Source: Halomarina pelagica (lineage in GTDB: Archaea > Halobacteriota > Halobacteria > Halobacteriales > Haloarculaceae). From it: a stretch of 64,000 bases of DNA. Below the pieces are notes generated by a model. The model saw only the letters and a program-made list of their open reading frames with translations. It searched no databases and was not told where the DNA came from. The DNA is taken from assembly GCF_024228315.1 (NCBI RefSeq), contig NZ_CP100454.1:3348001-3412000 (forward strand), in the 5' to 3' direction. The stretch's first letter is position 1. Each line of letters begins with the position of its first letter. The position numbers were made by a program, and so were the translations under genes. Below are positions 1-64,000 of the stretch, one piece after another.

Positions 1-737
1 GCATCCTCCTCGGCGACGAGGACGTCACCGACGCGTCCCGACGCGAGCGCATCGAGGGGCGGATGGCCTACATCCCGGAGGACCGCCAGGAGCGCGGGCT
101 CGTGATGGAGTTCGACCTCGTGGAGAACGGCCTGCTGGGTAACCAGCACCGAGAGCCGTACGCCCGCGGCGGACGCATCGACTGGGAGCGGACCCGTGCG
201 CACGCGGAGGCGGTCATCGAGACGTACGACGTCCGCCCGCCGAACCCCGACGCGAACGCGGGGGCGCTCTCGGGCGGCAACCAGCAGAAGTTCATCGTCG
301 GGCGGGAGTTCGCCCGCGATCCGCGGCTCGTGATCGCCACACATCCGACCCGCGGCGTGGACATCGGCTCGACCGAGTTCATCCACGAGCGACTGCTCGC
401 GCTGCGCGAGGAGGGGGTCGCGGTCCTGCTGGTCTCCTCGCAACTGGAGGAGGTACAGGGCCTCTCCGACCGCCTCGCGGTGATGCACGCCGGCGAGATC
501 ATGGACGTGGTCGATCCCGACACGGTCACCGAGGAGGAGATCGGCCTGCTGATGGCGGGCGAGCGCCCCGACGCGGGCGAGACGGTCCGCCTGGACGACG
601 GAGCGGGCGCGGGCGAATCCTCGTCCGTCGGCGCTGACGAGGCGGACGAGGCGGAGGGTGCGAACGAGGCGGACGGGACGAGCGAGACGGACGGGGCGGG
701 TCACGAGGCGACGGCGGGCGGAGGTGAGGGCCGGTGA
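1..737 (+). CDS. Nucleoside-type ABC transporter ATP-binding protein, 5' truncated by window edge
   Basis: The reading frame is open from base 3, so the start lies before the window. What is seen is the second ATPase domain of a double-domain ATPase of the RbsA/NupO class. The signature LSGGNQQK is at about residue 90. The Walker B region reads LVIATHPTRGVD, where the usual D and E are replaced; such a degenerate Walker B is normal in the nucleoside (BmpA-associated) branch. The last 45 residues are a low-complexity acidic tail rich in GADE. The stop overlaps the GTG of the next permease by 4 nt, so the genes are translationally coupled. The two permeases, cytidine deaminase and uridine phosphorylase that follow indicate nucleosides as substrate rather than sugars (inference). 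The solute-binding lipoprotein would be expected upstream. Confidence 0.9.
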   Translation, partial: ILLGDEDVTDASRRERIEGRMAYIPEDRQERGLVMEFDLVENGLLGNQHREPYARGGRIDWERTRAHAEAVIETYDVRPPNPDANAGALSGGNQQKFIVGREFARDPRLVIATHPTRGVDIGSTEFIHERLLALREEGVAVLLVSSQLEEVQGLSDRLAVMHAGEIMDVVDPDTVTEEEIGLLMAGERPDAGETVRLDDGAGAGESSSVGADEADEAEGANEADGTSETDGAGHEATAGGGEGR

Positions 738-2047
738 GCGCGCGCGACCGCGTCGAGGCGGCCCTCGAACGACTCGTGCGGGCCTCTGCGACCGAACGGT
801 TCCTCATCAGCGCCGCGGCGCTCCTGCTCTCGATGCTCGTCGGCACCGTCATCGTCCTCGCGGCGGGACGGATGACCACCTGCGCGCCCGGGACGGGCGT
901 GCACTACTTCGGCGTCGGGTTCTGTTACGACCCCGCGCGGGTGTACGACCGCCTGTTCCTCGGGGCGCTCGGCAACCCCATCAACCCCTACTTCGACCCG
1001 CTACACGGGCAGTTCGCGCCGCCGATCCAGCGCGGGTGGAGCCCGCTCAATCCGAAGGTCGCGCGGACGCTCGCCGAGACGACGATCCTCGTGTTCACGG
1101 GGCTCTCGGTCGCGGTGGCGTTCCGCGCCGGCATCTTCAACATCGGGACGCAGGGGCAACTGATCGCCGGCGGTCTCGCCTCCGTCCTCGCGATGCTCGC
1201 CGTCGCGCCCGCCCTGTCGGGGCTGGTCGGCGGTGCCGCCGGGACGTTCGTCGCGACGACGCTGATCCTCCTGGTCGGTCTCCTCGTCGGGGCGCTGTTC
1301 GGCGGCCTCTACGGGGCGATCCCGGGGATCCTGAAGGCGTACGCCGACGCGAACGAGGTCATCACGACGATCATGCTGAACTTCGTCGCGTCGCTGCTGG
1401 CGCTCTACCTCGTCGGGAACCACTTCAAGGACCCCGAGGCACTGGCGACGAAGACGCGCGACCTCCCCGCGTTCGCCGGGTTCGCGGACACGCTGTTCGG
1501 CTACTCGCGGTTCTCGATCTTCGCGCTGCTCGTCGCGCTCGCGCTGGTCGGCGGGATCTACTACCTGCTCGGCCACACCGCGTACGGGTTCGACCTGCGG
1601 ACGAGCGGCATCCAGCCGGAGGCGGCTGAGTACGGCGGCGTGGACGCCAAACGCACGATCGTCTCCAGCATGACCCTCTCGGGGGCGCTCGGCGGCGTGG
1701 GCGGCATGGTCTACGCCGTCATGTTCTTCGGGTACTTCCAGACGCCGATCCCCGCCTACGGGTTCGACGGCATCACCGTCTCCATCCTCGCGGGGAACAA
1801 CCCGCTCGGCGTGATCCCGGCGGCGTTCCTGTTCGGCCTCCTCAAGAGCGGGACGCTCGCCATCCAGCTCGACACGGCGCTCGACGTGCCGGTCGAACTC
1901 GTCGGCATCCTCCGCGGGCTGATCATCCTGTTCGTGGCGATGCCGGAGTTCTTCCGAATCGTCGGCCAGCGGGTCGTCGATCTCGACCCGGCGAGGCCGG
2001 TCGCGACGGACGGCGGCGACCGCGACGGAGGTGCGTCCGATGAGTAA
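734..2047 (+). CDS. ABC transporter permease, nucleoside type (first permease)
   Basis: This is a 437-residue membrane protein of the branched-chain/ribose permease superfamily, in the subgroup paired with BMP-family nucleoside-binding proteins. It starts at GTG within the GTGA overlap with the ATPase stop. After one N-terminal membrane segment (about 20-45) there is an extracytoplasmic loop with two cysteines. A run of hydrophobic segments follows from about residue 115 on. The stretch EVITTIMLNFVASLL near 210 matches the conserved EVI-TIM-N motif of these permeases. The tail is acidic. It forms a heteromeric channel with the next gene and the upstream ATPase. The assignment to nucleosides rests on the family resemblance and on the salvage genes downstream. 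Confidence 0.9.
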   Translation: MSARDRVEAALERLVRASATERFLISAAALLLSMLVGTVIVLAAGRMTTCAPGTGVHYFGVGFCYDPARVYDRLFLGALGNPINPYFDPLHGQFAPPIQRGWSPLNPKVARTLAETTILVFTGLSVAVAFRAGIFNIGTQGQLIAGGLASVLAMLAVAPALSGLVGGAAGTFVATTLILLVGLLVGALFGGLYGAIPGILKAYADANEVITTIMLNFVASLLALYLVGNHFKDPEALATKTRDLPAFAGFADTLFGYSRFSIFALLVALALVGGIYYLLGHTAYGFDLRTSGIQPEAAEYGGVDAKRTIVSSMTLSGALGGVGGMVYAVMFFGYFQTPIPAYGFDGITVSILAGNNPLGVIPAAFLFGLLKSGTLAIQLDTALDVPVELVGILRGLIILFVAMPEFFRIVGQRVVDLDPARPVATDGGDRDGGASDE

Positions 2048-3143
2048 CGAGACCGTCGCTTCGACCGGGTGGCGGGGGATCTCGCGAGCGCACATCGCCG
2101 GCGGCGGCGGCCTCCTGCTGGCGCTGTTTGCGATCGTCGGCCTCCTGTTTCCGACGTCGTGGGCCGGCGTCCTGCTCGACATCGTCACCCGGACGTCGAC
2201 GCTGGCGTCGACGCTCCGGCTCGCCGTCCCCATCGCGCTCGCGGCGGTCGGCGGCATCTTCGCCGAGAAGAGCGGCGTCATCAACATCGGCCTGGAGGGA
2301 TTGCTCATCGTCTCGGCGTTCACGGCCATCTACGGGGTCGACGTGACCGGGAGCGTCTGGCTCGGTTTCCTCCTCGGCGTCGCCGCGAGCGTCCTGCTCG
2401 CGGCGGTGTTCGCGGTCGTCTGCATCGAGTTCCGCGCCGATCAGATCATCGCGGGGCTCGCCATCTGGCTCGTCGCGCTCGGCCTCGCACCGTTCCTCTC
2501 GCAGGTGATCTACGACCAGATCAACACCGCACAGGTGGCGACGTTCACGTCGCTCCCGCGGCTGATCGACTCGCTCGGCGTCCCGGCGGTGCCGGAACTG
2601 CTCCGCGCGCTGGGCGGGATCCCGTTCTTCGGCGCGCTGTTCACCGCCTCGCCGACGGTGTATCTCATGTTCCTCTCGGTCGCCGTCGGCTGGTACGTGC
2701 TCAACCGCACGCCGTTCGGCCGGTGGGTGCGCGCGAGCGGCGAGAACCCGAAGGCGCTCGACACGGTGGGCGTGAGCGTCCACCGGGTTCGCTACGCCGC
2801 GGTGCTCCTCTCGGGGGTGTTCGCCGGGATGGGCGGGGCGAGCCTCGCGCTCAGCCTCGGCCAGTTCACCGGCGGCGGCCAGACGATGGTCAACGGCAAG
2901 GGATTCATCGCCATCGTCGCCTACCTGTTCGGCAACTACAACCCCGTCGGCGCGCTGCTCTCGACGATGCTGTTCGCGGGGCTCGAGGCCGTCCAGATCC
3001 GCCTGCAGTCGGGGGGGTTCGGCGTCCCCAACCCGCTCGTCCGACTCATCCCCTACGTGTCGGTCATCGTCGTGCTCGCGCTGGTCGGCCGCACGAAGAT
3101 CCCCGCCGCGGCGGGCGAGCACTACGAGTCCGGCGAGGACTGA
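2040..3143 (+). CDS. ABC transporter permease, nucleoside type (second permease)
   Basis: This is a 367-residue polytopic permease, partner of the preceding one. I chose ATG at 2040 over GTG at 2031 because a strong ribosome-binding sequence (GGAGGTG) sits just before it and the gene then overlaps the previous stop by 8 nt. The motif EKSGVINIGLEGLL near residue 78 is the family hallmark (ERSGVINIGIEG in bacterial homologues). QTMVNGKGFIAI and GLEAVQIRLQ near the C-terminus also fit. It completes an ATPase-permease-permease operon for nucleoside uptake. The next gene has its own promoter 60 nt later, so salvage enzymes may be separately transcribed. Confidence 0.9.
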   Translation: MSNETVASTGWRGISRAHIAGGGGLLLALFAIVGLLFPTSWAGVLLDIVTRTSTLASTLRLAVPIALAAVGGIFAEKSGVINIGLEGLLIVSAFTAIYGVDVTGSVWLGFLLGVAASVLLAAVFAVVCIEFRADQIIAGLAIWLVALGLAPFLSQVIYDQINTAQVATFTSLPRLIDSLGVPAVPELLRALGGIPFFGALFTASPTVYLMFLSVAVGWYVLNRTPFGRWVRASGENPKALDTVGVSVHRVRYAAVLLSGVFAGMGGASLALSLGQFTGGGQTMVNGKGFIAIVAYLFGNYNPVGALLSTMLFAGLEAVQIRLQSGGFGVPNPLVRLIPYVSVIVVLALVGRTKIPAAAGEHYESGED

Positions 3144-3170
3144 CCGCGGACGAGCGGGCGGCGTGCACAG

Positions 3171-3180
3171 GCTATTTCTC
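3171..3180 (+). promoter_or_regulatory. TATA-like promoter box of cdd
   Basis: The box GCTATTTCTC lies 32 nt before the cdd ATG, the spacing expected for a haloarchaeal promoter giving a nearly leaderless transcript. An almost identical box sits 31 nt before udp. Confidence 0.5.
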
Positions 3181-3202
3181 CCGAGTCCGCGAACGGCGTT
3201 TC

Positions 3203-3616
3203 ATGGAGGCGACCGAACTCGTCGAGCGCGCCCGCGAAGCCCTCGCGGCCGCCTACGTTCCGTACTCCGAGTACCGCGTCGGCGCGGCGCTCGAGACCGC
3301 CGACGGCACCGTCTACACCGGCTGTAACGTCGAGAACGCCAACTACTCGAACTCGCTACACGCCGAGGAGGTCGCCGTCGCGGAGGCGGTCAAGAACGGC
3401 CACGCCGAGTTCGCGCGTATCGCCGTCTCCTCGGGCGCGCGCGACGGCGTCACCCCCTGTGGGATGTGTCGCCAGACGCTCGCCGAGTTCAGCGAGGACG
3501 ACCTCCCGGTATTCTGTGACGAGGGCGACTCGATCCGCGAGTACGCGCTCGGCGACCTCCTCCCGAACACGATCTCGCTCGACACGCTGGAGGCCGCCCG
3601 TGGGCGGCGCTCGTAG
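3203..3616 (+). CDS. cdd: Cytidine deaminase
   Basis: This 137-residue enzyme hydrolyses cytidine or deoxycytidine to uridine or deoxyuridine plus ammonia. The zinc site is complete: HAEEVAVAEAV near residue 53 gives one ligand plus the catalytic glutamate, and PCGMCRQTLAEF near 87 gives the two cysteines. Length matches the small tetrameric class. Start ATG at 3203 gives the expected N-terminus (about 15 residues before YSEYRVGAAL). It lies between the nucleoside transporter genes and uridine phosphorylase, so imported cytidine would pass to uridine and then to uracil. A TATA-like box sits 32 nt upstream. Confidence 0.95.
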   Translation: MEATELVERAREALAAAYVPYSEYRVGAALETADGTVYTGCNVENANYSNSLHAEEVAVAEAVKNGHAEFARIAVSSGARDGVTPCGMCRQTLAEFSEDDLPVFCDEGDSIREYALGDLLPNTISLDTLEAARGRRS

Positions 3617-3630
3617 CGCGTAACCCACCT

Positions 3631-3640
3631 GCTATTTGTT
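3631..3640 (+). promoter_or_regulatory. TATA-like promoter box of udp
   Basis: The box GCTATTTGTT lies 31 nt before the udp ATG and matches the cdd box in 9 of 10 positions at the same spacing. Confidence 0.5.
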
Positions 3641-3661
3641 CGCCGACGAGGAACGTCGCGC

Positions 3662-4468
3662 ATGAGCGACGCAGACGACGTGCAGTACCACATCGAGGCT
3701 GGACCGGGCGACGTCGCCGAGACGGTGCTCCTGCCGGGCGACACCGAGCGCGTGGACAAGATCGTCGCCGGCTGGGACGCCGCCGAGGAGGTCGCCTCAC
3801 ACCGCGAGTACCGCACCGTCACCGGCGAGTACGAGGGGACGCCGATCTCCGTCACGTCGACGGGGATCGGCAGTCCGTCGGCGGCCATCGCCGTCGAGGA
3901 ACTCGCGGCGGTCGGCGCGACCACCTTCGTCAGGGTCGGTTCCTGCGGCGCGATCCAGCCGGAGATGGCGATCGGCGACCTCGTCATCTCCTCCGGCGGC
4001 GTCCGGCAGGAGGGGACGAGCGCGGCGTACGTCCGCGAGACGTACCCCGCGGTCGCGGACCAGGAGGTCGTGACGGCGCTCGTCGCGGCCGCCGAACGCC
4101 TCGGCTACGACTACCACGTCGGCCTCACCGCCTCGACGGACTCCTTCTACGCGGGACAGGGTCGCCCCGGTTTCGGGGGATACGTCTCCCGGGCGGGGAC
4201 GGATCTGTTCGAGGAACTGCGCGACGCGAACGTGAAGAACTTCGAGATGGAGGCGAGCGCCATCTTCACGCTCGCGAACGTCTACGGCCTGCGCGCGGGG
4301 GCCGTGTGTACGGTCTACGCTAACCGCACCACCGGCGAGTTCCGCGTCGAGGGCGAGAACCGGGCCGCCGAGACCGCCTCCCTCGCGGTCCACCTTCTCG
4401 CGCGGATGGACGCCGTCAAGGCCGAGGCCGGGGCCGACCGCTGGCACGCCGGGCTCTCGCTTGAGTGA
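3662..4468 (+). CDS. udp: Uridine phosphorylase (nucleoside phosphorylase family)
   Basis: This 268-residue protein of the PNP/UDP family 1 splits a nucleoside with phosphate into base and ribose-1-phosphate. Seen motifs are PGDTERVDKI near the start (phosphate loop), TGIGSPSAAIAVEEL near 62, VRVGSCGA near 92 and NFEMEASAIFTLANVYG near 195, where the M-E pair binds the ribose. The family fit is to uridine phosphorylase, and the neighbouring cytidine deaminase supports a pyrimidine substrate; a purine nucleoside substrate cannot be excluded by eye. It has its own promoter, matching that of cdd. Confidence 0.88.
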   Translation: MSDADDVQYHIEAGPGDVAETVLLPGDTERVDKIVAGWDAAEEVASHREYRTVTGEYEGTPISVTSTGIGSPSAAIAVEELAAVGATTFVRVGSCGAIQPEMAIGDLVISSGGVRQEGTSAAYVRETYPAVADQEVVTALVAAAERLGYDYHVGLTASTDSFYAGQGRPGFGGYVSRAGTDLFEELRDANVKNFEMEASAIFTLANVYGLRAGAVCTVYANRTTGEFRVEGENRAAETASLAVHLLARMDAVKAEAGADRWHAGLSLE

Positions 4469-4515
4469 ACGGCTCGTCGACAGACCTTTGGCACTCGTCG
4501 CCGCACCACACGGCG

Positions 4516-4941
4516 ATGACCGAACTGCGCCGTACCGCGTGGGGGATGGCCGAGGAGGCGGAGCGGAACGTAGAGCGCCTCTCGATCGAGGAGGTCCTCG
4601 GGACGTACGACGACGAGGACGTGACGCTCGTCGACGTCCGCGACGTGCGCGAGCTGTGGCTCGAGGGGACGATACCGGGCGCGAAGCACGCGCCGCGCGG
4701 GATGCTCGAGTTCTGGGCGGACCCGGAGACGAAGTACTACCGCGATTACTTCGACCCGGGGCGGCGCTACGTGCTGTTCTGTAACGAGGCGGGCCGGTCG
4801 GCGCTCGCCGCCGCGCGGTTACGCGAGATGGGCTTCGAGGACGTGGCACACCTCGGCGGCGGGTTCACCGCGTGGCAGGAGGCCGGATACCCGATCGAGG
4901 AGGTCGAGCAGCGCGACTACGAGAACCGGTCCGACGGGTAG
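4516..4941 (+). CDS. Rhodanese-like domain protein
   Basis: This single-domain rhodanese has 141 residues. The domain runs from about residue 20 to 132, with the substrate loop CNEAGRSA carrying the catalytic cysteine near residue 88 and LGGGFTAWQEAGYPI closing the fold. Proteins of this kind transfer sulfane sulfur, but the acceptor here is unknown. ATG 4516 is preferred over a GTG at 4465 that overlaps the udp stop, because it gives the usual short N-terminus. It is followed by more than 1.2 kb without a gene. Confidence 0.85.
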   Translation: MTELRRTAWGMAEEAERNVERLSIEEVLGTYDDEDVTLVDVRDVRELWLEGTIPGAKHAPRGMLEFWADPETKYYRDYFDPGRRYVLFCNEAGRSALAAARLREMGFEDVAHLGGGFTAWQEAGYPIEEVEQRDYENRSDG

Positions 4942-4959
4942 GCCGGGGCGGGCGAACGG

Positions 4960-5474
4960 GCGACCCCCGCCAGGGGTCGCGGGGCGTGGCGTCGAGCACC
5001 CGCGAGTGAGCGCCGCAGGCGCGAACGAGCGGACCGACGTTCACGAGAGTGAAACGCTCGTGAGCCAACCGGAACGCGCCGCGTTCCGGTGACGACCCCC
5101 CGAGGAGCGCCGGAGGTGCGACGAGGGGGTGAGGAGGGTTTGCTCCAGCTTTTGCCAGCGAACGAGGCGCGCAGCGCCGAGTGAGCGTGGTCCGAGAGAC
5201 GCCAGAGGCGTCTCTCGTCATCTCGGAGCAGCGAAGCTGCTCCGACGACTCGTCGGAAGACCGGAGGTCTTCCGAGATCTCGCAGGAGCGAAGTTCCTGC
5301 GGACTCGTCGAAGTGCCTCCGGCACTTCGAGATCTCGAAAGGCGCGAAGCGCCTTTCGGCGTTCACGAGAGCTTCGCTCTCGTGCCGTGTGGAAGATGCA
5401 ACGCGTCTTCCATGCCCACAAGAACGACTTCGTCGTTCTTGGGACAGCCCATCAGAACCGCGAAGCGGTTCTGA
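4960..5474. repeat. Tandem array of unrelated short hairpins with three-base loops
   Basis: Ten consecutive palindromes occupy 5193-5474, at 5193-5217, 5223-5245, 5253-5275, 5281-5301, 5308-5330, 5336-5358, 5364-5384, 5390-5412, 5419-5441 and 5452-5474. Each has a 9-11 bp stem and a loop of exactly 3 nt (AGA, GAA, GGA, GAA, TCC, GAA, TTC, AAC, TTC, GAA). Spacers are 5-10 nt and the period is about 28 bp. Stem sequences differ from unit to unit. Looser members precede them at 5010-5022, 5043-5063, 5069-5091, 5107-5119 and 5166-5178, with a 5-nt-loop hairpin at 4960. Two stems hold one G-T wobble. No convincing gene lies here. Confidence 0.85.
5134..5161 (+). repeat. Gene-end repeat core, copy 1
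   Basis: A 28-nt block beginning GAGGGTTTGCTCCAGC and ending CCAGCGA recurs almost exactly in inverse orientation at 58427-58455. It sits inside the hairpin-rich region and has no coding role that I can see. Confidence 0.6.
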
Positions 5475-5526
5475 GGACGACAGCAAAACGTGGGCGTGCA
5501 GACGACGTCGGCACCGCGACCGCTCC

Positions 5527-5602
5527 GCGGGGCGTGACGTCGCACAACCGCTCGCGCCCCGCGGCGACTCTCAGGTCACGGGGGAGCCTGATCCCGTTCT
5601 CG
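5527..5602 (+). repeat. Dispersed 75-bp repeat, copy 1
   Basis: The block carries GGGGCGTGACGTCGCACAAC, then a GC-rich stem, then TCTCAGGTCACGGGGG and ATCCCGTTCTC. A closely similar copy lies on the opposite strand at 58592-58670. It borders the probable IS200/IS605-type remnant on its right, so it may be part of an old transposon end (inference). Confidence 0.6.
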
Positions 5603-5618
5603 GTTATGTGGTTGCAGG

Positions 5619-5990
5619 CGAGAAACCCCCGCCCTTGAGGGCGGGGATGAATCGCCGTCTTTGGTCGTAACCGGCGAAATCGAAAGGCTTGAGTGCCCAT
5701 ACTGCGCGTCTGTGAGTGTCGTTGCGACGGCCCCCCGTCGTAACTGACCGTTCGAAAACTGGCAGTTGACTTGGTGTTTGCCTCATCAAAAGGTAAGCCT
5801 TCGAACAACACACCGACACAAAACAACCAGATACCTCCGAGTCGCCGTGTCCGTCTTGGACACCCGATAGGAGTAACGGGGGCGTGGCACTCCCCCCGGC
5901 ACGTCGGGCCGGAAACCCGAGGTTCCCAAACCAGCGCACTGCGGTGCGGGCGTGGGAAGCCCCGCCGGTTACCGCGGGGAGGATGTCACA
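5619..5990 (+). mobile_element. Probable non-autonomous IS200/IS605-type remnant (no tnpA or tnpB)
   Basis: The stretch begins with a hairpin at 5627-5646 (arms CCCCGCCC/GGGCGGGG, loop TTGA) followed by GATGAATC. It ends with a second hairpin at 5960-5979 (arms CCCCGC/GCGGGG) followed by AGGATGTCAC. Such subterminal hairpins, with GGGAAGCCCCGCC before and GGATGTCAC after, are what I know from the right ends of haloarchaeal TnpB-type elements. No transposase reading frame is present between them, so this would be a deletion derivative (a MITE/PATE-like element). The exact ends are not determined. Confidence 0.45.
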
Positions 5991-6045
5991 AACGTTCGGC
6001 ACCCGTCGAGCCGACAGCAGCCGCGGTGCGCTCCGTGTCGTACCG

Positions 6046-6146
6046 CGAGCGAGTGAAACGAGCGAGCGGCGTTTTTTGGTGCAGATTTTTTGGCGGGGTT
6101 CGAGGCGCGGCTTCGCCGCGCCGAGGACTCCGCCAAAAAAGGTGCG
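6046..6146 (-). terminator. Repeat-type transcription terminator of the NADH dehydrogenase gene
   Basis: Directly after the stop codon of the minus-strand gene come CACC and a T-run. Long arms CCGCCAAAAAA (6130-6140) and TTTTTTGGCGG (6086-6096) form an inverted repeat enclosing a smaller hairpin at 6104-6122 with loop TTC. The layout (short CACC, T-run, arms, inner hairpin) recurs after the zinc-ribbon gene at 58388-58455. Termination is inferred from position and T-runs. Confidence 0.45.
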
Positions 6147-6147
6147 T

Positions 6148-7326
6148 CTACATATCCGGCCACGCCTTCGCGGCGCGACCGGGACCCGAGACGCGGTTGA
6201 TCCAGCGCGAGGCGACCGACTTCTTGAGCGCCTCGGCGGGGAACCCGCCGAACAGCTTTACGGGGAGCGAGAAGCCGTTAGCGGGTTTGACGCCGTAGGC
6301 GACGGCCTCGTCGCCGACCGAGATGAGCGTCCCCTTGTCGACGTGCTCCCACTGCTTGAGCGGCTGGCCGTTCACGGCGCGCTTTACGTTCTCGCCGACG
6401 ACCTCGGCGGCCTGCCAGGCCGCCTGTGCGGTGGGCGGGGCGGGTTCGCCGTCGAGCTGTTCGACGAGCGCGGTGTCGCCGAGCGCAAAGACGCGCTCGT
6501 CGCTCGTCTGGAACGTCGAGCGGGTAGTGAAGCGGTGGCTGCGCTCGTCCTGTTCGACGTCGACGTTCTCCGCGACCTCCCGGCCCGTGATCCCGCCGGT
6601 CCAGAGGAGGACGTCGTACTCGAGTTCGGTGTCGTCGCCGATGTAGACGGTGTCGTCGTCGACCTCGCCGATGAACTCGCCGGTCATGATGTTGACGTCG
6701 CGCTCGCGGAGCATCTCGTCGAGCTTCTCCTGTAGTTCGGGCGCGCCGGGCGGGAAGACGTTGTCGAGCCCCTCGACGAGGTGGATGTCGATGGGCGCGC
6801 GGTGCTTGTCGCGGAACTCGGCGATCTCGCCGGCGCTCTGAATGCCGGAGAGGCCCGCGCCGCCGACGACGACCTGGGCGCGGTCGCTGCGCGAGGCCTC
6901 GCGGGCGGCCCGCTTGACGGCGTCGTGGATCTCGAGCGCGTCGTCGAGCGACTTGAGGGTCAGGGCGTGCTCCTGTAACCCCTCGATGCCGAAGAAGGCG
7001 GTTCGCGAGCCGATGGCGACCACGCAGTAGTCGTAGTTGACGGTCGTTCCGTCGTCGAGTTCGATCTCGCGGTCGTCGGTCTCGAGGCCGGTGACCGCGG
7101 CCTGGATGAACCGGGTGGAGGGGGCCTTGATCTCCTCGACGGGGAGGGCGATCTTCTCCTTGACCGCGGGGGTACGGATGACGCGGTGGGCCTCGTGGAG
7201 CACCAGGTGGTGGTCCACGTCGGAGATCCACGTCAGGTCGACTCGATCACCGAGGTTCTCTTCGATACTCTTGACCGCGCCGGCCCCGGCGTACCCGGAA
7301 CCGAGGACGACGACGTTTTCCGTCAT
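6148..7326 (-). CDS. Type II NADH dehydrogenase / FAD-dependent pyridine nucleotide-disulphide oxidoreductase
   Basis: This 392-residue flavoprotein passes electrons from NADH to quinone at the membrane without pumping protons (family knowledge). An FAD-binding GSGYAGAGA motif is near residue 8. A second Rossmann motif, GGAGLSGIQSAGE, lies near 157 for NADH, and VFALGDTALV near 292 is the C-terminal FAD motif. The C-terminal 70 residues contain an amphipathic stretch that could anchor it. I chose ATG at 7326 over GTG at 7332 because MTENVVVLGSG places the first strand at once. It stands alone between a repeat-rich gap and an HTH gene. A sulphide:quinone oxidoreductase is less likely, since the expected redox cysteines are absent. 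Confidence 0.82.
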   Translation of the reverse strand: MTENVVVLGSGYAGAGAVKSIEENLGDRVDLTWISDVDHHLVLHEAHRVIRTPAVKEKIALPVEEIKAPSTRFIQAAVTGLETDDREIELDDGTTVNYDYCVVAIGSRTAFFGIEGLQEHALTLKSLDDALEIHDAVKRAAREASRSDRAQVVVGGAGLSGIQSAGEIAEFRDKHRAPIDIHLVEGLDNVFPPGAPELQEKLDEMLRERDVNIMTGEFIGEVDDDTVYIGDDTELEYDVLLWTGGITGREVAENVDVEQDERSHRFTTRSTFQTSDERVFALGDTALVEQLDGEPAPPTAQAAWQAAEVVGENVKRAVNGQPLKQWEHVDKGTLISVGDEAVAYGVKPANGFSLPVKLFGGFPAEALKKSVASRWINRVSGPGRAAKAWPDM

Positions 7327-7478
7327 GTCCACCTCTGCAACCCCCTCGGATACAAAGGCTTTGGAACGGTCGTGAGCGTCCGTATCGTGGCATTTTATCG
7401 CAAATCGACGGTGTGATCGATCGATCCGGAGCCGGCGACAGAGCGGGCGAGAACAGAGGCGTTACGGAGCCGCGCGGA

Positions 7479-8018
7479 TCAGTGCTCGGGCGCTTCCTCG
7501 CCGGAGGGCGCTTCCATGCCCGTCGTCGAGACGATGAGGACGTTGTTCGTGTCGTCCTTCCCGTCGAGGACGCCCTCGATGCGGAGCTTCGAGCGGGGGG
7601 TCGGACCGACGACGACGGTGTCGCCCTCGTGGAAGTCTTTGATGGAGCCGTGCAGGCGGATCTCGGCGCGACAGAGTTCGGGGTGGTGGACGCTCGTCAG
7701 GTCGATCTCCTGGACGTTCGCGTCCGGGACGCGCTCGCCGTTGTGGTAGAAGGGGACGTCCGCCGGTTCGTCGAGCTGTTCGAGTTCGAGCGCCTCGTAG
7801 GCGGTCGCGGTCGGTTTGTACCCCCCTTTCGGTCCCGGGACGCCCTCGACCAGCTGGAGCGCCTTGAGGCTCTGCATCTGGTTGCGGATGGTGCCCGGGT
7901 TGCGGTCTACCTTCGCCGCGATGTCCTCGCCCTTTACCGCCCGCTCCGAGACCCCATAGAGGTTGATGAGTTCCTGGAGGATCTCACGCTGGCTCGAGGT
8001 GAGTTCGATTGATGACAT
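7479..8018 (-). CDS. Winged-helix transcriptional regulator with C-terminal sensor-like domain
   Basis: The protein has 179 residues. Residues 1-65 form an HTH (SSQREILQELINLYG, then AAKVDRNPGTIRNQMQSL as recognition helix), with GPKGGYKPT as a wing. This is an arrangement known in Rrf2-like haloarchaeal regulators. Residues 85-165 form a beta-rich domain with HHPELCRAEIRLHGSIKDF and a short GDTVVVGPTPRSKLRIEG segment, which could bind a small ligand; the ligand is unknown. The tail is acidic. It is transcribed alone, divergent from the epimerase gene, and a TATA-rich region separates the two starts, so it may regulate both (inference). Confidence 0.65.
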   Translation of the reverse strand: MSSIELTSSQREILQELINLYGVSERAVKGEDIAAKVDRNPGTIRNQMQSLKALQLVEGVPGPKGGYKPTATAYEALELEQLDEPADVPFYHNGERVPDANVQEIDLTSVHHPELCRAEIRLHGSIKDFHEGDTVVVGPTPRSKLRIEGVLDGKDDTNNVLIVSTTGMEAPSGEEAPEH

Positions 8019-8108
8019 GGCTTATCATTTGAAACTACCCGCAATAAGTCCGACGGTGAGTCGGGGCGAGGCGGTATCGCTTAGTATCCCGCCCCTGGGA
8101 GAGTGAGT

Positions 8109-9023
8109 ATGGAAGGCAAACGAGTCCTCGTGACGGGCGGTGCCGGATTCATCGGGTCGAACCTCGCCAACCACCTCGCGGCGTCGAACGACGTCGTCGC
8201 CGTGGACGACCTCTACCTCGGCACGCCCGACAACCTCGACGACGCCGTGACGTTCGTCGAGGCGAGCGTCCTCGACGACGACCTCCCCACCGACGTGGAC
8301 GTCGTGTTTCACCTCGCCGCCCTCTCCTCGTACAAGATGCACGAGGAGAACCCCCGCGTCGGCGCGCGGGTGAACGTCGAGGGGTTCGTCAACACCGTCG
8401 ATCAGGCCCGTCACGACGGCTGTGACACGGTCGTCTACGCCTCCACCTCCTCCATCTACGGCTCGCGCACCGAACCCTCGCCGGAGTCGATGCCCGTCGA
8501 GGCCCGCACGGGCTACGAGGCGTCGAAGCTCGCCCGCGAACGCTACGGCGAGTACTTCTACAACCACTACGACGTGCGCTGTGCCGGCCTCCGCTTTTTC
8601 TCCGTCTACCAGGGGTTCGAGGGCGGCAACGAGGAGCACAAGGGCGAGTACGCCAACACGGTCGCCCAGTTCACCCACCAGATCGCGAACGGCGAGCGGC
8701 CCGTCCTCTTCGGCGACGGCTCGCAGACCCGCGACTTCACCCACGTCGACGACGTCGTCCGCGGCATCGAACTCGCCGCCGACCACCGCCTCCAGGGGGT
8801 CTACAACCTGGGGACCGGCGAGAGCTACTCGTTCAACGAGATGATCGACATGATCAACGCCGAACTCGGCACCGACGTCGAGCCGGAGTACGTCGAGAAC
8901 CCCCTGCCGGTGTACGTCCACGACACGATGGCCGATCCCACGAAGATGCGGGAGGCGACCGGGTGGGAGCCGCGGGTCGACTTCGAGGAGGGCGTCGCCC
9001 GGGTCTGCGCCCCCTACCGGTGA
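8109..9023 (+). CDS. NAD-dependent epimerase/dehydratase (nucleotide-sugar type)
   Basis: This is a 304-residue extended short-chain dehydrogenase. GGAGFIGSNL near residue 10 is the NAD-binding glycine motif. VVYASTSSIYG near 112 and YEASK near 140 supply the catalytic S/T, Y and K. FGDGSQTRDFTHVDDVVRGI near 205 is the sugar-nucleotide segment seen in UDP-glucose 4-epimerases and related enzymes. Length and motifs fit a UDP-sugar epimerase, but the exact sugar cannot be told. ATG 8109 is preferred over GTG 8103. No glycosyltransferase is adjacent. Confidence 0.85.
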   Translation: MEGKRVLVTGGAGFIGSNLANHLAASNDVVAVDDLYLGTPDNLDDAVTFVEASVLDDDLPTDVDVVFHLAALSSYKMHEENPRVGARVNVEGFVNTVDQARHDGCDTVVYASTSSIYGSRTEPSPESMPVEARTGYEASKLARERYGEYFYNHYDVRCAGLRFFSVYQGFEGGNEEHKGEYANTVAQFTHQIANGERPVLFGDGSQTRDFTHVDDVVRGIELAADHRLQGVYNLGTGESYSFNEMIDMINAELGTDVEPEYVENPLPVYVHDTMADPTKMREATGWEPRVDFEEGVARVCAPYR

Positions 9024-9029
9024 CCGCGC

Positions 9030-10319
9030 CTACTCCGACCGAAGGCGGTCCGTGAACCGGACGTCGACGACGACCGGGCGTCCCGTCCGCTCCTCGATCG
9101 CCCGGTCGAGGGCGTCCGCCAACCGGGGGTACGACTCGCCCGCGGGACGCGCGACCGTCACCGAGACCGTCGGCCGCTGGCCGAAGTACGCGACCGAACT
9201 GATCTCCGTCCGCACGCCCGTGATCTCCAGTCGCCGGTACTCCGGGCCCTCGATCACCGCGGCCACCCCCTCGTTCACGTCGTTGTTGTACGCGACCTGC
9301 TCTGCGACCAGGCCGCCGGCGAGCGCGAACGTCGCGAGGAGGACGAGCAGCGCGCCGACGAGCGAGACGTACTGCCGGGCGGAGCGGCCGCCGTCGCCGT
9401 CGACCCAGCCGTCGGGGCGGTAGCCGAGGTACCAGAGGACGAGAAAGCCCGCCAGGTTCACCGTGACGGCGTTGACCACGAGCAGGAGGAGCGCGCCGAT
9501 CGCGACCGAGGGGAGCCCCCAGGCGACGCCGATGCCGACCGCCGCCGCGGCGGGGATGAGCGCCGCCGCGATCATCACGCCCACGAGCGAGACGGGGAGC
9601 GCGGTGGCGAGCCCGAACGCCCCCGCCCCGCCCGCGCAGACCGCGACCGACAGCGAGAGCAGTCCCGGCGAGATGCGCTTCGAGATCTGGTTCACCGTGG
9701 AGACGTCGAGGACGGCGGTGACGAACCCGCCGGTCTTGAGCGCGTAGCCGAACGCGAGGGCGGCGACGACCGCGAGGCCGAGACCGAGCGCCTGGGACTT
9801 CAACCCCAGCCACGTCATCCGGCGGTCGTCGAGCGCCATGCCGACGCTCGCGGTCATCGCCGATCCCACCTGCGGCGCGATGACCATCGCGCCCACCACG
9901 ACCGCGGGCGAGTCGAGCAGGAGGCCCGCGGCGGCGACGATGGCGCTGAACACCGTCATCGAGTAGTAGGTGAGCGCGTTGCGGTGCATGTCGAGGGCCT
10001 TCGCGCGGATCTCCTCGGTCGCGACGGCGTCGTCCTCCTCGACGCCCGCGACGAAGCGGTCCTCGAGTTCCTCGAAGTGGGTGGTCTTCGCCGTCTCGGC
10101 GCTGGCGATGACGGTGTACTGCCCGTCGTCGAACCCGGCCTCGCGGAGTTCCCCCAGGACGAACTCCACCGCCTGCGTCGGGAGCGGGAACTCGAGCAGC
10201 GCCGTCTCGCCGTCCGCGCTGGCGTCGCGCGTGAGCACGAAGTCCACGTTCTCCCCCTCCAGAACGGACACCGCCTCGTCGCACCTGGTCCGCGGGACGA
10301 CCAGCTTTATCAGCCGCAT
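9030..10319 (-). CDS. DUF389 / TIGR00341 family membrane protein
   Basis: The protein has 429 residues. The first 110 residues are soluble (MRLIKLVVPRTRCDEAVSVL). From about 125 to 330 there are some seven membrane segments, including VVVGAMVIAPQVGSAMTASVG, the conserved core of this family. A periplasmic C-terminal domain follows (about 330-429). The function of the family is not established; a role in transport has been suggested for some members. I chose the ATG at 10319 although the frame is open further upstream, because the preceding residues are low-complexity and overlap the divergent arginase start. The stop codon lies just 7 nt after that of the convergent epimerase gene. Confidence 0.8.
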   Translation of the reverse strand: MRLIKLVVPRTRCDEAVSVLEGENVDFVLTRDASADGETALLEFPLPTQAVEFVLGELREAGFDDGQYTVIASAETAKTTHFEELEDRFVAGVEEDDAVATEEIRAKALDMHRNALTYYSMTVFSAIVAAAGLLLDSPAVVVGAMVIAPQVGSAMTASVGMALDDRRMTWLGLKSQALGLGLAVVAALAFGYALKTGGFVTAVLDVSTVNQISKRISPGLLSLSVAVCAGGAGAFGLATALPVSLVGVMIAAALIPAAAAVGIGVAWGLPSVAIGALLLLVVNAVTVNLAGFLVLWYLGYRPDGWVDGDGGRSARQYVSLVGALLVLLATFALAGGLVAEQVAYNNDVNEGVAAVIEGPEYRRLEITGVRTEISSVAYFGQRPTVSVTVARPAGESYPRLADALDRAIEERTGRPVVVDVRFTDRLRSE

Positions 10320-10509
10320 GTACGGACACTCCCTCGACGGGGAGGTATAGTCGTTCGTGCTCGCGTTCGTCCCGGGGCGGAACCCGACCGGGACGACGGA
10401 TCCGACCGGGCCCGACGCGCCCCGGCCAGTCCGACGGTCCGACGATCCGACCGTACGACCGGACGACCGAACCGAGTTCACTAAACCGCCCGACTGAGTA
10501 CCCCTCGCC

Positions 10510-11412
10510 ATGTCACGACCCGTCACCGTCATCGGCGCGCCGATGGACCTCGGCGCGGACCGACGCGGCGTGGACATGGGCCCCTCCGCGATCCGCTACG
10601 CCGGCCTCGCGGAGACCCTCGGCTCGCTCTCCCGACCCTGCACCGACGCCGGCGACCTGCCGGTCGTCCACCCGGAGCAGGGGGACCCGGACGCCTCGCC
10701 GGAGGGCGGACGCGCGAAGTACCTCGCGGAGGTTGAGGAGGTCTGCGTCCGCCTCGCCGACGAGGTGGCCGCCGCGCTCGAGGCGGGGGCGTTCCCGCTC
10801 GTGCTCGGCGGCGACCACTCCATCGCCATCGGGAGCGTCAACGGGAGCGCCCGCGACGCCGACGTGGGCGTCGTCTGGTTCGACGCCCACGGCGACTTCA
10901 ACACCCCCGCCACCTCGCCGAGCGGGAACGTCCACGGGATGCCCGTCGCGGCCCTCCTCGGCGAGGGGTCGTTCGCCGACGCCGGGTGGGCGCACGCCGC
11001 GCCACTCGATCCCGCGAACGTCGCCCTCGTCGGCGTCCGCAGCCTCGACGACGCCGAACGCGAGGCGCTGACCGAGTCCGACGCCACCGTGTTCACGATG
11101 ACCGACATCGACGAGCGCGGCGTCATCGACGTGACCCACGAGGCGCTCGACATCGCCGGGCGCGGGACCGACGGCGTCCACGTCAGCCTCGACCTCGACT
11201 GGCTCGACCCGGACGAGGCCCCCGGCGTCGGCACGCCCGTCCGCGGCGGCGTCACCTACCGCGAGGCCCACGCCGCGATGGAGGTCGTCGCGCAGCGCGA
11301 CCTGCGCTCGCTCGAGGTCGTCGAGGTGAACCCCATCCTCGACCACCACAACCGCACCGCCGAACTCGCGGTCGAACTCGCGGCGAGCGCGCTCGGCAAA
11401 CGTATCCTCTAA
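10510..11412 (+). CDS. rocF: Arginase (ureohydrolase family)
   Basis: This is a 300-residue ureohydrolase using two manganese ions. The metal-binding motifs are GGDHSIAIGS near residue 98, WFDAHGDFNTP near 120 and SLDLDWLDPDEAPGVGTP near 223; EVNPILDHHNRTAELA closes the fold. The N-terminal GVDMGPSAIRYAGL favours arginase (arginine to ornithine plus urea) over agmatinase. No urease or ornithine gene is adjacent. The promoter region carries ACTAAACC about 30 nt before the ATG. The intergenic space after it (132 nt) separates it from the methyltransferase. Confidence 0.88.
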   Translation: MSRPVTVIGAPMDLGADRRGVDMGPSAIRYAGLAETLGSLSRPCTDAGDLPVVHPEQGDPDASPEGGRAKYLAEVEEVCVRLADEVAAALEAGAFPLVLGGDHSIAIGSVNGSARDADVGVVWFDAHGDFNTPATSPSGNVHGMPVAALLGEGSFADAGWAHAAPLDPANVALVGVRSLDDAEREALTESDATVFTMTDIDERGVIDVTHEALDIAGRGTDGVHVSLDLDWLDPDEAPGVGTPVRGGVTYREAHAAMEVVAQRDLRSLEVVEVNPILDHHNRTAELAVELAASALGKRIL

Positions 11413-11544
11413 CTGATCTTATCAATCTTAGCTGGCTATACTATCTGTGCGCTCGAAGCCATTTATCCCCGATTCCCCAGTCGCGCTCCCTGCTTCCGCC
11501 CATCGGAGAGTACATTCCGACCGACGCCGTCGTCGGAGACGAGG

Positions 11545-12192
11545 ATGACCGATCGCCGGACCGTGCGGGAGACCTACGACCGCATCGCGTCGCACTTCGC
11601 GCAGACCCGCGAGTACGCCTGGCCCGAGGTCGAGGCGTTCGTCGAGGGGGCGGAGGACGCGGGGACCGCGCTCGACCTGGGGTGCGGGAACGGGCGGCAC
11701 GCGGAACTGCTCGCGGAGCGCGCGACGCGCGTCGTCGGCGTGGACCTGAGTCGCGGCGCGCTGGCGACCGCGCGCGACCGGGCGGCGGCCCGGGACTTCG
11801 CGCTCCACCTCGTGCAGGGCGACGCGTCGACCCTCCCGCTCCGGACCGACGGCGTCGACCTGGCGGTGTACGTCGCGGCGTTGCACCACCTGCCGTCGAG
11901 GGCGCTCCGCCGGGCCAGCCTCGACGACCTCGCGCGCGTGCTCGCGCCCGGCGCGCGAGCGCTCGTGAGCGTCTGGAGCGTCACGCACTCCGCGTTCGAC
12001 GCGACGGAGGGGTTCGACACGACGGTCGGCTGGACGCTCCCCGACGGCGAGGTGGTCGAGCGATACTACCACGTCTACGACCCGGCGGAGTTCGAGCGGG
12101 ACGTGCGCGAGAGCGCGCTCGCCGTCGAACGGTGCTACGAGAGCGAGGGGAACTGCTACGCCGTCGTCGCCGGTCCCCGCCACCGACCGTAA
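11545..12192 (+). CDS. Class I SAM methyltransferase resembling Trm9/ALKBH8 tRNA methyltransferases
   Basis: The protein has 215 residues. SAM-binding motif I is LDLGCGNGRHAELL near residue 43, with VVGVDLS after it. The diagnostic features are YDRIASHFAQTR followed by WPEV at the N-terminus, ALHHLPSRALRRASLDDLARVL with SVWS in the middle, and VVERYYHVYDPAEF then CYESEGNCYAVV at the end. This set matches the eukaryotic wobble-uridine methyltransferases Trm9 and ALKBH8, which methylate carboxymethyluridine. A tRNA role is inferred only from this resemblance. It is monocistronic and 211 nt precede the next gene. Confidence 0.8.
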   Translation: MTDRRTVRETYDRIASHFAQTREYAWPEVEAFVEGAEDAGTALDLGCGNGRHAELLAERATRVVGVDLSRGALATARDRAAARDFALHLVQGDASTLPLRTDGVDLAVYVAALHHLPSRALRRASLDDLARVLAPGARALVSVWSVTHSAFDATEGFDTTVGWTLPDGEVVERYYHVYDPAEFERDVRESALAVERCYESEGNCYAVVAGPRHRP

Positions 12193-12403
12193 CGGACGGA
12201 TCGCGTTCGCGACCGTGTTCCCCGGTCGGTCGTTCAGGCGTCCGAGGTCACCGTCGCCGAACCGGAATCCGTGCTATCGACGGTATAGACAGGTCGTACA
12301 CCGCGATACTCACCGGACGAGAGGGAGGATCACACCCTACTTATCAATCAGGCAGGGGCAGGCAGAAGTGGAACCTTCGATCCTACGCTGTGTTCGAACA
12401 CCC

Positions 12404-12769
12404 ATGGCAGACCCGCTTGCCCACATCGATCCGCCGCCGGGGTGGATGAGTGAGGCAGACCCGCACGGGGAACGGCTCCGTTTCCGTCACGAGACGGAGC
12501 CGGTCGTCGTCACCGTGGAGCGCTGTCGTGCCGACCACCACGTCCTCGGAGAGGCCGACATGTGGAAGGGCACGGTGGAGCACGGTTTCCCCGACATGCG
12601 GAACACGACGACGTTCTGTACCGCGCCGACGATCGACCGGGTGCTCGAGCGCCTCCCGCTGGTGTTCCGGCAGTTCGACGGCCAGGGAGCGATGGCGAGC
12701 GTCCCGTCCGGTCGGCGTCCGATCCGCACGGGCCGTCCGTCGTCCCGCTGGATCGGGATGGAGCACTGA
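12404..12769 (+). CDS. Hypothetical protein at head of trehalose operon
   Basis: This is a 121-residue protein I do not recognise. It has an acidic first half (PHGERLRFRHETEPVVVTVERCRADHH has an alternating strand pattern). A basic C-terminal 25 residues (SVPSGRRPIRTGRPSSRW) is unusual for a halophile. There is no signal peptide or membrane segment. ATG 12404 is taken as start; the open frame extends upstream without good codons. It ends 13 nt before otsA and so probably heads that operon. Confidence 0.6.
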   Translation: MADPLAHIDPPPGWMSEADPHGERLRFRHETEPVVVTVERCRADHHVLGEADMWKGTVEHGFPDMRNTTTFCTAPTIDRVLERLPLVFRQFDGQGAMASVPSGRRPIRTGRPSSRWIGMEH

Positions 12770-12782
12770 GGCCGCGAGAGCG

Positions 12783-14333
12783 ATGCAGGTACCTGATACC
12801 GACACCGCAGAGGAGCCGAACAGCGCGACGACCGACTCGCTCGACGGGGTGAACCTCGTGGTGGTGTCGAACCGACAGCCGTACCGCCACGAGTTCGACC
12901 CCGACTCCGATCGACGCGACGTCGTGGTCGAGCGACCCACCGGCGGGCTGACCGCCGGGCTCGACCCCGTCATGCAATCCACGGAGGGGACGTGGGTCGC
13001 GTGGGGGGACGGCGAGGCCGACCCCGAGGTCGCAGACGAGGACGACTGCGTCGTCGTCCCGCCCGAGGATCCCTCCTACACGCTTCGACGGATCTGGCTC
13101 GACGACGAGGCCGTCGACGAGTACTACTACGGGTACAGCAACCGCGGCCTCTGGCCGCTGTGTCACTCCGCGCTCACGAAGGCCCGCTTCTCTGAGCGCT
13201 TCTGGGACACCTACGGCGCGGTGAACGAGCGCTTCGCCGACGCGGTCGCAGAACAGTGCGGCGAGGAGCGATCGTGGGTCTGGTTCCACGACTACCACCT
13301 GGCGCTCGCGCCGCGGCTGCTCCGCGACCGCGGTCGGTCCGAGGCGGTACTCGCGCACTTCTGGCACATCCCCTGGCCGGGCGCGGACGTGTTCGAGGCC
13401 TGCCCCCAGCGCCGGGACCTGCTCGACGGACTGCTGGCGAACGACCTCGTCGGCTTCCACGTCGACCGATACGTCGAGAACTTCCTCGACAGCGTCGAGG
13501 AGTTGCTGGAGGACGCCGCCGTCGACCGGGAGACCGGCGCGGTTCACTACGACGGCCGCCGGACGCTCGTCCGGTCGTTCCCGATGGGCGTCGACGCGGA
13601 ACGCATCGACCGTCAAAGCGCCTCCGAGGAGGCGACGAACTTCTGGTGGGAGTTCGCCGGCGAGCACGACCTCGTCACTCCCGAGCGACAGCTCGTCCTC
13701 GGCGTGGATCGCCTCGACTACGCGAAGGGCATCCTCGAGCGCTTCGACGCGCTGGAACGGCTCTGGGAGGACCACCCGGAGTGGCGCGGTCGGTTCACCT
13801 ACGTCCAGAAGGGAACCGAGACGCGCACCGGCATCCGGGACTACCAGGAGTACCAGGAGCGGATCGAGGAGGCCGTCGAGCGACTGAACGGACGGTTCGG
13901 GACCGACGACTGGCGACCGGTCGTCTCGCTCTCCGAGCGACTCTCCGAGGAGGCCCTCGCCGGTCTCTACCGGAACGCGGACGTCGCGCTCGTGAGTTCC
14001 ATCCGCGACGGCATGAACCTCGTCGCCAAGGAGTACGTCGCGGCGCAGCACGACCTCGACGGCGTGCTCGTCCTCAGTCGCCACGCGGGGGCGCACGACG
14101 AACCGACGTTCGCCGAGAACGCCCTCACCACGGACCCGCTCGACACGGACGAGTTCGCGGAGTCGATCAGGACGGCGCTGACGCTCGCGCCGACCGACCG
14201 CCGTCGGCGGATGACCCGCCTCCGCCGACACGTCCGGGAGTACGACCTGTCGTGGTGGATGGACGCCGTCTTCGAGACGATGAACGAGATCGAGTCGGAA
14301 TCGCGCCTCGCCTCCGCCTTCGATGATGACTGA
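12783..14333 (+). CDS. otsA: Trehalose-6-phosphate synthase
   Basis: This 516-residue glycosyltransferase of family 20 joins UDP-glucose and glucose-6-phosphate to trehalose-6-phosphate. LVVVSNRQPYRHEF near residue 23 and PTGGLTAGLDPVM near 50 are the N-terminal donor/acceptor motifs. WFHDYHLALAPRLLRDR near 165, HIPWPGADVFEACPQR near 195, GVDRLDYAKGILERF near 308 and SSIRDGMNLVAKEYVAAQ near 402 are all classical OtsA motifs. The start MQVPDTDT gives a short acidic leader. It overlaps otsB by 11 nt, so the two are co-translated. In haloarchaea trehalose and its sulphated form serve as compatible solutes. Confidence 0.93.
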   Translation: MQVPDTDTAEEPNSATTDSLDGVNLVVVSNRQPYRHEFDPDSDRRDVVVERPTGGLTAGLDPVMQSTEGTWVAWGDGEADPEVADEDDCVVVPPEDPSYTLRRIWLDDEAVDEYYYGYSNRGLWPLCHSALTKARFSERFWDTYGAVNERFADAVAEQCGEERSWVWFHDYHLALAPRLLRDRGRSEAVLAHFWHIPWPGADVFEACPQRRDLLDGLLANDLVGFHVDRYVENFLDSVEELLEDAAVDRETGAVHYDGRRTLVRSFPMGVDAERIDRQSASEEATNFWWEFAGEHDLVTPERQLVLGVDRLDYAKGILERFDALERLWEDHPEWRGRFTYVQKGTETRTGIRDYQEYQERIEEAVERLNGRFGTDDWRPVVSLSERLSEEALAGLYRNADVALVSSIRDGMNLVAKEYVAAQHDLDGVLVLSRHAGAHDEPTFAENALTTDPLDTDEFAESIRTALTLAPTDRRRRMTRLRRHVREYDLSWWMDAVFETMNEIESESRLASAFDDD

Positions 14334-15234
14334 CCAGCCGCCATCGGCCGACGAATCGGCATCGGCCGACGGCTCGCCGCCGACCGACGGGTCGGGGTCG
14401 GCCGACGGATCGGGTCCGCAGGTACCGTCGCTGTGGGACGTCGCCGACGCCGTGGCCGATCGCCTGGCGGACGCAGACGGCCTCCTCCTCTGTCTCGACT
14501 TCGACGGGACGCTCGCGCCCATCGTCCCGCGGCCCGAGGAGGCCGCGATCCCCGCGACGACGCGCAAGCGCGTACGCGCGCTCGACGCGCTCGACGGCGT
14601 CCGGATCGCCGTCGTCAGCGGGCGCGCCCTCACCGACGTTCGCGAGCGCGTCGGCCTCGACGGCCTCGTCTACGCCGGCAACCACGGCCTGGAACTCGAA
14701 CGCGACGGGGACCTCACGGTCCACCCGCTCGCGTCGGCGGCGCGGCCGGCGATTCGTCGCGCCTGCCGCGACATCCACGCGCGCCTGGGGACGATTCCGG
14801 GCTGCCGGGTGGAGGACAAGGGCGTGACCGCGACGGTGCACTACCGCGACGCCGCCGACGCCGCGATTCCCGCCATCGAGGAGGTCGTCTCGGCCGTCGC
14901 CGCCGACGAGTCGCTCCGCGTGACCGACGGCAAGGCGGTCTTCGAGATCCGCCCGCGGATACCCTGGGGGAAGGGGCGGATCGTCTCGCTACTCGCGGAC
15001 GAGGTCGGCGAGGGGTGGCTGGCGATCTACGTCGGCGACGACACCTCAGACGAGGACGCCTTCCGGGTCCTCGCGGACGACGGCATCGGCGTCGTCGTCG
15101 GCTCGCCGCCCGAGACGGCCGCCGCCGCGCGCCTCGGCGACCCGGACGACGTCGCGACGTTCCTCGGCTGGCTGACCGCGCGGTGGGCGGACCGCCCCCC
15201 CGAAGCGATCGCCGCGGAAGGGAAACGCCCTTAA
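14323..15234 (+). CDS. otsB: Trehalose-6-phosphate phosphatase
   Basis: This 303-residue HAD-superfamily enzyme removes phosphate from the OtsA product. CLDFDGTLAPIV near residue 56 is the catalytic aspartate motif. VVSGRALTDVRERV, YAGNHGLELE and VGDDTSDEDAF near 236 complete the site. Before the domain is a 35-residue tail built of repeated ADGS/TDGS units, a low-complexity addition not present in typical OtsB. Its ATG lies inside the end of otsA (ATGATGACTGA). The tRNA-Gly gene follows after 59 nt. Confidence 0.92.
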   Translation: MMTDQPPSADESASADGSPPTDGSGSADGSGPQVPSLWDVADAVADRLADADGLLLCLDFDGTLAPIVPRPEEAAIPATTRKRVRALDALDGVRIAVVSGRALTDVRERVGLDGLVYAGNHGLELERDGDLTVHPLASAARPAIRRACRDIHARLGTIPGCRVEDKGVTATVHYRDAADAAIPAIEEVVSAVAADESLRVTDGKAVFEIRPRIPWGKGRIVSLLADEVGEGWLAIYVGDDTSDEDAFRVLADDGIGVVVGSPPETAAAARLGDPDDVATFLGWLTARWADRPPEAIAAEGKRP

Positions 15235-15293
15235 CGCGAGCCGCGAAAGGAGCCACTACCCCTCGACGGGCCGTCCGCGGCCGTCGGACGCGG

Positions 15294-15364
15294 GCACCGA
15301 TAGTCTAGTGGTAGGACATGGGCCTTCCAAGCCCATAGCCCGGGTTCGAATCCCGGTCGGTGCA
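15294..15364 (+). tRNA. tRNA-Gly (anticodon TCC)
   Basis: A full cloverleaf can be drawn: acceptor GCACCGA with TCGGTGC and discriminator A, anticodon stem ATGGGC/GCCCAT with loop CTTCCAA, and T-arm CCGGGTTCGAATCCCGG. The anticodon is TCC at 15326-15328, reading GGA and GGG. There is no intron and no encoded CCA. Confidence 0.95.
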
Positions 15365-15495
15365 TTCTGCGAGGGACGGACGTGACGAGCGAGGGCACTC
15401 CGCCGGCGGTTCGAAGTAGACGAGTCGCAGCCCGCGCAGGGAGCGAGGCGAGCGAGCAGGACCGTCGCGGCGTGGTTCGAATCCCGGTCGGCGCA
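15365..15495. repeat. tRNA-Gly 3'-end echo region
   Basis: At 15474-15495 the last 22 bases of the tRNA are repeated with one change (GGTTCGAATCCCGGTCGG, then CGCA instead of TGCA). Between tRNA and echo lie GGACGTGACGAGCGAGG and a block TTCGAAGTAGACGAGTCGC at 15410. Both resemble sequences downstream of the tRNA-Arg gene. The echo lacks a partner acceptor strand, so it is not a tRNA. Confidence 0.7.
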
Positions 15496-15517
15496 CTTCC
15501 GTCGCGAGCGACGAAAT

Positions 15518-15979
15518 TCAGCCGAGTTCGACGACCTCGAGCGGCCGACTGTACTCGGCGCGGATCATGTTCTCGTCGTCGATCTCGAGGTCGAGTTCGT
15601 CGAGTCGCGTCGCCAGGTGCGTGATGTCCTCGTCCTCTGCCCCCACCACTTTGACCAGGAGGTTACGTTGGCCGGTCATGAGTTCGGTGACCTCCACGAC
15701 CTCGGGGAAGTCCCGAACCTGCGCGGCGACCTCGGCGCGGCGACTGATCGGGACCGTGCAGACGAACAGGAAGTAGAGCGACAACCCGATCTCGTCGGGG
15801 TCGAGCGTGGTCCGGTAGCCCGTGATGACGCCCGCCTCTTCGAGGTCGTCCAGCCGGTGGTGAATCGTGTTGTCAGAGACGCCGACCCGCTCTGCGAGCC
15901 CCGTCGCGGTGAAGCGGGCGTCCTCCTGGATGTACGTGAGAATCTGCTTGTCGACCTCGTCCAGGTCGTACGGAGACAT
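15518..15979 (-). CDS. Lrp/AsnC family transcriptional regulator
   Basis: The protein has 153 residues. The AsnC-type HTH spans about 5-55 (LDEVDKQILTYIQEDARFTATGLAERVG, then NTIHHRLDDLEEAGVI). The RAM ligand domain spans about 70-145 (LYFLFVCTVP; VVEVTELMTGQRNLLVKVVG). Such proteins sense amino acids in their oligomer interface; the ligand here is unknown. ATG 15979 is chosen because MSPYDLDEVDKQIL is the standard start. On the minus strand, AATTATTTTT about 30 nt upstream can serve as TATA element. The gene is divergent from the DUF7344-like pair. Confidence 0.88.
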   Translation of the reverse strand: MSPYDLDEVDKQILTYIQEDARFTATGLAERVGVSDNTIHHRLDDLEEAGVITGYRTTLDPDEIGLSLYFLFVCTVPISRRAEVAAQVRDFPEVVEVTELMTGQRNLLVKVVGAEDEDITHLATRLDELDLEIDDENMIRAEYSRPLEVVELG

Positions 15980-16195
15980 GACTACCCACTGGCCGGTCGT
16001 GGAACGGGAAAAATAATTGCTTCCTCCCTCGCCGACCGCGTTCGAGGCTCGAACGTCTCGGTAGCATCGGGAGTCGGCGCCGAAATTCGAGATGTTTTTC
16101 CGATCCCCCAGGTAATTTCGCCATATGGTAACAGAACCGTGAGGATAACACAGAATCCTTTTACGATCGTACTGCGATTCTCGTAGTGGTGGACG

Positions 16196-16495
16196 ATGAC
16201 CAGAGAACGGACCCGTAGATCTGACCGAGAGGAACCCGACGCCCGACTCTCCCGCGGACGCGCCCGTCCCGACGACGAGAAGCTCGCTACCTCCACTCTG
16301 TTCGACGTTCTGGCCGCCGCTCCTCGACGGCGAGTCCTCGAATACGTGCTGACCGCCGACGGTTCGATCCCGCTTCGGGAGGTCGCGGACCACCTGGTGG
16401 CGCGGGACCCCCCGCCGGCGACCGACCAGCTGCGGCCGTACCTGCTGCTCGCCCGCGCTCGTCCGCGCGGCGACGTCGTCACGGAACGGCGATGA
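16196..16495 (+). CDS. DUF7344-like HTH protein, possibly shortened
   Basis: The protein has 99 residues. A charged, low-complexity start (about 30 residues) precedes TLFDVLAAAPRRRVLEYVL and SIPLREVADHLVARD, which match the first half of the winged-helix domain common in haloarchaeal signalling proteins (the DUF7344 type). The second half, which normally ends in a beta-wing after HLPKL..GVV, is replaced by PYLLLARARPRGDVVTERR. It may be truncated or frame-shifted. The stop overlaps the start of the next ORF by 4 nt. Confidence 0.55.
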   Translation: MTRERTRRSDREEPDARLSRGRARPDDEKLATSTLFDVLAAAPRRRVLEYVLTADGSIPLREVADHLVARDPPPATDQLRPYLLLARARPRGDVVTERR

Positions 16496-16854
16496 CGACC
16501 CCCGAGAACGCAGGGCGCGAGGCCCTCGGAGACATCTATCCGACGCGGTACTACGTCATGGTCGCCCTGCGCGAGCACGTCTCGTTGACGCTCGCGGATC
16601 TCGCCGACGAAGTGGCCGTTCGTGAACACGACCGCCCCCTCTCCGACGTCTCGCCCGACGTCGTCCTCGAGCACTACGACGATCTCTACGACGTGCACGT
16701 CCCCGCACTGGTGGACGTGGGCGTCGTCGCCTACGATCAGGAGCGGGACGTCGTCGCGCTCGACGGATACGGTCCCCAACAGACCGCCCTCGACGAGTCG
16801 CACCTGCTGTCGTACCGGCCGAGCCGACCGACCGAGGAACGAGGCGACCCGTGA
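16492..16854 (+). CDS. DUF7344-like winged-helix protein
   Basis: The protein has 120 residues. IYPTRYYVMVALREHVSLTLADLADEV makes the HTH. VLEHYDDLYDVHVPALVDVGVVAYD and DVVAL then form the wing of the same haloarchaeal domain type as its upstream neighbour. It starts inside the upstream stop (ATGA), so the two genes are coupled. Target and signal are unknown. A short tail of charged residues ends the protein. Confidence 0.65.
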   Translation: MTTPENAGREALGDIYPTRYYVMVALREHVSLTLADLADEVAVREHDRPLSDVSPDVVLEHYDDLYDVHVPALVDVGVVAYDQERDVVALDGYGPQQTALDESHLLSYRPSRPTEERGDP

Positions 16855-16955
16855 TCGGTTCACGGACACCTTCGCTGTGACGCCTCGTCGGTCACGGGCG
16901 ACTCACGAACCGTCTCGATGACAACACCTATGGTTCCGCCGTGACACCGTCACGC

Positions 16956-17357
16956 ATGGACGACGTTTTCGTCGCGCAGCTGATGTCCTCCACTACGTAC
17001 GCCGTCTCGCCGGATACGCTCGTGGAGGAGGCGGCCCAGTTGATACTCTCGAACGGGATCGGATCGGTCCTCGTCACCGACGAGGACAACCACCTCCAGG
17101 GGATCCTCACGACCACCGACTTCGTCCGGATCGTCGCCGAGAGCCACCCGAAGGCCCAGACGCCGGTCTCGCGGTACATGACCACCGACGTGGTCACCAC
17201 CTCGGCGCAGACGCCCGTCGCCGAGGCCGCGGACGTGATGCTCGAACACGGGTTTCACCACCTGCCCGTGGTCGACGAGGTCGAGGGCGTCATCGGGATG
17301 ATCACCACGACCGACCTCACGGCCTACGTCTCCGACGTTCGATCCCCGAGTCCCTGA
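16956..17357 (+). CDS. CBS-domain pair protein
   Basis: This 133-residue protein is made of two CBS domains: VAQLMSSTTYAVSPDTLVEEAAQLI with GIGSVLVTDED and GILTTTDFVRIVAE (about 5-62), and VSRYMTTDVVTTSAQTPVAEAADVM with HHLPVVD and GMITTTDLTAYV (about 70-127). A Bateman module of this size binds adenosine nucleotides in known cases; what it regulates is unknown. ATG 16956 is favoured over GTG 16941. It is convergent with the following small membrane protein gene, their ends being 11 nt apart. Confidence 0.9.
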   Translation: MDDVFVAQLMSSTTYAVSPDTLVEEAAQLILSNGIGSVLVTDEDNHLQGILTTTDFVRIVAESHPKAQTPVSRYMTTDVVTTSAQTPVAEAADVMLEHGFHHLPVVDEVEGVIGMITTTDLTAYVSDVRSPSP

Positions 17358-17368
17358 CCGCGGAGCGA

Positions 17369-17689
17369 TCAGTCGGCGTGCGGAGCGGCGGACCCGCCGG
17401 ACGACTGCTCGCCGTCCGTTCGACTCGAACGCGAGCCGAACCGGTGATCGAGCGGGTGGGGCGACCGGAGCGCGGCGATGAGGCTCCACATCACCCCGGT
17501 CAGGAGCGACCCGGCCGCCGAGAGGGTCATCCCGAGCGAGAGGAACGTCAGGCCGTAGATCACGCCGATCGTCGCCGACGGTGCGCTCGTCCCGAGCGGG
17601 ACGTTCGCCATCGAGTCCCGAAGGGTGGGAACGAGGACGAACAACGAGAAGACGCTCCCCGCCAGGAAGATCAGGTCCTGCCACATCAT
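17369..17689 (-). CDS. Small membrane protein, unknown
   Basis: The protein has 106 residues. A first hydrophobic segment runs from about 4 to 22 (DLIFLAGSVFSLFVLVPTL). The stretch from about 40 to 72 (TIGVIYGLTFLSLGMTLSAAG, then LTGVMWSLIAAL) can form one or two more. The last 30 residues are a charged cytoplasmic tail. Haloarchaeal genomes hold many such proteins. I cannot assign a function. It stands between the CBS gene (convergent) and a gap. Confidence 0.6.
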   Translation of the reverse strand: MMWQDLIFLAGSVFSLFVLVPTLRDSMANVPLGTSAPSATIGVIYGLTFLSLGMTLSAAGSLLTGVMWSLIAALRSPHPLDHRFGSRSSRTDGEQSSGGSAAPHAD

Positions 17690-17957
17690 CCCTTCACCTC
17701 AGCCTGTGCTATCGCTGTCTGTCGATTGCCGTGTGCCATCGTCAACGGAAGGGAGGCCGCTGTAGTTGAAAAGATTTACTCATTTTCGTGTAAAGATTTT
17801 CGTTACGGTTCGATCTGTCACCACGCGTCACGGTTCGCGACCGCTCGGCGGAGCGATGCATCGGTGGTATCGGCGCTCGTCCGCGTCGTCTCGTCGAGCG
17901 TGACAGTCGTCGTCCGGTCGGCCAAGACCTAACCGGCTGGCGGGCCTCGTCGGACGT

Positions 17958-18290
17958 ATGAGGGACGAGCGCGCTCGCGACGAGCCGTACGACCGCGAGG
18001 GAGACGAGTCGCCCGGGGACGAACCGCGCTCCCGGTTCCCGTATCCCGCGATCTCGTGGGGGTGGCCGCCGGCCTTCTTCGGCGACGACAGGGCGTACAC
18101 GGATCGGGAGGGCGACGGGGAGACGGTCGGCCGGGACGACGACGGCGGCTGGCTCGACGAGGGGGCGATCTCGCTGGTCCTCGTCGTCGGCCTGGCGCTG
18201 TTTCTCTTCCCCGAGCCGGCCACGTCGCTCGTCGGGATCGCGCTCATGGGGATCGGCGTCGTGGCGTGGGTGATCGACGCGATCGGGTGA
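17958..18290 (+). CDS. Small membrane protein with long acidic head, unknown
   Basis: The protein has 110 residues. Residues 1-70 are charged and rich in D, E, R and W (YPAISWGWPPAFFGDD). Two membrane segments follow: AISLVLVVGLALFLFP and SLVGIALMGIGVVAWVIDAI. No family is recognised. The gene starts with ATG at 17958, has GC-rich codon third positions like its neighbours, and is convergent with the MFS gene, 30 nt away. Confidence 0.55.
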   Translation: MRDERARDEPYDREGDESPGDEPRSRFPYPAISWGWPPAFFGDDRAYTDREGDGETVGRDDDGGWLDEGAISLVLVVGLALFLFPEPATSLVGIALMGIGVVAWVIDAIG

Positions 18291-18320
18291 CACGCCACGG
18301 TCCCGCGGTCAGGGGGCCGC

Positions 18321-19592
18321 TCAATCCGCGCACGTCGGCGTTCCCGCCGGATCGGGATCGACGGCGTACATGAGCACGAAGACGACGCTGGCGAGGGCGA
18401 TCAGCCCCGCCGCGGTCGCGAACGCGGTGAGGACGCCCGTCGCGTCCCAGATGACGCCGACGGTCACGGGGCCGGCGACCTGCCCGACCTTCCACGCGAT
18501 GGAACGCAGCGACATGCTCGCCGCGACGGCGTCGAAGTGCTGGCCCTCCTCGACGAACAGCGCCATGCTCGCGGGGAGGCGGATGCTGTCGGCGACGCCA
18601 CAGATCGCGTAGGCGACGAACAGGACGAAGAACGCGGGCGAGAGCCCCCGCCCGGCGACCGTGACGCTGGGGAGGACGCTCTCCGCGTAGCCCGCCAGCG
18701 GGATGACCATCGCGCCGACCGCGTACAGCAGCGCCCCGACGAACACGAACCGGTGTTTATCGCCGACGCGGTCGGTGAGCCCGCCGACGAACCCCTGGGT
18801 GAGTCCCTTCGCGATCTTTCCGCCGGCGAGGATGCCGCCGACGGCGAACGGGCTCATCCCGAACGCGTTGTGCGCGTAGATGGGCAGGAAGAGCAGGACC
18901 GCCATCTTGCCGAACGAGAGGCCGAAGCGAAAGACCACCAGCGCGCGGATGGCCGACCGACTCGCGAGTCGCCTGACGGTCTCCAGCCCGGTCGCCTCCT
19001 CGGGGTCGGTCCGACCGCCCGGGTCGTCACGCAGGAACGAGTAGAGCAGGACGAACGCCCCCATCGAGACGACGGTGAGCGCGGCGTACGTCACGCCGAA
19101 GCCGTAGACTGCGAGCAGGTAGCCGCCGAGGAGGTCCCCCGCGAGCGAGGAGAACGCGCCGACCTGGTTGTAGGTGCCGAGCCACTGACCGCTCTCGCCC
19201 TCGGGGCTGATCTCGCCGACGACGGTCGTCCCGGTGATCCACAGCAGGCTCGCGCTCACCCCCTGTAGAACCCTCACGAGGATAACGTCGGTCACGCCGT
19301 CGACGAGCCAGAACCCGACGAAGACGACGACGTTGAGCGCCAGCCCCGCCAGGAGGTAGCGCTTCGCGTTGCCGGTGTCGACCTTGCGCCCGAGCGGGAG
19401 GACGATGAAGAGCTGAGCGAGTGCGAACGCCGTCCCGAACAGCCCCTCGACGGTGCTGGTCGTGTGGAACCGGTCGGCGTAGAGCGCCAGCGCGATGGCG
19501 ACGGTCGAGTACGCCTGCGCGCGGGCGAAGGCGGTTCCACTCAGCGCGAGAAACTCCCGATCGCGAAGTACGCTCAGCGAGCCTCCGGACAC
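18321..19592 (-). CDS. Major facilitator superfamily transporter
   Basis: This 423-residue protein has about twelve membrane segments. Segment 1-2 region: FLALSGTAFARAQAYSTVAIALAL. The loop between 2 and 3 reads PLGRKVDTGNAKRYLLAG, the MFS motif A equivalent. A cytoplasmic loop at about 190-210 separates the two halves, and the second half repeats the pattern (GLTDRVGDKHRFVFVG). The second half carries ADSIRLPASMALFVEEGQ, a typical motif-A-adjacent region. Substrate cannot be told; drug or sugar export is possible. It is a single gene with a long gap to the HD protein. Confidence 0.85.
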   Translation of the reverse strand: MSGGSLSVLRDREFLALSGTAFARAQAYSTVAIALALYADRFHTTSTVEGLFGTAFALAQLFIVLPLGRKVDTGNAKRYLLAGLALNVVVFVGFWLVDGVTDVILVRVLQGVSASLLWITGTTVVGEISPEGESGQWLGTYNQVGAFSSLAGDLLGGYLLAVYGFGVTYAALTVVSMGAFVLLYSFLRDDPGGRTDPEEATGLETVRRLASRSAIRALVVFRFGLSFGKMAVLLFLPIYAHNAFGMSPFAVGGILAGGKIAKGLTQGFVGGLTDRVGDKHRFVFVGALLYAVGAMVIPLAGYAESVLPSVTVAGRGLSPAFFVLFVAYAICGVADSIRLPASMALFVEEGQHFDAVAASMSLRSIAWKVGQVAGPVTVGVIWDATGVLTAFATAAGLIALASVVFVLMYAVDPDPAGTPTCAD

Positions 19593-19806
19593 GATGTACG
19601 CAACTCGGGGATCGATCCGCTTAAACTCATCATTCCCGGAGGTGAGTGAAACGCACTCCCGTGGGGTATCGGAGCGTGCGAACAGTCGACACGGGACGAC
19701 CGGGAGAGGGCGGCCGCACGATCGGGGGACCGCGCGCGGTGACGGGTCGAGACGCGCGGTGACCGGCTCTGTGCCGGTACGGGGAACCGTCGCCTGGCCG
19801 CGGATC

Positions 19807-20619
19807 TCAGAGTTCGATCCGCTCGATGAGCTGATCGTCGCCCTCGCGGACGTTGATGGCGACGATGCGGATGTCGTTCTCGATGAGCGAGTCGTGGAGC
19901 TTCGACTTCAGGAGTTCGTCCACCTGGTAGACGCCGGCCGCGTCGGTCATCTCGATCTCCACGAGCACGGGGTAGCTGTCGCCCTCGCGCAGGGTGACCG
20001 TCTGGATGGCCTGACTGGAGAGGGTGTTGATGCCGCGCCCGCCCTTCTCGTAGGGGATGCGCGAGCGGCCGCGCTCCATGTCGAGCGCGTCGGCGACGCG
20101 GACGACGCCCGCCTCGCGCGTGAGCGGCTGTTCCTCGGTGTGGTGACAGAGGATCGCGTGGAGCACCTCCCCCTTCACGCGGACGCAGTCGGCGAGGTCG
20201 TAGAACTCCGGGAGGATCCGGTCGAGGACGTCCGCCGCGAGCGGGATGGAGTAGTAGGGGTGTTCGTCGCGGTGGACGACGTGACCGATGTCGTGTAGTT
20301 CGGCGGCGAGCGCGATGATGACCGCCTCGTCGGCCTCGTCTAAGCCCTGCTGGCGCGCGCCGTTGAACTCGACGCCGCCCGCCTTCAGCAGGTCGTAGAG
20401 ACAGAGCGCCCGGTTGCGGACGATGCCGATGTGCTTGCGCCCGTGATCGTTGTACCCCTTGCGGTCGACGGGGTTGACGTTCTGCGCGTCGAGGTACGTC
20501 TGGATCTCCTCGTCGCGATCGACGTACGCGAGGACCTCGTTCAGGCGCTCGTCGGGGAACGCGTGCTGGGCGTCGGGATCGTAGGTCCGCCCGCCGTTTC
20601 CGCGATCTGCCGTGCTCAT
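19807..20619 (-). CDS. HD-domain metal-dependent phosphohydrolase
   Basis: The protein has 270 residues. ALAAELHDIGHVVHRDEHPYY near residue 110 holds the HD dyad, and an upstream histidine in GYNDHGRKHIGIVRNRAL near 58 supplies the first ligand. ILCHHTEEQPLTREAGVVRVADALDMERGR carries the remaining ligands. The C-terminal 70 residues form a beta-rich domain. Substrate unknown; nucleotides or polyphosphorylated compounds are common for such proteins. ATG 20619 is taken as start. The gene is on the same strand as the peroxiredoxin, 70 nt apart. Confidence 0.8.
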   Translation of the reverse strand: MSTADRGNGGRTYDPDAQHAFPDERLNEVLAYVDRDEEIQTYLDAQNVNPVDRKGYNDHGRKHIGIVRNRALCLYDLLKAGGVEFNGARQQGLDEADEAVIIALAAELHDIGHVVHRDEHPYYSIPLAADVLDRILPEFYDLADCVRVKGEVLHAILCHHTEEQPLTREAGVVRVADALDMERGRSRIPYEKGGRGINTLSSQAIQTVTLREGDSYPVLVEIEMTDAAGVYQVDELLKSKLHDSLIENDIRIVAINVREGDDQLIERIEL

Positions 20620-20689
20620 GTGTGAGGACCTAGACGGCCGCGAGAAAATGGCTTTGGCTATCGGCGGATCGCCCCGGTGGCCGACGGAC

Positions 20690-21166
20690 CTACGCGGCGG
20701 CCGCGGCGTCCTCGACCTCGTCGTAGTCCGGTTCGACGCCCGGATCGTCGCTGACCCAGGCGTAGGTGACCTCGCCGTCGGAATCGACGACGAACACCGC
20801 GCGCTTCGCCACGTCCTCGACGCCGAGGTCCGCGAAGTCCATCGAGACGTCGTAGCGGTCGATGAGTTCGTCGTTGGCGTCGCTGATCAGCGGGAAGGTG
20901 AGGTCGAGTTCGTCGTGGAAGGCGTTGAGCGCGAACGGCGAGTCGACGCTCACGCCGTACAGCTGGGCGTCCGCCTCGGAGAACGCCTCCAGGCGGTCGC
21001 GGAAGGTCGCCATCTCGTGCGAGCAGACGCTCGTGAACGCGCCGGGGAAGAACGCGAGGACGACGGGTCCGTCCTCGAGCGCCTCCGAGAGGGTGAACGA
21101 CTCGATGTCCTCGCCGGTCGCGAGGGGTGCGGTGAAGTCGGGTGCAGTGTCTCCTACGTCGACCAT
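20690..21166 (-). CDS. Peroxiredoxin (AhpC/TSA family)
   Basis: This 158-residue thiol peroxidase reduces hydrogen peroxide or organic peroxides. The peroxidatic cysteine is in FPGAFTSVCSHEMATFRDR near residue 47. The only cysteine visible is that one, so it would be a 1-Cys enzyme needing an outside thiol. The start MVDVGDTAPDFTAPL is standard. It is divergent from tatA and both have TATA boxes in the shared 93-nt gap. Confidence 0.9.
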   Translation of the reverse strand: MVDVGDTAPDFTAPLATGEDIESFTLSEALEDGPVVLAFFPGAFTSVCSHEMATFRDRLEAFSEADAQLYGVSVDSPFALNAFHDELDLTFPLISDANDELIDRYDVSMDFADLGVEDVAKRAVFVVDSDGEVTYAWVSDDPGVEPDYDEVEDAAAAA

Positions 21167-21190
21167 TGCGTGTCGGTGTTGGAGAGTGAA

Positions 21191-21235
21191 CTACATAAGC
21201 CCCAACGACTCGTTCCGAGCAAAAGGCCTATAATC
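21191..21235. promoter_or_regulatory. Divergent promoters of peroxiredoxin and tatA
   Basis: On the minus strand GCTTATGTAG (21191-21200) lies about 30 nt before the peroxiredoxin ATG. On the plus strand CCTATAAT (21228-21235) lies about 27 nt before the tatA ATG. Both spacings fit haloarchaeal TATA boxes. Confidence 0.5.
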
Positions 21236-21259
21236 GGCAGTTCGTAAAGGACAGTAGAC

Positions 21260-21571
21260 ATGGCAACCACCGCAGTACCGCTGTTCCCTGGACTTCCGGG
21301 CGGGCCAGAACTCCTGATCCTCCTGCTCATCATCGTCGTCCTCTTCGGGGCGAACAAGCTCCCGAAGCTTGCGCGATCCAGCGGGCAGGCGATGGGCGAG
21401 TTCCAGAAGGGTCGCGAGGAGGTCGAACAGGAACTCCAGGAGATGCGCGAGAAGGGCACCGAGTCGGTCACGGGGTCCGACGAGGACGAAGACGCCACGA
21501 CCACGACCGCGACCACGTCGGAGACGGTGACCGAGACGGAAGCGGAGACGGAAACCGAGAAACAGAACTGA
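21260..21571 (+). CDS. tatA: Sec-independent protein translocase component TatA
   Basis: This 103-residue protein is the pore-forming or membrane-weakening part of the twin-arginine export system. One membrane helix (about 12-30, ELLILLLIIVVLFGANKLPKL) is followed by an amphipathic helix ARSSGQAMGEFQKG, and then a charged tail rich in E and T. FGANKLPKLARSSG is the TatA/B hallmark. Haloarchaea send most secreted proteins through Tat. No tatC gene is in the window. Confidence 0.92.
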   Translation: MATTAVPLFPGLPGGPELLILLLIIVVLFGANKLPKLARSSGQAMGEFQKGREEVEQELQEMREKGTESVTGSDEDEDATTTTATTSETVTETEAETETEKQN

Positions 21572-21599
21572 TTTTTCTCTCCCCGGGGAACGTCTCTTG

Positions 21600-21672
21600 G
21601 GGCGTGTGGCCTAGTGGACAGGGCGAGAGGTTCCTAACCTCTCGATCGCGGGTTCGAATCCCGTCACGCCCG
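21600..21672 (+). tRNA. tRNA-Arg (anticodon CCT)
   Basis: Acceptor GGGCGTG (21600-21606) pairs with CACGCCC (21665-21671), with discriminator G. The anticodon stem-loop is AGAGG-TTCCTAA-CCTCT, giving CCT at 21633-21635, which reads AGG. The T-arm reads GCGGGTTCGAATCCCGT. There is no intron and no encoded CCA. Confidence 0.95.
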
Positions 21673-22306
21673 TGGCTTCTCGCGAACGGACGTGAGCGAG
21701 AGCCACGGCACTAGGGATTCGAACCCTGGAAGTCGCAGCGTCCGAGCGAAGCGAGGACGACCGTCTTCCTCCGGTTCGAATCCCGTCACGCCCGCTCGCT
21801 CACTGCGCTCGCTCGCGAGCGTGACGACCCTCGCGAACGCTCCGCGTTCGCTCAGTCCCGTCACGCCCGCTGTTGTGCCGAACGCAGTGAGGCCAACAGC
21901 GAACCGTGCGGGATTCGAAGCGGACGAGCCGCCGCCCGCGCGGGAGGACGGCGACCCAGCAGGGCGTCTCGGCGTGATCTCACGGTCGAGCGACGGCGGA
22001 ACCGAGAACGCAGTGCAACGTCGAGAGACAGTCACAACCACGGTCACCGGCTCTTGCTGGCAACAGTCCTATACCCCACAACCTGCAGTGGGTGAGTGAG
22101 GGGTTCACAACGGAATCGTGTGCCATCCGACCCCTCTCGTGCCAGTCGGCGGACGCGAGGTTCACCGTGCCCATCCACGGCTCGCGCCCGCCGATCGTCC
22201 ATTCTAACCGCCGAGTTCGATGCCGCTACGGTCGGGTCTAGTCGAGTCGCGTGTCTCGGGACCGCAGAACCGGCGCGGCTATGGTTCGGGTGTTCGAAGC
22301 GCCGGC
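21673..22306. repeat. tRNA-Arg 3'-end echo region, otherwise gene-free
   Basis: A 22-base copy of the tRNA 3' end (GGTTCGAATCCCGTCACGCC, then CG) lies at 21773-21794, and the last 16 bases recur at 21856-21871. At 21714 an inverse T-arm (GGGATTCGAACCCTGG) is seen. At 21833-21851 there is a hairpin with loop TCC. A block TTCGAAGCGGACGAGCCGC begins at 21914 and resembles the block after tRNA-Gly. Beyond 21980 I see nothing recognisable up to the GNAT gene. Confidence 0.65.
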
Positions 22307-22708
22307 GTGACCTACGAACTCCGCGAGGAACCGCCGACCGCCGAGGAGTACGTCGCGCTCCGCGAGCGCGCCGGGATGGGCGCGCGCACCGTCGCCGCCG
22401 CGGAGCGGGGGCTGCCGAACGGCGTGCACGCGGTGACGATCCGGCGGGACGGCGACCTGGTCGGGATGGGGCGATTGGTCGGCGACGACGGCTGTTTCTA
22501 CCAGGTGGTCGACGTGGCGGTCGATCCGGACCACCAGCGCCGAGGGCTGGGATCGCGCGTCGTGAGGGCGCTGCTCGCGTACCTCGAAGAGCGCGCTCCC
22601 GCCTCGGCGTACGTCACCCTCGTCGCGGACGTGGAGGGCTATTACGAGCGCTTCGGGTTCGAGCGACTCCGCGACGACCAGTACGGGATGGCGCTGTCCG
22701 TCGGGTGA
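22307..22708 (+). CDS. GNAT family N-acetyltransferase
   Basis: This 133-residue protein has the acetyl-CoA fold. QVVDVAVDPDHQRRGLGSRVVRAL carries the pyrophosphate-binding R/Q-x-x-G-x-G/A motif (QRRGLG) near residue 78. YVTLVADVEGYYERFGFERL is the last strand and helix. ATG 22220 would add 29 poor residues; GTG 22307, giving VTYELREEPPTAEEY, is preferred. The substrate is unknown. Upstream is the tRNA-Arg repeat region. Confidence 0.8.
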   Translation: MTYELREEPPTAEEYVALRERAGMGARTVAAAERGLPNGVHAVTIRRDGDLVGMGRLVGDDGCFYQVVDVAVDPDHQRRGLGSRVVRALLAYLEERAPASAYVTLVADVEGYYERFGFERLRDDQYGMALSVG

Positions 22709-22743
22709 ACGTGGATCGGATCAGATCGGACCGGACCGGCCGT

Positions 22744-23055
22744 TCAGTCCCCGATCACGACGACGTCGCCGTCGCGCGCGACGGTGACGGCGTACTCCCC
22801 GTACCCGAACCGCACCGCGGTCACCGCCGGGAGCGTCCCGTTCGACGCGGGACGGAACAGCGCCGTCAGCGCGTCGGGATCGACGTACTCGAACAGCGGG
22901 TCGAGGTCGACCGCGTCCGTACCGGTCGCGTCGACGAGCGCGTCGATGACCGCCTCGACCACCGGTTCGGTCGACGCCCAGTCGATCGTCGCACGTCCCT
23001 CGACGACGCCCGCACCGCGCCCGGATCCATCTTGTTCTCCTGACCTGACAGCCAT
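22744..23055 (-). CDS. HalOD1 output domain protein
   Basis: This 103-residue protein consists of the small haloarchaeal output domain: TIDWASTEPVVEAVIDALVDATGTD, DLDPLFEYVDPDALTALF and VRFGYGEYAVTVARDGDVVV. HalOD1 stands as an output module in haloarchaeal signalling proteins, and free copies like this are common; the molecular role is unknown. ATG 23055 is used; a TTG at 23103 would add 16 residues. A TATA-like stretch (TATACTCG) lies upstream on the minus strand. Confidence 0.78.
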   Translation of the reverse strand: MAVRSGEQDGSGRGAGVVEGRATIDWASTEPVVEAVIDALVDATGTDAVDLDPLFEYVDPDALTALFRPASNGTLPAVTAVRFGYGEYAVTVARDGDVVVIGD

Positions 23056-23251
23056 GATCTCATTAATGGTTACGAGTATATCAAGGTATACGTCCGGTTT
23101 CAACTTCTGAAGCTGACGCTGATACTTTGCCGTGCGGGGCGCGACGCTGCGGAATCGCTCGCGTAGCGTGCCGGTCGCTACCGGCTCGATTCTTCGTCGG
23201 CGACCGAGACCCGCCGGCGATTCACGCGATCGTTCGAGTATCTGACTCGAG

Positions 23252-24289
23252 TCAGGCGCTCGGATCGGGGTGACCGTCCGCTCCGGCGATCCCGGGGAAG
23301 AGCGCGTCGAGATCCGCCTCGCGGTCCGCGACGACGTACCCCTCGGGCGTGTTCTCGACGACCCCGGCGGCCTCCAGGTGCTCGAGGTGCGCGTAGGCCT
23401 CGCCGGGGCCGTGGAGGATGTGGATGCTCCTGAGTTCGCCGAAGAGGTGGGCGCTGACGGTCCACGCGTCAGCCGGCCCGTGTTCCGCCAGGACGCCGAG
23501 GACGCGGTCGGTTCGCTCGCGGTGGTGAGCGACGATGTCCGCGGCGCGACCCGCCGGATCGACGATGGGTCCGCGGTGCCCCGGCCACGCGCGGGCGTAC
23601 CCGGCGTCTACGATCGAGGAGAGCGTGTCGAGATACCGCTCGAGCGGCCGTTCGACGCGGACGTCGGCACCGCCGACGTTCGGCGTGTAGTAGGGGAGGA
23701 GCGCGTCGCCGCTGAACAGCTCCGCGCCGGTCGCGCCGGACGGCGCGCGATAGTCGCTCGGGGAGGCGAACCCGCAGAGTCCCTCCGTGTGCCCCGGCAG
23801 GTGGACCGCGGTGAGTTCGCGGTCGCCCGCCTCGACGGTCGCTCCCGCCTCGAACGGTTCGACCTCGGGTGGGTCGCCGGCGATCGTCGACTCGCCGTCG
23901 AGGAACCCGAGCAGTTCCTCCTGCGACGACTCGGGCATCCCCCACGCCGCGAGCAGGTCGCGCTGGCGTTCGGCCATCGCTGCCAGCGCGTCGGGGTCCT
24001 GCGCGACCAGGGGAGCGTCGGCGCGGTGGACGCGGACGACCGCGCCGCTCGCCGCCTGCACCTCGCCCGCGAGACCGGCGTGGTCCGCGTGCCAGTGGGT
24101 GAGAAGCACCTGCTCGACGTCCTCGACCGAGAGCCCCCGGGCCGCGAGGCCGTCGTGCAGTCCCTCGCGCGTCTCGGGCGTCGCCACGCCCGTGTCCACG
24201 AGCGTCGTCACCGCGCCGTCGAGGAGGTACGCGTTGTTCAGCCCCTCGAACGCGGTGTTCCCGAGACTGATCGTCTCGACGCCCGTCAC
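23252..24289 (-). CDS. MBL-fold metallo-hydrolase with winged-helix tail
   Basis: The protein has 345 residues. LLTHWHADHAGLAGEV near residue 62 is the H-x-H-x-D-H metal motif. HLPGHTEGLCGF and FSGDALLPYYTPNVG give the later ligands, and AWPGHRGPIVDP the last histidine. The C-terminal about 80 residues (TDRVLGVLAEHGPADAWTV; YAHLEHLEAAGVVENTPEGY) form a winged-helix extension, as in LACTB2-type hydrolases. The start is a GTG overlapping (GTGA) the stop of the short MoaD-like ORF upstream. Substrate unknown; hydrolase of thioesters or RNA are options. Confidence 0.82.
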   Translation of the reverse strand: MTGVETISLGNTAFEGLNNAYLLDGAVTTLVDTGVATPETREGLHDGLAARGLSVEDVEQVLLTHWHADHAGLAGEVQAASGAVVRVHRADAPLVAQDPDALAAMAERQRDLLAAWGMPESSQEELLGFLDGESTIAGDPPEVEPFEAGATVEAGDRELTAVHLPGHTEGLCGFASPSDYRAPSGATGAELFSGDALLPYYTPNVGGADVRVERPLERYLDTLSSIVDAGYARAWPGHRGPIVDPAGRAADIVAHHRERTDRVLGVLAEHGPADAWTVSAHLFGELRSIHILHGPGEAYAHLEHLEAAGVVENTPEGYVVADREADLDALFPGIAGADGHPDPSA

Positions 24290-24384
24290 GCGCGACCACC
24301 CGCGACCGCCGGAACCGATCGGGCGAGGTGACGCTCCCCCACGGCGTCGCGGAGCGGCCCGTAGAACTCGAAGTTGACTCGCAT
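24286..24384 (-). pseudogene. Shrunken MoaD/SAMP-like ubiquitin-fold remnant
   Basis: This 32-residue ORF starts MRVNFEFYGPLRDAVGE, the exact look of MoaD-family first strands. It ends VPAVAGG followed by RA, and PPVAGG is the usual MoaD end. The 55-60 residues between these are absent, so it looks like an in-frame internal deletion. The stop overlaps the metallo-hydrolase start by GTGA, the kind of coupling an intact gene would have. Confidence 0.5.
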
Positions 24385-25132
24385 GCCCTCCCTGACGCGC
24401 GAATCGACATAATCCCGTCGGCATTCGAGGACGACCGGGGGACGATCGGGCCACGACCCCGGTGTGACCCCGCCGTGCGACCACCCCCACGAAGGGCGCG
24501 AGGTCGCCTGCCGGATGGCGGTCGTTGCGGTCCGCTCGCGGGCGGAGTTGCGCGGTTCGTCGATCCGACACAGGGGGCGGTCGACGAACCGGCCACAGGT
24601 GGGGAAGTACTCGCGGGCCGGGTGCACCTGTCCACTCACGACGGCGCTTCGTGGCGGCGCGTGGGTGTTCCACCCGGCCGGGAGCAGGCGGCCCGCGAAC
24701 ACAACGCACTCGCCGCGTGGGGATGCAGACGACAGTGACGAGTGCACGCTACCCTTGACGGCCGCTCCGTATAACGATTGCGTAATGCTATCATTTATCG
24801 AGAAGTGGATGTCGTACAGGATCGAACCCTCGCGTGCACTTCGGGGGACTCCGGTACGGTTTCGTCTATCGGTGCCTCCGCGACCGACCCGGTCACCACG
24901 CGAACGACATTCCGCGCCTCCGCCGGTAACCGTCGGATACCCACCACTGTCCGGGGGCCCTCCGCTTCCATCGTCGGGAGGAGGTGGCGGGGCGAGGGAT
25001 CGGCGCGACGCGGGGAGTCAGAAGACGGCTACGAACTGCCCCCGTTTCGCGAGAAGACAGTTCTCGCGAACGACTTGCGGCAATCGCGTCGGCTTGTCGG
25101 CCACTGAAACGGCGCAGGAACCTACCGAAGAC
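24385..25132. other. Gap between the MoaD-like remnant and aldehyde dehydrogenase
   Basis: Open frames here have no recognisable protein and lack consistent codon use. Two AT-rich spots (24770-24800) may hold promoter elements. The one clear feature is the inverted repeat at 25046-25070. Confidence 0.4.
25046..25070. promoter_or_regulatory. Inverted repeat, possible operator of aldehyde dehydrogenase
   Basis: The perfect 10-bp arms TTCGCGAGAA and TTCTCGCGAA are separated by GACAG, 63 nt before the ATG. Size and spacing suit a dimeric regulator; no regulator gene is adjacent. Confidence 0.4.
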
Positions 25133-26623
25133 ATGGCGCAGTACGTAGCCGACACCGACGCCGACCGGTTGAGCGCGGACGCCGACTGGGACGTCCTCTA
25201 CGTCGACGGCGAGACGGAGCGCGGCGAGCGCGCTGCCCTGGAGGTGGACGACCCGACCACCGAGGAGGTGTTCGCCACGGTTCCCGCGGCGACCGAGGAC
25301 GACGTGAACGCCGCCTACGAGCGTGCCGCCGAGGCCGGGAGCGAGTGGGCCGAGCGCCCGCCGCAGGCGCGCGCGGCGGTGATCGAGGACGCTATCGGGA
25401 TCGTCGAGGGGCACCGCGAGACGATGCTCGACCTGCTCGCCACCGAGGCGGGGAGCGCGCTCGTGAAGGGTAACGCGGAACTGGACACGGCGGTCGGGAT
25501 GATGCGCGAGGCGGCGAGCTTCCCCACCCGCGTCGGCGGGACGGTGAAGGACTCGATCGTCCCGGGAAAGGAGAACCTCGTCAAGCGCGAACCCGCGGGC
25601 GTCGTCGGCGTCATCTCGCCGTGGAACTTCCCGTTCCACCTCTCGATGCGCGCCGTCGCGCCCGCTCTGGCGCTCGGCAACGGCGTCGTCCTCAAGCCCG
25701 CCTCCACGACGCCGATCACGGGCGGTCTGCTGCTCGCCCGGATCTTCGAGGCGGCGGGCCTCCCCGAGGGCCTGCTCAACGTCGTCCCCGGCCACGGGTC
25801 GGAGATCGGCGACCGGATGGCGGGCCACCCCGAGGCGGACGTGATCGCGTTCACCGGTTCGACGGCGGTCGGCAAGCGCGTCGCCGGGCGGGCCGTCGAG
25901 CACCTCGCCTACCCCGCGATGGAACTCGGCGGGAACAACCCACACGTCGTCCTCGACGACGCGGACCTGGATCGGGCGGTCGACTCGGCGGTCTTCGGCA
26001 CCTTCCTCCACCAGGGGCAGGTCTGCATCTCCATCAACCGCCACCTCGTCCACGAGTCGCTCTACGACGAGTACGTCGAGCGGTTGGCCGACCGCGCCGC
26101 GGACCTGACCGTCGGCGATCCGCACGACCCGGACACCGTGATCGGGCCGATCATCGACGACGACCAGCGCGACCAGATGATGGCGTACGTCGAGGAGACC
26201 GTGGAGCAGGGCGCGACGGTCGAGACCGGCGGCGACCACGACGGTCGGTTCGTCCAGCCGACGGTGCTCTCCGGCGCGACCAACGACATGAGCGCCGCCT
26301 GTAACGAGCACTTCGGCCCCGTCGCGCCCGTGATCCCCTTCTCGGACGACGGGGAGGCGATCGAACTCGCCAACGCCGTCGATCAGGGGCTCGCGGCGTC
26401 GGTCCACTCGACCGACCGGGAGCGCGCGGAGGCCGTCGCGGACCGCATCGACGCCGGGATGGTCCACGTGAACGACCAGCCGATCAACGACGAGCCCCAC
26501 GTCCCCTTCGGCGGCGTGAAGGACTCCGGCATCGGCCGGTTCAACGACGAGTACGTGATGGAGGAGATGACCCGCACGAAGTGGGTGTCGGTCCAGCGCG
26601 AGGAGCGCGAGTATCCCTTCTAG
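25133..26623 (+). CDS. Aldehyde dehydrogenase family protein
   Basis: This 496-residue NAD(P)-dependent enzyme oxidises an aldehyde to the acid. ISPWNFPFHLSMRAVAPALA near residue 160 and FTGSTAVGKRVA near 240 form the cofactor site. MELGGNNPHVVLDDADL near 263 has the catalytic E, GQVCISINRHLVH near 300 the catalytic cysteine, and EHFGPVAPVIPFSDD the later motif. The fit is to the benzaldehyde/vanillin-type group by eye, but the substrate cannot be settled. ATG 25133 gives the acidic N-terminus MAQYVADTDADRLSAD. Downstream is a hairpin-rich stretch. Confidence 0.9.
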   Translation: MAQYVADTDADRLSADADWDVLYVDGETERGERAALEVDDPTTEEVFATVPAATEDDVNAAYERAAEAGSEWAERPPQARAAVIEDAIGIVEGHRETMLDLLATEAGSALVKGNAELDTAVGMMREAASFPTRVGGTVKDSIVPGKENLVKREPAGVVGVISPWNFPFHLSMRAVAPALALGNGVVLKPASTTPITGGLLLARIFEAAGLPEGLLNVVPGHGSEIGDRMAGHPEADVIAFTGSTAVGKRVAGRAVEHLAYPAMELGGNNPHVVLDDADLDRAVDSAVFGTFLHQGQVCISINRHLVHESLYDEYVERLADRAADLTVGDPHDPDTVIGPIIDDDQRDQMMAYVEETVEQGATVETGGDHDGRFVQPTVLSGATNDMSAACNEHFGPVAPVIPFSDDGEAIELANAVDQGLAASVHSTDRERAEAVADRIDAGMVHVNDQPINDEPHVPFGGVKDSGIGRFNDEYVMEEMTRTKWVSVQREEREYPF

Positions 26624-26637
26624 GCTATCTCTTTAGA

Positions 26638-26745
26638 GAGGGTCCTCCCTCGCGTCCTGCGGACGCTCGGTCGACCCCCCGATAAAAATCTGCATTGTGA
26701 GACGCAACACGTCTCACAGGCCTCCAGAATCGCCGGCGGTTCTGG
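26638..26745. repeat. Short cluster of four hairpins downstream of aldehyde dehydrogenase
   Basis: Hairpins are at 26638-26651 (5 bp, loop TCCT), 26652-26666 (6 bp, loop TGC), 26696-26718 (9 bp, loop CAACA) and 26724-26745 (9 bp, loop CCGG with one wobble). The first two follow the stop codon at once and may act in termination. The last two resemble the units of the array at 5 kb. Confidence 0.6.
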
Positions 26746-27057
26746 AAGGACCAAAGAGGGCCGCTCGTTCGGTTCCGCCTCACTCGCGGTACGACACAGG
26801 GGGTACAGAGCGCTCTGGACGACGGCTGCATTCAGCTAAATGTTCGCCTGTTCGCCAACGGGGCTGCTACCACGGTGTAGGGAAATACGGCGATGGATTC
26901 GGACGAACAGCGAGCGACACACGGACGACGTTCCGTCGAGAACGACTGGCCATTGTTACGCTTCACCGTGGACCAGCAGTTACGCCCGGGGTCGACGTGT
27001 CCCTCCATCTACCCACGAGTAGATGGGCTTTTGGGGCCTGGGATCGTAGCCGTTCGT
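26746..27057. other. Gap before the HTH-HicB-HicA module
   Basis: No gene is recognised here. ORFs in this stretch have mixed codon use. Beyond the hairpins I see no repeat. The promoter of the module should lie near 27020-27035, where TAGATGGGCTTTTGGGG occurs. Confidence 0.35.
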
Positions 27058-27294
27058 ATGAGTGGGACCCATCGGGACGACCGCGGGCGATTCGTCGCTC
27101 GCCACTCCGACGCTGACGTGCTCGCGGCCGTTGCGAAGTACGCGCCGGCGGGAACGACGGAGATCGCCGAGGAACTCGGAATCGAACGGCCGAGCGCCGA
27201 CTACCGGCTTCGACAGCTCGAGGCTGAGGGAGCGGTGAGGAAAAAGAAGATCGGTAGCTCGCTCGCGTGGAGCCTCGCGAACGGAGGGGAGTGA
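27058..27294 (+). CDS. Small winged-helix DNA-binding protein, first gene of HicBA module
   Basis: The protein has 78 residues. SDADVLAAVAKYAPAG, then TEIAEELGIERPSADYRLRQLEAEG, is a clear winged helix, with AVRKKKIGSSLAWSLA as wing. It ends 4 nt before the HicB-like gene, so it is co-transcribed and probably regulates the module (inference). Related HTH heads are seen at haloarchaeal toxin-antitoxin loci, but I do not claim a named family. Confidence 0.65.
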   Translation: MSGTHRDDRGRFVARHSDADVLAAVAKYAPAGTTEIAEELGIERPSADYRLRQLEAEGAVRKKKIGSSLAWSLANGGE

Positions 27295-27298
27295 TTCT

Positions 27299-27580
27299 AT
27301 GAGCACCGATTCACGGACGAACCGCGATCCGTCGCCGCGTACCAAGATTACGCTCACCCAGGACGAAGACGGGTGGTGGACGGCACGGGATGAGACGCGC
27401 AAGTTGACGACGCAGGGCGAGACGCGAGCGGCGGCGCTCGAGAGCCTCGACGAAGTGACCGACGCGCTCGAGACCGGCGACGGCCGGCCGCCGACGGACG
27501 AGGAATTACGCGAGTGCGGTATCGATCCAGAGGTGAACCGGCGTGCGGGGAGCGGCGATCTCCCCGACGTCCTCAAATAG
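27299..27580 (+). CDS. hicB: HicB-like antitoxin
   Basis: The protein has 93 residues. ITLTQDEDGWWTARDETRKL and TQGETRAAALESLDEVTDALE follow the HicB partial RNase-H-like fold (strand, D-G-W/Y, T-G-E-T, helix). The acidic tail ends LPDVLK. It lies between an HTH gene (4 nt upstream) and the HicA-like gene (8 nt downstream). HicB neutralises HicA. The order B before A is found in part of known HicAB pairs. Confidence 0.75.
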   Translation: MSTDSRTNRDPSPRTKITLTQDEDGWWTARDETRKLTTQGETRAAALESLDEVTDALETGDGRPPTDEELRECGIDPEVNRRAGSGDLPDVLK

Positions 27581-27588
27581 CCGCCGGC

Positions 27589-27843
27589 ATGGTCACACGC
27601 GATTTTAGCGGCTACGACGTAGCGAAAGTCCTCGTCAACACGGGTAATTTCACCTGGGTTCGGACGCGCGGCGATCACGCTATTCTGACCTGGGAACACC
27701 CTGACGGCCCCGAGGTCGAGCGACGGACCGTGAGCGTCCCACTCCATGACCGCGTGCGGATCGGGACGCTTCGCGGGATTGCGGAGGACGCAGGAGCGAA
27801 GGACTTCGACGCGTTCTGTACGTGGATCGACGACAACCGCTGA
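27589..27843 (+). CDS. hicA: HicA-like mRNA interferase toxin
   Basis: The protein has 84 residues. FSGYDVAKVLVNTGNFTWVRTRGDHAI has the HicA pattern: hydrophobic helix, then a strand with G-D/S-H, where the histidine is catalytic for RNA cleavage in known members. VSVPLHDRVRIGTLRGIAEDAG is the second part (V-P-x-H/D-x-x-L/I-x-x-G-T-L). Toxin activity is inferred from the family and the pairing with HicB, not shown. Confidence 0.75.
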   Translation: MVTRDFSGYDVAKVLVNTGNFTWVRTRGDHAILTWEHPDGPEVERRTVSVPLHDRVRIGTLRGIAEDAGAKDFDAFCTWIDDNR

Positions 27844-27949
27844 CGATACGGGACGCACACTCAGCTACTCGTCGCGTTCAGATCGATCCGAGACGGAAGT
27901 GACCGAAGTGTGCAACGATTATCCAATTCGATGTCGATACCATCTGATA

Positions 27950-28591
27950 ATGGTGAACAAGGACGCCGTTCGTCGGGGTTACGACGAGCTAGCGGACGTA
28001 CACGCCGCACAACGGACCGAGAACGACCGCGGGATGGAGATCCTCGCGGGGGTTCTCGACTCGCTCTCGGCCGGGACGCACGTCCTCGACGCCGGGTGCG
28101 GACAGGGCACCCCGGTCCTGTCCGAGTTGAGTACGTCGGCGACCGCCACCGGAGTGGACTTCTCTCGCGGACAACTGCGTCTGGCGGCGGAGAACGCTCC
28201 CTGCGCGTCCCTGGTGCAGGGGGACATGACGACGCTTCCGTTCAATAGTTCGTCGTTCGATGCCGTCGTCGCCTACTGGTCGTTGATCCACGTTCCGATG
28301 GCTGACCACCGGACGGTCGTCGACGAGTTCGCCCGCGTCCTGCGTCCGGGCGGTCGCCTCCTCGTATGTGAGGGAACGCACGAGTGGGTCGGCGAGAACC
28401 CTGACTGGCTCGACAGCGGCGTGAGGATGGAGTGGGAGATCGCCGGCGCGGAAACGACGGGCGACCAGCTGCGAGATGCCGGCTTCGCCGTCGTCGACAC
28501 GTGGGGTGTCCCTTCCTCGCTGGAAGCGGACAGGCGAAGCGAGGAGGAGGACGCGCCGTGGACGTTCTTCTCCGCACGGCTCGACGCGTGA
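27950..28591 (+). CDS. Class I SAM-dependent methyltransferase
   Basis: The protein has 213 residues. VLDAGCGQGTPVLSEL near residue 46 is motif I, ATGVDFSRGQL near 67 motif II, and FDAVVAYWSLIHVP near 103 and VLRPGGRLLVCEG near 130 are motifs of the UbiE/type-11 methyltransferases. The substrate is unknown. ATG 27950 gives MVNKDAVRRGYDELADVHA, the normal start. It is 106 nt from hicA, so probably not part of that module. Confidence 0.85.
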   Translation: MVNKDAVRRGYDELADVHAAQRTENDRGMEILAGVLDSLSAGTHVLDAGCGQGTPVLSELSTSATATGVDFSRGQLRLAAENAPCASLVQGDMTTLPFNSSSFDAVVAYWSLIHVPMADHRTVVDEFARVLRPGGRLLVCEGTHEWVGENPDWLDSGVRMEWEIAGAETTGDQLRDAGFAVVDTWGVPSSLEADRRSEEEDAPWTFFSARLDA

Positions 28592-28669
28592 GCGGGGTCG
28601 CCCACCTCGGTCCGAAGCTTGCCACGCCCGACCCGAATCGACGCGGGCAGGACGGTCGGTCCGACCGTC

Positions 28670-30583
28670 CTACCTCGGCCCATCGCCGTCCTCGCCCGAC
28701 CGCTCCCCCTCTACATCGCCCGCGTCGTCCCCGCCGTCCCCCTCGACCGCCATCGGCGCGTCGCCCTCGTTCACGCGGATGCCCTTGCCCGCGAGGTGGC
28801 GAAGCTGGTGGCGGGCGTAGTCCTCCTCGACCGTACCGCGCGTGGCGAGGACGTACAGCAGGGCGCTCCCGCTCGGGCGCATCGTCCGGCCGGCGCGCTG
28901 TGCGCCCTGGCGGCGCGACCCGCCGAGGCCGGAGGCGACGACGGCGACCTCCGCGTTCGGCAGGTCGATCCCCTCGTCGCCCACCCGCGAGACGACGAGC
29001 ACCTCGCGATCGCCGTCGCGGAACTCCCTGAACAGCGCGCTGCGCTCGCCGTGGCGCATCTCGCCCGAGACGAACGGCGCGTCGATCGCCTCGGCGACCG
29101 CGCGCCCCTGATCGAGGTACTCCACGAACACGAGCGCCTTCTGCCCGGCGTGGCGGGCGAGCAGCGCGCGCACGGCGTCGACCTTGGCGGGGTTCATCGC
29201 CGCGATCTGCCGGCGCTCGTGGCCCTCGCTGCTCACGTACTCGTTGCGCGCCATGTCGCTCCCCCACGGGACGTAGCGGATCTCGACCTCCGGCTCCGCG
29301 ACGAACCCCGCCTCGAACAGCGCCGACCAGTCGGTGCCGATGGGCGGCCCGATCAGCGTGAAGATCTCCCGCTCCCGGTCGTCCTCCCGGATGGGCGTCG
29401 CCGACAGCCCGAGGCGGTGCTTCGCCTGGAGGTCGGCGGAGCGTCGGAAGACGGCAGATGGTATGTGATGGCATTCATCATATACGATCAGGCCCCACCG
29501 CCGCTCGTCGAACAGGGTTCGGTGGCGGTCCATCCCGGCAGTCTGGTAGGTGGCGATCGTCACGGGTCGGATCTCCTTCTCGCCGCCGTGGTACTCGCCG
29601 ATCCGGTCGGGTTCGAGCGTGGTGTGAGAGAGCAGGCTCCCGCGCCACTGCTCGGCGAGGTCGCGGCTGGGAACGAGGACCAGCGTCTCGCCGCCGACGC
29701 TCGCCATCGCGCCCATCGCGGCGATCGTCTTGCCGCTGCCCGGCGGACCGACGAAGACGCCCGAGCCGCGCTCCTCGAAGCGCTCGACCCAGTGGCGCTG
29801 GTAGTCCCGCAGGTCGAGGCGGAGGTCCACGTCGAGGGGGTCGCCCGTCTCCAGGTCGCGCTGGTCCTGGACGGGGTAGCCCGCCTCGTAGAGGATCCGC
29901 TTTACCTCACCGATCGCCCCGTCGTTGACCCAGCTCTCCGTGTCGGAGACGTCCGCGCGGAGGTGCTCGCCCGGTTCGAGCTTCTGCCGGGCGACGTTGC
30001 CCATGAGTTCGGGACTCGACGCCTCGAGTAGGGTGTAGCCGTCCGGGTGGGTGACGAGCGCGAAGCGCCGCGCGCGGGTCCACTGGCGCTCGACCCACTC
30101 CTCCAGGTGGGGCGAGCGCTCGGGGAGCACCCCGCGCATCGTCCGCAGGAGGCCGTCCAGATGGTCGTAGGGGGCCTGCCAGACGTCCTCCTCGCGGATG
30201 CGGTAGATGTACGCGCCGTCGCGGGTGGAGTCCGCGAGGTGGGCGAACTGGGCGAGTTGCGCCCGCGTGAACTGCCGGGGGTGCTCGACGACGAGTTCCC
30301 GCCGGTCGGGGAAGGCGATGACGTGCTCGCGCTCCGCGAGCGACTGGAGGTCGGTGGGGTACCAGACGACCGGGTCGGCGGTGACGTCGACGCGCTCCGC
30401 GCGCCCCGCGTCGGCCAGGGCGTCGAGGCGCTCGGCCGCCTCCGCCTGCGAGACGCCGAGGACCCGGGCCGCGTCGCTCGCCGTGACGACCGGGCGACCC
30501 AGATCCTGGATCACCTCGTGAAACCGATCCGCGCTCAACCCCGCCGCCGCGTCGTCCGCCTCGGAGTCGGACTGCTCTGACAC
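28670..30583 (-). CDS. XPB/Rad25-like DNA helicase (superfamily 2)
   Basis: The protein has 637 residues. A winged-helix-like N-terminal part (about 10-80, ARVLGVSQAEAAERLDALADAG) precedes a damage-recognition-like region. Then come the helicase motifs: GPPGSGKT (Walker A) near 250, VYDECHHIPS (motif II, DECH rather than DEAH) near 325, GLSATPI (motif III) near 355, RVGDEGIDLPNAEV near 515 and QRAGRTMRPSG (motif VI) near 550. The end is acidic. GTG 30583 is taken as start (VSEQSDSEADD). Archaeal XPB homologues act in repair or transcription; the precise job here is not known. Confidence 0.85.
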   Translation of the reverse strand: MSEQSDSEADDAAAGLSADRFHEVIQDLGRPVVTASDAARVLGVSQAEAAERLDALADAGRAERVDVTADPVVWYPTDLQSLAEREHVIAFPDRRELVVEHPRQFTRAQLAQFAHLADSTRDGAYIYRIREEDVWQAPYDHLDGLLRTMRGVLPERSPHLEEWVERQWTRARRFALVTHPDGYTLLEASSPELMGNVARQKLEPGEHLRADVSDTESWVNDGAIGEVKRILYEAGYPVQDQRDLETGDPLDVDLRLDLRDYQRHWVERFEERGSGVFVGPPGSGKTIAAMGAMASVGGETLVLVPSRDLAEQWRGSLLSHTTLEPDRIGEYHGGEKEIRPVTIATYQTAGMDRHRTLFDERRWGLIVYDECHHIPSAVFRRSADLQAKHRLGLSATPIREDDREREIFTLIGPPIGTDWSALFEAGFVAEPEVEIRYVPWGSDMARNEYVSSEGHERRQIAAMNPAKVDAVRALLARHAGQKALVFVEYLDQGRAVAEAIDAPFVSGEMRHGERSALFREFRDGDREVLVVSRVGDEGIDLPNAEVAVVASGLGGSRRQGAQRAGRTMRPSGSALLYVLATRGTVEEDYARHQLRHLAGKGIRVNEGDAPMAVEGDGGDDAGDVEGERSGEDGDGPR

Positions 30584-30671
30584 TACCGGGGATACGGGGG
30601 CAGTTCCCAAACCGGTTGCGTCCTCGCGCGACCCGTATACGCTTAAGTGCGCGTTGCGATAATCTCGGGGT

Positions 30672-31130
30672 ATGAGCGAAGGAGTACTCGGAGAGCAGGA
30701 TCGCGACGCGCTGGCGTCGGCCGGCGAGCGCGTCCTGCGGGTGGGGCGCGATCGACCGATCCGCATCAGCGCGGGCCACCGCCTGCTCCACCACGACGGG
30801 AAGTGTTCGCGTCCGCACGGCCACAACTACGAGGTCTCGGTGACGGTGCGCGGCGAACTCACCGAGGAGGGGTGGATCGTGGACAAGGGGGAGGTGACCG
30901 ACGTGATCGACGAGTGGGACCACCGGTTCCTCGTCGAGCGGGGCGACCCGCTGATCGAGGCGTTCGAGGCGTCGGGCGACGGCGACGCGCTCGTCGTGCT
31001 CGACCACCCGCCGACGGCGGAGGTGATGGCGGTCGTGCTGGAGGAGCGCCTGCGCGATCGCCTGCCGGCGACGGTCTCCGACGTGACCGTCACGGTCGCC
31101 GAGACGGGCGAACTCTGCTCGGGTCGCTGA
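30672..31130 (+). CDS. queD: 6-carboxy-tetrahydropterin synthase (QueD)
   Basis: This 152-residue protein is of the 6-pyruvoyl-tetrahydropterin synthase fold. SAGHRLLHHDGKCSRPHGHN near residue 33 has the zinc histidines and the catalytic cysteine. WIVDKGEVTDVIDEWDHRFL near 70 and DHPPTAEVMAVVLEERL near 110 complete the active site. It catalyses the second step to preQ0, the precursor of archaeosine in archaeal tRNA. The next gene, queE, starts 4 nt after its stop. It diverges from the helicase gene. Confidence 0.9.
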   Translation: MSEGVLGEQDRDALASAGERVLRVGRDRPIRISAGHRLLHHDGKCSRPHGHNYEVSVTVRGELTEEGWIVDKGEVTDVIDEWDHRFLVERGDPLIEAFEASGDGDALVVLDHPPTAEVMAVVLEERLRDRLPATVSDVTVTVAETGELCSGR

Positions 31131-31133
31131 GCC

Positions 31134-31919
31134 GTGCCCGTCAACACTGACCGCGCGACGGTGCCCGCCTCCGGCGACGCGGACGCCGAGGGCGACCTCC
31201 CGATCAACGAGCTGTTCTACTCGCTGCAGGGGGAGGGAAAGCTCGCCGGCGTCCCCTCGGTGTTCGTCCGCACGAGCGGCTGCAACCTCCGGTGCTGGTT
31301 CTGCGACTCCTATCACACCTCCTGGGAGCCGACCCACGCGCGGATGACCGTCGAGGACGTGGTCAGGGAGGTGCGCGCCCACGACCGGGCGGGGCACGTC
31401 GTCCTCACCGGCGGCGAGCCGCTCGTCCACGAGGCGAGCGTCGAACTGCTGGAACGCCTCGCGGCCGAGGGCTACCACACCACCGTCGAGACGAACGGGA
31501 CGATCTACCGCGACGCGCCGATCGACCTCGCGAGCGTCAGCCCGAAGCTCGCCTCCAGCACGCCGACGCCCGAGAACGCCCCCGAGGGCGCGGACGCCGG
31601 CGCGTGGACCGAGCGCCACGAGGCGCGGCGGATCGACCTCGAATCGCTCGCGGGGCTCGTCGAGGACTACGAGACGCAACTGAAGTTCGTCGTCACCGGG
31701 CCGGACGACATGCCCGAGATCGTCTCGCTCCTGGAGGACGTGCGCGAGGCGGCGTCCGTCCCCGTCCCGGACGACGACGTGCTGCTCATGCCGGAGGGGA
31801 CGACGCGCGAGGCGCTGGCCGAGCGGCGCGAGGTCGTCGCCGACCTCGCGCTGGAACACGGCTTTCGCTACACGCCGCGACTGCACGTCGACCTCTGGAA
31901 CGACGCGCCCGGGACGTGA
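31134..31919 (+). CDS. queE: 7-carboxy-7-deazaguanine synthase (QueE), radical SAM enzyme
   Basis: The protein has 261 residues. The cluster motif is CNLRCWFC (C-x3-C-x2-C) at about residue 47, with INELFYSLQGEGKLAGVPSV before it and LTGGEPLVHEASV after it, all typical of QueE. It turns 6-carboxy-tetrahydropterin into 7-carboxy-7-deazaguanine using S-adenosylmethionine and a 4Fe-4S cluster. GTG 31134 gives an acidic leader of about 20 residues before the fold. It is the third gene of a run whose QueC partner lies 3 kb away. Confidence 0.9.
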   Translation: MPVNTDRATVPASGDADAEGDLPINELFYSLQGEGKLAGVPSVFVRTSGCNLRCWFCDSYHTSWEPTHARMTVEDVVREVRAHDRAGHVVLTGGEPLVHEASVELLERLAAEGYHTTVETNGTIYRDAPIDLASVSPKLASSTPTPENAPEGADAGAWTERHEARRIDLESLAGLVEDYETQLKFVVTGPDDMPEIVSLLEDVREAASVPVPDDDVLLMPEGTTREALAERREVVADLALEHGFRYTPRLHVDLWNDAPGT

Positions 31920-32170
31920 GGACCGTGCCGTGGACCGTGAGAACCGTGCGATGTGAGGACCGTACGACGTGACGACCGTCGCGTCCGCGGACCCCTCCGG
32001 GACGTACTCCCGTTCCCCGCGGGCGAGACGCCCCCGACGGGAGCGTCTCGCCCGACGAAAAGAGGCATAAAATAATGAAAAACTCGAACGAAGGCCGTAT
32101 ATGGTGAACGAACATGTGGGAATGTTCACGCGGTAGCTACCGTTTTCCATGAACGTGTCCTGAACCCACA

Positions 32171-32180
32171 GGCTTTTCAA
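32171..32180 (+). promoter_or_regulatory. TATA-like box of ppc
   Basis: GGCTTTTCAA lies 27-36 nt before the ppc ATG. It sits inside a weak hairpin (ACCCAC and GTGGGT arms), so the promoter may be structured. The 287 nt from queE to ppc hold no gene; an AT-rich run (32067-32087) occurs further up. Confidence 0.45.
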
Positions 32181-32206
32181 TCGTGGGTGAGCTTGGCACG
32201 ACAGGG

Positions 32207-34894
32207 ATGGTTTCGCACAACAGGGACGCGGAGCGGGACGTACAGGAACTGACGGCGCTGCTCGACGAGGTGATCAGGACGCAGGAGCCGCCCGAGGCGT
32301 TCGAGACGGTCGTCGCGGCTCGCGAGGCGGCGCTCGACTATCGTCACGATCGGACCGAGACGCGGGAGGAGCTGCGAGAACTCCTCCGGGAGGCCGACCC
32401 GGCGACGGGTAACGCCGTCGCGCGGGCGTTCACCACCTACTTCGAACTCGTGAACCTCGCGGAGGAGCGCCAGCGGGTCCGCGCCATCCACGACGCGGAC
32501 GACGCGGGGACGCTCGACGACGACCTCGACGCCGCCGCCGCCGAGCTGGCCGAGACGCCCGAGCGCGTCCCGGAGATCCTGGAGGACGTGTGCATCGAAC
32601 CGACGTTCACGGCGCACCCGACGGAGGCGCGCCGCAAGACGGTGAAGGCGAAGCTCTGGGACGTGGCGCGCTACCTGGAGACGCTCGACGAGCGGAACCT
32701 CACGTCGGCCCAGCGCCAGCGCGTCCACCGCGCCCTCCACGCCGCGGTGACGAGCCTCTGGCAGACCGCGCAGGTGCGCGACCGGCGGCCCACGCCCGCA
32801 GACGAGGCGAGGAACGTGCTCTACTACCTCGAGAACGTCCTCCTCGACGTGGTGGGCGAGGTGTACGACGAGGCCGAGCGGGCGCTCTCGGAGGAACTGG
32901 AGGGCGTCGAGGTCCCCGAGCTGTTCGCCTTCCGCTCGTGGGCCGGCGGCGACAGCGACGGCAACCCCTACGTCACCCCCGAGACGACCGCGGAGGTGCT
33001 CGAACGCCAGCGCGAGGTCGCCGTGGAGCGCTACCGCGAGGAGCTGAAGGAACTATCGGGCGTGCTCAGCCAGGACGGGCGTCGCATCGGCGTCGGTCGC
33101 GACTTCGAGCGCTCGCTCGCGCTGGACAGCGAGCGCTTCCCCGGCATCACGGCGACGGCGGGCGAGCGCTACCCGAACGAACCGTACCGGCAGAAGCTCC
33201 GCCTGATGCGCGAGCGCCTCGACCGGGTGAACGACGTCAGACCGGGGGGCTACGAGTCCGCGGACGAACTCGTCGAGGACCTCCAGGTCCTGCGCGAGAG
33301 CCTGGCCGCCAACGGCGCGGACACGGTGGCGCAGGCGCACGTCGATCCGATCCTGCGGCAGGTCGAGACGTTCGGCCTCTACCTGGTGAGCCTCGACCTG
33401 CGCGACCACCGCGCGAGCCACACGGAGGCCGTGACGGAGGCGTTCGAGCGCGTCGGCGTCGCGTACGACCAGCTCGACGAGGACGAGCGGGTCGAGCTGC
33501 TGACCGACGCGATCGCGCAGGATCGCCCGATCGTCGACCTCTCCGATCGGGAGGAGTGCTCCGAGACGACGGCGCGCGTGTTCGAGCGCTTCGACTCGCT
33601 GGCCGACTGGCACGCCGAGTACGGTCCCGAGGCGGTCGACGCCTACTGCATCAGCATGACCGAGGAGCCGAGCCACGTCCTCGAGGTGCTCTTCCTGGCG
33701 GACCAGGCCGGGGTCGTCTCCCTGCCCGACTACTGCGCGATCGACGTCGTCCCGCTGCTCGAGACCGAGTCGGCGCTCTCCGGGGCGCGGGAGCTGATGG
33801 GGACGCTGTTCGAGAACGAGGCGTACGCGGCGGCGCTCGCCGCCCGCGGGGGCACCCAGGAGGTGATGCTCGGCTACTCCGACTCGAACAAGGAGAACGG
33901 CTTCCTGGCGGCGAACTGGGACCTCTACAAGAACCAGCGCCGCCTCGCCGACATCGCGGACGAGTTCGACGTCACCCTGCGGCTGTTCCACGGGCGCGGC
34001 GGCTCCATCTCCCGGGGCGGCGGCCCGATGAACGAGGCGCTGCTCGCGCTGCCCGCCGAGACGGTGACGGGGGGCGTCCGCTTCACCGAGCAGGGCGAGG
34101 CCATCGCCGAGAAGTACGGCAACCCGGACATCGCAGAGCGCGAACTGGAGCAGATGCTCAACGCGCAGCTCCGCGCGCGACAGCGCGCCCTCGAGCGCGG
34201 CGTCGAGTACGTCTCCGACGACTGGAGCGAGGCGATGGACGAGATGGCGACCGCCGCGCGCGCGGCGTACCGCGACCTCCTCGACACCGAGGGGTTCGTC
34301 CGGTACTTCGAGCACACGACGCCCATCACGGTCATCGAGCGGCTGAACCTCGGATCGCGGCCCGCCTCGCGCTCGGGCGGCGAGCGGACGGTCGAGGACC
34401 TCCGGGCGATCCCGTGGGTGTTCTCCTGGACGCAGTCGCGCTGCATCCTCCCCGGCTGGTACGGCCTCGCGACGGGGCTCGACGCCTACCTCGACGGCGG
34501 CGGGGACCTCGACGACCTCCGGGAGATGTACGCCGAGTGGCCGTTCTTCCGGACGATGCTCGACAACGCGTCGCTCGCGCTCGCCCGCACCGACATGAGC
34601 ATCGCCGCCGAGTACGCCCAGCTCGCCGACGAGGGCGACCGCGAGCGGTTCTTCCCCCTGTTCGAGGCGGAGTACGAGCGCGCGGTCGAACTCGTGCTCG
34701 CCGTCACCGAGCGCGAGGACGTGCTCAGCCGCGAGTGGCTCAGGGAGAGCCTCCGACAGCGCAACCCGCACGTCGACCCGCTCAACCTCCTGCAGGCGAC
34801 GCTCCTCGGTCGCTCCGACCGCACGCCCGCCGGGGAGCGCACGCTCCGCCTGACGGTGCAGGGCATCGCCGCCGGGATGAAGAACACCGGGTAG
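32207..34894 (+). CDS. ppc: Phosphoenolpyruvate carboxylase
   Basis: This 895-residue protein is the normal length for bacterial-type PEP carboxylase, which fixes bicarbonate to PEP to make oxaloacetate and refill the citrate cycle. Catalytic motifs are FTAHPTEARRKT near residue 135 (histidine), GYSDSNKENGFLAANWDLYK near 556 and FHGRGGSISRGGGP near 599; QRNPHVDPLNLLQ near 862 and the GMKNTG end are also canonical. ATG 32207 is preferred over GTG 32183. It lies between queE and queC, but has its own TATA box. Confidence 0.95.
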   Translation: MVSHNRDAERDVQELTALLDEVIRTQEPPEAFETVVAAREAALDYRHDRTETREELRELLREADPATGNAVARAFTTYFELVNLAEERQRVRAIHDADDAGTLDDDLDAAAAELAETPERVPEILEDVCIEPTFTAHPTEARRKTVKAKLWDVARYLETLDERNLTSAQRQRVHRALHAAVTSLWQTAQVRDRRPTPADEARNVLYYLENVLLDVVGEVYDEAERALSEELEGVEVPELFAFRSWAGGDSDGNPYVTPETTAEVLERQREVAVERYREELKELSGVLSQDGRRIGVGRDFERSLALDSERFPGITATAGERYPNEPYRQKLRLMRERLDRVNDVRPGGYESADELVEDLQVLRESLAANGADTVAQAHVDPILRQVETFGLYLVSLDLRDHRASHTEAVTEAFERVGVAYDQLDEDERVELLTDAIAQDRPIVDLSDREECSETTARVFERFDSLADWHAEYGPEAVDAYCISMTEEPSHVLEVLFLADQAGVVSLPDYCAIDVVPLLETESALSGARELMGTLFENEAYAAALAARGGTQEVMLGYSDSNKENGFLAANWDLYKNQRRLADIADEFDVTLRLFHGRGGSISRGGGPMNEALLALPAETVTGGVRFTEQGEAIAEKYGNPDIAERELEQMLNAQLRARQRALERGVEYVSDDWSEAMDEMATAARAAYRDLLDTEGFVRYFEHTTPITVIERLNLGSRPASRSGGERTVEDLRAIPWVFSWTQSRCILPGWYGLATGLDAYLDGGGDLDDLREMYAEWPFFRTMLDNASLALARTDMSIAAEYAQLADEGDRERFFPLFEAEYERAVELVLAVTEREDVLSREWLRESLRQRNPHVDPLNLLQATLLGRSDRTPAGERTLRLTVQGIAAGMKNTG

Positions 34895-34955
34895 ACGCGA
34901 CACGGACACCCGAAGGGATAAGCCCGGAACCGCCCGACGGACGGGCGAGAGCGAC

Positions 34956-35675
34956 ATGAGCGACAGCGAATCCAGCGCCGAATCCGACGCCCCACCCCGC
35001 GCCGTCGTCCTGGTCTCCGGGGGGATGGACAGCGCGACCGCCGTCTACGAGGCGACGGCGCGCGGCTACGAACCCCTGTTCCTGCACACCTCCTACGGCC
35101 AGCGGACCGAGACGAAGGAGTACGAGTGCGCCCGCAGACTCGCCGAGGAAGCCGACGCCGCGGACTTCATGCACGTCCGGACGGATCACCTCGTGCGCGT
35201 CGGCGGGTCGTCGCTCACCGACGAGTCGATGAGCGTCGCGGACGCCGACCCGGAGAGCGAGGAGATCCCGGCCACCTACGTCCCCTTCCGCAACGCGAAC
35301 CTGCTCGCGATGGCCGTCTCCTACGCCGAGGTGCGGGGTGCCGAGGCGGTCTTCGTCGGCGCGCACGCCGAGGACTTCTCCGGGTACCCCGACTGCCGGC
35401 CCGAGTTCTTCGAGGCGTTCCAGCGCGTCGTCGACGTCGGGACGCGGCCCGACACGCGCATCCGAATCGAGGCCCCGTTCGCCGAGTGGTCGAAGACCGA
35501 CATCGCGGAGCGCGGCCTCGAACTCGGCGTCCCCTTCGAACACACCTGGTCCTGCTACCGCGAGGAGGCCCCCGCCTGCGGCACCTGCGACTCCTGCGCC
35601 TTCCGCCTGGGGGCGTTCCGCGCGGCCGGCGCGCGCGACCCTATCGAGTACGCGGAGCGCCCCGAGCGGGAGTAA
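34956..35675 (+). CDS. queC: 7-cyano-7-deazaguanine synthase (QueC)
   Basis: The protein has 239 residues. VLVSGGMDSATAVYEA near residue 20 is the PP-loop; four cysteines near residues 199-215 (motif CYREEAPACGTCDSC) form the zinc site that QueC needs. It converts 7-carboxy-7-deazaguanine to preQ0 with ATP and ammonia. It completes the queD-queE-queC pathway, though the ppc gene stands between queE and queC. It starts 61 nt after the ppc stop. Confidence 0.92.
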   Translation: MSDSESSAESDAPPRAVVLVSGGMDSATAVYEATARGYEPLFLHTSYGQRTETKEYECARRLAEEADAADFMHVRTDHLVRVGGSSLTDESMSVADADPESEEIPATYVPFRNANLLAMAVSYAEVRGAEAVFVGAHAEDFSGYPDCRPEFFEAFQRVVDVGTRPDTRIRIEAPFAEWSKTDIAERGLELGVPFEHTWSCYREEAPACGTCDSCAFRLGAFRAAGARDPIEYAERPERE

Positions 35676-35760
35676 CCCTCCCACCGCCCGGGCGGTCCCC
35701 CTCCCGGCACGCGTCCCGGGGGCGGAAAGGTTCATACCCGGACGGGTGGTATGACACTCC

Positions 35761-35934
35761 ATGGCAGACACCAAACGCGGTCGCGAGCGCAAGGGCGCGG
35801 ACAAGGAGTTCCAGCTCATCGAGCGCGAGTACGACCGCGAGGTCGCCATCGTCGAATCGCCCGAAGCGGAACCCGAACCGGACCTCGAACCCGAAGCGGA
35901 ACCCGAGGAGATCGATCTCTTCGAATCCGAGTGA
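35761..35934 (+). CDS. Small conserved-type acidic protein, unknown
   Basis: The protein has 57 residues. The first half MADTKRGRERKGADKEFQ is basic and looks helical. The second half is a chain of E-P-E and D-L-E-P-E-A units (14 or so acidic residues). I know similar small haloarchaeal proteins beginning MADTK, without function. A promoter-like TTCATACC lies about 28 nt before the ATG. It is too short for most ORF lists. Confidence 0.6.
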   Translation: MADTKRGRERKGADKEFQLIEREYDREVAIVESPEAEPEPDLEPEAEPEEIDLFESE

Positions 35935-36099
35935 CGGGCCCTCCCTCTCGTCTTCGCGACGTAGAGCGACCGCGTTCGAGAGAATCGCCGACGGTCGATA
36001 CGTCGTCCGTGGGGCGACGCCTCTCGGCTCGTCGGGGTCGTCGACGCTGCGTCGAGGGGATCGAAAAAACGTCGTCAGGCTACGGTTAGATCGCGAGTT

Positions 36100-36462
36100 T
36101 CAGCCCTGGACCGCGACCTGGGTCTGGCTGGACGACTGCGACTGCTCGACGTCGTTGTCCTCACCGAACTGGAGCGCGGCCTGGTACTGCTCGCTGTTCT
36201 GGTACTGGTTGATCTCGTTGTCCTCGCCGTCCTGCTCCGCGTACTGGAACTGGTAGTTGTCCTGATCCTGGTCGGCGTAGTTGTCCTCGCCGAACTGGAG
36301 TGCAGCCTGATACTGCTCGTTGTTCTGCCACTGGTTGATCTCGTTGTCTTCCGCACCGTCCTTTTCGTAGTCGCCGTTCGCCGAGACGGCGCCCACACCG
36401 CCGAGCGCGATCAGGGCGACTACGGCGAGGATGACGAGCCGTCGAGAGTTGTTTCCGAACAT
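36100..36462 (-). CDS. Secreted acidic protein with curlin-like repeats
   Basis: The protein has 120 residues. Residues 1-29 form a signal peptide: NNSRRLVILAVVALIALGGV, with twin arginines, cut probably near VSANG. The mature part is rich in E, D, N and Q. It holds two nearly identical units, NEINQWQNNEQYQAALQFG and NEINQYQNSEQYQAALQFG, each followed by EDN. The end reads SQSSSQTQVAVQG. The pattern Q-x-A-x-x-Q-x-G-x-x-N resembles the curlin repeats of CsgA/CsgB amyloid fibres. No chaperone or CsgG-like gene is adjacent. The paralogue at 37315-37803 shares signal peptide, promoter and C-terminus. Confidence 0.72.
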   Translation of the reverse strand: MFGNNSRRLVILAVVALIALGGVGAVSANGDYEKDGAEDNEINQWQNNEQYQAALQFGEDNYADQDQDNYQFQYAEQDGEDNEINQYQNSEQYQAALQFGEDNDVEQSQSSSQTQVAVQG

Positions 36463-36516
36463 GGTTATTCTTCTCTGCCGACGCCCTGCTGACGCCGACG
36501 TCAAGGTGGTTGCCCG

Positions 36517-36532
36517 GTTCCGTATTTGTTAT
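36517..36532 (-). promoter_or_regulatory. Shared promoter element upstream of acidic curlin-like gene
   Basis: The 16-base box ATAACAAATACGGAAC on the minus strand ends 55 nt before the ATG. It is identical to the box at 37865-37880 before the lysine-rich paralogue. It covers a TATA-like part (AACAAATA), so the two genes are probably co-regulated. Confidence 0.6.
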
Positions 36533-37002
36533 ACACATCGACATGTTATCCGGTGCACAAAAAGCCACGACGAGCGTAGGGTCTCGGTACAGCGGACGAC
36601 GAGCGGCGTGACACCGGAGTGAACGATTCCGATACCGAGACCGCCACGGATCACGTATCACTATCGCTACCTATCTACGTCGGCGTTGTACGCCTGTTCT
36701 GGACTGTTTATGTGGGACTCACAGGTGTTGGGTACGATTAAACCGTTACGTGACACCGGGATTGCACCACATCCGACAGGAACGCCCACCGTACTCTCGT
36801 CGCGGCGTCTCAGTCACAGCCGACTGACTCCGGACGCGTTCGCCGGATTCGTCCGAGATTGAACGGGGAGTCGATCCCCCGGTTACTCGCACTAATGTCA
36901 GCACACTATCAACGACGCGCCGCCTCTCGCCTCTCCCCTGGACGCCGGTCGAAGACCTCCCACGGCCTCGGTCGATCATCATTTTTTGAGGCCAAAACAG
37001 TC
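36533..37002. other. Gap between the curlin-like gene and small ORF
   Basis: No protein with convincing codon use is seen. There is a stretch of AT-rich sequence (36530-36560 and 36690-36740). Confidence 0.35.
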
Positions 37003-37167
37003 ATGGGTGAATCTGACGTACTACCGCTAATGACGCGAACAGTACGATCGGCCACCTCCCCTCGGATGCCGGACTTCGGCGAGATGCGCCGGGCGATCCG
37101 AGCGCTCTCGGACGTGAGCGATGTCCAGCGGGCGCTCGACGCCGTCTCCCCGATGTACGACGAGTGA
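37003..37167 (+). CDS. Possible small protein, unknown
   Basis: The 54-residue ORF starts MGESDVLPLMTRTVRS and ends with a helix-like RRAIRALSDVSDVQRALDAV and SPMYDE. Codon third positions are GC-rich, as in real genes here, and an AT-rich ATTTTTTGAGG lies 20 nt upstream. There is no family to compare. It could equally be spurious. Confidence 0.35.
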   Translation: MGESDVLPLMTRTVRSATSPRMPDFGEMRRAIRALSDVSDVQRALDAVSPMYDE

Positions 37168-37314
37168 GTCGACCGACTCGATCCCCGTGACGTCGAAACG
37201 ACCCTCTGATCCCCTCGCTCCTCCACGGCTTACTGGGGACTAGCGCTAGCGACGGCCGTACCGCCCGCCGGCAGTGTCGGAAAAAGATCTACGTCGCTGG
37301 ACGATGCGAAGCCG

Positions 37315-37803
37315 TCAGCCCTGGACCGCGACCTGGGTCTGGCTGGACGACTGCGACTGCTGGACGTTGTTGCCGCTACCGCCCTGAACCGCGAACTGCT
37401 TCTGGACGTTCTTCTGGCGCTGATCGATCTTGTTGTCGTGGCCGCCCTGGAGCGCGACCTGCGTCTGCTTGTTCTCCTGGCGCTGATCGATCTTGTTGTG
37501 CTTGCCGAACTGGGCGGCGAACTGCTTCTGGACGTTCTTCTGGCGTTGCTTGATCTTGTTCTTGACGTGCTTCTTCGGGGGCTTCTTCTTCGCGTGCTTC
37601 TTGTGCGGCTTCTTCTTGTGATCCTTCTTGGGGGCCTTCTTCTTCTTATCTTTCTTGTGGTCTTTCTTGTAGTCCTTCTTGTGGTCCTTCTTGTGGTCCT
37701 TCGCGTAGTCGCCACCGTGCGCCGCGGCCATGCCCGCGCTCGAGAACGCGAACATGACGACGACGGCGAGAATGACGAGTCGCCGGGAGTTTTTGCCGAA
37801 CAT
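37315..37803 (-). CDS. Secreted lysine-rich protein with curlin-like repeats
   Basis: The protein has 162 residues. The signal peptide is KNSRRLVILAVVVMFAFSSA with cleavage near MAAAHG. Residues 33-85 are a lysine/histidine/aspartate run of KDHKKD and KKPHKKHAK units. Residues 86-162 hold repeats NKIDQRQENKQTQVALQGG and NKIDQRQKNVQKQFAVQGG with the curlin-like pattern. The end SQSSSQTQVAVQG equals that of the acidic paralogue, and the 47 coding bases of that end are the same in both genes. A chain this basic is striking in a halophile, whose proteins are usually acidic. Its charge would favour binding to acidic partners such as the paralogue or DNA (inference). Confidence 0.72.
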   Translation of the reverse strand: MFGKNSRRLVILAVVVMFAFSSAGMAAAHGGDYAKDHKKDHKKDYKKDHKKDKKKKAPKKDHKKKPHKKHAKKKPPKKHVKNKIKQRQKNVQKQFAAQFGKHNKIDQRQENKQTQVALQGGHDNKIDQRQKNVQKQFAVQGGSGNNVQQSQSSSQTQVAVQG

Positions 37804-37864
37804 GGTTAGTTTGTCTCTGTTGTCGTCGACGTCTCCGAGACACCGACGTAGATGGCGTCGCCGC

Positions 37865-37880
37865 GTTCCGTATTTGTTAT
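37865..37880 (-). promoter_or_regulatory. Shared promoter element upstream of lysine-rich curlin-like gene
   Basis: It is the identical 16-base box ATAACAAATACGGAAC found before the acidic paralogue, here ending 62 nt before the ATG. Confidence 0.6.
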
Positions 37881-38387
37881 TCGTCGCCTCACGGATACTA
37901 TAATTTGACTGTCATTGGCGGGGTACGCTCGCGTCCTGGAATACCATCGGAGAGGTGTGATCTGATTGAACTCCCATCTCTCCCGGACACTCCCGAACGA
38001 TCGATCAGCGTGCGTGACTGTGCCGGATCCACGGTTGCGTGTCGGTTGCAGGTCGGTCGACCCCGATAACCGAGCGTTGGAGTGAATTAAATCGGAACCC
38101 GAAGCACGTACTGACAACCGACCAATATTATGGCCCCGGGTTCTTCTCTGAAGTACCTCATTCCGCCTCTAGTGACCCAGTATCCGTCCACCAGGATACG
38201 AATAGGACTAAAAGGGATTTGAAACGTCGGCGCGGCGTGTAAGCGCTGACTACGAGGCGTCCGTCTCGGAGCGTCGTTCTTCGTCCGTAGGAAGTCGGGA
38301 ACGACTAATCGCACGATCCAAAATTCATTACTGAAGAACGTAACAGCGTTTATCCAATCATTCAGGCGTCAGAGATGGGGCGACGGG
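37881..38387. other. Gap before the AsnC-TRASH regulator
   Basis: This roughly 500-base stretch has lower GC than its surroundings. ORFs in it have no recognisable product and lack the GC-rich third position of neighbours. I see no repeat or RNA. Confidence 0.4.
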
Positions 38388-38978
38388 CTAGACTCCCTCG
38401 CTGAGCGTCTCGTAGCGCGTCTCGAATCGCTCGGCGCAGGACGAACAGCAGAAGTGGTACGATTGCTCGTCGAAGGTCTCCGAGACGCCCTCGCTGGTGA
38501 CCGTGTTGCCGCACTCCGCACACGACGGGGCGAACTCCGCCGCGCCGATGCCGGGCGACCACGACTGCCCGGTGAGCAGGCGCACGTCGAGGTCCTCCAC
38601 GACGTCGAACGACACGGTGTCCTCGAGGAACGACCGCGCGTCGCCGTCGGGGATGCGGACGGTGAAGACGAGTCGCCCCTCCGCGGTGGTGAAGACGTGC
38701 TCGACGGACTCCGAGGCGGAGAGGGACGCGCGCGTCGACTCGACGGCGTTCTGTGCCACCTCGAGGTCGACGAGGACGGCCACGCCGTCCCGGAGTCGGG
38801 AGCGATCGAGATCGGCGGTGATGCGCCTGATGATCCCGAGGTCGCGGAGGCGCTGGATCCGGTCGGAGACGGCGGGGGGAGAGAGGTCGACCTCCTCGGC
38901 GATGTCGCTGTACGGTCGCCGCCCGTCCTCGACCAGCAGACGAAGTATCGTCCGATCGGTGTCGTCGAGATCCGACAT
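38388..38978 (-). CDS. AsnC-family regulator with C-terminal TRASH metal domain
   Basis: The protein has 196 residues. The AsnC HTH spans 1-55 (LDDTDRTILRLLVEDGRRPY; SDIAEEVDLSPPAVSDRIQ). A ligand-like domain follows, and then a TRASH domain near 150-185 (CAECGNTV, FDEQSYHFCCSSCAERFE) whose cysteines bind metal. Such AsnC-TRASH proteins respond to copper or other metals in archaea. No P-type ATPase is nearby. ATG 38978 gives the standard N-terminus MSDLDDTDR. Confidence 0.85.
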   Translation of the reverse strand: MSDLDDTDRTILRLLVEDGRRPYSDIAEEVDLSPPAVSDRIQRLRDLGIIRRITADLDRSRLRDGVAVLVDLEVAQNAVESTRASLSASESVEHVFTTAEGRLVFTVRIPDGDARSFLEDTVSFDVVEDLDVRLLTGQSWSPGIGAAEFAPSCAECGNTVTSEGVSETFDEQSYHFCCSSCAERFETRYETLSEGV

Positions 38979-39077
38979 GGACGTCGGAACGCGCCTTTGA
39001 TTGAAAGTATTTCCGGCGACGTGAGCTTGGAAACGAATATCTCGTGGGCCGTCCGTCGGCCGGGACGGACGCCCGAC

Positions 39078-39656
39078 TCACTCCTCGCTGGAGAGCGTCC
39101 GACCGAGTTCGTAGAACTCCTCGTTCGGGCGCATGTCGGCCATCGTCGCGAGCCGGTTCGAGAGGTTGTAGTAGGCCGTCACGCTACCGACGTCCCAGAT
39201 CGCCTCGTCGGAGAAGCCGTGCTCGCGCAGGCGGTCGAGGTCGGCCTCCTCCACCTCGCCCGGCGATTCGGTGAGCTTCACGGCGAAGTCGAGCATGGCG
39301 CGGTGGCGCGGCGAGAGGTCGGCCGAGCGGTGGTTCGTCGCGAGCTGATCGGCTAGTTTCGGGTCCTTCGCGTAGATGCGCACGAGCGCGCCGTGGGCGA
39401 CGACGCAGTAGAGGCAGTCGTTGACGCCGCTCACCGTCACGACGATCATCTCTATCTCGTCGCGGTCGAGGGCGGTGTCCTCCACGAGCGCGTCGTGGTA
39501 GGCGAAGAAGGCCCGGAAGTGACTCGGCTTGTACGCGAACGCGCTGAAGACGTTCGGGGTGAACCCGGCGCGCTCGGTCTCCTCCTCGATGCGCTCTCTG
39601 AGGTCTTCGGGCAACTCCTCGCGGTCGGGGACGGGGAAGTTTCGCATCGGCTCCAT
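39078..39656 (-). CDS. AhpD/carboxymuconolactone decarboxylase-like peroxidase-related protein
   Basis: The protein has 192 residues. VSGVNDCLYCVVAHGALVRI near residue 76 is the CxxC-x3-H site of AhpD-type peroxidases. PNVFSAFAYKPSHFRAFFAYH and ALDRDEIEMIVVTVSG are the surrounding conserved helices of the peroxidase-related (uncharacterised) group. It may reduce peroxides with a thiol donor. ATG 39656 gives MEPMRNFPVPDREEL. It is separated by 24 nt from a small membrane protein gene on the same strand. Confidence 0.83.
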   Translation of the reverse strand: MEPMRNFPVPDREELPEDLRERIEEETERAGFTPNVFSAFAYKPSHFRAFFAYHDALVEDTALDRDEIEMIVVTVSGVNDCLYCVVAHGALVRIYAKDPKLADQLATNHRSADLSPRHRAMLDFAVKLTESPGEVEEADLDRLREHGFSDEAIWDVGSVTAYYNLSNRLATMADMRPNEEFYELGRTLSSEE

Positions 39657-39680
39657 GGCGTGCGAACACGGAACGGACGC

Positions 39681-39809
39681 TCAAAGTCGTTGCGCGTACC
39701 GGGTGAGCAGGAAGAGGAGTCCGTAGCCGATCAGCCCGGCGACGAAGACGGCGACGGGGACGAGAAACGGGCCGAACGTGTCGATCAATCGACCGAGCGC
39801 CGAGAGCAT
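39681..39809 (-). CDS. Very small single-pass membrane protein
   Basis: The protein has 42 residues, with one hydrophobic helix (FLVPVAVFVAGLIGYGLLFL). It starts MLSALGRLIDTFGP and ends TRYAQRL. It is upstream of the AhpD-like gene on the same strand with a 24-nt gap and may be co-transcribed. No family is recognised. Confidence 0.5.
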   Translation of the reverse strand: MLSALGRLIDTFGPFLVPVAVFVAGLIGYGLLFLLTRYAQRL

Positions 39810-39875
39810 ACCCGAGGTACGGGCGGCGGTGCAAAGAACCAGTACGTTCATGCGCCCGCGACCGACAGCCGGGAC

Positions 39876-40355
39876 ATGCACAGGGCAGGGCACCTGGGGT
39901 TCTCGCTGCTCGCGTACGCGCCGGTCGGGGCGGCGCTGGCGGCGGACGATCCCGCGCTGGCCGTCGCCTGCGGGGTCGGCGTCGTCTCGCTCGCCAGCCT
40001 CCCCGACGTCGACCTCCGCCTCCCGCTCGTCGGTCACCGGGGGGTGACCCACACGCTCGCGTTCGCGCTCCTCGTCGGCCTCCTCCTCGGCGCGGGCGGG
40101 GCCGCGCTCGGCGACGCGCTCGGGATCGCGACGCCGGATCTCGGGTTCGTCGGCGCGTTCGTCGGGCTCTTCGGCGTGTGCGCGCACCTCGCCGCGGACA
40201 CGCTGACGCCGATGGGCGTCCCGTGGCTGTGGCCCCTCTCGGGTCGCCGGTACACGCTCGGGATCGTTCGGGCGGACCACGCGCTCGCGAACTACGGGTT
40301 GCTGGCGCTCGGCGTACTCGCCGCGGCGGCGGCGCTGGCGGTCGTCGCGCAGTGA
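39876..40355 (+). CDS. Membrane-bound metal-dependent hydrolase (YdjM/DUF457 family)
   Basis: This 159-residue protein has about four membrane segments. HRGVTHTLAFALLVG near residue 53 and CAHLAADTLTPMGVPWLWPL near 110 carry the histidines/aspartates that mark the YdjM family. LGFSLLAYAPVGAALAA and VACGVGVVSLASLPDVDLR begin the protein. The biochemical role of the family is unclear. GC-rich codons and ATG at 39876 fit. It lies divergent from the small membrane gene. Confidence 0.82.
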   Translation: MHRAGHLGFSLLAYAPVGAALAADDPALAVACGVGVVSLASLPDVDLRLPLVGHRGVTHTLAFALLVGLLLGAGGAALGDALGIATPDLGFVGAFVGLFGVCAHLAADTLTPMGVPWLWPLSGRRYTLGIVRADHALANYGLLALGVLAAAAALAVVAQ

Positions 40356-40395
40356 CGAGAGAACGGCCGACGTTCCCCCTCGGCCGTCCGTCCGC

Positions 40396-40647
40396 TCAGA
40401 TCTCGTTCTGTTCTTCGAGCCGCGCGAGGACGTCGTCGACGAACGAGTCGACGTTCTCGTAGGGGAAGTCCCCGCCGCCGAGTTTCGTGTTCAGCTCCAT
40501 GGCGGTCATGGAGAAGTCACCGGACTCGAACTTCGTGGACGGTCCGTTCGGAAGGGCGGGGACGAGATCCATCGGACTGTTGATCGGGTAGTCCGCGCCC
40601 CCGAAGGCGTCGATCATCTGCTCGCGGAGTTCGGCTTTGTCTGCCAT
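40396..40647 (-). CDS. MTH865-like small protein
   Basis: This 83-residue protein resembles the MTH865 fold: MADKAELREQMIDAFGGADY, then PINSPMDLVPALPNGPSTKF, KLGGGDFPYENVDSFVDDVL. The function is unknown in all species. It ends with EEQNEI. It stands between the YdjM-like gene (convergent) and a short ORF on the same strand. Confidence 0.78.
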   Translation of the reverse strand: MADKAELREQMIDAFGGADYPINSPMDLVPALPNGPSTKFESGDFSMTAMELNTKLGGGDFPYENVDSFVDDVLARLEEQNEI

Positions 40648-40735
40648 GTGACGCCTCGACGTTCGTAGACGAACACAAAAAATCGTATGGAACCCTCCGT
40701 CGGCCGTCTAGAGTTTATCGGGAGCGGACGCTCGT

Positions 40736-40897
40736 TCAATCCACCCCCCTGCGCCGCCGGTAACTGCGGTACGTCATCGTCGACCCGTCGACGATGACCG
40801 TCTCGTCGCTCACGTCGACGGGGTCCGGATCGGGCGCGTCGTCCAGGTCCGCGTCGTCGAAGTCGTCGTACCGATATGGAGTGTTATGCCAAACCAT
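40736..40897 (-). CDS. Small acidic protein, unknown
   Basis: The 53-residue ORF begins MVWHNTPYRYDDFDDADLDD, continues with a D/P-rich part, then VSDETVIVDGSTMTYRSYRR and a basic end. The acidic head and basic tail are typical of small haloarchaeal proteins. It precedes the MTH865-like gene on the same strand. GTTATGCC just before the ATG end may be part of its promoter. Confidence 0.5.
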   Translation of the reverse strand: MVWHNTPYRYDDFDDADLDDAPDPDPVDVSDETVIVDGSTMTYRSYRRRRGVD

Positions 40898-40933
40898 GTC
40901 ATGACGTGGGGCGCGGAAGGTTATAAATCTACG

Positions 40934-41725
40934 TCAGACATCGCCCATCAACACAGTCTCCACTTCAGATATGTCGTCGATCACGTGGTCGGGGCGATGC
41001 GAGAGCGTCGGGAGGTGTTCCCGCCGGGTCGACCCGGAGAGCACGAGGGCGGTGGTCATCCCGCCGCGTCGGCCGAGCGCGACGTCCGTGTCGGGTCGGT
41101 CGCCGACCACGAAACAGCGCTCCGGGGGGTGGCCGAGGCGGTCGAGCGCGAGGTCGAGCGTCTCGCGGGAGGGTTTCCCGAGGACGTGATCGGGTTCCCG
41201 CCGGGCGACGCCCCCGACCGCGCGCGTGATCGCCCCCGATCCGGGGAAGTCGCGGCCGTCGGCGTCGGGGTAGGTGAGGTCGGGGTCCGTACCGATGAAC
41301 GTCTCCGCGGACCGGAGCGCCCAGAGCCCCGCCGCGAGGTCGTCGTAGTCGAAGCCGTAGTGGTGGGACGTGACGACCACGTCGGCCCGCTCCGGTTCGT
41401 CGGTGAGCGCGAGGTCGCGCTCGCGGAACTGCTCCCGGAGGCCGTCGCTCCCGATCAGGAAGACGCGCTCGTCCGCGTGGTGCCTGTCGAGGTAGTCCGT
41501 CGTCACGGCCCCGGCCGAGAGGACCCGCTCGGGCGATACGTCCAGGCCGAGGTCGTCGAGGCGCGAGGCGTACGACGCGGGCGAGCGCGTCGGGTTGTTC
41601 GTCACGAACAGCACGTCGATGCCGCGCTCGCGGAGGGTGGCGAGGCCGTCGAGAGCGCCCGGGACGAGGTGGCCGCCCCGGTAGACCGTCCCGTCGAGGT
41701 CGACGAGCGCGCCGCGATAGTCCAT
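40934..41725 (-). CDS. HAD-superfamily phosphatase, NagD/class IIA
   Basis: The protein has 263 residues. VDLDGTVYRG near residue 8 is the nucleophile motif, DVLFVTNNPTRS near 38 motif II, HVLGKPSRETLDL near 180 motif III and CFVVGDRPDTDVALG near 203 motif IV. The cap resembles that of NagD and of p-nitrophenyl phosphatases. It hydrolyses a phosphate ester in the cytoplasm; the natural substrate is unclear, with sugar phosphates or phosphoglycolate as options. Confidence 0.86.
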   Translation of the reverse strand: MDYRGALVDLDGTVYRGGHLVPGALDGLATLRERGIDVLFVTNNPTRSPASYASRLDDLGLDVSPERVLSAGAVTTDYLDRHHADERVFLIGSDGLREQFRERDLALTDEPERADVVVTSHHYGFDYDDLAAGLWALRSAETFIGTDPDLTYPDADGRDFPGSGAITRAVGGVARREPDHVLGKPSRETLDLALDRLGHPPERCFVVGDRPDTDVALGRRGGMTTALVLSGSTRREHLPTLSHRPDHVIDDISEVETVLMGDV

Positions 41726-41773
41726 ACCGATGTCTCGAGCGAAGGGGAGATAAAGAGGGCGCTCGGAACCGGC

Positions 41774-41878
41774 CTACAGGCCGCGGAGGCCGCCCGGCGT
41801 CGGGAAGTCGGGTCCGTCGTTCGTCGTCTCGGGCTCGGAGCGTTCCTCGTCCGGGGTCCGCGTCTCGTTGTCGGTCAT
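41774..41878 (-). CDS. Possible 34-residue protein
   Basis: The ORF starts MTDNETRTPDEERSEPETT and ends DFPTPGGLRGL. Its acidic, proline-rich character fits small haloarchaeal proteins, but it is short. The open frame goes further up to 41980 with poorer codons, so the start is uncertain. Confidence 0.35.
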   Translation of the reverse strand: MTDNETRTPDEERSEPETTNDGPDFPTPGGLRGL

Positions 41879-42187
41879 TGCGTGTAGTCGTCTCGGCTCC
41901 ACCCGATTAAGCGCTTGTAGCAATGTGACTAGTAGACAACGCGGTGTTGCGAACTGTATAAGGTCCTCCCTTGGCGACATGAGACACAGCTCTGCGCGCG
42001 ATACCGTCTCGGAGTGGGAAGAGAGACTATCCGGCGTTTCGCGGGCGCGGCGAGCCGTCGACGGGGCGCTCCGTGATCCCCGATACGCCCATCCTAGCCG
42101 CGTCGTTCTTTACGCCACCGCGAGAAGCCGTACCCGGTCTCCTCACCACCCGTTCCGTCCTCGGGACGGAACTCGTCCGACGACCAG
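41879..42187. other. Gap before small membrane protein
   Basis: No gene is seen. ORFs on both strands here lack normal codon use. Confidence 0.35.
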
Positions 42188-42196
42188 ACTTATTAG
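42188..42196 (+). promoter_or_regulatory. TATA-like box of small membrane protein
   Basis: The box ACTTATTAG lies 22-30 nt before the GTG start, the position expected for a leaderless transcript. Confidence 0.45.
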
Positions 42197-42217
42197 TCAG
42201 AGCGAAGAATCGTCGTC

Positions 42218-42445
42218 GTGTCACCGTCCGTCCTCTCCGATCGACGCCCGTCGTGGGCGCTCCCCGCGTTCGCCGCGTTCGCCGTCCTGTCGTTCTTCTA
42301 CGCCGTCCTCATCGAGGGGGCGGTCCTGCTGTGGTTCGTCGTCGTCGCGCTGCCGATCTGGCTCTACCTCACGGTCCGGTTTCTCGCCCTGTTCCGCCGG
42401 CTCGTGGTCGCCGTCGAGCGCCTGGCGAACGCCCGCGAGCGATAG
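42218..42445 (+). CDS. Small two-helix membrane protein
   Basis: The protein has 75 residues. Two hydrophobic segments are seen: LPAFAAFAVLSFFYAVLI and VLLWFVVVALPIWLYLTVRF. A basic amphipathic end follows (RRLVVAVERLANARER). GTG 42218 is the only start close to a TATA box. No family is recognised. Confidence 0.62.
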   Translation: MSPSVLSDRRPSWALPAFAAFAVLSFFYAVLIEGAVLLWFVVVALPIWLYLTVRFLALFRRLVVAVERLANARER

Positions 42446-42581
42446 CCGTCTGAATCTCGCGCCCCCAAGGGGATGGGGCGGTGCCGGCGGTCGAGAAGTG
42501 CTCACGCTCTGAGTACGGTCATAAGTAAACAAGTATTGCATTCGAAGTCATGATTACCAACCTATAGATACACAGTCATTC

Positions 42582-43952
42582 ATGGTCTCACACTGGGATT
42601 CACTCTCCGAAGAAACTATATCCAAAATTGATGATTTCGTAGAGAGGTGGATAGAGAACAAGAGTGTTCCTGGCGTGAGTGTCGCTGTTCTGGGTCAAGA
42701 GTCGGTGCTCTATGCGAGTGGGCGGGGCGCGAGGGATATCGAATCCGGGGCACCCGCGACGCCTGATACCCTGTACGCTGTCGCATCACTCACGAAAGCA
42801 GTCACTGCAATCGCTATTCTGCAACTCGTTCAACGGGGCGGGCTCGATCTCGACGACGAGATTCGAGAATACGTCTCGGTTCTGGACGAGGTCCCGGGAG
42901 CACCGATTACAGTTCACGAGTTGCTCTCCCACTCGTCCGGCATGCCACAGGACTTCATCGCACAGCGGGACCGTATCGACGACGCACAGGAAATGGGGTT
43001 ATTCGAATACATCGACGGCACTGCCGATCAGCGATTGACTGACAAGGATCGATACATGTACTACAACAGCGGATACTTCATACTCGGAACACTCGTCGAA
43101 ACCGTCGATGGTCGCTCCTACGCCGAGTACGTCGAGGAGGAAGTGCTAGCTCCGCTGGGTATGAATCGATCGACGTTCGATCCCGACGTCCTCCGAACGG
43201 GTGAAGACACGATGACCGGATACGTCGAGAACGACGGCGAACTCGTAGCAGACGTATTCGAGGGCGGTGCTGGTGCCGCTGGTGGATTGATCAGTTCCGC
43301 GACTGACCTCGCCGCCTTGCTCCGATGCGTGCTGAATGACGGCACGCTCGATGGAGTACAGGTACTCGATCCAGAACTCGTCGAGGCGATGTGTAAATAC
43401 CAGTCACCGCTCTTGCCGACCGCCGACGGCACTAGACGGGGATACGGGTACGGGTGGGAGGTCGCTGACTTTTTGGACGACACGCTCGTCTCCCACCAGG
43501 GCGGAATCGGGCTCTCTGGCGCTTATATGGGGATTCTTCGCAAACGCGGGCTCGCTGTTGCTCTGGCGTTCAATACCCACGGTCCGCCAGCAGCGATACT
43601 CGGACGTGGGATCTTGGCGATTGCGAGCGGCGAACAGCCCAGAGATGTCGTCCCTCTCCTCACGGTCTACGAGACAGTTGGGAACCTCACCGGTACCTAC
43701 GAAGCGTATCGCAGTGCGATGACGGTCACCGTCGAGAAGGGGCCTCTCGGAACGATCAAAGTCACACTTCCCGAAAGAGGCGTTGAGTTCATGCCTTCGC
43801 CCAACGACTTGGATGAAGATCGGGGAAAGCACGTATTTTCCTCCACGATGGGAAGCGGAGCACGATGGATCGTCGAATTTCGGGAGAACGAACCGAATTC
43901 GAAGATGGTACTGTCGATGGGGAAATGGACTACTGTCTTGTCGAAACAGTGA
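42582..43952 (+). CDS. Serine hydrolase of beta-lactamase / class C esterase type
   Basis: The protein has 456 residues. ASLTKAVTAIAIL near residue 68 is the S-x-x-K nucleophile motif and YYNSGYFILG near 164 the Y-x-N motif. VSHQGGIGLSGAY near 306 stands for the K/H-S/T-G motif (H-Q-G-G here). A C-terminal beta domain (about 350-456) is typical of serine hydrolases in peptide or lipid metabolism. There is no signal peptide visible. GC content and codon use are markedly lower than in the neighbours, as is the 150 nt that follows, so it is probably acquired. Confidence 0.85.
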   Translation: MVSHWDSLSEETISKIDDFVERWIENKSVPGVSVAVLGQESVLYASGRGARDIESGAPATPDTLYAVASLTKAVTAIAILQLVQRGGLDLDDEIREYVSVLDEVPGAPITVHELLSHSSGMPQDFIAQRDRIDDAQEMGLFEYIDGTADQRLTDKDRYMYYNSGYFILGTLVETVDGRSYAEYVEEEVLAPLGMNRSTFDPDVLRTGEDTMTGYVENDGELVADVFEGGAGAAGGLISSATDLAALLRCVLNDGTLDGVQVLDPELVEAMCKYQSPLLPTADGTRRGYGYGWEVADFLDDTLVSHQGGIGLSGAYMGILRKRGLAVALAFNTHGPPAAILGRGILAIASGEQPRDVVPLLTVYETVGNLTGTYEAYRSAMTVTVEKGPLGTIKVTLPERGVEFMPSPNDLDEDRGKHVFSSTMGSGARWIVEFRENEPNSKMVLSMGKWTTVLSKQ

Positions 43953-44114
43953 TATTTCCCTGAAAATAATTACACGAGAATTGCTCGGGTTTTACTACTA
44001 TCTGGCGAAACTGTCACTCGCTCTGAATCACTCGGCAGTACACACGGTACTCTTCTCGGTTTCCAATGGTCCTACAGAGTTGATAGGGTGAGGAATGGTG
44101 GACGTGACCGACGC

Positions 44115-44756
44115 CTACGCCTCGAGTGTCGGCTCGTCCGACGCCCGTAACTCGGCGTGGATCTTCTCGATGAGCAGGTCGACCGCAGAGCGGTTCAGCC
44201 CCTCCGGGATGATGACGTCGGCGTGTCGCTTCGTCGGCTCGACGAACTGCTCGTGCATGGGCTTCACCGTACTGAGGTACTGATCCATCACGCCCTCCAG
44301 ATCGCGACCGCGCTCGATCACGTCGCGCTGGATGCGCCGGAGGATGCGCACGTCCGCGTCCGTCTGGACGTAGACGGGGAGGTCGACGAGGTCGCGCACG
44401 CGCTCCTCGTAGAGCGCGAGGATCCCCTCGACGACGACGATCTCGCTCGGCTCGACGGTGACGGTCTCCTCGCGGCGGTTGTGGACCGAGAAGTCGTACT
44501 GCGGCATCTCGACGGCCCGCCCGCACAGGAGGGCGTCGAGGTGGTCCGCGAGCAGGTCCCACTCGAACGCCGAAGGATGGTCGTAGTTCACCGACCGCCG
44601 CTCCTCGAACGGCAGGTGCGAGAGGTCGCGGTAGTAGTTGTCGAGCGGGAGCCGCGTGACCGGCTCCCCGACCGCCGCCTTGACCTCCCGCGCCACAGCG
44701 GTCTTGCCCGCGCCCGTCCCCCCGGCGATCGCGATCACGAACGAGGGTCGCGTCAT
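44115..44756 (-). CDS. udk: Uridine kinase
   Basis: This 213-residue protein phosphorylates uridine or cytidine to the monophosphate with ATP or GTP. IAGGTGAGKTAVAREV near residue 9 is the P-loop. LPLDNYYRDLSHLPFEERRS near 36 and NYDHPSAFEWDLLADHL near 57 fit uridine kinase. IVVVEGILALYEERVRDL near 107 is the LID-side motif. Together with the nucleoside import and salvage genes at the start of the window it serves pyrimidine salvage. It is divergent from the sugar isomerase gene. Confidence 0.92.
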   Translation of the reverse strand: MTRPSFVIAIAGGTGAGKTAVAREVKAAVGEPVTRLPLDNYYRDLSHLPFEERRSVNYDHPSAFEWDLLADHLDALLCGRAVEMPQYDFSVHNRREETVTVEPSEIVVVEGILALYEERVRDLVDLPVYVQTDADVRILRRIQRDVIERGRDLEGVMDQYLSTVKPMHEQFVEPTKRHADVIIPEGLNRSAVDLLIEKIHAELRASDEPTLEA

Positions 44757-44896
44757 CTACCCCTACCTCCGAACGGTGACGCTTGAATCTACGGAAATCC
44801 GACGGCCGACGATGCGACGAAGTGACGGGACGACGATGCGACGGGGCGTCGGGCGTCGGGCGACGCGACGACACGGTGATGCGACGGGGTCGACGG

Positions 44897-44905
44897 TTTT
44901 TATAC
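44897..44905 (+). promoter_or_regulatory. TATA-like box of sugar isomerase gene
   Basis: The stretch TTTTTATAC lies 24-32 nt before the ATG at 44929. Confidence 0.5.
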
Positions 44906-44928
44906 GCCGGCGCGCACCGACCACGGAC

Positions 44929-45663
44929 ATGGCGAGGACTGCCATCCAGCTCTACACGCTCCGCGACGCCGACGCCCCCCTCGCGGACCTCCTCCGCGAG
45001 ATCGCCGACGCCGGGTACGACGGCGTCGAGTTCGCCGAGCCGGTCCCCGACGACGAGCGGGACGCGGTGCGCGAGGCCCTCGATCGAACCGGGCTCGACG
45101 TCGTCGGTTCGCACGTCGGGATCGACCTCGTCGAGTCCGATCCCGGATCGCTCGCCGATACGCTCGGGACGTTCGGCTGCGATCGGGTCGTCGTCCCCTG
45201 GCTCGACCCCGAGCACTTCGCCACCCAGCCCGCGACCTACCGGGCGGCGGTCCGGCTCTCCGAGGCGTCGGCCGCGCTCGCCGAGCACGGGCTGGACCTC
45301 CTCTATCACAACCACACCCAGGAGTTCGCCGACGTGGGCGCGACGAGCGCCTACGGGCTGCTCGTCCCCGCGACGGTCGGCGTCGGCTACGAACTCGACC
45401 TCGGGTGGGCGGCGGCCGGCGGTTACGACCCGGCGGCGATCCTCCGGCGCTTCGGCCCCCACGTTCCCCTGGTGCACGCCGCCGACGTGGACGGGGCGGG
45501 CGCGAGCGCGGAACTCGGCGCGGGCGTGGTGGATCTCCCGGCGTGCGTCGAGGCGGCCCTCGACGCGGGCTGCGAGTGGTTCGTCTACGAGCACGACGAG
45601 CCGGACGACCCCCTCGAATCGATGCGCCACGGGAGCGAGGAACTCGACCGACTGCTCGCGTAG
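44929..45663 (+). CDS. Sugar phosphate isomerase/epimerase (xylose isomerase-like TIM barrel)
   Basis: The protein has 244 residues. IQLYTLRDADAPLADLLREI at the start, YDGVEFAEPVPD, LLYHNHTQEFADV near 129, GVGYELDLGWAAAGGYDPA near 155 and FGPHVPLVHAADVD near 178 are typical of this superfamily, where the E, D and H ligate a divalent metal. The sugar is unknown; inosose or sugar-acid routes are common for it. A TATA box lies upstream. It stands between udk and the S9 peptidase. Confidence 0.85.
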   Translation: MARTAIQLYTLRDADAPLADLLREIADAGYDGVEFAEPVPDDERDAVREALDRTGLDVVGSHVGIDLVESDPGSLADTLGTFGCDRVVVPWLDPEHFATQPATYRAAVRLSEASAALAEHGLDLLYHNHTQEFADVGATSAYGLLVPATVGVGYELDLGWAAAGGYDPAAILRRFGPHVPLVHAADVDGAGASAELGAGVVDLPACVEAALDAGCEWFVYEHDEPDDPLESMRHGSEELDRLLA

Positions 45664-45749
45664 GCGGGCTGACGCCGTCCCCGAGCGCCACGATAGCGCC
45701 CGGCACGCGATCGACAGTCGTATGACGACAGTCGGCGCACGGCGAACCG

Positions 45750-47969
45750 ATGACCCCGCTCGACCCGACGGCCCTCCTCGACCTGTCCTCGATCACCGAA
45801 CTCGCCGTGTCGCCGGACGGTGACCGGGTCGCGTTCGTGGCGAGGGAGTGCGATCCGGACGCGGACGAGCGCGTCCACTCGCTGTTCGTCGCGCCGACGG
45901 ACGGGAGCGACGAGCCGTACCGCCTCACCCGCGTCGACGATGCGAGCGACCCGCGCTGGTCGCCCGACGGGACGAAACTGGCCTTCCTCGCCGCGCGCGA
46001 GCGCGACGCGTCTCTCCGCGTGGGGATGTCCGGGGACGATGCGGACGGCGAGAGCGGCGAGAGTAGCGAGGGGGACGAGACTGGTGAGGAAGGCGGGGAG
46101 GGCGAAGCCGAGGACGAGACGAGTGACGCGGGGGACGACGACCCGAGGACCCAGGTGTGGGTGTTCGACTTCGCGCGCGGCGGCGACGCCCGCCAGGTGA
46201 CCGAGCGCGAGGAGGGCGTCGACGAGTTCGACTGGTCGCCCGACGGCGGGCGGCTGGTGGTCGCGGCACGCGATCCGACCGACGAGGAGCGCGAGTACCT
46301 GGATCGGCTCGACGACGGCGGGCCGGTCGAGGTGGAGCGCCTCCAGCACAAGTACGACGGCGCGGGGTGGCTCGACGCCGTGCGGACGTACCTCTTCGTC
46401 GTCGACCTCGAGACGCGCGAGGAGACGCGCCTCGACGCGACGGGGTTCGAACCGGGCCTCGGCGAGGAGCAGGCGGGCCGCCAGCCGCGCTGGGGGCCGA
46501 CCGACCGCATCGCCTTCCTCGGCTACGAGGGCGAGCGTCCCGACGACACCGCGGAGCGCGACGTCTACCTGATCGACCCCGACGGGGAGAACCGCGAGCG
46601 ACTCACTGAGGGCGGTATCGCGAACGACAGCGAGAGTGATCAGGGAGCGACCGCAGGGAGCGACCGTGGTCACGCGAGCGATGGTGAGGGTGATCAGAGA
46701 GCGACCGAAGGGAGCGACCGTGGTATCGCGGCGGGGGCGCTCCGGTGGAGCCCCGACGGCTCGCGCCTCTCCTTCACGGCCCGCGACCCCGAGAACTGGT
46801 ACCGCCCCGTTCGACTGTGCGTCGCCGACCCCGAGACGGGCGAGTCGCGGGCGCTGACCGACGACCTCGACCGGACCATCGGCTGGGGGGAACCGGCGTG
46901 GCTCGACGACGATTCGCTCGTCGTCCCCCTCGCGGACGGCGGGTGGACGCGGCTCGCGCGGGCGCGCGTCGACGGAACCGCGGGGCGCGTCTTCGAGCGG
47001 CAGTCGCGCGACGAGTCGATTCTCGACCTCGACGCCGCGGGTGGCACCGTAGCGCTCGTCCTCTCGCGGCCCGGTGCCGGGACGGACGTCCACGCGATGC
47101 CGACGGACGCGCTCGACGCGACGACCGACGACCCGGATCCGCTGACGCGCGTCACGGCGCTCGACGCCGCGTTCGTCGAGGAGCACGGGCTCCGGGTCGA
47201 GCGGGTCGAGTTCGAGAGCGACGACCGGACGGTCGAGGGGATCGCCGTCCTCCCCAAGGGGTTCGATCCCGACGATCCCGACCCGCGCCCGCTCCTGCTC
47301 GACGTCCACGGGGGGCCGATGAGCTACGACCAGCCGGGGTGGGACTTCGACGCCGCCCTCTGGACGAGCCGCGGCTACGTCGTCTTCCGGGTGAACTACC
47401 GCGGGAGCACCTCCTACGGCCGGGCGTTCGCGGAGGCGCTCAGGGGTCGCTGGAACACGGTCGAGGTCGACGACCTGCTCGCGGGTACCGACTGGATGGT
47501 CGAGGAGGGGTGGGCCGACCCCGACCGGCTGTTCGTCACGGGCTTCTCGCAGGGCGGCGTCAACACCGCCTACCTCCTCACCCGGACGGACCGCTTCGCC
47601 GCGGCGGCCGCCGAGCACGGGATCTACGACCTCTCCTCCTCGTTCGGGACGGACGACTGCCAGAACTGGCTGGAGGCGGACTTCGGCCTCCCGTGGGAGG
47701 AGCCGGAGGCCTACCGGGCGGCCTCCTCGCTCCCGGACGTGGCCGAGATCGAGACGCCGCTTCTCGTCACGGCGGGCGAGAACGACTGGCGGTGCCCGCC
47801 GACGCAGGCCGAACAGCTCTACGTGAGCGTCAGGAAGCGCGGCGTCCCGGCGAAGCTCGTCGTCTACCCCGACGAGCACCACGCCATCACCCGGCCGAAG
47901 CGCGCCGTCCACCGGCTGGAGACGCTGCTCGACTGGTTCGAGTCGCACGACTCCGCCCGGGCGGAGTGA
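45750..47969 (+). CDS. Prolyl oligopeptidase family (S9) serine peptidase
   Basis: The protein has 739 residues. A beta-propeller part (about 1-470) is followed by an alpha/beta-hydrolase part. [13 protein letters not shown] near 516 is the oxyanion region, [16 protein letters not shown] near 595 carries the catalytic serine (G-F-S-Q-G), with a later aspartate in [10 protein letters not shown] and histidine in YPDEHHAI. The propeller holds two long acidic low-complexity inserts (about 95-130 and 295-325), the second with an in-frame duplication. Such enzymes cleave short peptides in the cytoplasm. Confidence 0.87.
46636..46724 (+). repeat. In-frame tandem duplication in the S9 peptidase gene
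   Basis: A 35-base unit at 46636-46670 recurs at 46690-46724 with few changes, a 54-base period, encoding two 18-residue copies of D-Q-x-A-T-x-G-S-D-R-G. Confidence 0.75.
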
Positions 47970-48070
47970 GCGGGACGGGCGGACTCGCCCTCGCGGAGCG
48001 GGACGGTCCCAGCGTCGGGAATACCTGCCCCCGTCGGAACCCTCATACGCCGTCACTGCGAGGCCGGCGC

Positions 48071-49414
48071 ATGGACGTACGCATCTCCCGCTCTCGCGTC
48101 TCGGGTCGGGCGCGCGCACCGCCGTCGAAGAGCTACACCCACCGCGCGATACTCGCCGCCGGGTACGCCGACGGCGCGCGGATCGACCACCCGCTCGTGA
48201 GCGCCGACACGCGGGCGACGATGCGCGCCGTCGAGGCGTACGGCGGTCGCGTCGCGCCCGACACAGCGGGATCGGGTTCGAGTCGGACGGGTTCCGGCGA
48301 GAGAGCGGTCCCCGACGACGCGTCCGCGCTCGCGGTCGAGGGGTTCGACGGCCGCCCCGACACCCCGGACGACGTGATCGACTGCGCGAACAGCGGGACG
48401 ACGATGCGCCTCGTCACCGCCACGGGCGCGCTCGGGGAGGGGCTGACCGTCCTCACGGGCGACGACTCGCTCCGCTCGCGCCCGCAGGGACCGCTCCTCG
48501 ACGCGATCGAGCAACTCGGCGGGCGCGGGGAGAGCACCCGACGGAACGGGCAGGCCCCGCTGATCGTCGGCGAGGCGGTCGAGGGCGGGCGCGTCTCCAT
48601 TCCCGGCGACGTCTCCTCGCAGTACGTCACCGCGCTGCTGATGGCCGGGGCCGTCACCGGCGAGGGGATCGACGTGGAACTGGAGACGGAACTCAAGTCC
48701 GCGCCGTACGTCGAGATTACACTCGAGGTGCTCTCCGCGTTCGGCGTCGAGGCGGCGCGCACCGACGCCGGCTTCTCGGTCGAAGGCGGGCAGTCCTACC
48801 GCGCGGACGCCTACGCCGTCCCCGGCGACTTCTCCTCGACCTCCTACCTGCTCGCGGCGGGTGCGCTCGCCGCCGAGGACGGCGCGCGGGTGGTCGTCGA
48901 GGGGGCGCACCCGAGCGCGCAGGGTGACGCGGCCATCGTGGACGTACTTGAGCGGATGGGCGCGTCGATCGAGTGGGACCGCGACGCCGGCGAGATCGCC
49001 GTCGAGCGGTCCGACCTGCGCGGCGTCGAGGTCGATGTCGGCGACACGCCGGACCTCTTGCCGACGATCGCGGCGCTCGGCGCGGCCGCCGCCGGCGAGA
49101 CGCGCATCGTCAACTGCGAGCACGTCCGCTACAAGGAGACCGACCGCGTGGCCGCGATGGCGACCGAACTGGGGAAACTCGGCGCGGCGGTCACGGAGGA
49201 GCGGGACGAACTCGTCGTCCGCGGGGGCGACTCCGACCTGCGGGGCGCGCGCGTCGCGGGCTACCACGACCACCGCATCGTCATGGCGCTCTCCGTTGCG
49301 GGACTCGTCGCCGACGGCGAGACGACCGTGGAGGGCGCAGAGCACGTCGACGTCTCCTTCCCCGGCTTCTTCGACGCCCTCCGCGGTCTCGGCGCGGCGG
49401 TCGAGTCCGCGTGA
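48071..49414 (+). CDS. aroA: 3-phosphoshikimate 1-carboxyvinyltransferase (EPSP synthase)
   Basis: This 447-residue enzyme of the shikimate route joins PEP and shikimate-3-phosphate. [17 protein letters not shown] near residue 10 has the S-K-S motif, [13 protein letters not shown] near 108 the N-S-G-T motif. [18 protein letters not shown] near 136, [17 protein letters not shown] near 347 and [16 protein letters not shown] near 393 are the other active-site motifs. A short insert of G/S/T residues near 70-75 is seen. ATG 48071 is chosen; the frame upstream overlaps the S9 gene. No other aro gene lies nearby. Confidence 0.95.
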
Positions 49415-49521
49415 GGCGCGTGACGGCGTAGTGGCGTAACGGCGAGACGCGGCGCGACCCGTGCCACCGACCCGCACGCGACCCCGCCACGCTTTGCCCG
49501 TGGGGCGCGAGCGTCGGGGTG

Positions 49522-50790
49522 ATGCTTCGACGGGACGTCGCCGCCGACCTCCGCGCCGCGCACGAAGACGACGGGTGGCTCCTCCCCGCCTACGGGGACC
49601 ACTGCTTCGCCAACGTCCCCGACACCGTCCTGTCGGTCCTCGCCCGCGACGCGCGCCGGCCGCTTCCCGACGACGTCTTCGCGGGCGTCGAGACGGACGC
49701 GAGCCGCGTCGTCGTCCTGCTCGTCGACGGCTTCGGGTACCGCCAGTGGCTGCGCGAGCACGAGCGCCACGACCTCCTCGCGCGGGTGACCGAGCGGGGG
49801 ACGGTGACGCCGCTGACCTCGATCTTCCCCTCCGAGACGGCCGCGGCCATGACGACGATGCACACCGGCCGCCAGCCGGTCGAGCACGGCCTGCTCGGCT
49901 GGTTCGGCTACGTCGAGGAACTCGACGCGGTGCTCCGGACGCTCCCCTTCACGACGCTAGACGGGACGCCCGCGACCGAGGCGCACCCGGACGCCGCCGC
50001 CTCGCTCCTGTTCGAGGGCCCGACGGTCTACGAGCGGGCCGGGGCGGCGGGGATCGACTCCCGGGTCGTCCAGCCCGCCGACCTCGTCGGGTCGGCCTAC
50101 TCGGGGCGGGCGACCCGCGGCGCGACGAACGTCCCCTACGACGGGTTCGACGAGATGGCCCGGCGGATCCGGGAGGCGCTCGAGGCGGCCGACGGTCCGA
50201 CGTACGTCCTCGCCTACGTCCCCGACGTGGATGCGGCCGCCCACGAGGCGGGGACCCGATCGGACGCCTACCGGGCGACGCTCTCCGACCTCTCGACGGC
50301 GGTCGAGCGCGAACTCGACCGGCTCTCCCCCGAGGCGGCGGCCGAGACGCTCCTCCTCGTGACCGCGGACCACGGCCACGTCGACACCGACCCCGAGCGG
50401 AACGTCGACCTCGGGGCGTTCGACCTCGCACCACACCTCCAGCGACGCCCCGACGGGACGCCCCTGCAGGCCGTCGGCGGGCCGCGAAACGTGCAACTGC
50501 ACGTCCGCGAGGGGGGCGCGGACGGCCACGCGGGCGCGATCCGGGAGGAGCTGTCGAGCCTCGACGCGCGGGTGTTCGACCGCGAGGCGTTCCGGGAGCG
50601 CGACCTGTTCGGCGACCGCGCCCCCTCGGCGCGCTTCGCGCGGCGCGAGCCCGACCTCCTCGCGCTCCACCGCGACCTGAGCGTCTGGTACCCCGGGCGA
50701 AGTCTGCGGTTCGTCGGCGAGCACGGCGGCCTGCACCCCGACGAGATGCTCGTCCCGTTCGGGGCCGTCCGCCTGTCCGCTCTCCGGTAG
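49522..50790 (+). CDS. Alkaline phosphatase superfamily / nucleotide pyrophosphatase-like phosphodiesterase
   Basis: The protein has 422 residues. VVVLLVDGFGYRQWLREHE near residue 70 has the first metal aspartate. TSIFPSETAAAMTTMHTGRQ near 105 has the nucleophile Thr/Ser region, VLAYVPDVDAAAHEAG near 230 and LLVTADHGHVDTDPERN near 282 further ligands, and FVGEHGGLHPDEMLVPFGA the last histidine. All metal sites look present. It hydrolyses phosphodiesters or pyrophosphates; substrate not known. ATG 49522 is preferred over GTG 49519. Confidence 0.82.
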   Translation: MLRRDVAADLRAAHEDDGWLLPAYGDHCFANVPDTVLSVLARDARRPLPDDVFAGVETDASRVVVLLVDGFGYRQWLREHERHDLLARVTERGTVTPLTSIFPSETAAAMTTMHTGRQPVEHGLLGWFGYVEELDAVLRTLPFTTLDGTPATEAHPDAAASLLFEGPTVYERAGAAGIDSRVVQPADLVGSAYSGRATRGATNVPYDGFDEMARRIREALEAADGPTYVLAYVPDVDAAAHEAGTRSDAYRATLSDLSTAVERELDRLSPEAAAETLLLVTADHGHVDTDPERNVDLGAFDLAPHLQRRPDGTPLQAVGGPRNVQLHVREGGADGHAGAIREELSSLDARVFDREAFRERDLFGDRAPSARFARREPDLLALHRDLSVWYPGRSLRFVGEHGGLHPDEMLVPFGAVRLSALR

Positions 50791-50829
50791 AGGCGAAGGC
50801 TTTTCGCCCGCCGGGGGAATGGACGGTGC

Positions 50830-52095
50830 ATGACAGCAGATATCACGCCGTTCGTCTTCGACTACGAACCGGGAGCGATCCACTTCGGTCGGGGGTGCGT
50901 CGCCGACCTCGACGACGCGCTCGGCCGCCTCGGCGCGGACCGCGCGCTCGTCGTCGCGGGGCGGACCGTCGGCACCACGGAGTCGGTCGTCGGTCCCGTC
51001 CGCGACGGCCTCGGCGACCGCCTCGCGGGCGTGTTCGCCGAGACGACCCCCGAGAAGCGGATCGAGACGGCGGTCGAGGGCGTCGAGGCGATGCGCGAGC
51101 GCGACGCGGACGCGCTCGTCGCGCTCGGGGGCGGGAGTAGCCTCGACGTGGCGACCGCGATCCGCGCGCTCGCCGGCCGGGACCTGACGCTCGGGGCGGC
51201 GCTCGACGAGATCGAGGAGGTCGGCTACCTCCGCGTCCCGGAACGCGACGCCATGCCGCCGTGTGCCGTCGTCCCGACGACGCTCGCGGGGGCCGACCTC
51301 TCGCCGGTCGCGGGGATGAGCGTCCCGTCGGGTGGCGAGGCGTCGGGCGAAGCGGGCGAAGCGAGCAAAGCGGACGGGGCAGACGAGGCGGGAGGGAAAG
51401 CGCGCGCCGGCACCGGCATCTCCGGACGTGCGCTCATGCCGGATGCGCTGTTCTACGATCCTGATCTGTTCGAGACGACCCCGCGCGGGGTGCTCGCGGG
51501 ATCCGCGATGAACGGCTTCGACAAGGGGATCGAGGCGATCTACTCCCGGAACGCGACGCCGATCACCGACGGCACCGCGATTCGTGGCCTCTCGCTGCTC
51601 GCCGACGCGCTCCCCCGACTCGACGAGGCGGCGGACGATCCGGCGGTGATGGAGGCCGCGGTCGCCGGCGTCGTCTGCTGTCAGTACGGCGTCTCCGTGC
51701 CGGGGGCGTCGAAGCTCTCGATCGTTCACGCCTACGGCCACGGCCTTCGCCGCCGGGCGGGCGTCCAGCAGGGCGTCGCCCACGCGGTGATGGTTCCGCA
51801 CGTCCTGCGCGACCTCTTCGAGGCGGTCGACGGCCGGCGCGACCTGCTCGCGGCGGCGTTCGACGCGGACGACGGGACGGGCGCGGAGCGCGCCGAGGGG
51901 ATCGTCGCCGCGGTCGAGCGCGTGCGCGACGGCCTCGACCTCCCGAATCGACTGCGCGACCTCGACGGGGTCGAGCGCGAGGACCTGCCCGCGATCGCCC
52001 GGCTGACCCACGACGATCCGCTGCTGCCGAACGGGCCGCCGGGCTACGATCCGTCGGTCGACGACGTGACGGCGACGCTCGAGGCGGCCTGGTGA
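50830..52095 (+). CDS. Iron-containing alcohol dehydrogenase-like protein
   Basis: The protein has 421 residues. The N-terminal Rossmann-like half has VALGGGSSLDVATAI near residue 100; the helical half begins near 200. Metal ligands of the family are mostly seen (D in GFDKGIEAIYS, H in VHAYGHGL and H in QGVAHAVMVPH), but the usual histidine of D-x-x-x-H is E here. Between the halves is a 30-residue insert rich in G, E, A and K. It may be a maleylacetate reductase-like or glycerol-type dehydrogenase; the ligand change makes the metal uncertain. Confidence 0.78.
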   Translation: MTADITPFVFDYEPGAIHFGRGCVADLDDALGRLGADRALVVAGRTVGTTESVVGPVRDGLGDRLAGVFAETTPEKRIETAVEGVEAMRERDADALVALGGGSSLDVATAIRALAGRDLTLGAALDEIEEVGYLRVPERDAMPPCAVVPTTLAGADLSPVAGMSVPSGGEASGEAGEASKADGADEAGGKARAGTGISGRALMPDALFYDPDLFETTPRGVLAGSAMNGFDKGIEAIYSRNATPITDGTAIRGLSLLADALPRLDEAADDPAVMEAAVAGVVCCQYGVSVPGASKLSIVHAYGHGLRRRAGVQQGVAHAVMVPHVLRDLFEAVDGRRDLLAAAFDADDGTGAERAEGIVAAVERVRDGLDLPNRLRDLDGVEREDLPAIARLTHDDPLLPNGPPGYDPSVDDVTATLEAAW

Positions 52096-52135
52096 CGTTG
52101 ACAAACCCTTTAGCCGAAACCGCGCAATCCCCCGC

Positions 52136-53068
52136 ATGGAGAGTCTCAACCGCATGGCGCTCGACCTCGTCGACGAGGCGCTCGACTTCGCCGAGGAACT
52201 GGCCATCGAGGCCCACGAACTCGACAACGGCGCGACGGTCATCGACTTCGGCGTCGAGGCCCTCGGCGGCGTCGAGGCGGGGCTGTTGCTCGCGGAGATC
52301 CAGAGCGCGGGCCTCGCCAGCGTCGCCAGTTCGATCGGCGAGGTCGCGGGCGCGCCCCGCCCCGTCGTGGACCTCACCACCGACCACCCCGCGCTCGCGC
52401 TGCTCTGCTCGCAGAAGGCGGGCTGGGAGGTCTCGGTGGACGGGTTCGAGGGGCTCGGCAGCGGGCCCGCCCGCGCGCTCGTCGCCGAGGAGGAGGAGTT
52501 CCGCCGACTGGGGTACGCCGACGCCTTCGAGTTCGCCGTCCTCGCGATCGAGTCGGACGAACTGCCCGGCGAGGCCGTGGCCGAGCACGTCGCCGACCTC
52601 GCCGGCGTCGCGCCGAACGCCGTCTTCCTGCCGACCTACCCGACCGCGAGCATCGTCGGGAGCGTGACGACCGCCGCCCGCGCCGCCGAACTCGCCGTCT
52701 GGCGCGCGTTCGAACTCGGCTACGACCCGCTCGACGTGCTCACCGCGAGCGCGAGCGCGCCCGTCGCGCCCGTCGCCGCGAGCGAGGAGGCGGCGATGGC
52801 CCGGACGAACGACGCGCTCGCCTACGGGAGCCGCGTCCACCTCACCGTCGAGTCGGACTTCGACCGGTTCGACGAGCTACCCTCCACGGCCCGCGAGGAG
52901 TACGGCGCGCCCTTCGCGGAGGTGTTCGAGGCGGTCGACTGGGACTTCTACGACCTGTCGGAGGGCGTCTTCGCGCCCGCGCGGGTCGCGGTGGACGTGG
53001 TCGGCGGCCCCGCCTACGCGCTCGGCGAGACGGACGAGGACCTCCTCGCGGCGAGCTTCGGGCTGTGA
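52136..53068 (+). CDS. mch: Methenyltetrahydromethanopterin cyclohydrolase
   Basis: This 310-residue enzyme interconverts methenyl- and formyl-tetrahydromethanopterin (or the folate equivalent, in halophiles). The N-terminus MESLNRMALDLVDEALDFAE, DFGVEALGGVEAGLLLAE near 36, VSVDGFEGLGSGPARAL near 95 and FLPTYPTASIVGSVTTAARA near 160 are the conserved stretches of the Mch family. It overlaps the next gene by 4 nt (GTGA). In haloarchaea the enzyme serves one-carbon metabolism rather than methanogenesis. Confidence 0.92.
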   Translation: MESLNRMALDLVDEALDFAEELAIEAHELDNGATVIDFGVEALGGVEAGLLLAEIQSAGLASVASSIGEVAGAPRPVVDLTTDHPALALLCSQKAGWEVSVDGFEGLGSGPARALVAEEEEFRRLGYADAFEFAVLAIESDELPGEAVAEHVADLAGVAPNAVFLPTYPTASIVGSVTTAARAAELAVWRAFELGYDPLDVLTASASAPVAPVAASEEAAMARTNDALAYGSRVHLTVESDFDRFDELPSTAREEYGAPFAEVFEAVDWDFYDLSEGVFAPARVAVDVVGGPAYALGETDEDLLAASFGL

Positions 53069-53568
53069 GGTTCAAGGTCGTCCCCGAGCCGCGTCCCCTC
53101 CCCTTCGCTCGCGAGGCGGCGCGGGCGCTCCCGCTCGTCCCCGGTGCCGAGGACGACTGCTGTGCCCGCCTGATGGCGGACGTCGGGCTCCCGTCGCGCG
53201 ACGTCGCGAGGGAGTGGCTCACGTTCCTGCGTGCGCTCGGCCTCGTCGCCGAGAGCGACGGCGGGTACTACCGGACGCGCGCCGACCCGACCGACGCCGA
53301 CCTCGCGCGGGCGTTCCGCGAGCGCGTCCACGCCGCGGACGACGTGCTGGCGGCGCTGGAGGCGGCCGAGGGGCCGATCTCGCCCGAGGCGGCCTACGAG
53401 CGCGTTCGCGACGACGTGCCGCAGTGGGAGCGCAGCCGACGCACCGACTGGGAGCGCGTCTGGCGCGAGCGCGTCCGCCGGATCCTCGAGTGGGCCGTCG
53501 CGTTCGACCTCGCGGAGCGCGTCGAGGGCGAGAGAGAGGTGGAGAGACTGTACCGTAGCCGAGGCTGA
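53065..53568 (+). CDS. Conserved-type haloarchaeal protein, winged-helix-like, unknown
   Basis: The protein has 167 residues. VAREWLTFLRALGLVAES followed by GGYYRTR has a winged-helix look (about 48-75). Then come long charged helices (RAFRERVHAADDVLAALEAA; RVWRERVRRILEWAVAFDLA). It starts with GTG inside the mch stop, so the two are translationally coupled. I do not know a function; a role with Mch in one-carbon metabolism is only suggested by the coupling. Confidence 0.65.
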   Translation: MRFKVVPEPRPLPFAREAARALPLVPGAEDDCCARLMADVGLPSRDVAREWLTFLRALGLVAESDGGYYRTRADPTDADLARAFRERVHAADDVLAALEAAEGPISPEAAYERVRDDVPQWERSRRTDWERVWRERVRRILEWAVAFDLAERVEGEREVERLYRSRG

Positions 53569-53635
53569 CGATCGGATCCGGACGCTCGAGTGCGATTCGC
53601 TCGCGCGGAGCGGGGGACCGAGCACGAGGTGAGTG

Positions 53636-53875
53636 TCAGACCGGTCGCTTTCGTCGCCTCGAGGTGCCGACGGAGAGCGTGCCGACGACCATCAGCGCGA
53701 CGCCCATCACGGCCAGCACCGCCTGGAGCGCGATCGACGTCATGGGGACGAACACGAGGAGCGTCACCAGCGCGGCACCGCCGACGATGAGCAGGCTCCC
53801 CCCGCGGAACTTCTGCTGTTCGGTCAGGGAGTCGTCGATCTCCCGTACCCGATGGCCGACGTCCGAGAGTTGCAT
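53636..53875 (-). CDS. Small two-helix membrane protein
   Basis: The protein has 79 residues. A soluble head of about 25 residues (MQLSDVGHRVREIDDSLTEQ) is followed by two membrane segments: GGSLLIVGGAALVTLLVFVP and LQAVLAVMGVALMVVGTLSV. A basic end follows (TSRRRKRPV). ATG 53875 gives a better N-terminus than the ATG at 53902. It is convergent with the preceding gene. No family named. Confidence 0.6.
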   Translation of the reverse strand: MQLSDVGHRVREIDDSLTEQQKFRGGSLLIVGGAALVTLLVFVPMTSIALQAVLAVMGVALMVVGTLSVGTSRRRKRPV

Positions 53876-53992
53876 GTCACTTCGTTGGGCCGGGAGGGAC
53901 ATAATCGCAACGCCGGTCGAAGGGGCGAGAAGTCCCGGCGCGTGGCGGTGACCCTCGGTCGGGGATTCTCCACGACTGTAGGCCGCGAAACG

Positions 53993-55606
53993 TCACTCCT
54001 CCTCGACGATGCGCCTGATCGTCCCGACGCCCTTGCTCTGCCCCTCGCGGAAGACGAAGCGCTGGCCCTCCTCGACGAGGTACGGTCGGAACTTGAACCG
54101 GACGCACGCCGTGCCGGTGTCGCCGGGGAGGAGCTGGCCGCCCTCCGGCGAGAAGACGGCTGCCTCGCTCACCGTCTCGACGTGGACGACCGGCTCGTAG
54201 CCGTCGCCGATGCGCGTCGGGTGGTTGAGCACCATCACCTCGGCCTCGAACTCGCGGACGGCCCGCGGGTCGCTGTCCCGGGGGAGGAGCACCATCCCGC
54301 GCTCGATGTCGGCCTCGCGGACGCCCTTGAGCGCGATGCCGACGATGCGCCCGGCCTTCGCCTCGTCGACGCGGTGGTAGTGCATCTCGATGGAGCGCAC
54401 CTCGACGGGGACGAACGCGCCGTCCGCCATCGGGCCGAGCAGGAGTTCGTCGCCCGCCTCTACCTCCCCCGAGCGGACCGTGCCCGAGGCGACCGCCCCG
54501 ACGCCCGTCACCGAGTAGGTGCGGTCGACGTACATCGAGAACTCGCCCGCGCCGTCGGCGGTCTTCGGGAGGCGCTCGAACAGTTCGTCGAGGATCTCGA
54601 GGCCCCGCATCGTCACGGCGCTGGTCGTGACGACGGGGACGACCTGCTCGGAGACCTCCTCGATCGCCGCGTCGATCCCGTGGCGCTCGACGCGCAACGG
54701 GGTCTTGCCGACGTTCCTGAGGAGGCGCTCGACCTCGCGTTCCACCTCGGCGACGCGCTCCGGATCGACCACGTCGGCCTTCGTGATGGCGACGATCGTG
54801 GGGAGTTCCGTGGCCAGGAGGATGCCGAGGTGCTCGCGCGTCGTCCTGGTCGGACCGTCGTCCGCCGCGACGACGAGCAGCCCGTAGTCGAGTTTCTGGC
54901 CCACCAGCCCGCGGATCGTGGTGCGGAGCCACGGCTCGTGGCCCACCGTGTCGACGAACGAGACGACGCGGTCGGCCTCCTCGACGACGCGCGCGCGGTC
55001 GGTCTTGCGGTGGGGGTTCGGCGTGCGGACGGGGCCGTCCCCGTCGAAGCCGTAGACGCCGTAGGAGAGGTCGGCGGAGAGGCCGCGCTCGACCTCGTGG
55101 GGTTGCACGTCCATGAACCCGCGCGTGCCGCCCTCGCCGTCGTCCGGCTGGCCGGTGACGAGCGACCCGACGAGCGTGCTCTTTCCGTGGTCGACGTGCC
55201 CCGCGGTGCCGACGACGATGTGCTGGTCGTCCACGTCGAGCATCGCCCCCTCACGGATCGTGGCGACGCCGACGAGTCCGCGCTCGCCGTTCTCGCCGAC
55301 GCCCCACGTCTGGACGTCCTCGATGTGTGCGCCGGCCTCCTCGGCGAGCAGCGAGAGCACGTCCATCGATTCGGAGAAGGTGTCGTGGGCGATTCCCGCG
55401 AGCCCCCCGTCGTCGGTGACGCCGACGACGTAGGTCGCCTCGCCGTCGCCCGAGAGGACGCGGTGGCGAAGTTGCGCGGCCAGGCTTTCGAGACGACCGT
55501 CCGCGAGGTGGAGTTCGCGCGTGAGTCGTTCCTTGAACTCGACGCTCCCACCCTCCTGCTCGCCGCGTTCGAGCGCCCGCTCCAACGCGGCCCGGTCAGG
55601 GCTCAT
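53993..55606 (-). CDS. GTPBP1-family translational GTPase
   Basis: The protein has 537 residues. An N-terminal domain (about 1-130) precedes the EF-Tu-like G domain: AGHVDHGKSTLVGSL (G1) near 140, VDTVGHEPWLRTTI (G3) near 220, AITKADVVDPERV (G4) near 275 and TTSAVTMRGLEIL (G5) near 330. Two beta-barrel domains then follow (TYSVTGVGAVASGTVRSGEV; GDTGTACVRFKFRPYLVEEG). Eukaryotic GTPBP1/2 and archaeal homologues have this order. Eukaryotic GTPBP1 acts with the exosome and in ribosome rescue; the archaeal role is uncertain. Confidence 0.88.
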   Translation of the reverse strand: MSPDRAALERALERGEQEGGSVEFKERLTRELHLADGRLESLAAQLRHRVLSGDGEATYVVGVTDDGGLAGIAHDTFSESMDVLSLLAEEAGAHIEDVQTWGVGENGERGLVGVATIREGAMLDVDDQHIVVGTAGHVDHGKSTLVGSLVTGQPDDGEGGTRGFMDVQPHEVERGLSADLSYGVYGFDGDGPVRTPNPHRKTDRARVVEEADRVVSFVDTVGHEPWLRTTIRGLVGQKLDYGLLVVAADDGPTRTTREHLGILLATELPTIVAITKADVVDPERVAEVEREVERLLRNVGKTPLRVERHGIDAAIEEVSEQVVPVVTTSAVTMRGLEILDELFERLPKTADGAGEFSMYVDRTYSVTGVGAVASGTVRSGEVEAGDELLLGPMADGAFVPVEVRSIEMHYHRVDEAKAGRIVGIALKGVREADIERGMVLLPRDSDPRAVREFEAEVMVLNHPTRIGDGYEPVVHVETVSEAAVFSPEGGQLLPGDTGTACVRFKFRPYLVEEGQRFVFREGQSKGVGTIRRIVEEE

Positions 55607-55724
55607 TGGGGGTGGTTAGCAACTCCCCGGGTAAAAGCGTTCGCGCTCGTGTGCGGGCGTATCCCACGGAACGGCTCGATAGCGCTCGGGAGCCCCGGTC
55701 GTCACCGTCCGCCGACGAACGCGC

Positions 55725-56402
55725 CTACCACTCGCCGCGGATCCGATCGATCGCCTCGAGGAACCCGTCCGCGAACGCCCCGTCGGTCACGCCGTCGGCG
55801 GCCGCCCTCGCCGCCTCGTCCGCGTTCGCGACGGCGTAGGAGGTACCCGCGAGTTCGAACATCCCGGCGTCGTTCTCCGAGTCGCCGACGGCGGCGAAGT
55901 CCGCGGGGTCGTACCCGAGGCGGCGGGCGACAGAGCGCAACCCGCGGCTCTTGTCCACGTCGGGCGCGGTGACGTGGTAGGCGTAGCCCGTGTCGAAGAC
56001 GTGCATCCCCTCGCTCGTGGCGATGTCGCGCAGCGGCTGGAGGGGCTGGTCCACGTTGACCGCCACCTCCGTCTCCCGCCATCGGTTGACGAAGTCGACG
56101 CCCCCCCAGCCCAGTTCGTGACCCGCCGCCTCGTACCGCTCGACCACCGCCTGCGCGGCCTCGCGGTCGCCGTGGAACTCCAGTTCGTCGTCGTCCGCGA
56201 GGTAGACCGCGCCGCCGTTCTCCGCGATGACGCGGATCGGGATCCCGAGGAACTCACAGAGGCCGACCGGGTAGGGGAGGGCCTTGCCCGTGGCGACGAC
56301 GACCGGCGCGGGCCACTCGCGCAGCGGTTCGACGACGCGCGGATCGAGCGCCCGGTCGTCGTCGGTCAGCGTCCCGTCGATGTCGACGGCCAGCGGTTGC
56401 AT
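55725..56402 (-). CDS. pgp: Archaeal-type phosphoglycolate phosphatase
   Basis: This 225-residue HAD phosphatase of the Cof/archaeal PGP type hydrolyses 2-phosphoglycolate. VDIDGTLTDDDRALDPRV near residue 6 has the nucleophile, VVVATGKALPYPVGLCEFLG motif II, and VGDSENDAGMFELAG near 180 motif IV. The small cap region IRVIAENGGAVYLADDDELE fits. A sucrose or sugar phosphatase is an alternative. Convergent neighbours: the GTPBP1-like gene is on the same strand, 118 nt away. Confidence 0.87.
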   Translation of the reverse strand: MQPLAVDIDGTLTDDDRALDPRVVEPLREWPAPVVVATGKALPYPVGLCEFLGIPIRVIAENGGAVYLADDDELEFHGDREAAQAVVERYEAAGHELGWGGVDFVNRWRETEVAVNVDQPLQPLRDIATSEGMHVFDTGYAYHVTAPDVDKSRGLRSVARRLGYDPADFAAVGDSENDAGMFELAGTSYAVANADEAARAAADGVTDGAFADGFLEAIDRIRGEW

Positions 56403-56455
56403 ACCGGGAGGGCGGCCGCCGGCGGTATCAAGTCACCGGGGGACGACCGCGTCAC

Positions 56456-57310
56456 ATGGAACCGACCCCCGTACCGGGCGACGAGAGCGTCCACACCGTC
56501 GACGCGATGGTGCTCGGGATCCCCGGCGGCACGTCGCTGTACGTCGTCGACGCCGAACCCCCGGCCGTGATCGACACCGGGAGCGCAGAGAGCCCGCCGC
56601 GCGTGCTCTCTGCGCTCGACGCGCTCGGCGTCGACCCGGCGGACGTGGCGCACGTCGTCCCGACGCACGTCCACCTCGACCACGCGGGCGGGGCGGGCGC
56701 GCTCGCCGAGGCCTGCCCGAACGCCACCGTCCACGTCCACGAGCGCGGCCTCCCCTATCTCACCGACCGGGACCGCCTGACCCGGCTGTGTGAGAGCGTC
56801 GAGCGCGCGGTCGGGCGGCCCGCCCCGTTCGGCGACCCGCAACTCGTCCCCGCGTCCCGGACGAACGCCCTCTCCGACGGCGATCGGATCGACCTCGGCG
56901 ACCGCGCGCTCGACGTGTACGACGCGCCGGGCCACGCCCCCCACCACGTCGCGCTGTTCGACCCCGAGCGCGGGACGCTGTTCGCCGCCGACGCGGCGGG
57001 GATGTGCCTCTGGGGCTCGCTCCTCCCGACCACGCCGCCGCCGAACTTCGACCTCGACGCGAACCTGGACACCGTCGAGCGACTGGCCGCGCTCGGCCCC
57101 GAGCGGATCCTGTACGGCCACTTCGGGCCCGGCGAGGACGCGGCGGCCGAACTCGCGGCGTACGCCGACCTCCTGCCCGAATGGGTGGAGACGGTCGAGG
57201 CGCTCGCCCGGGAGCGCGAGGGCGTCGACGAAATCGTGTCGGCGCTGGATCGCCGGTGGATGAGCCCGACCGTCGAGCGAGACGTGGCGGGCGTCCTCGC
57301 TACTCGGTGA
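56456..57310 (+). CDS. MBL-fold metallo-hydrolase
   Basis: The protein has 284 residues. VVPTHVHLDHAGGAGALAEA near residue 66 has the H-x-H-x-D-H motif. YDAPGHAPHHVALFDPER near 158 and LFAADAAGMCLWGSLLP near 178 have the later ligands, and LYGHFGPGEDAAAELAAYAD near 225 the last histidine. It resembles the RNase Z-like/glyoxalase II-like group broadly. The 3' end overlaps the convergent J-domain gene by 11 nt. The protein ends VAGVLATR. Confidence 0.83.
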   Translation: MEPTPVPGDESVHTVDAMVLGIPGGTSLYVVDAEPPAVIDTGSAESPPRVLSALDALGVDPADVAHVVPTHVHLDHAGGAGALAEACPNATVHVHERGLPYLTDRDRLTRLCESVERAVGRPAPFGDPQLVPASRTNALSDGDRIDLGDRALDVYDAPGHAPHHVALFDPERGTLFAADAAGMCLWGSLLPTTPPPNFDLDANLDTVERLAALGPERILYGHFGPGEDAAAELAAYADLLPEWVETVEALAREREGVDEIVSALDRRWMSPTVERDVAGVLATR

Positions 57311-57842
57311 GCCGCTCGTACGCCGCGGTCACCCGCTTGAACTCCTCCTCGCTCCCCTCCGGGGTGTCGGGGTGCGCCGTCTTCACCCGCTTCCGGTAGG
57401 CGCGCCTGATCGCCCGCTGGTCCGCCCCGGGGGACAGCCCGAGGATCTCGTAGGCCTCGCGCGCGGTCGGCCCGGCGTTCCGCCGGAGGGGGTTCGTCCG
57501 CCCTCGCGTTCGATCCGAACCGTTCGTCCGCGCTCGCGCCCGCCGCCGCTCCCCGCCCGGCCCACCGACGTCGCCGCGCCGCTCCCACTGCTCGCGGGGG
57601 TCCCACGGCTGTCCGTCGCCCGCGTCCCGGCGCTCCTCGACGCGCGCCCGCCGCTCGACGCCCGCGTAGATCCGCTCCACGAGCCGACCGGACGACTGGT
57701 ACCACATGAAGTAGGCGACGACGCCGAACGGGACCGCGAGCAGCAGGACCAGCGGCTCCAGGGCGAGACCGACGATCACGAGAAAGAGCGTCAGCCCCGC
57801 GAAGACGAGCGTGAGCGCCGAAATCAGCCGCGGACGGTTCAC
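57300..57842 (-). CDS. Membrane-anchored J-domain protein
   Basis: The protein has 180 residues. Two membrane segments come first (ISALTLVFAGLTLFLVIVGL and LVLLLAVPFGVVAYFMWYQS). A charged linker of about 70 residues follows, and a J domain at the C-terminus (REAYEILGLSPGADQRAIRR; VKTAHPDTPEGSEEEFKRV) with the H-P-D motif. So it could recruit DnaK to the membrane. GTG 57842 is taken as start; the open frame upstream is less likely. It is convergent with the MBL gene. Confidence 0.8.
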   Translation of the reverse strand: MNRPRLISALTLVFAGLTLFLVIVGLALEPLVLLLAVPFGVVAYFMWYQSSGRLVERIYAGVERRARVEERRDAGDGQPWDPREQWERRGDVGGPGGERRRARARTNGSDRTRGRTNPLRRNAGPTAREAYEILGLSPGADQRAIRRAYRKRVKTAHPDTPEGSEEEFKRVTAAYERLTE

Positions 57843-58177
57843 ACTCTCCGTTACGGTGCGGACACCGTAAGCCTCTCGCCCGCTACGGAGGGCGAACGGT
57901 GAACGGCGACGCGGCACAGGGTTTAGACGGGATAGATCGTAGCGAGCGTAGACGGCGTAGACAGCGTAGACGGGATACCGGTGGTCCCAGATCGGTCCCG
58001 GTGGAGATCGCCCGATAGCGACCGCCCAGTCGTTCTAAGCGACGTAAGAGGTACGAGAGAGATACGACAGCCCTCCCAACATAACCGTCATAGATCTCTG
58101 AGACAACGGTTGCCGAGCCGTCTCCGGGGGCGTCGGCAGCCCGGTCGCTTTTGCGCGTCGGCGTGCTAACCTGACCC
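57843..58177. other. Gap with short GTAGAC direct repeats
   Basis: Between 57939 and 57973 four GCGTAGAC-type units occur in tandem (AGCGTAGACGGCGTAGACAG and so on), flanked by TAGACGGGATA on both sides (57923 and 57967). No gene is seen. Confidence 0.45.
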
Positions 58178-58387
58178 ATGAGCGTCTCCGGACTGTGTGA
58201 ACTCTGCCAGACGAACGAGGTGGTTGACGGCTGCGACCGCTGCGGGAGGCTCGTCTGCGAGCGCCACTACGACCGATCGACCGGGCTCTGCACCGACTGC
58301 CTGCGCGAGGTCGGGGACGCGCCGGGCGGGGAGGGCCAGCCGGATCGGGGTCAGGGACCCGACGGCGTGGACACCTACGAGTTCTGA
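58178..58387 (+). CDS. Small zinc-ribbon protein (HIT-type finger-like)
   Basis: The protein has 69 residues. CELCQTNEVVDGCDRCGRLV, then CERHYDRSTGLCTDC, has three C-x-x-C pairs and a C-x-x-H, which can hold two zinc ions. The acidic end is GPDGVDTYEF. HIT-type zinc fingers in archaea look like this. Partner unknown. Directly after its stop comes the gene-end repeat element. Confidence 0.75.
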   Translation: MSVSGLCELCQTNEVVDGCDRCGRLVCERHYDRSTGLCTDCLREVGDAPGGEGQPDRGQGPDGVDTYEF

Positions 58388-58455
58388 ACCACCACCTTTT
58401 GCTGCGCTCGGCGCGCTTCGCGCGCCTCGCTGGCAAAAGCTGGAGCAAAACCCTC
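58388..58455 (+). terminator. Gene-end repeat element, copy at 58.4 kb, possible terminator
   Basis: After the stop: ACCACCACCTTTTGC, a GC hairpin (58410-58426, arms GGCGCGC/GCGCGCC, loop TTC), then GGCAAAAGC and GGAGCAAAACCCTC. The TTTTGC and GGCAAAA parts are inverted. 58427-58455 is the inverse of 5134-5161. Similar in layout to the element after the NADH dehydrogenase gene. Confidence 0.45.
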
Positions 58456-58591
58456 GTCGCTCCCGCCGGAGTGCTCACGTCGTTCGCACTCCGCTAGTCG
58501 CTCCTCGGTCCGCTCGCTCGTTTCACTCGCTCGCGGGTACTGCGCTGGTGCCGTCGGTGGTACTCCGGCCTTCCGTCCCGTACCTTTACAT

Positions 58592-58670
58592 CGGAGAACG
58601 GGACCAGAGCCCCCCGTGACCTGAGAATCGTCGCGGGGCGCGCTGCGGTTGTGCGACGCCACGCCCCGCG
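58592..58670 (-). repeat. Dispersed 75-bp repeat, copy 2
   Basis: This is the inverse copy of the block at 5527-5602: GAGAACGGGACC, CCCCGTGACCTGAGA and GGTTGTGCGACGCC are recognisable on the plus strand. No gene is in the 369 nt from 58388 to 58756. Confidence 0.6.
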
Positions 58671-58756
58671 AGCAGCGCGCGGCGTCGCCTGTTCGCCAGG
58701 GCGTTTACCGCGCCCGTCGCGCGTCGAGCCGGAGGCTTGCGGCCGGTCAGTGCCCG

Positions 58757-59560
58757 CTACCGATACCGGTTCAACCGCTCCTTGAGCCGCTTCGCCGCCT
58801 GTCCCGCCGCGCGGTCGAAGGACTCGCCCTCGCCGGCGAAGATGATGCCGCGAGAGGAGTTGACGAGGCCGACGCCGTCTGCCAGCCCGAACTCGACGGC
58901 CGCCTCCGCGTCGCCGCCCTGCGCGCCGACGCCGGGGACGAGGAAGGGGAGGTCGGGGACGAGTTCGCGGACGCGCTCCAGTTCCTCGGGAGCGGTCGCG
59001 CCGACGACGAGGCCGACGTTGCCGCGCTCGTTCCACTCGCCCGCGCGCTGGGCGACGTACTCGAACAGCCGCTTTCCGGGGGCGACTTCGAGGTTCTGGA
59101 AGTCCGCCCCGCCGGGGTTCGAGGTGCGACAGAGGACGAACACGCCCCGATCCGCCCGCGAGAGGAACGGTTCGAGCGAGTCGCGGCCCATGTAGGGGTT
59201 GACCGTGATGGCGTCGGCGTGGTCGAGCAGCCCCGCGTACTGGCGGGCGGTGTTGCCGATGTCCGCCCGCTTCGCGTCGAGCAGGACGGGCACGCCCTTC
59301 CCCTCGGCGTAGGCGATCGTCTCGCGGAGCGCGCGCCAGCCGTCCGCGTCTTCGTAGAAGGCGGCGTTGGGCTTGTAGCAGGCGGCGTACTCGTGGGTCG
59401 CGTCGATGATGCGCCGGTTGAACGCCCAGCGCGGCAGGTCGCGCTCGCGAAGGTGCTCGGGGAGGCGCTTCGGGTCGGGGTCGAGGCCGACCGACACGAC
59501 GCTGTCGACCGAGTCGATACGCGCGCGCAGGCGGTCGAAGAAGCCGTCACTCGCGGTCAT
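58757..59560 (-). CDS. pyrF: Orotidine 5'-phosphate decarboxylase
   Basis: This 267-residue enzyme makes UMP from OMP. The type 2 (archaeal/Mycobacterium) group fits: VGLDPDPKRLPEHL near residue 24, NAAFYEDADGW near 64, VPVLLDAKRADIGNTARQYA near 90 (catalytic K-x-x-D) and LVPGVGAQGGDAEAAV near 206. The end NSSRGIIFAGEGES has the phosphate site. ATG 59560 is standard. It is on the same strand as the Old Yellow Enzyme homologue upstream. Confidence 0.93.
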   Translation of the reverse strand: MTASDGFFDRLRARIDSVDSVVSVGLDPDPKRLPEHLRERDLPRWAFNRRIIDATHEYAACYKPNAAFYEDADGWRALRETIAYAEGKGVPVLLDAKRADIGNTARQYAGLLDHADAITVNPYMGRDSLEPFLSRADRGVFVLCRTSNPGGADFQNLEVAPGKRLFEYVAQRAGEWNERGNVGLVVGATAPEELERVRELVPDLPFLVPGVGAQGGDAEAAVEFGLADGVGLVNSSRGIIFAGEGESFDRAAGQAAKRLKERLNRYR

Positions 59561-59737
59561 TGCCCGTCAATCCCGGAGCGACCGCTACAAGCTTTCGATG
59601 CTCGCCCGCCCGCGAATTCGGGATCCGACAGCGCGCCGTCCGCGTAGGCCTCGGCGATGGTACCACGGCCCGCGATGGCGATGTCCATGCGCCTCCGAGG
59701 ACAGACGGAGACGATTGAACCGTGACGATGGGAGGGG

Positions 59738-61039
59738 CTATCGGTCCCGCTCGTACGCCCCGCGCCGCTCGTACTCGCCGCGCCGCCGCACGACCGACGG
59801 CGTGCGACACATCCCCGGCGCGCCCGTCGCCTGCGGGACGACGCAGTTGTTGCAGTTCTCGCAGGCGACCGCCGCGCTCGCGTCGGCCAGCAGCCGCGCC
59901 GGGAGGCGCGGTTCGGCGTAGAACGGGCGGGCGAGGCCGACCGCGTCGCACGCCGTCCCGAGGAGGCGATCGATCCCCTCGCGAGTGCGGATGCCTCCCT
60001 CGCAGAGGACGGGAACGTCCACTCGCTCGCGAACCGCGCGGCACAGGTCCGCATTCCAGCGCGGCTCGAAGCCGTTCGCCGCGGCACTGACGCGCGTCAG
60101 CGCCCGAACGAGCGCCGCTCGCCGCCGACCGCCGAACGCGGCCTCGTAGCCGGGTTGAAACTGGGACGCCTCCCAGGTGCGCCTGGGGTACTCCCCCCGG
60201 ACGAGGCTCATGTCCCAGAACGTCGATCCCTCGACGGGGACGAGCGCGTCGTATCCGTAGTCGGCGAGTCGGACGGCGATCTCGACGGCGTCGGTGGGGG
60301 AGAGTCCCCGCCGAACGAACGGCGGCCGGCGCGACTCCGTCGGCACCTTCGTCATCAGCGGGACGTCTCCCGCCCGCTCGCGGACCTCGTCGTGGACGAG
60401 TTCGAGGAAGCGCGCACCGTCGGCGAACTCGTCGCTCCGCCGGTTGTAGTACGGAGAGAGGAACTGCTGGACGAGCCCCGCGTTCGCCCCCGCGAGGTGG
60501 ACGCCGTCGTATCCGACGTCGGTCGCCCGACGCGCCGCCCGCCCGAAGTCGGCGGCGAGGTCGTACACGTCCCCGGTCGAGAGCACGTGCGGGTCGTACT
60601 CCAGCGCGCCGACGCAGTCGAGCGCCCGCAGGACCCCCGGAGGACGCGAGACGGCGAGTTGTCGGAGTTCGGGATGCGCGGCGCGGTACCCGCGGTGCCA
60701 CGTCTCGAGACACCGGAGTCCGCCGTGATCGAGCTGTATCGCGATACGCCCGCCATGGTCGTGGACGGCGTCAGTGACCGCCCGAAGGCGATCCGCCTTC
60801 TCGGCGGTGTCGATCCGCGTCATGTTCGGCGCGACGCAGCCGCCCTCCCCGCGAACGATCGTCGCGCCCTGGAAGATCAGCCCCGCGCCGGAGGCGGCCG
60901 CCGGTTCGAGTTCGTCCGCCAGGCGCTCGCCGGCGTCGGGTCCGTCGCCGACGCACTCGAGGAGCGGCGCGCGGTAGAGGCGATTGGGCACGCGCAGTCC
61001 GCCGATCTCGAGCGGCGCGTCGAGCGGGACCGTGGTCAT
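59738..61039 (-). CDS. Old Yellow Enzyme family NADH:flavin oxidoreductase
   Basis: This 433-residue FMN-binding TIM barrel is likely an ene-reductase or dienoyl-CoA reductase-like protein. VPNRLYRAPLLE near 17, RIAIQLDHGGLR near 98, VHLAGANAGLVQQFLSPYYN near 180 and CEGGIRTREGIDRLL near 345 are typical. Usual motifs are H-G-x-x-H-G and R-x-D. The C-terminus has CENCNNCVVPQATGAPGMC, so an iron-sulphur cluster is possible. A C-terminal FAD/NAD domain, present in 2,4-dienoyl-CoA reductase, is missing. Substrate unknown. Confidence 0.85.
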   Translation of the reverse strand: MTTVPLDAPLEIGGLRVPNRLYRAPLLECVGDGPDAGERLADELEPAAASGAGLIFQGATIVRGEGGCVAPNMTRIDTAEKADRLRAVTDAVHDHGGRIAIQLDHGGLRCLETWHRGYRAAHPELRQLAVSRPPGVLRALDCVGALEYDPHVLSTGDVYDLAADFGRAARRATDVGYDGVHLAGANAGLVQQFLSPYYNRRSDEFADGARFLELVHDEVRERAGDVPLMTKVPTESRRPPFVRRGLSPTDAVEIAVRLADYGYDALVPVEGSTFWDMSLVRGEYPRRTWEASQFQPGYEAAFGGRRRAALVRALTRVSAAANGFEPRWNADLCRAVRERVDVPVLCEGGIRTREGIDRLLGTACDAVGLARPFYAEPRLPARLLADASAAVACENCNNCVVPQATGAPGMCRTPSVVRRRGEYERRGAYERDR

Positions 61040-61125
61040 CGATCTTCGGTGAGACGAGCGCGCACAAAAGCTTGCAGGGGAAACGTCGGCCGGCGTCTAC
61101 GGACGTCCACGGACGTCCGCAGACC

Positions 61126-61500
61126 TCAGGCGGCGTCGAGACAGTCGACGACGACCGGGAGGACTCGCTTCACTTGCGCGCCGTCCTCCACGAAGACGAT
61201 GGCGCGGGGCGGACGGCTCGCCTTCGGACGGACGCGGAGCCCCCGCTCCGCCGCCGCCCGGGGGAGTGCGTCGAGACCGATGCGGAACTCGACGCGCGTG
61301 CGGTCCTGGTGGACGTAGACCTCCGCGACGCGCTCGCCCTCCCGCTCGACGGCGTAGGCGAACTCCCCGAACTGATCGCCGTCCGCGTCGCGAACGTCGA
61401 CCAGTTCGAGGCCGGCGAGCGGTCCGTCGGTCCGGGCGACGAGTTCGCTCGCGAGCAGTTCGGCGATCCGGCGACCGTCGGTCACCCGTTCGTCGGTCAT
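61126..61500 (-). CDS. Hypothetical haloarchaeal protein
   Basis: The protein has 124 residues. Helix VTDGRRIAELLASELVA at the start, then an alternating beta pattern (LELVDVRDADGDQF; EREGERVAEVYVHQDRTRVE) and IVFVEDGAQVKRVLPVVVD. No membrane segments or cysteine motifs except near the end. I recognise no family. ATG 61500 is 128 nt from the DUF1028 frame, in opposite direction. Confidence 0.6.
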   Translation of the reverse strand: MTDERVTDGRRIAELLASELVARTDGPLAGLELVDVRDADGDQFGEFAYAVEREGERVAEVYVHQDRTRVEFRIGLDALPRAAAERGLRVRPKASRPPRAIVFVEDGAQVKRVLPVVVDCLDAA

Positions 61501-61628
61501 GATCGAGCTACCCCCTCTACCCGTATCCCTCCGACGATTCGGGGGAGACGAGCGAACGGTTCGGCGGCTCCGGGTCCGAAGGCGGTCGCTTCTCGAAGCG
61601 ATTTGGTCGCCCCGCCGCGACTCGGCAC

Positions 61629-62288
61629 GTAACGTTCAGCATCTGCGTCCGCGAGACCCGACCGGCCGACGACGGTGAGTACGTCCGATTCGGCGTCGCT
61701 GTGGCGACGAACACCCCCGGAATCGGCGTGTTCTGTCCGTTCGTCTCGGAGAACGGGTCGGTGGCGACGCAGCACTACACCGTCGGCGAGGTCGGCCCGC
61801 GCCTGCTCGGGTATCTCGACGACGGCCTCCGTGCCGACGACGCGGTCGCCGCTACCCTCGCCGCGGTCTCACGGCCCCACCTCCGACAGGTCCACGCGCT
61901 CTGCCGCGAGGCGAGAGGCGTCCACCACGGCGACGCGCCACCCGTCTACGGCGACCGCGTCGGGGAGCGCTACTCGGTGGCCGGCAACACGCTCGCCGGC
62001 GAGGGGGTGCTCGATGCGATCGCGGCGGCGTTCGAACGCGGCGATCCGGACCGTGAACTCGCCGTTCGGCTGATCGAGGCGCTCGCCGCCGGCGAGGAGG
62101 CGGGCGGCGACCGACGGGACGACGACGTTCGGAGCGCCGCCGTCCGCGTCGTCGATCCCGGCGCGCCGCTCGCGAACGAGTGGTACAACGACCTCCGAGT
62201 CGACGCGTCGCGGACGCCGATCGCCGATCTCACGGAGCAGTACGGGTTGGCGAAGGACTACCACGCGGAAGCGGCGGCCGAGTGGTGA
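61629..62288 (+). CDS. DUF1028 family protein with apparently lost start codon
   Basis: The recognisable protein begins (position 61629) with GTA in place of a start: V-TFSICVRETRPADDGEYV and then RFGVAVATNTPGIG, the usual family N-terminus. The first usable start is GTG 61701, giving 195 residues and losing about 24. Later motifs (YSVAGNTLAGEGVLDAIAAA, EALAAGEEAGGDRR) are intact. DUF1028 proteins are Ntn-hydrolase-like and act on unknown amide substrates; the lost strand may carry the nucleophile. No upstream in-frame ATG, GTG or TTG is seen for 120 nt. Confidence 0.7.
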   Translation, partial: VTFSICVRETRPADDGEYVRFGVAVATNTPGIGVFCPFVSENGSVATQHYTVGEVGPRLLGYLDDGLRADDAVAATLAAVSRPHLRQVHALCREARGVHHGDAPPVYGDRVGERYSVAGNTLAGEGVLDAIAAAFERGDPDRELAVRLIEALAAGEEAGGDRRDDDVRSAAVRVVDPGAPLANEWYNDLRVDASRTPIADLTEQYGLAKDYHAEAAAEW

Positions 62289-62381
62289 AGCGGTGAAGAC
62301 GTGCCCGAATCGCTGTCGTCACCCCGCTCACATCCACGTCTCTCCACCTCACGTCTCTCCACCTCACGTTCACGTCTCCGC

Positions 62382-62822
62382 TCACAGCTCCGCCCGCGCG
62401 CGGGCGGCGTGATCGCTCACGTCCACGCCCCTGCGGTGGGCGTAGAGGACGGCGGCGGCCTCGATCGTGAGGCCGAGGTCCGACTGGAGGGCGTTGATGC
62501 CCGCGACGGCCTCCTGCTTCGCCTCGCCCGAATCGACGAGCGCGTCGAGGAGCCGCTGAAACGTGCTCCGGCGCTGGATGATGGACTCGTCCGGGCGGAA
62601 ATCGTCGGGGATCGATTCGTCGTCCGCGTCGAACGCGACGACGAGGTCGCCGTCCTCGCGGATGAGGAGCCCCTCGCTGACGGCCACGTCGAGGAGCCGC
62701 TTGGCCTGATCGGGCGAGAACCAGTCGCGGTCGAGCGAGAGGGCGACGACGAACTCGCTCTCGGCGATGCGCTCGCGCCCTCTCGCGCGAAACGGTGCGG
62801 CGACGGCCTGCCGGAGACTCAT
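62382..62822 (-). CDS. DUF2240 family protein
   Basis: The protein has 146 residues. MSLRQAVAAPFRARGRERIA starts the protein, then ESEFVVALSLDRDWFSPDQA, KRLLDVAVSEGLLIREDGDL and STFQRLLDALVDSGEAKQEA. These are the conserved pieces of the archaeal DUF2240 family, whose function is unknown but which has a winged-helix look. ATG 62822 is chosen. It is divergent from the S8e gene, with 81 nt between starts. Confidence 0.75.
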   Translation of the reverse strand: MSLRQAVAAPFRARGRERIAESEFVVALSLDRDWFSPDQAKRLLDVAVSEGLLIREDGDLVVAFDADDESIPDDFRPDESIIQRRSTFQRLLDALVDSGEAKQEAVAGINALQSDLGLTIEAAAVLYAHRRGVDVSDHAARARAEL

Positions 62823-62870
62823 TGATGGGGGAGGCGTCGCCGGCGTCCTAACACTGTCGGTCCGCATCGA

Positions 62871-62880
62871 GCGTTTTAAG
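62871..62880 (+). promoter_or_regulatory. TATA-like box of rps8e
   Basis: GCGTTTTAAG lies 24-33 nt before the ATG at 62904, where the TATA box of a leaderless haloarchaeal gene is expected. Confidence 0.55.
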
Positions 62881-62903
62881 CACCTCTCGGGACACTCCAC
62901 CGT

Positions 62904-63281
62904 ATGAAGTTCCAGGGACGCTCCCGGACCAAGCGTACCGGCGGTCGACGCCGCCCGATCCGCAAGAAGCGCAAGCACGAACTCGGCGCGACCCCGACGG
63001 AGACCCGCGTCGGCGACGCGAAACTCAAGACCGTCGACACGCGCGGCGGCAACGTGAAGGTCCGCGCGATCTCCACGGACGTGGCGAGCGTGGCGACGGA
63101 CGACGGCGTCGTCTCGGCCACCATCAACGGCGTCACGCGGAACGACGCCAACCCGAACTACGTCCGCCGAAACATCATCACCAAGGGTGCCGTCATCGAC
63201 ACGTCCGCCGGAACGGCCCGCGTCACCTCCCGCCCCGGACAGGACGGGCAGGTCAACGCCGTCCTCGTGGACGACCAGTAG
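62904..63281 (+). CDS. rps8e: 30S ribosomal protein S8e
   Basis: This 125-residue protein of the small subunit, archaeal/eukaryotic type, starts MKFQGRSRTKRTGGRRRPI, continues RKKRKHELGATPTETRVG, and has NPNYVRRNIITKGAVIDTSA near 85, the S8e hallmark. Like most ribosomal proteins it is basic at the N-terminus. There is a TATA box upstream and no co-transcribed gene. Confidence 0.96.
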   Translation: MKFQGRSRTKRTGGRRRPIRKKRKHELGATPTETRVGDAKLKTVDTRGGNVKVRAISTDVASVATDDGVVSATINGVTRNDANPNYVRRNIITKGAVIDTSAGTARVTSRPGQDGQVNAVLVDDQ

Positions 63282-63452
63282 GTCCGTTCGGTTCTCCTTC
63301 GTCTCCTTCCGCCACCCGTTCTAGCTCCTGATCCGAGCGTCGTCGGCGCAGAGGACGGGTCGGTGCGACGATCGAGCACGGTCGAGCAGGTGTAACGAGC
63401 GCGCTCGAGAAGCAGCCGGCTTCGGTCGGTGCGTAGACGGCGACGGCTACAG

Positions 63453-64000
63453 CTACGGCTTCGGTGCGGCCTTCTGCAGCGCCGTCTCGGCGATGTTGCC
63501 ACCGTAGTCCGCGCTCCTGCCGAGCGAGTCCACGACGAGACCGAGCAGCTGGGCCTGTTGGGGGTCGAGTTCGCGGATGAGCTTGTCGACCTCGCGGGCC
63601 CGCTTGTCGATCTCGTCTACGCGTTCGCGGGCCTCGTTGGCGAGGCGGGTCGCGCGCTCGGAATCGTCCTCGAGGAGCGCGTCCATCGCCGTCTCGGTGA
63701 CGTTTCCCGCCTCGGCGAGCAGTTCCTGGAGCCCGTCTGCGGCCTCCTCGGGAGTCGCGTCCAGTTCGAGGGCGTGCTCCGCGACCTTCGTCGCGTGGTC
63801 GGCGATGCGCTCGAGTTGCCGGGCGCTCGAGTGGTAGTCGAAGCAGACCTCGCGACCGAGACCGACCTCGGTGGCGGTGCTCGGATCGCGCAGGACGGAC
63901 CGGAACACCCGAGAGGTCATGTACCACAGGCGATCGACGTCGTCGTCGCGCTCGATGACGTCCTGGGCGAGGTCGTCGTCGTCCTCGATCAGCGCCGTGA
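63453..64000 (-). CDS. PhoU-domain phosphate uptake regulator, 5' end outside window
   Basis: The frame stays open to the window edge, so the start is beyond 64000. Seen: the second PhoU repeat, DDDVDRLWYMTSRVFRSVL, SARQLERIADHATKVAEHA and GLVVDSLGRSADYGGNIAET, whose E/D-rich helices bind metal clusters in PhoU. Haloarchaeal members often carry an AbrB-like head, which would be in the unseen part. The protein modulates Pst phosphate transport and the Pho response. The 171-nt gap to S8e has no gene. Confidence 0.85.
   Translation of the reverse strand, partial: TALIEDDDDLAQDVIERDDDVDRLWYMTSRVFRSVLRDPSTATEVGLGREVCFDYHSSARQLERIADHATKVAEHALELDATPEEAADGLQELLAEAGNVTETAMDALLEDDSERATRLANEARERVDEIDKRAREVDKLIRELDPQQAQLLGLVVDSLGRSADYGGNIAETALQKAAPKP

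Follow-up and report, generated by a model that had tools for sequence, protein, structure and literature searches.

The row of hairpins at positions 5188–5480 of the window (the whole 64,000-nucleotide stretch of the Halomarina pelagica chromosome analysed here, G000:C1:3348001-3412000) very probably consists of five two-hairpin mobile elements which, as we read the sequence, lie nested within or abutting one another. The repeating unit is a dispersed hairpin pair of about 54–60 bp, here called a dyad, with two hairpins of 8–11 bp stem and 3-nt loop separated by a short fixed spacer. A first-pass annotation of this DNA had described a run of unrelated stems with a shared shape. The shared shape stands; the stems are not unrelated, since for most of them the genome contains near-identical copies at other sites, and they belong to mobile elements made of two hairpins, which have relatives by sequence in almost all Halobacteria.

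Hairpin units and probable nested dyads in the array

Ten hairpins follow one another at 5193–5474, all with 3-nt loops, as had been claimed:

5193–5217: unit A hairpin, loop AGA
5223–5245: unit B hairpin, loop GAA
5253–5275: unit C hairpin, loop GGA
5281–5301: unit D hairpin, loop GAA, one G.T pair in the arms
5308–5330: unit E hairpin, loop TCC
5336–5358: unit F hairpin, loop GAA
5364–5384: unit G hairpin, loop TTC
5390–5412: unit H hairpin, loop AAC, one mismatch in the arms
5419–5441: unit I hairpin, loop TTC
5452–5474: unit J hairpin, loop GAA

The arms are perfect over 9–11 bp in eight of the ten (D and H being the exceptions), and the units start 26–33 bp apart, with a mean of about 29. 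Random sequence does not give similar runs: in 2000 dinucleotide shuffles of 5193–5474, no shuffle contained more than one perfect hairpin with a 3-nt loop and arms of at least 9 bp, compared with eight observed. Twenty 20-kb stretches of the same genome (400 kb) held 19 such hairpins in all, and the biggest cluster of short-loop hairpins in this sample had three members. Folded as single-stranded DNA, the array has a z-score of −11.3. Chance or GC composition as the source of the array is ruled out by the shuffles, the genome sample and a control across the phylum.

Several other identities were rejected. Open reading frames across the array match no Pfam family, which argues against a coding region, the alternative that the first pass had raised against its own proposal. 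A halovirus origin was dismissed on the absence of any blastn match among 50,697 phage records, and a known RNA family on the absence of an Rfam covariance-model match; the Rfam search of the window returned only tRNAs, and dyad-bearing loci gave no credible match. The array also lacks the identical repeats and differing spacers of a CRISPR array, since its stems differ and its spacers partly repeat, so that the contrast initially drawn with CRISPR was well founded. The extension of the hairpin run to 4960–5190 did not hold: that segment comprises a separate two-hairpin element (5040–5094) and ordinary conserved flank, of which 4960–4980 is also present in the relative H. halobia PSR21 (G004).

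The proposed parse, together with the separate upstream dyad and the Y element that hosts the array, is as follows:

5036–5039, plus strand: target tetranucleotide GACG of the alpha dyad, assigned from sequence by a rule drawn from 94 copies
5040–5094, plus strand: alpha dyad, separate from the array, TTCACGAGAGT-gaa-ACGCTCGTGA-gcca-ACCGGAACGC-gcc-GCGTTCCGGTGACG
5188–5480, plus strand: whole hairpin array, at the usual beta site of the Y element, GAGCG^CAGCAAAA
5188–5222, plus strand: putative left half of the outer beta dyad, the unit A hairpin (5193–5217) followed by TCATC
5223–5279, plus strand: putative delta dyad 1 (B and C), 3′ of TCATC and ending in GATC
5280–5334, plus strand: candidate delta dyad 2 (D and E), read as lying 3′ of GATC and ending in GATC
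5335–5361, plus strand: putative right half of the outer beta dyad, the unit F hairpin (5336–5358) followed by GGCG
5362–5479, plus strand: putative gamma element, in which an alpha-like dyad (G and J) encloses H-I, 3′ of GGCG and ending in GACG
5387–5446, plus strand: candidate inner dyad H-I in the G..J spacer, by comparison with L102, where G..J lacks H-I
5477–5607, minus strand: 5′ portion of the host Y element, conserved and structured, with a promoter-like TATA end (DNA match, E 3.1e-19)
58585–58697, plus strand: another Y element of the window, lacking a hairpin array

The site of the whole array is supported by paralogous Y elements, three of which are empty (L290, L313 and L316, reading GAGCG^CAGTAAACGG or CGACCG^CAGCAAAACG) and two filled (L328 and L101). 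At the equivalent spot between two convergent genes in G004 there is a Y element without the array, with flanks too diverged to give an exact empty site. The left half of the outer beta matches covariance model R2 at G000:C1:3353187-3353247 and has copies at L082, L086, L098 and L106. Delta dyad 1 is present in L082 and L098 and missing from L106, a simple beta; delta dyad 2 is missing from L082 and L098, where C leads directly to F. The last base of the outer beta would be 5480, and L106 ends in ...CGGCGACAG at the point matching its right half. Gamma has copies at L081, L083 and L084 and a simple two-hairpin form at L102. The separate alpha dyad scores 76.3 bits with covariance model R1 (these models are home-made, and their E-values are rough) and has close copies at L081, L153, L169 and L173.

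Used as a query against its own genome, the array recovered partial copies at C1:3142918-3143149, 748759-748872, 112613-112737, 485024-485120, 575217-575318 and 318133-318165, which keep the stems and the unit order A to J and drop some units. Stepwise states are represented: a simple beta of the A-F type (L106), A-B-C-F (L098 and L082), G..J alone (L102) and G-H-I-J (L081). We infer the nested order from these paralogue comparisons, which support the outer steps well and delta 2 and H-I less so; that these deepest steps are based on few comparisons is a point against the dyad explanation.

Insertion sites and distribution of dyads

Alpha, the best-studied dyad type, has the consensus TTCACGAGAGC-nnn-GCTCTCGTGA-gcca-ACCAGAACGC-nnn-GCGTTCTGGTGACG, with stems of 9–10 bp and a spacer that is gCCA in many copies and cgca or gccc in others. 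Its left flank is NNCG in 92 of 94 copies (GGCG in 39, GACG in 38), and its own 3′ end is GACG, likewise in 92 of 94. Because the left and right four-mers often differ (GGCG vs. GACG), alpha has no target duplication. Judged by these flanks, alpha is an element that inserts 3′ of a short target and itself ends in the same letters. A miniature inverted-repeat element would have terminal inverted repeats matching a transposon and a target duplication, in contrast to the left flanks GGCG, TGCG or GTCG and the right end GACG seen here. Hairpin tips were considered as preferred alpha targets and rejected, as they did not differ from control positions (p = 0.42). Beta reads (C/G)CG^TGGTT-hairpin-TCATCA-hairpin-..CGA, with boundaries taken from the Y paralogues, and delta would have ATC as its target and GATC as its own end. 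A further hairpin pair at L239 (compared with L241), TCGCCGGCGGC..., ends in GCTGG with the apparent target GG, and this different target suggests that there may be more dyad types.

Sites in IS6 transposase genes and in a UspA gene occur both with and without a dyad, which indicates, at the level of sequence comparison, that dyads move. At the first IS6 site, three species (L116, L132 and L138) are empty and read GCGACG^CCCGTCAGGG or a near variant, beginning GCGACG^CCC; the site is occupied by a single dyad in L102, by a different one in L139, and by a tandem of three in L113 (Haloferax mediterranei pHME132). The gene has a second site of this kind, where L116, L132, L138 and L139 carry an insertion and L102 and L113 do not. 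In the UspA gene of Halomarina sp. BCD28 (G001), the protein reads PTD-VHESEALVSQPEPSRSGD-GSDP, an in-frame insert of 18 amino acids with GACG on both sides; ten UspA homologues read PTDGS or PTDDS, without the insert. This in-frame copy means that dyads can lengthen proteins without breaking them. A gene of the MCP chemotaxis-transducer type (L135) is interrupted at CGTC, between VV and ADEVKSLAEE.

Some further features of these genes were noted. Dyads occupy the same two positions of the IS6-type gene across five genera, and L139 (6252–6531) has them at both. Several of the dyad-hit IS6-type genes, in the set L113, L116, L132, L138, L139 and L102, are broken by frame shifts or stops. The UspA dyad lies at L105 1495–1552, where it corresponds to the 18 added amino acids.

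The alpha model R1 matched 182 of 194 Halobacteria genomes (64/65 genera) and the beta model R2 matched 173 (61/65 genera); at most 28 candidates per genome were scored in this search, so that copy numbers are minima. In a sample of the phylum, alpha was found in 16 of 19 Halobacteria genomes and in none of 101 genomes from outside that class. Halomarina genomes have 2–41 alpha-model matches each, some of them one copy read on both strands. Related pairs are carried by plasmids of Haloferax, Natribaculum, Salinigranum, Halobellus, Haloterrigena, Natrinema and Halocatena, and occur in 23 named-genome stretches as well. Twenty alpha copies in Halorubrum G068 have almost identical stems and very variable loops.

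Stem covariation, loop inversion and host elements

The proposal that shape is kept beyond sequence is borne out by covariation. Each of the 19 stem pairs covaries across 113 distinct alpha-model matches (307 cells; 0/500 shuffles), and 97% of cells are paired in an alignment that was fitted to the model and so leans towards it (slid controls gave 29–51%). Of 184 alpha hairpins, 173 have a loop of exactly 3 nt, with GAA/TTC, GGA/TCC, AAA/TTT and AGA/TCT as the favoured loop sequences. Seven units are shared between the window and L081, and the loops of four are exactly inverted (B, F, G and J), those of the other three being identical (A, H and I).

Template switching between the arms of inverted repeats homogenises the arms and inverts the spacers (PMC8604942, PMC8794818), and a process of this kind may keep dyad stems perfect and flip their loops. 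Inverting loops and perfect stems are thus a known signature at inverted repeats (PMC8604942, PMC8794818), which could be taken to mean that each palindrome was made in place by repeated template switching, 3 nt being the smallest possible loop. We regard this as very improbable: it does not account for stems that recur at unlinked positions and in further genera, for the fixed unit of two hairpins or for the common GACG boundaries, and the empty and filled sites weigh against it. Of the origins first suggested for the run, repeated palindrome-making would give way to nested insertion and survive only as a secondary process, in the form of template switching.

The host Y element (the two window copies and loci L081 and L289–L328) is dispersed and structured, with at least 41 copies on this chromosome and 39 in G004; it has a TATA-like end and shows compensatory and G-U changes. 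Its model matches 69 of 145 Halobacteria genomes, no counterpart was found in Rfam, and Y is possibly an unrecognised multi-copy RNA family. In the window copy, a 382-bp IS605/PATE-like insert (about 5608–5989) lies exactly in the TATA-like box, which is intact in G004, and the start of Y reads CACATA in place of TTTATA because the insert splits the box. A second repeated stem-loop, X, of about 400 bp and at least 20 copies, occurs in Halorubrum G068 (L239–L258); alpha, beta and other hairpin pairs occupy constant positions in it, and some copies have empty sites.

One alternative is that the hairpins form a variable tip on a functional non-coding RNA and are kept for RNA shape. In its favour, the array sits in the Y loop (TTTTGC...GCAAAA), and Y is a structured family of 40 copies in which compensatory changes and numerous G-U pairs occur. 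Such a role is improbable, however, as these dyads are not confined to Y (they are also found in genes for IS6 transposase, UspA and MCP, on plasmids and in tnpB) and most Y copies have no dyads. Moreover, mismatches in alpha stems are G.T in 16 cases and A.C in 11, about equal numbers, so that an RNA-type wobble bias is not seen. A separate point bears against the dyad explanation, which we still prefer: numerous copies are located within the repeated Y or X elements and may have been multiplied along with them.

Proposed mobilisation and relation to known repeats

In the mechanism we propose, a dyad would insert directly 3′ of a short target, NNCG for alpha and ATC for delta, and would itself end in that sequence (GACG and GATC, respectively). 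Its 3′ end would recreate the target, allowing later dyads to land beside or inside earlier ones, and the run of ten hairpins would have grown by successive landings of this kind. Transposition may proceed via single-stranded DNA, catalysed in trans by a host enzyme of the HUH-like or another type; a single-strand mechanism is our best guess because the insertion rule resembles those of IS200/IS605 and REP systems.

Y1_Tnp is found in 133 of 194 Halobacteria genomes and in only two of eight Halomarina genomes, being missing from five or more. At least 49 of the 194 carry alpha without Y1_Tnp, which counts against the explanation offered here. The same figure weakens TnpA, the Y1 transposase, as a general mover, and makes it unlikely that dyads are minimal, PATE-like derivatives of the IS200/IS605 family mobilised by it in trans. 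Such an origin would fit the subterminal hairpins, the duplication-free insertion 3′ of a fixed short sequence and the frequent position of dyads in or near IS605-type elements. On the other hand, the ends of the Halomarina tnpA loci viewed are different hairpins, and the dyad at L144 sits inside an IS end, not as the IS end. Two bases separate the target from the first alpha hairpin, a gap that would probably leave no room for an IS608-type guide sequence. Our proposal for the dyads as a whole is a tentative one, to which we give slightly less than an even chance: they would form a class-wide archaeal family of two-hairpin elements of about 55 bases, mobilised by an as yet unrecognised enzyme with specificity for hairpin shape and the terminal tetranucleotide, with nested arrays built through the self-recreated target.

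The kinds closest to the dyads are the CGTC-tagged REPs of bacteria and the SMR/PATE elements of Haloquadratum. CGTC-tagged REPs have a CGTC/GACG tag at one end, 8–9 bp stems, loops of 4–5 nt and often a CCA tail; they frequently form dimers and rarely clusters, have copies in genes and no known transposase, and no haloarchaeon is named in the 2013 survey (Di Nocera et al. 2013, PMC3733652). Alpha shares the tag, with 92 of 94 copies ending in GACG, and its 9–10 bp stems are comparable, if slightly longer than those published. The gCCA spacer of many copies may recall the CCA tail, others having cgca or gccc. Alpha differs in its loops (3 nt in 173 of 184, not 4–5), and haloarchaea have in addition a second class with other tags (beta and delta). 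The dyads resemble GTAG REPs and the REPINs associated with RAYT in their paired hairpins, short tag and many dispersed copies, and beta starts (G)TGGTT; unlike these, alpha has no GTAG, and genes of the Y1/RAYT type are missing from the carriers noted above.

SMR-A, described from the single species Haloquadratum walsbyi, is about 110 bp long with prominent terminal inverted repeats (PMC3119063). Like the dyads it is haloarchaeal, lacks a transposase and a target duplication, strongly prefers other mobile elements and has no known mobiliser (PMC3119063); dyads are shorter, at 54–60 bp, in a comparison made with SMR-A by description only. With IS200/IS605 elements and PATEs the dyads share hairpins near the ends and insertion 3′ of a short target without duplication; they differ in being almost nothing other than two hairpins, in probably having no space for a guide sequence, and in that carriers without TnpA are common. 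We found no haloarchaeon in the table of a 2025 survey of archaeal REPs (PMC12306157). We found no description of these dyads in the open-licence literature.

Few repeats in bacteria are as abundant as the REP-like palindromes, and we know of no mover for the CGTC type, one of the two REP superfamilies. The dyads appear to be a sister kind to the CGTC REPs, found in almost every Halobacteria genome sampled; they follow a simple insertion rule, and there are recent, near-identical copies. They interrupt genes, as seen for IS6 transposases, MCP and UspA, and they explain part of the perfect hairpins found in haloarchaeal intergenic regions. With the good genetics available in Halobacteria, the question of what moves transposase-less REPs becomes directly testable.

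Follow-up and report, generated by a model that had tools for sequence, protein, structure and literature searches.

Small, probably secreted proteins with curlin-like 21-residue repeats in Halomarina pelagica: possible subunits of a haloarchaeal surface fibre

Two neighbouring genes in the window (the whole stretch of 64,000 nucleotides of Halomarina pelagica DNA that was analysed) encode an acidic and a basic small protein, each built mainly of curlin-like tandem repeats of 21 residues. As can be read from the sequences, both proteins carry signal-peptide-like N-termini, keep their repeats in one register with uncharged inner and charged outer positions, share an upstream box and a C-terminus that is homogenised within the genome, and co-occur with long paralogues. 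Our tentative reading, which we rate at slightly less than an even chance, is that the pair represents the secreted small subunits of a CsgG-independent, curli-like surface fibre of haloarchaea. The pair belongs to a larger haloarchaeal protein set, apparently undescribed so far. Curli are the amyloid fibres of bacterial biofilms and among the best-studied functional amyloids; the literature treats them as a bacterial system linked to secretion through the outer membrane.

The original prediction had placed two paralogous genes on the minus strand of the window, and both open reading frames were found at these positions, with further paralogues in the same genome. The features of the pair are as follows (window positions, with the basis in brackets).

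36100..36462, minus strand: small curlin-like repeat protein, acidic, 120 aa, with signal peptide (sequence; syntenic orthologue in Halomarina halobia)
37315..37803, minus strand: small curlin-like repeat protein, basic, 162 aa, with signal peptide (sequence)
36379..36462, minus strand: predicted signal peptide of the acidic protein, MFGNNSRRLVILAVVALIALGGVGAVSA (sequence; by comparison, the RR motif is not kept in relatives)
37720..37803, minus strand: predicted signal peptide of the basic protein, MFGKNSRRLVILAVVVMFAFSSAGMAAA (sequence)
37567..37719, minus strand: N-terminal Lys/His/Asp-rich tail of the basic protein, KDHKK type, 51 residues, net +18, 8 His (sequence)
36103..36360, minus strand: four curlin-like 21-residue repeats and terminal QG of the acidic protein (sequence)
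37318..37563, minus strand: four curlin-like 21-residue repeats and terminal QG of the basic protein (sequence)
36103..36144, minus strand: C-terminal 14 residues of the acidic protein, common to the basic protein and the third paralogue, with nearly identical DNA, homogenised within the genome (sequence comparison)
37318..37359, minus strand: C-terminal 14 residues of the basic protein, the same as in the acidic protein (sequence comparison)
36517..36532, minus strand: box upstream of the acidic gene, ATAACAAATACGGAAC, a probable promoter or activator site (sequence comparison)
37865..37880, minus strand: box upstream of the basic gene, ATAACAAATACGGAAC (sequence comparison)
36540..36549, minus strand: second, upstream half-box of the acidic gene, ATAACATGTC, present in most Halomarina relatives and absent from the basic gene (sequence comparison)

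The opposite charge of the two mature chains, claimed from the start, was borne out by calculation, with net charges of −21 and +28 and pI values of about 4 for the acidic and 10.4 for the basic protein. Of the basic protein's positive charge, about two thirds (+18) reside in the tail and the remaining +10 in the repeats. The space between the two genes holds a short ORF in divergent orientation, about 54 codons long (37004-37167, plus strand); a stretch overlapping it is about 77% identical in Halomarina halobia, and it may encode a conserved small protein. An Lrp/AsnC-like regulator gene adjoins the pair (38388-38978, minus strand); we rejected it as a dedicated regulator, as it is found in all eight Halomarina genomes, with or without the pair.

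The strongest repeat period below 31 residues is 21 in all 17 Halomarina members of the family. Identity at lag 21 amounts to 0.44 for the acidic protein and 0.56 for the repeats of the basic protein, compared with at most 0.24 in 2000 shuffles, and the repeats of the small proteins fit rows of 21 without insertions. The consensus drawn from the 17 Halomarina members is Q1-x-G3-x-x-N6-x-(Q/I/A)8-x-Q10-x-Q12-x-x-x-Q16-x-Q18-x-(A/Q)20-x; each window protein has four repeats and the longest relatives have over 30. Charged residues account for 0-6% at the even positions 6-20 of the small proteins and for 42-67% at the odd positions 7-21, a count in which some positions had served to select the repeats and positions 8, 10, 14, 18 and 20 had not. 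Uncharged and charged residues alternate without a break over positions 6-22, position 14 included, which requires no second arc. The curlin-like repeats of Q-x-A-x-x-Q-x-G-x-x-N type originally predicted are a strict 21-residue repeat, curlin-like in residue order and not in composition alone. In many family members a super-period of 42 residues is stronger than that of 21.

In its published form the curlin kernel reads N-$-psi-$-psi-$-Q-X-G-X-X-N-$-psi-$-psi-$-Q-X-G-X-X, and the repeats average 23 ± 5 residues; curlin is described as a two-strand solenoid, and curlin-like proteins with fully hydrophilic cores occur outside Csg operons (PMC10192328). The curlin family is delimited by repeats of about this length in at least four copies per protein, and the window proteins have four of 21 residues. 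After comparison with the kernel, the XGXX arc and the N...Q spacing of motif b were found to be exact, the first N to be replaced by Gln, and the psi positions to be mostly Gln or Ala. The second arc has 3 residues here against 4-5 in curlin, and the inner positions are mostly Gln. A search with the Pfam curlin profile (PF07012) had been proposed with the original prediction, a negative outcome being named as a refutation; it gave no significant match for either window protein, and none in the window genome, the long relatives or the Halogranum relatives, a curlin of another haloarchaeal genus (L096, see below) scoring 152.8 bits as positive control. Scans of the pair with Pfam and NCBIfam returned only meaningless weak matches, and no family was assigned.

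In a permutation test, the 21 columns were reordered identically in every repeat before alignment to solved curli subunits, a procedure that controls for both composition and periodicity. With the Pontibacter subunit 8c50 as target, the acidic protein scored 103 for a permuted mean of 53 (z 4.8, p 0.0005; above 99.9% of 2000 permutations), the paralogue on contig 2 gave z 6.1 and the basic protein p 0.02, values of p that are slightly optimistic since 8c50 was picked after it had surfaced in a PDB search. Against E. coli CsgA, p was 0.007 for the acidic protein, 0.015 for the contig-2 paralogue and 0.009 for the basic protein. The s2 relative of Halomarina halobia fails both tests (p 0.27 against 8c50 and 0.73 against CsgA), and two Halomarina halobia relatives did no better than permuted controls against CsgA. 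For both window proteins, column permutation supports, as to residue order, the likeness to CsgA/CsgB repeats that had been claimed. A search of the PDB with the family profile yielded two matches only, the second of which was 8c50, not significant (E 3.3); the best, a C-type lectin neck repeat (E 0.008), was rejected, its best single stretch being insignificant. Vipp1 and epsin, from a PDB search with the acidic protein as query, were likewise rejected (E above 0.05), and a PDB search with profile A4 of the small proteins found nothing.

Proteins with Pfam-type curlin repeats were detected in four genomes of another haloarchaeal genus (L096:5052-5789, minus strand; L097:4885-5508, plus; L098:4841-5521, minus; L099:4876-5499, plus). 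These have a signal-peptide-like N-terminus, 207-245 aa and 19-residue repeats, NDADVDQRNKAGVFQDGKN, in which the second arc is a single residue. L096, the one scanned of the four, matches PF07012 with E 2e-45 in ten stretches and Pontibacter 8c50 with E 2e-16. They resemble the window family in being archaeal, in their N-terminus and in tandem N-D-A-D-V-D-Q-R-N...Q-D-G-K-N repeats, and a Halogranum rubrum relative of the window proteins aligns with L096 over 169 residues at 44% identity (permutation z 8.9). They differ from it in the 19-residue repeat, in hydrophobic A/V core positions, in a single copy per genome and in the strong PF07012 match. The profile of the small proteins matched these archaeal curlins with a probability of 93%, a kind of score that is inflated for repetitive and biased sequences. 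Taken together, the sequence comparisons suggest that the 21-residue repeat works in the manner of curlin and is probably related to it; by the Pfam test it is not a member.

A third small paralogue was found on contig 2 after a search of the window genome, together with three long Gln-rich paralogues clustered 78 kb from the pair, B1, B2 and B3 (462, about 550 and about 335 aa), the first having a hydrophobic segment at its N-terminus. Within the genus, three of the eight Halomarina genomes are carriers (the window species, Halomarina halobia and genome G005); each has both small genes and the long cluster, which in Halomarina halobia and G005 occupy the chromosomal places they have in the window species, and the other five genomes have neither. 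In one fragmentary genome (G003), in which both flanking genes can be read together, nothing Gln-rich lies between them, and in three other Halomarina genomes examined there is no Gln-rich ORF near the Lrp/AsnC-like regulator gene. More distant relatives occur in Halogranum rubrum and Halogranum amylolyticum, and three further genera, two of them in the family of Halogranum, have long relatives only, the small ones being absent. Seven of 391 genomes were positive in a class-wide sample at E 1e-5 and three of 146 in a family-wide sample at E 1e-6; in a phylum-wide sample, neither further genera with the 21-residue family nor PF07012 matches turned up. The contig scan gave no relatives with a single protein as query, and Halomarina halobia plus the two Halogranum species with a profile; viral contigs contained no relatives. 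The distribution is thus patchy. Paired occurrence, by which the original prediction was to be judged, was found in part: several small paralogues, the box and C-termini alike within each genome recur in five genomes of two genera, but the pairing of acidic with basic is not kept. What is conserved, judging from the sequences, is the presence of several small paralogues per genome with a common box and a C-terminus specific to the genome. Two genomes from different families encode long Gln-rich repeat proteins convergently to a secY-like gene beside ribosomal-protein-like genes (L092:6245-10751 with 11755-13224; L095:6024-9317 with 3203-4690), which hints at an old shared location.

The 16-base promoter box common to the two genes, as claimed from the start, is indeed the longest word that their upstream regions share: ATAACAAATACGGAAC starts 70 and 77 bases before the ATGs, while in shuffled upstream pairs the longest common word has at most 14 bases (mean 8.6). 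Allowing one mismatch, the 15-base box pattern occurs only at these two genes in the whole 4.6-Mb genome, and the TAACAAATAC box, or its Halogranum form TAACTAA, stands upstream of all 13 aligned small genes from five genomes and two genera. The B2 and B3 genes carry an upstream element of their own in three Halomarina species, CTATAATAAAG or close to it, followed by a TGTG-type sequence (L019:4662-6050, 6462-8126 and 8646-9662; L023; L024).

The C-terminus of the pair had been described as identical over 13 residues; the identity stands, and its true length is 14 residues, QSQSSSQTQVAVQG. Over the last 48 bases, identity reaches 0.96-0.98 between the window genome's three small paralogues, the one on the other contig included, and 0.98 between the two genes of the Halomarina halobia pair, but across the genomes of the window species, Halomarina halobia and G005 it is only 0.56-0.69. 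For the signal peptide of the acidic gene, DNA identity is 0.89 with the Halomarina halobia orthologue and 0.74 with its own neighbour. Because the C-termini are alike within a genome and divergent between genomes, while orthologous signal peptides are closer across species, gene conversion is suggested as the source of this homogenisation. Alike C-termini would be expected if all small subunits present the same end; they can also be of neutral origin.

These observations bear on a different and rather unlikely explanation, in which the proteins are secreted beta-repeat proteins that do not polymerise, a soluble or S-layer-associated solenoid or sheet serving as adhesin or spacer, and resemble curlin by convergence on a Gln/Asn ladder. 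It would account for the silence of the Pfam curlin model on the family, for a core made mostly of Gln rather than small hydrophobics, and for the moderate extent to which several members beat their permuted controls. Chains of only four or five repeats, paralogues that share box and terminal repeat, and the co-occurring long paralogues fit a common assembly better.

Structure prediction gave two low-confidence models, both made from few input sequences, which disagree on the fold. Model 1 of AlphaFold, for the acidic protein, is a meander whose four strands, each 16-17 residues long, are joined by turns at the XGXX loops (pLDDT 63, pTM 0.36); model 2, for a nine-repeat Halogranum protein with more aligned rows, is a solenoid with two strands per repeat and arcs near XGXX and positions 13-17 (pLDDT 56, pTM 0.52). 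Structural matches of model 2 were other beta-solenoids and, weakly, FapC (Z 2.9); curli chains were not among them, which we did not count as evidence against a curli fold. Long-hairpin pore proteins, matched by model 1 in Foldseek with E above 0.005, were not accepted as relatives, the model being poor. Taken at face value, model 1 would mean an antiparallel beta-meander, in which each repeat is one 17-residue strand plus an XGXX hairpin turn and a Gln-faced sheet pairs with another in a cross-beta arrangement of non-curli topology. The unbroken charge alternation from position 6 to 22 and the single-residue second arc of the related 19-residue repeats agree with such a meander, but the low confidence of model 1, the two strands per repeat of the better-supplied model 2 and the description of curlin as a two-strand solenoid (PMC10192328) make it improbable.

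The original prediction took the opposite charges of the pair as a sign that the two chains assemble together. Opposite charge does not hold as a rule, and we rejected it as the organising principle: the sign differs in two of five genomes, the window species and Halogranum rubrum (+7/−34), and elsewhere the mature chains are acidic or near neutral, with net charges of −9/−4 in Halomarina halobia, −103/−2/−1 in G005, and about 0, −8 and a negative value in Halogranum amylolyticum, one of whose genes is partly masked. Behind the signal peptide, a Lys/His/Asp-rich stretch is a recurrent feature of the family, of considerable length in the basic protein and in one protein of Halogranum amylolyticum. 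The latter (L102:7392-8330, plus strand; part masked in the record) has a long His/Lys/Asp tail of KHHDKHHD type, which by its sequence looks like a metal- or polyanion-binding extension. A disordered matrix, in which the mutual attraction of acidic and basic chains, or their attraction to extracellular DNA, gives a hydrated coacervate or gel with weak, unspecific Gln contacts, would suit the charges of −21 and +28, the 51-residue tail and the opposite signs in Halogranum rubrum, but is highly improbable given the lack of opposite sign in three of five genomes, the strict insertion-free register with nearly charge-free inner positions, which favours an ordered fold, and the high salt of such organisms, at which simple charge attraction is strongly screened.

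Twin arginines, from which export by the Tat pathway had been proposed, are present in both window signal peptides, but most relatives do not have them. The SRRLVI-type motif is found in the window pair, the third paralogue and Halomarina halobia; at this site G005 has SRKLLA and KTRLLL, and Halogranum has GRQ, ARQ and GKQ. Tat export as a family trait was rejected on this lack of conservation. Because the twin arginines are replaced in relatives and the segment that follows is strongly hydrophobic, Sec is the more likely route. That no CsgG-like exporter is encoded nearby holds more widely: CsgG (PF03783) is absent from four carrier genomes, the control search finding PF03783 in E. coli. Archaea have a single membrane and no outer membrane, and therefore a CsgG-type pore would not be needed.

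For the curli-like fibre, which we continue to favour, we infer the following course. Each chain would be exported, most likely unfolded via Sec, and its 21-residue repeats would then adopt the form of a narrow cross-beta solenoid or sheet, the uncharged Gln/Asn/Ala face turned inwards and the charged face outwards. The chains would then stack end to end, with one another and with the long repeat proteins B1-B3, and B1, by its membrane-anchor-like hydrophobic N-terminal segment, could hold or nucleate the fibre. Through their common upstream box the small subunits would be expressed together. Their C-terminal repeat, specific to each genome, probably serves as a docking cap whose likeness among subunits would be maintained by gene conversion, and the Lys/His/Asp tail of the basic subunit would lie outside the core, where it could bind acidic partners, DNA or metal.

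More doubtful is the wider proposal that haloarchaea possess a curli-type fibre system of their own, made of 21-residue Gln-ladder subunits, small and co-regulated as well as long and membrane-anchored, which operates without Csg export machinery in molar salt. If this is true, the curlin repeat would be a fibre module common to two domains of life. An archaeal curlin-like set would show whether a curlin fold can do without CsgG for its secretion and assembly, would supply amyloid designs functional in molar salt, and would offer a candidate gene basis for the amyloid staining of haloarchaeal biofilms. The genes can be tested in named, cultivated species, namely Halomarina halobia, Halogranum rubrum and Halogranum amylolyticum.

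The statement that nothing of this kind had been described in archaea was nearly right, with one prior mention: a survey of 2012 reports one archaeal protein bearing curli-like repeats at regular spacing, and gives it no name in the passage concerned (PMC3521004). In the open-access literature, to which our search was directed, no paper on curlin in haloarchaea was found. Biofilms of Haloferax volcanii bind Congo red and thioflavin T, with no curli-like protein assigned (PMC4180959). That matrix resembles the proposed fibre in being haloarchaeal, extracellular and possibly amyloid, but members of the window family were not found in most haloarchaea sampled (7 of 391 genomes positive). The sheath protein of the archaeon Methanospirillum (PMC10593813) and FapC are comparable as extracellular cross-beta or amyloid-like assemblies, the fibre of the window family being a proposal from sequence; the architecture is different and no sequence relationship was seen. 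The closest comparison is with CsgA and CsgB of curli (PF07012), including R15.5 of Pontibacter korlensis (PDB 8c50). The window family differs from these in its repeat of 21 rather than about 23 residues, its shorter second arc and its inner positions of mostly Gln in place of small hydrophobics, as well as in being archaeal, with no N22-type secretion signal seen, no CsgG and no match to the Pfam curlin model. It agrees with them in consisting of small, apparently secreted tandem-repeat proteins with the Q-X-G-X-X-N arc and the N...Q spacing, in the alternation of inner and outer positions with charged or polar residues outside, and in having paralogues that vary in repeat number.
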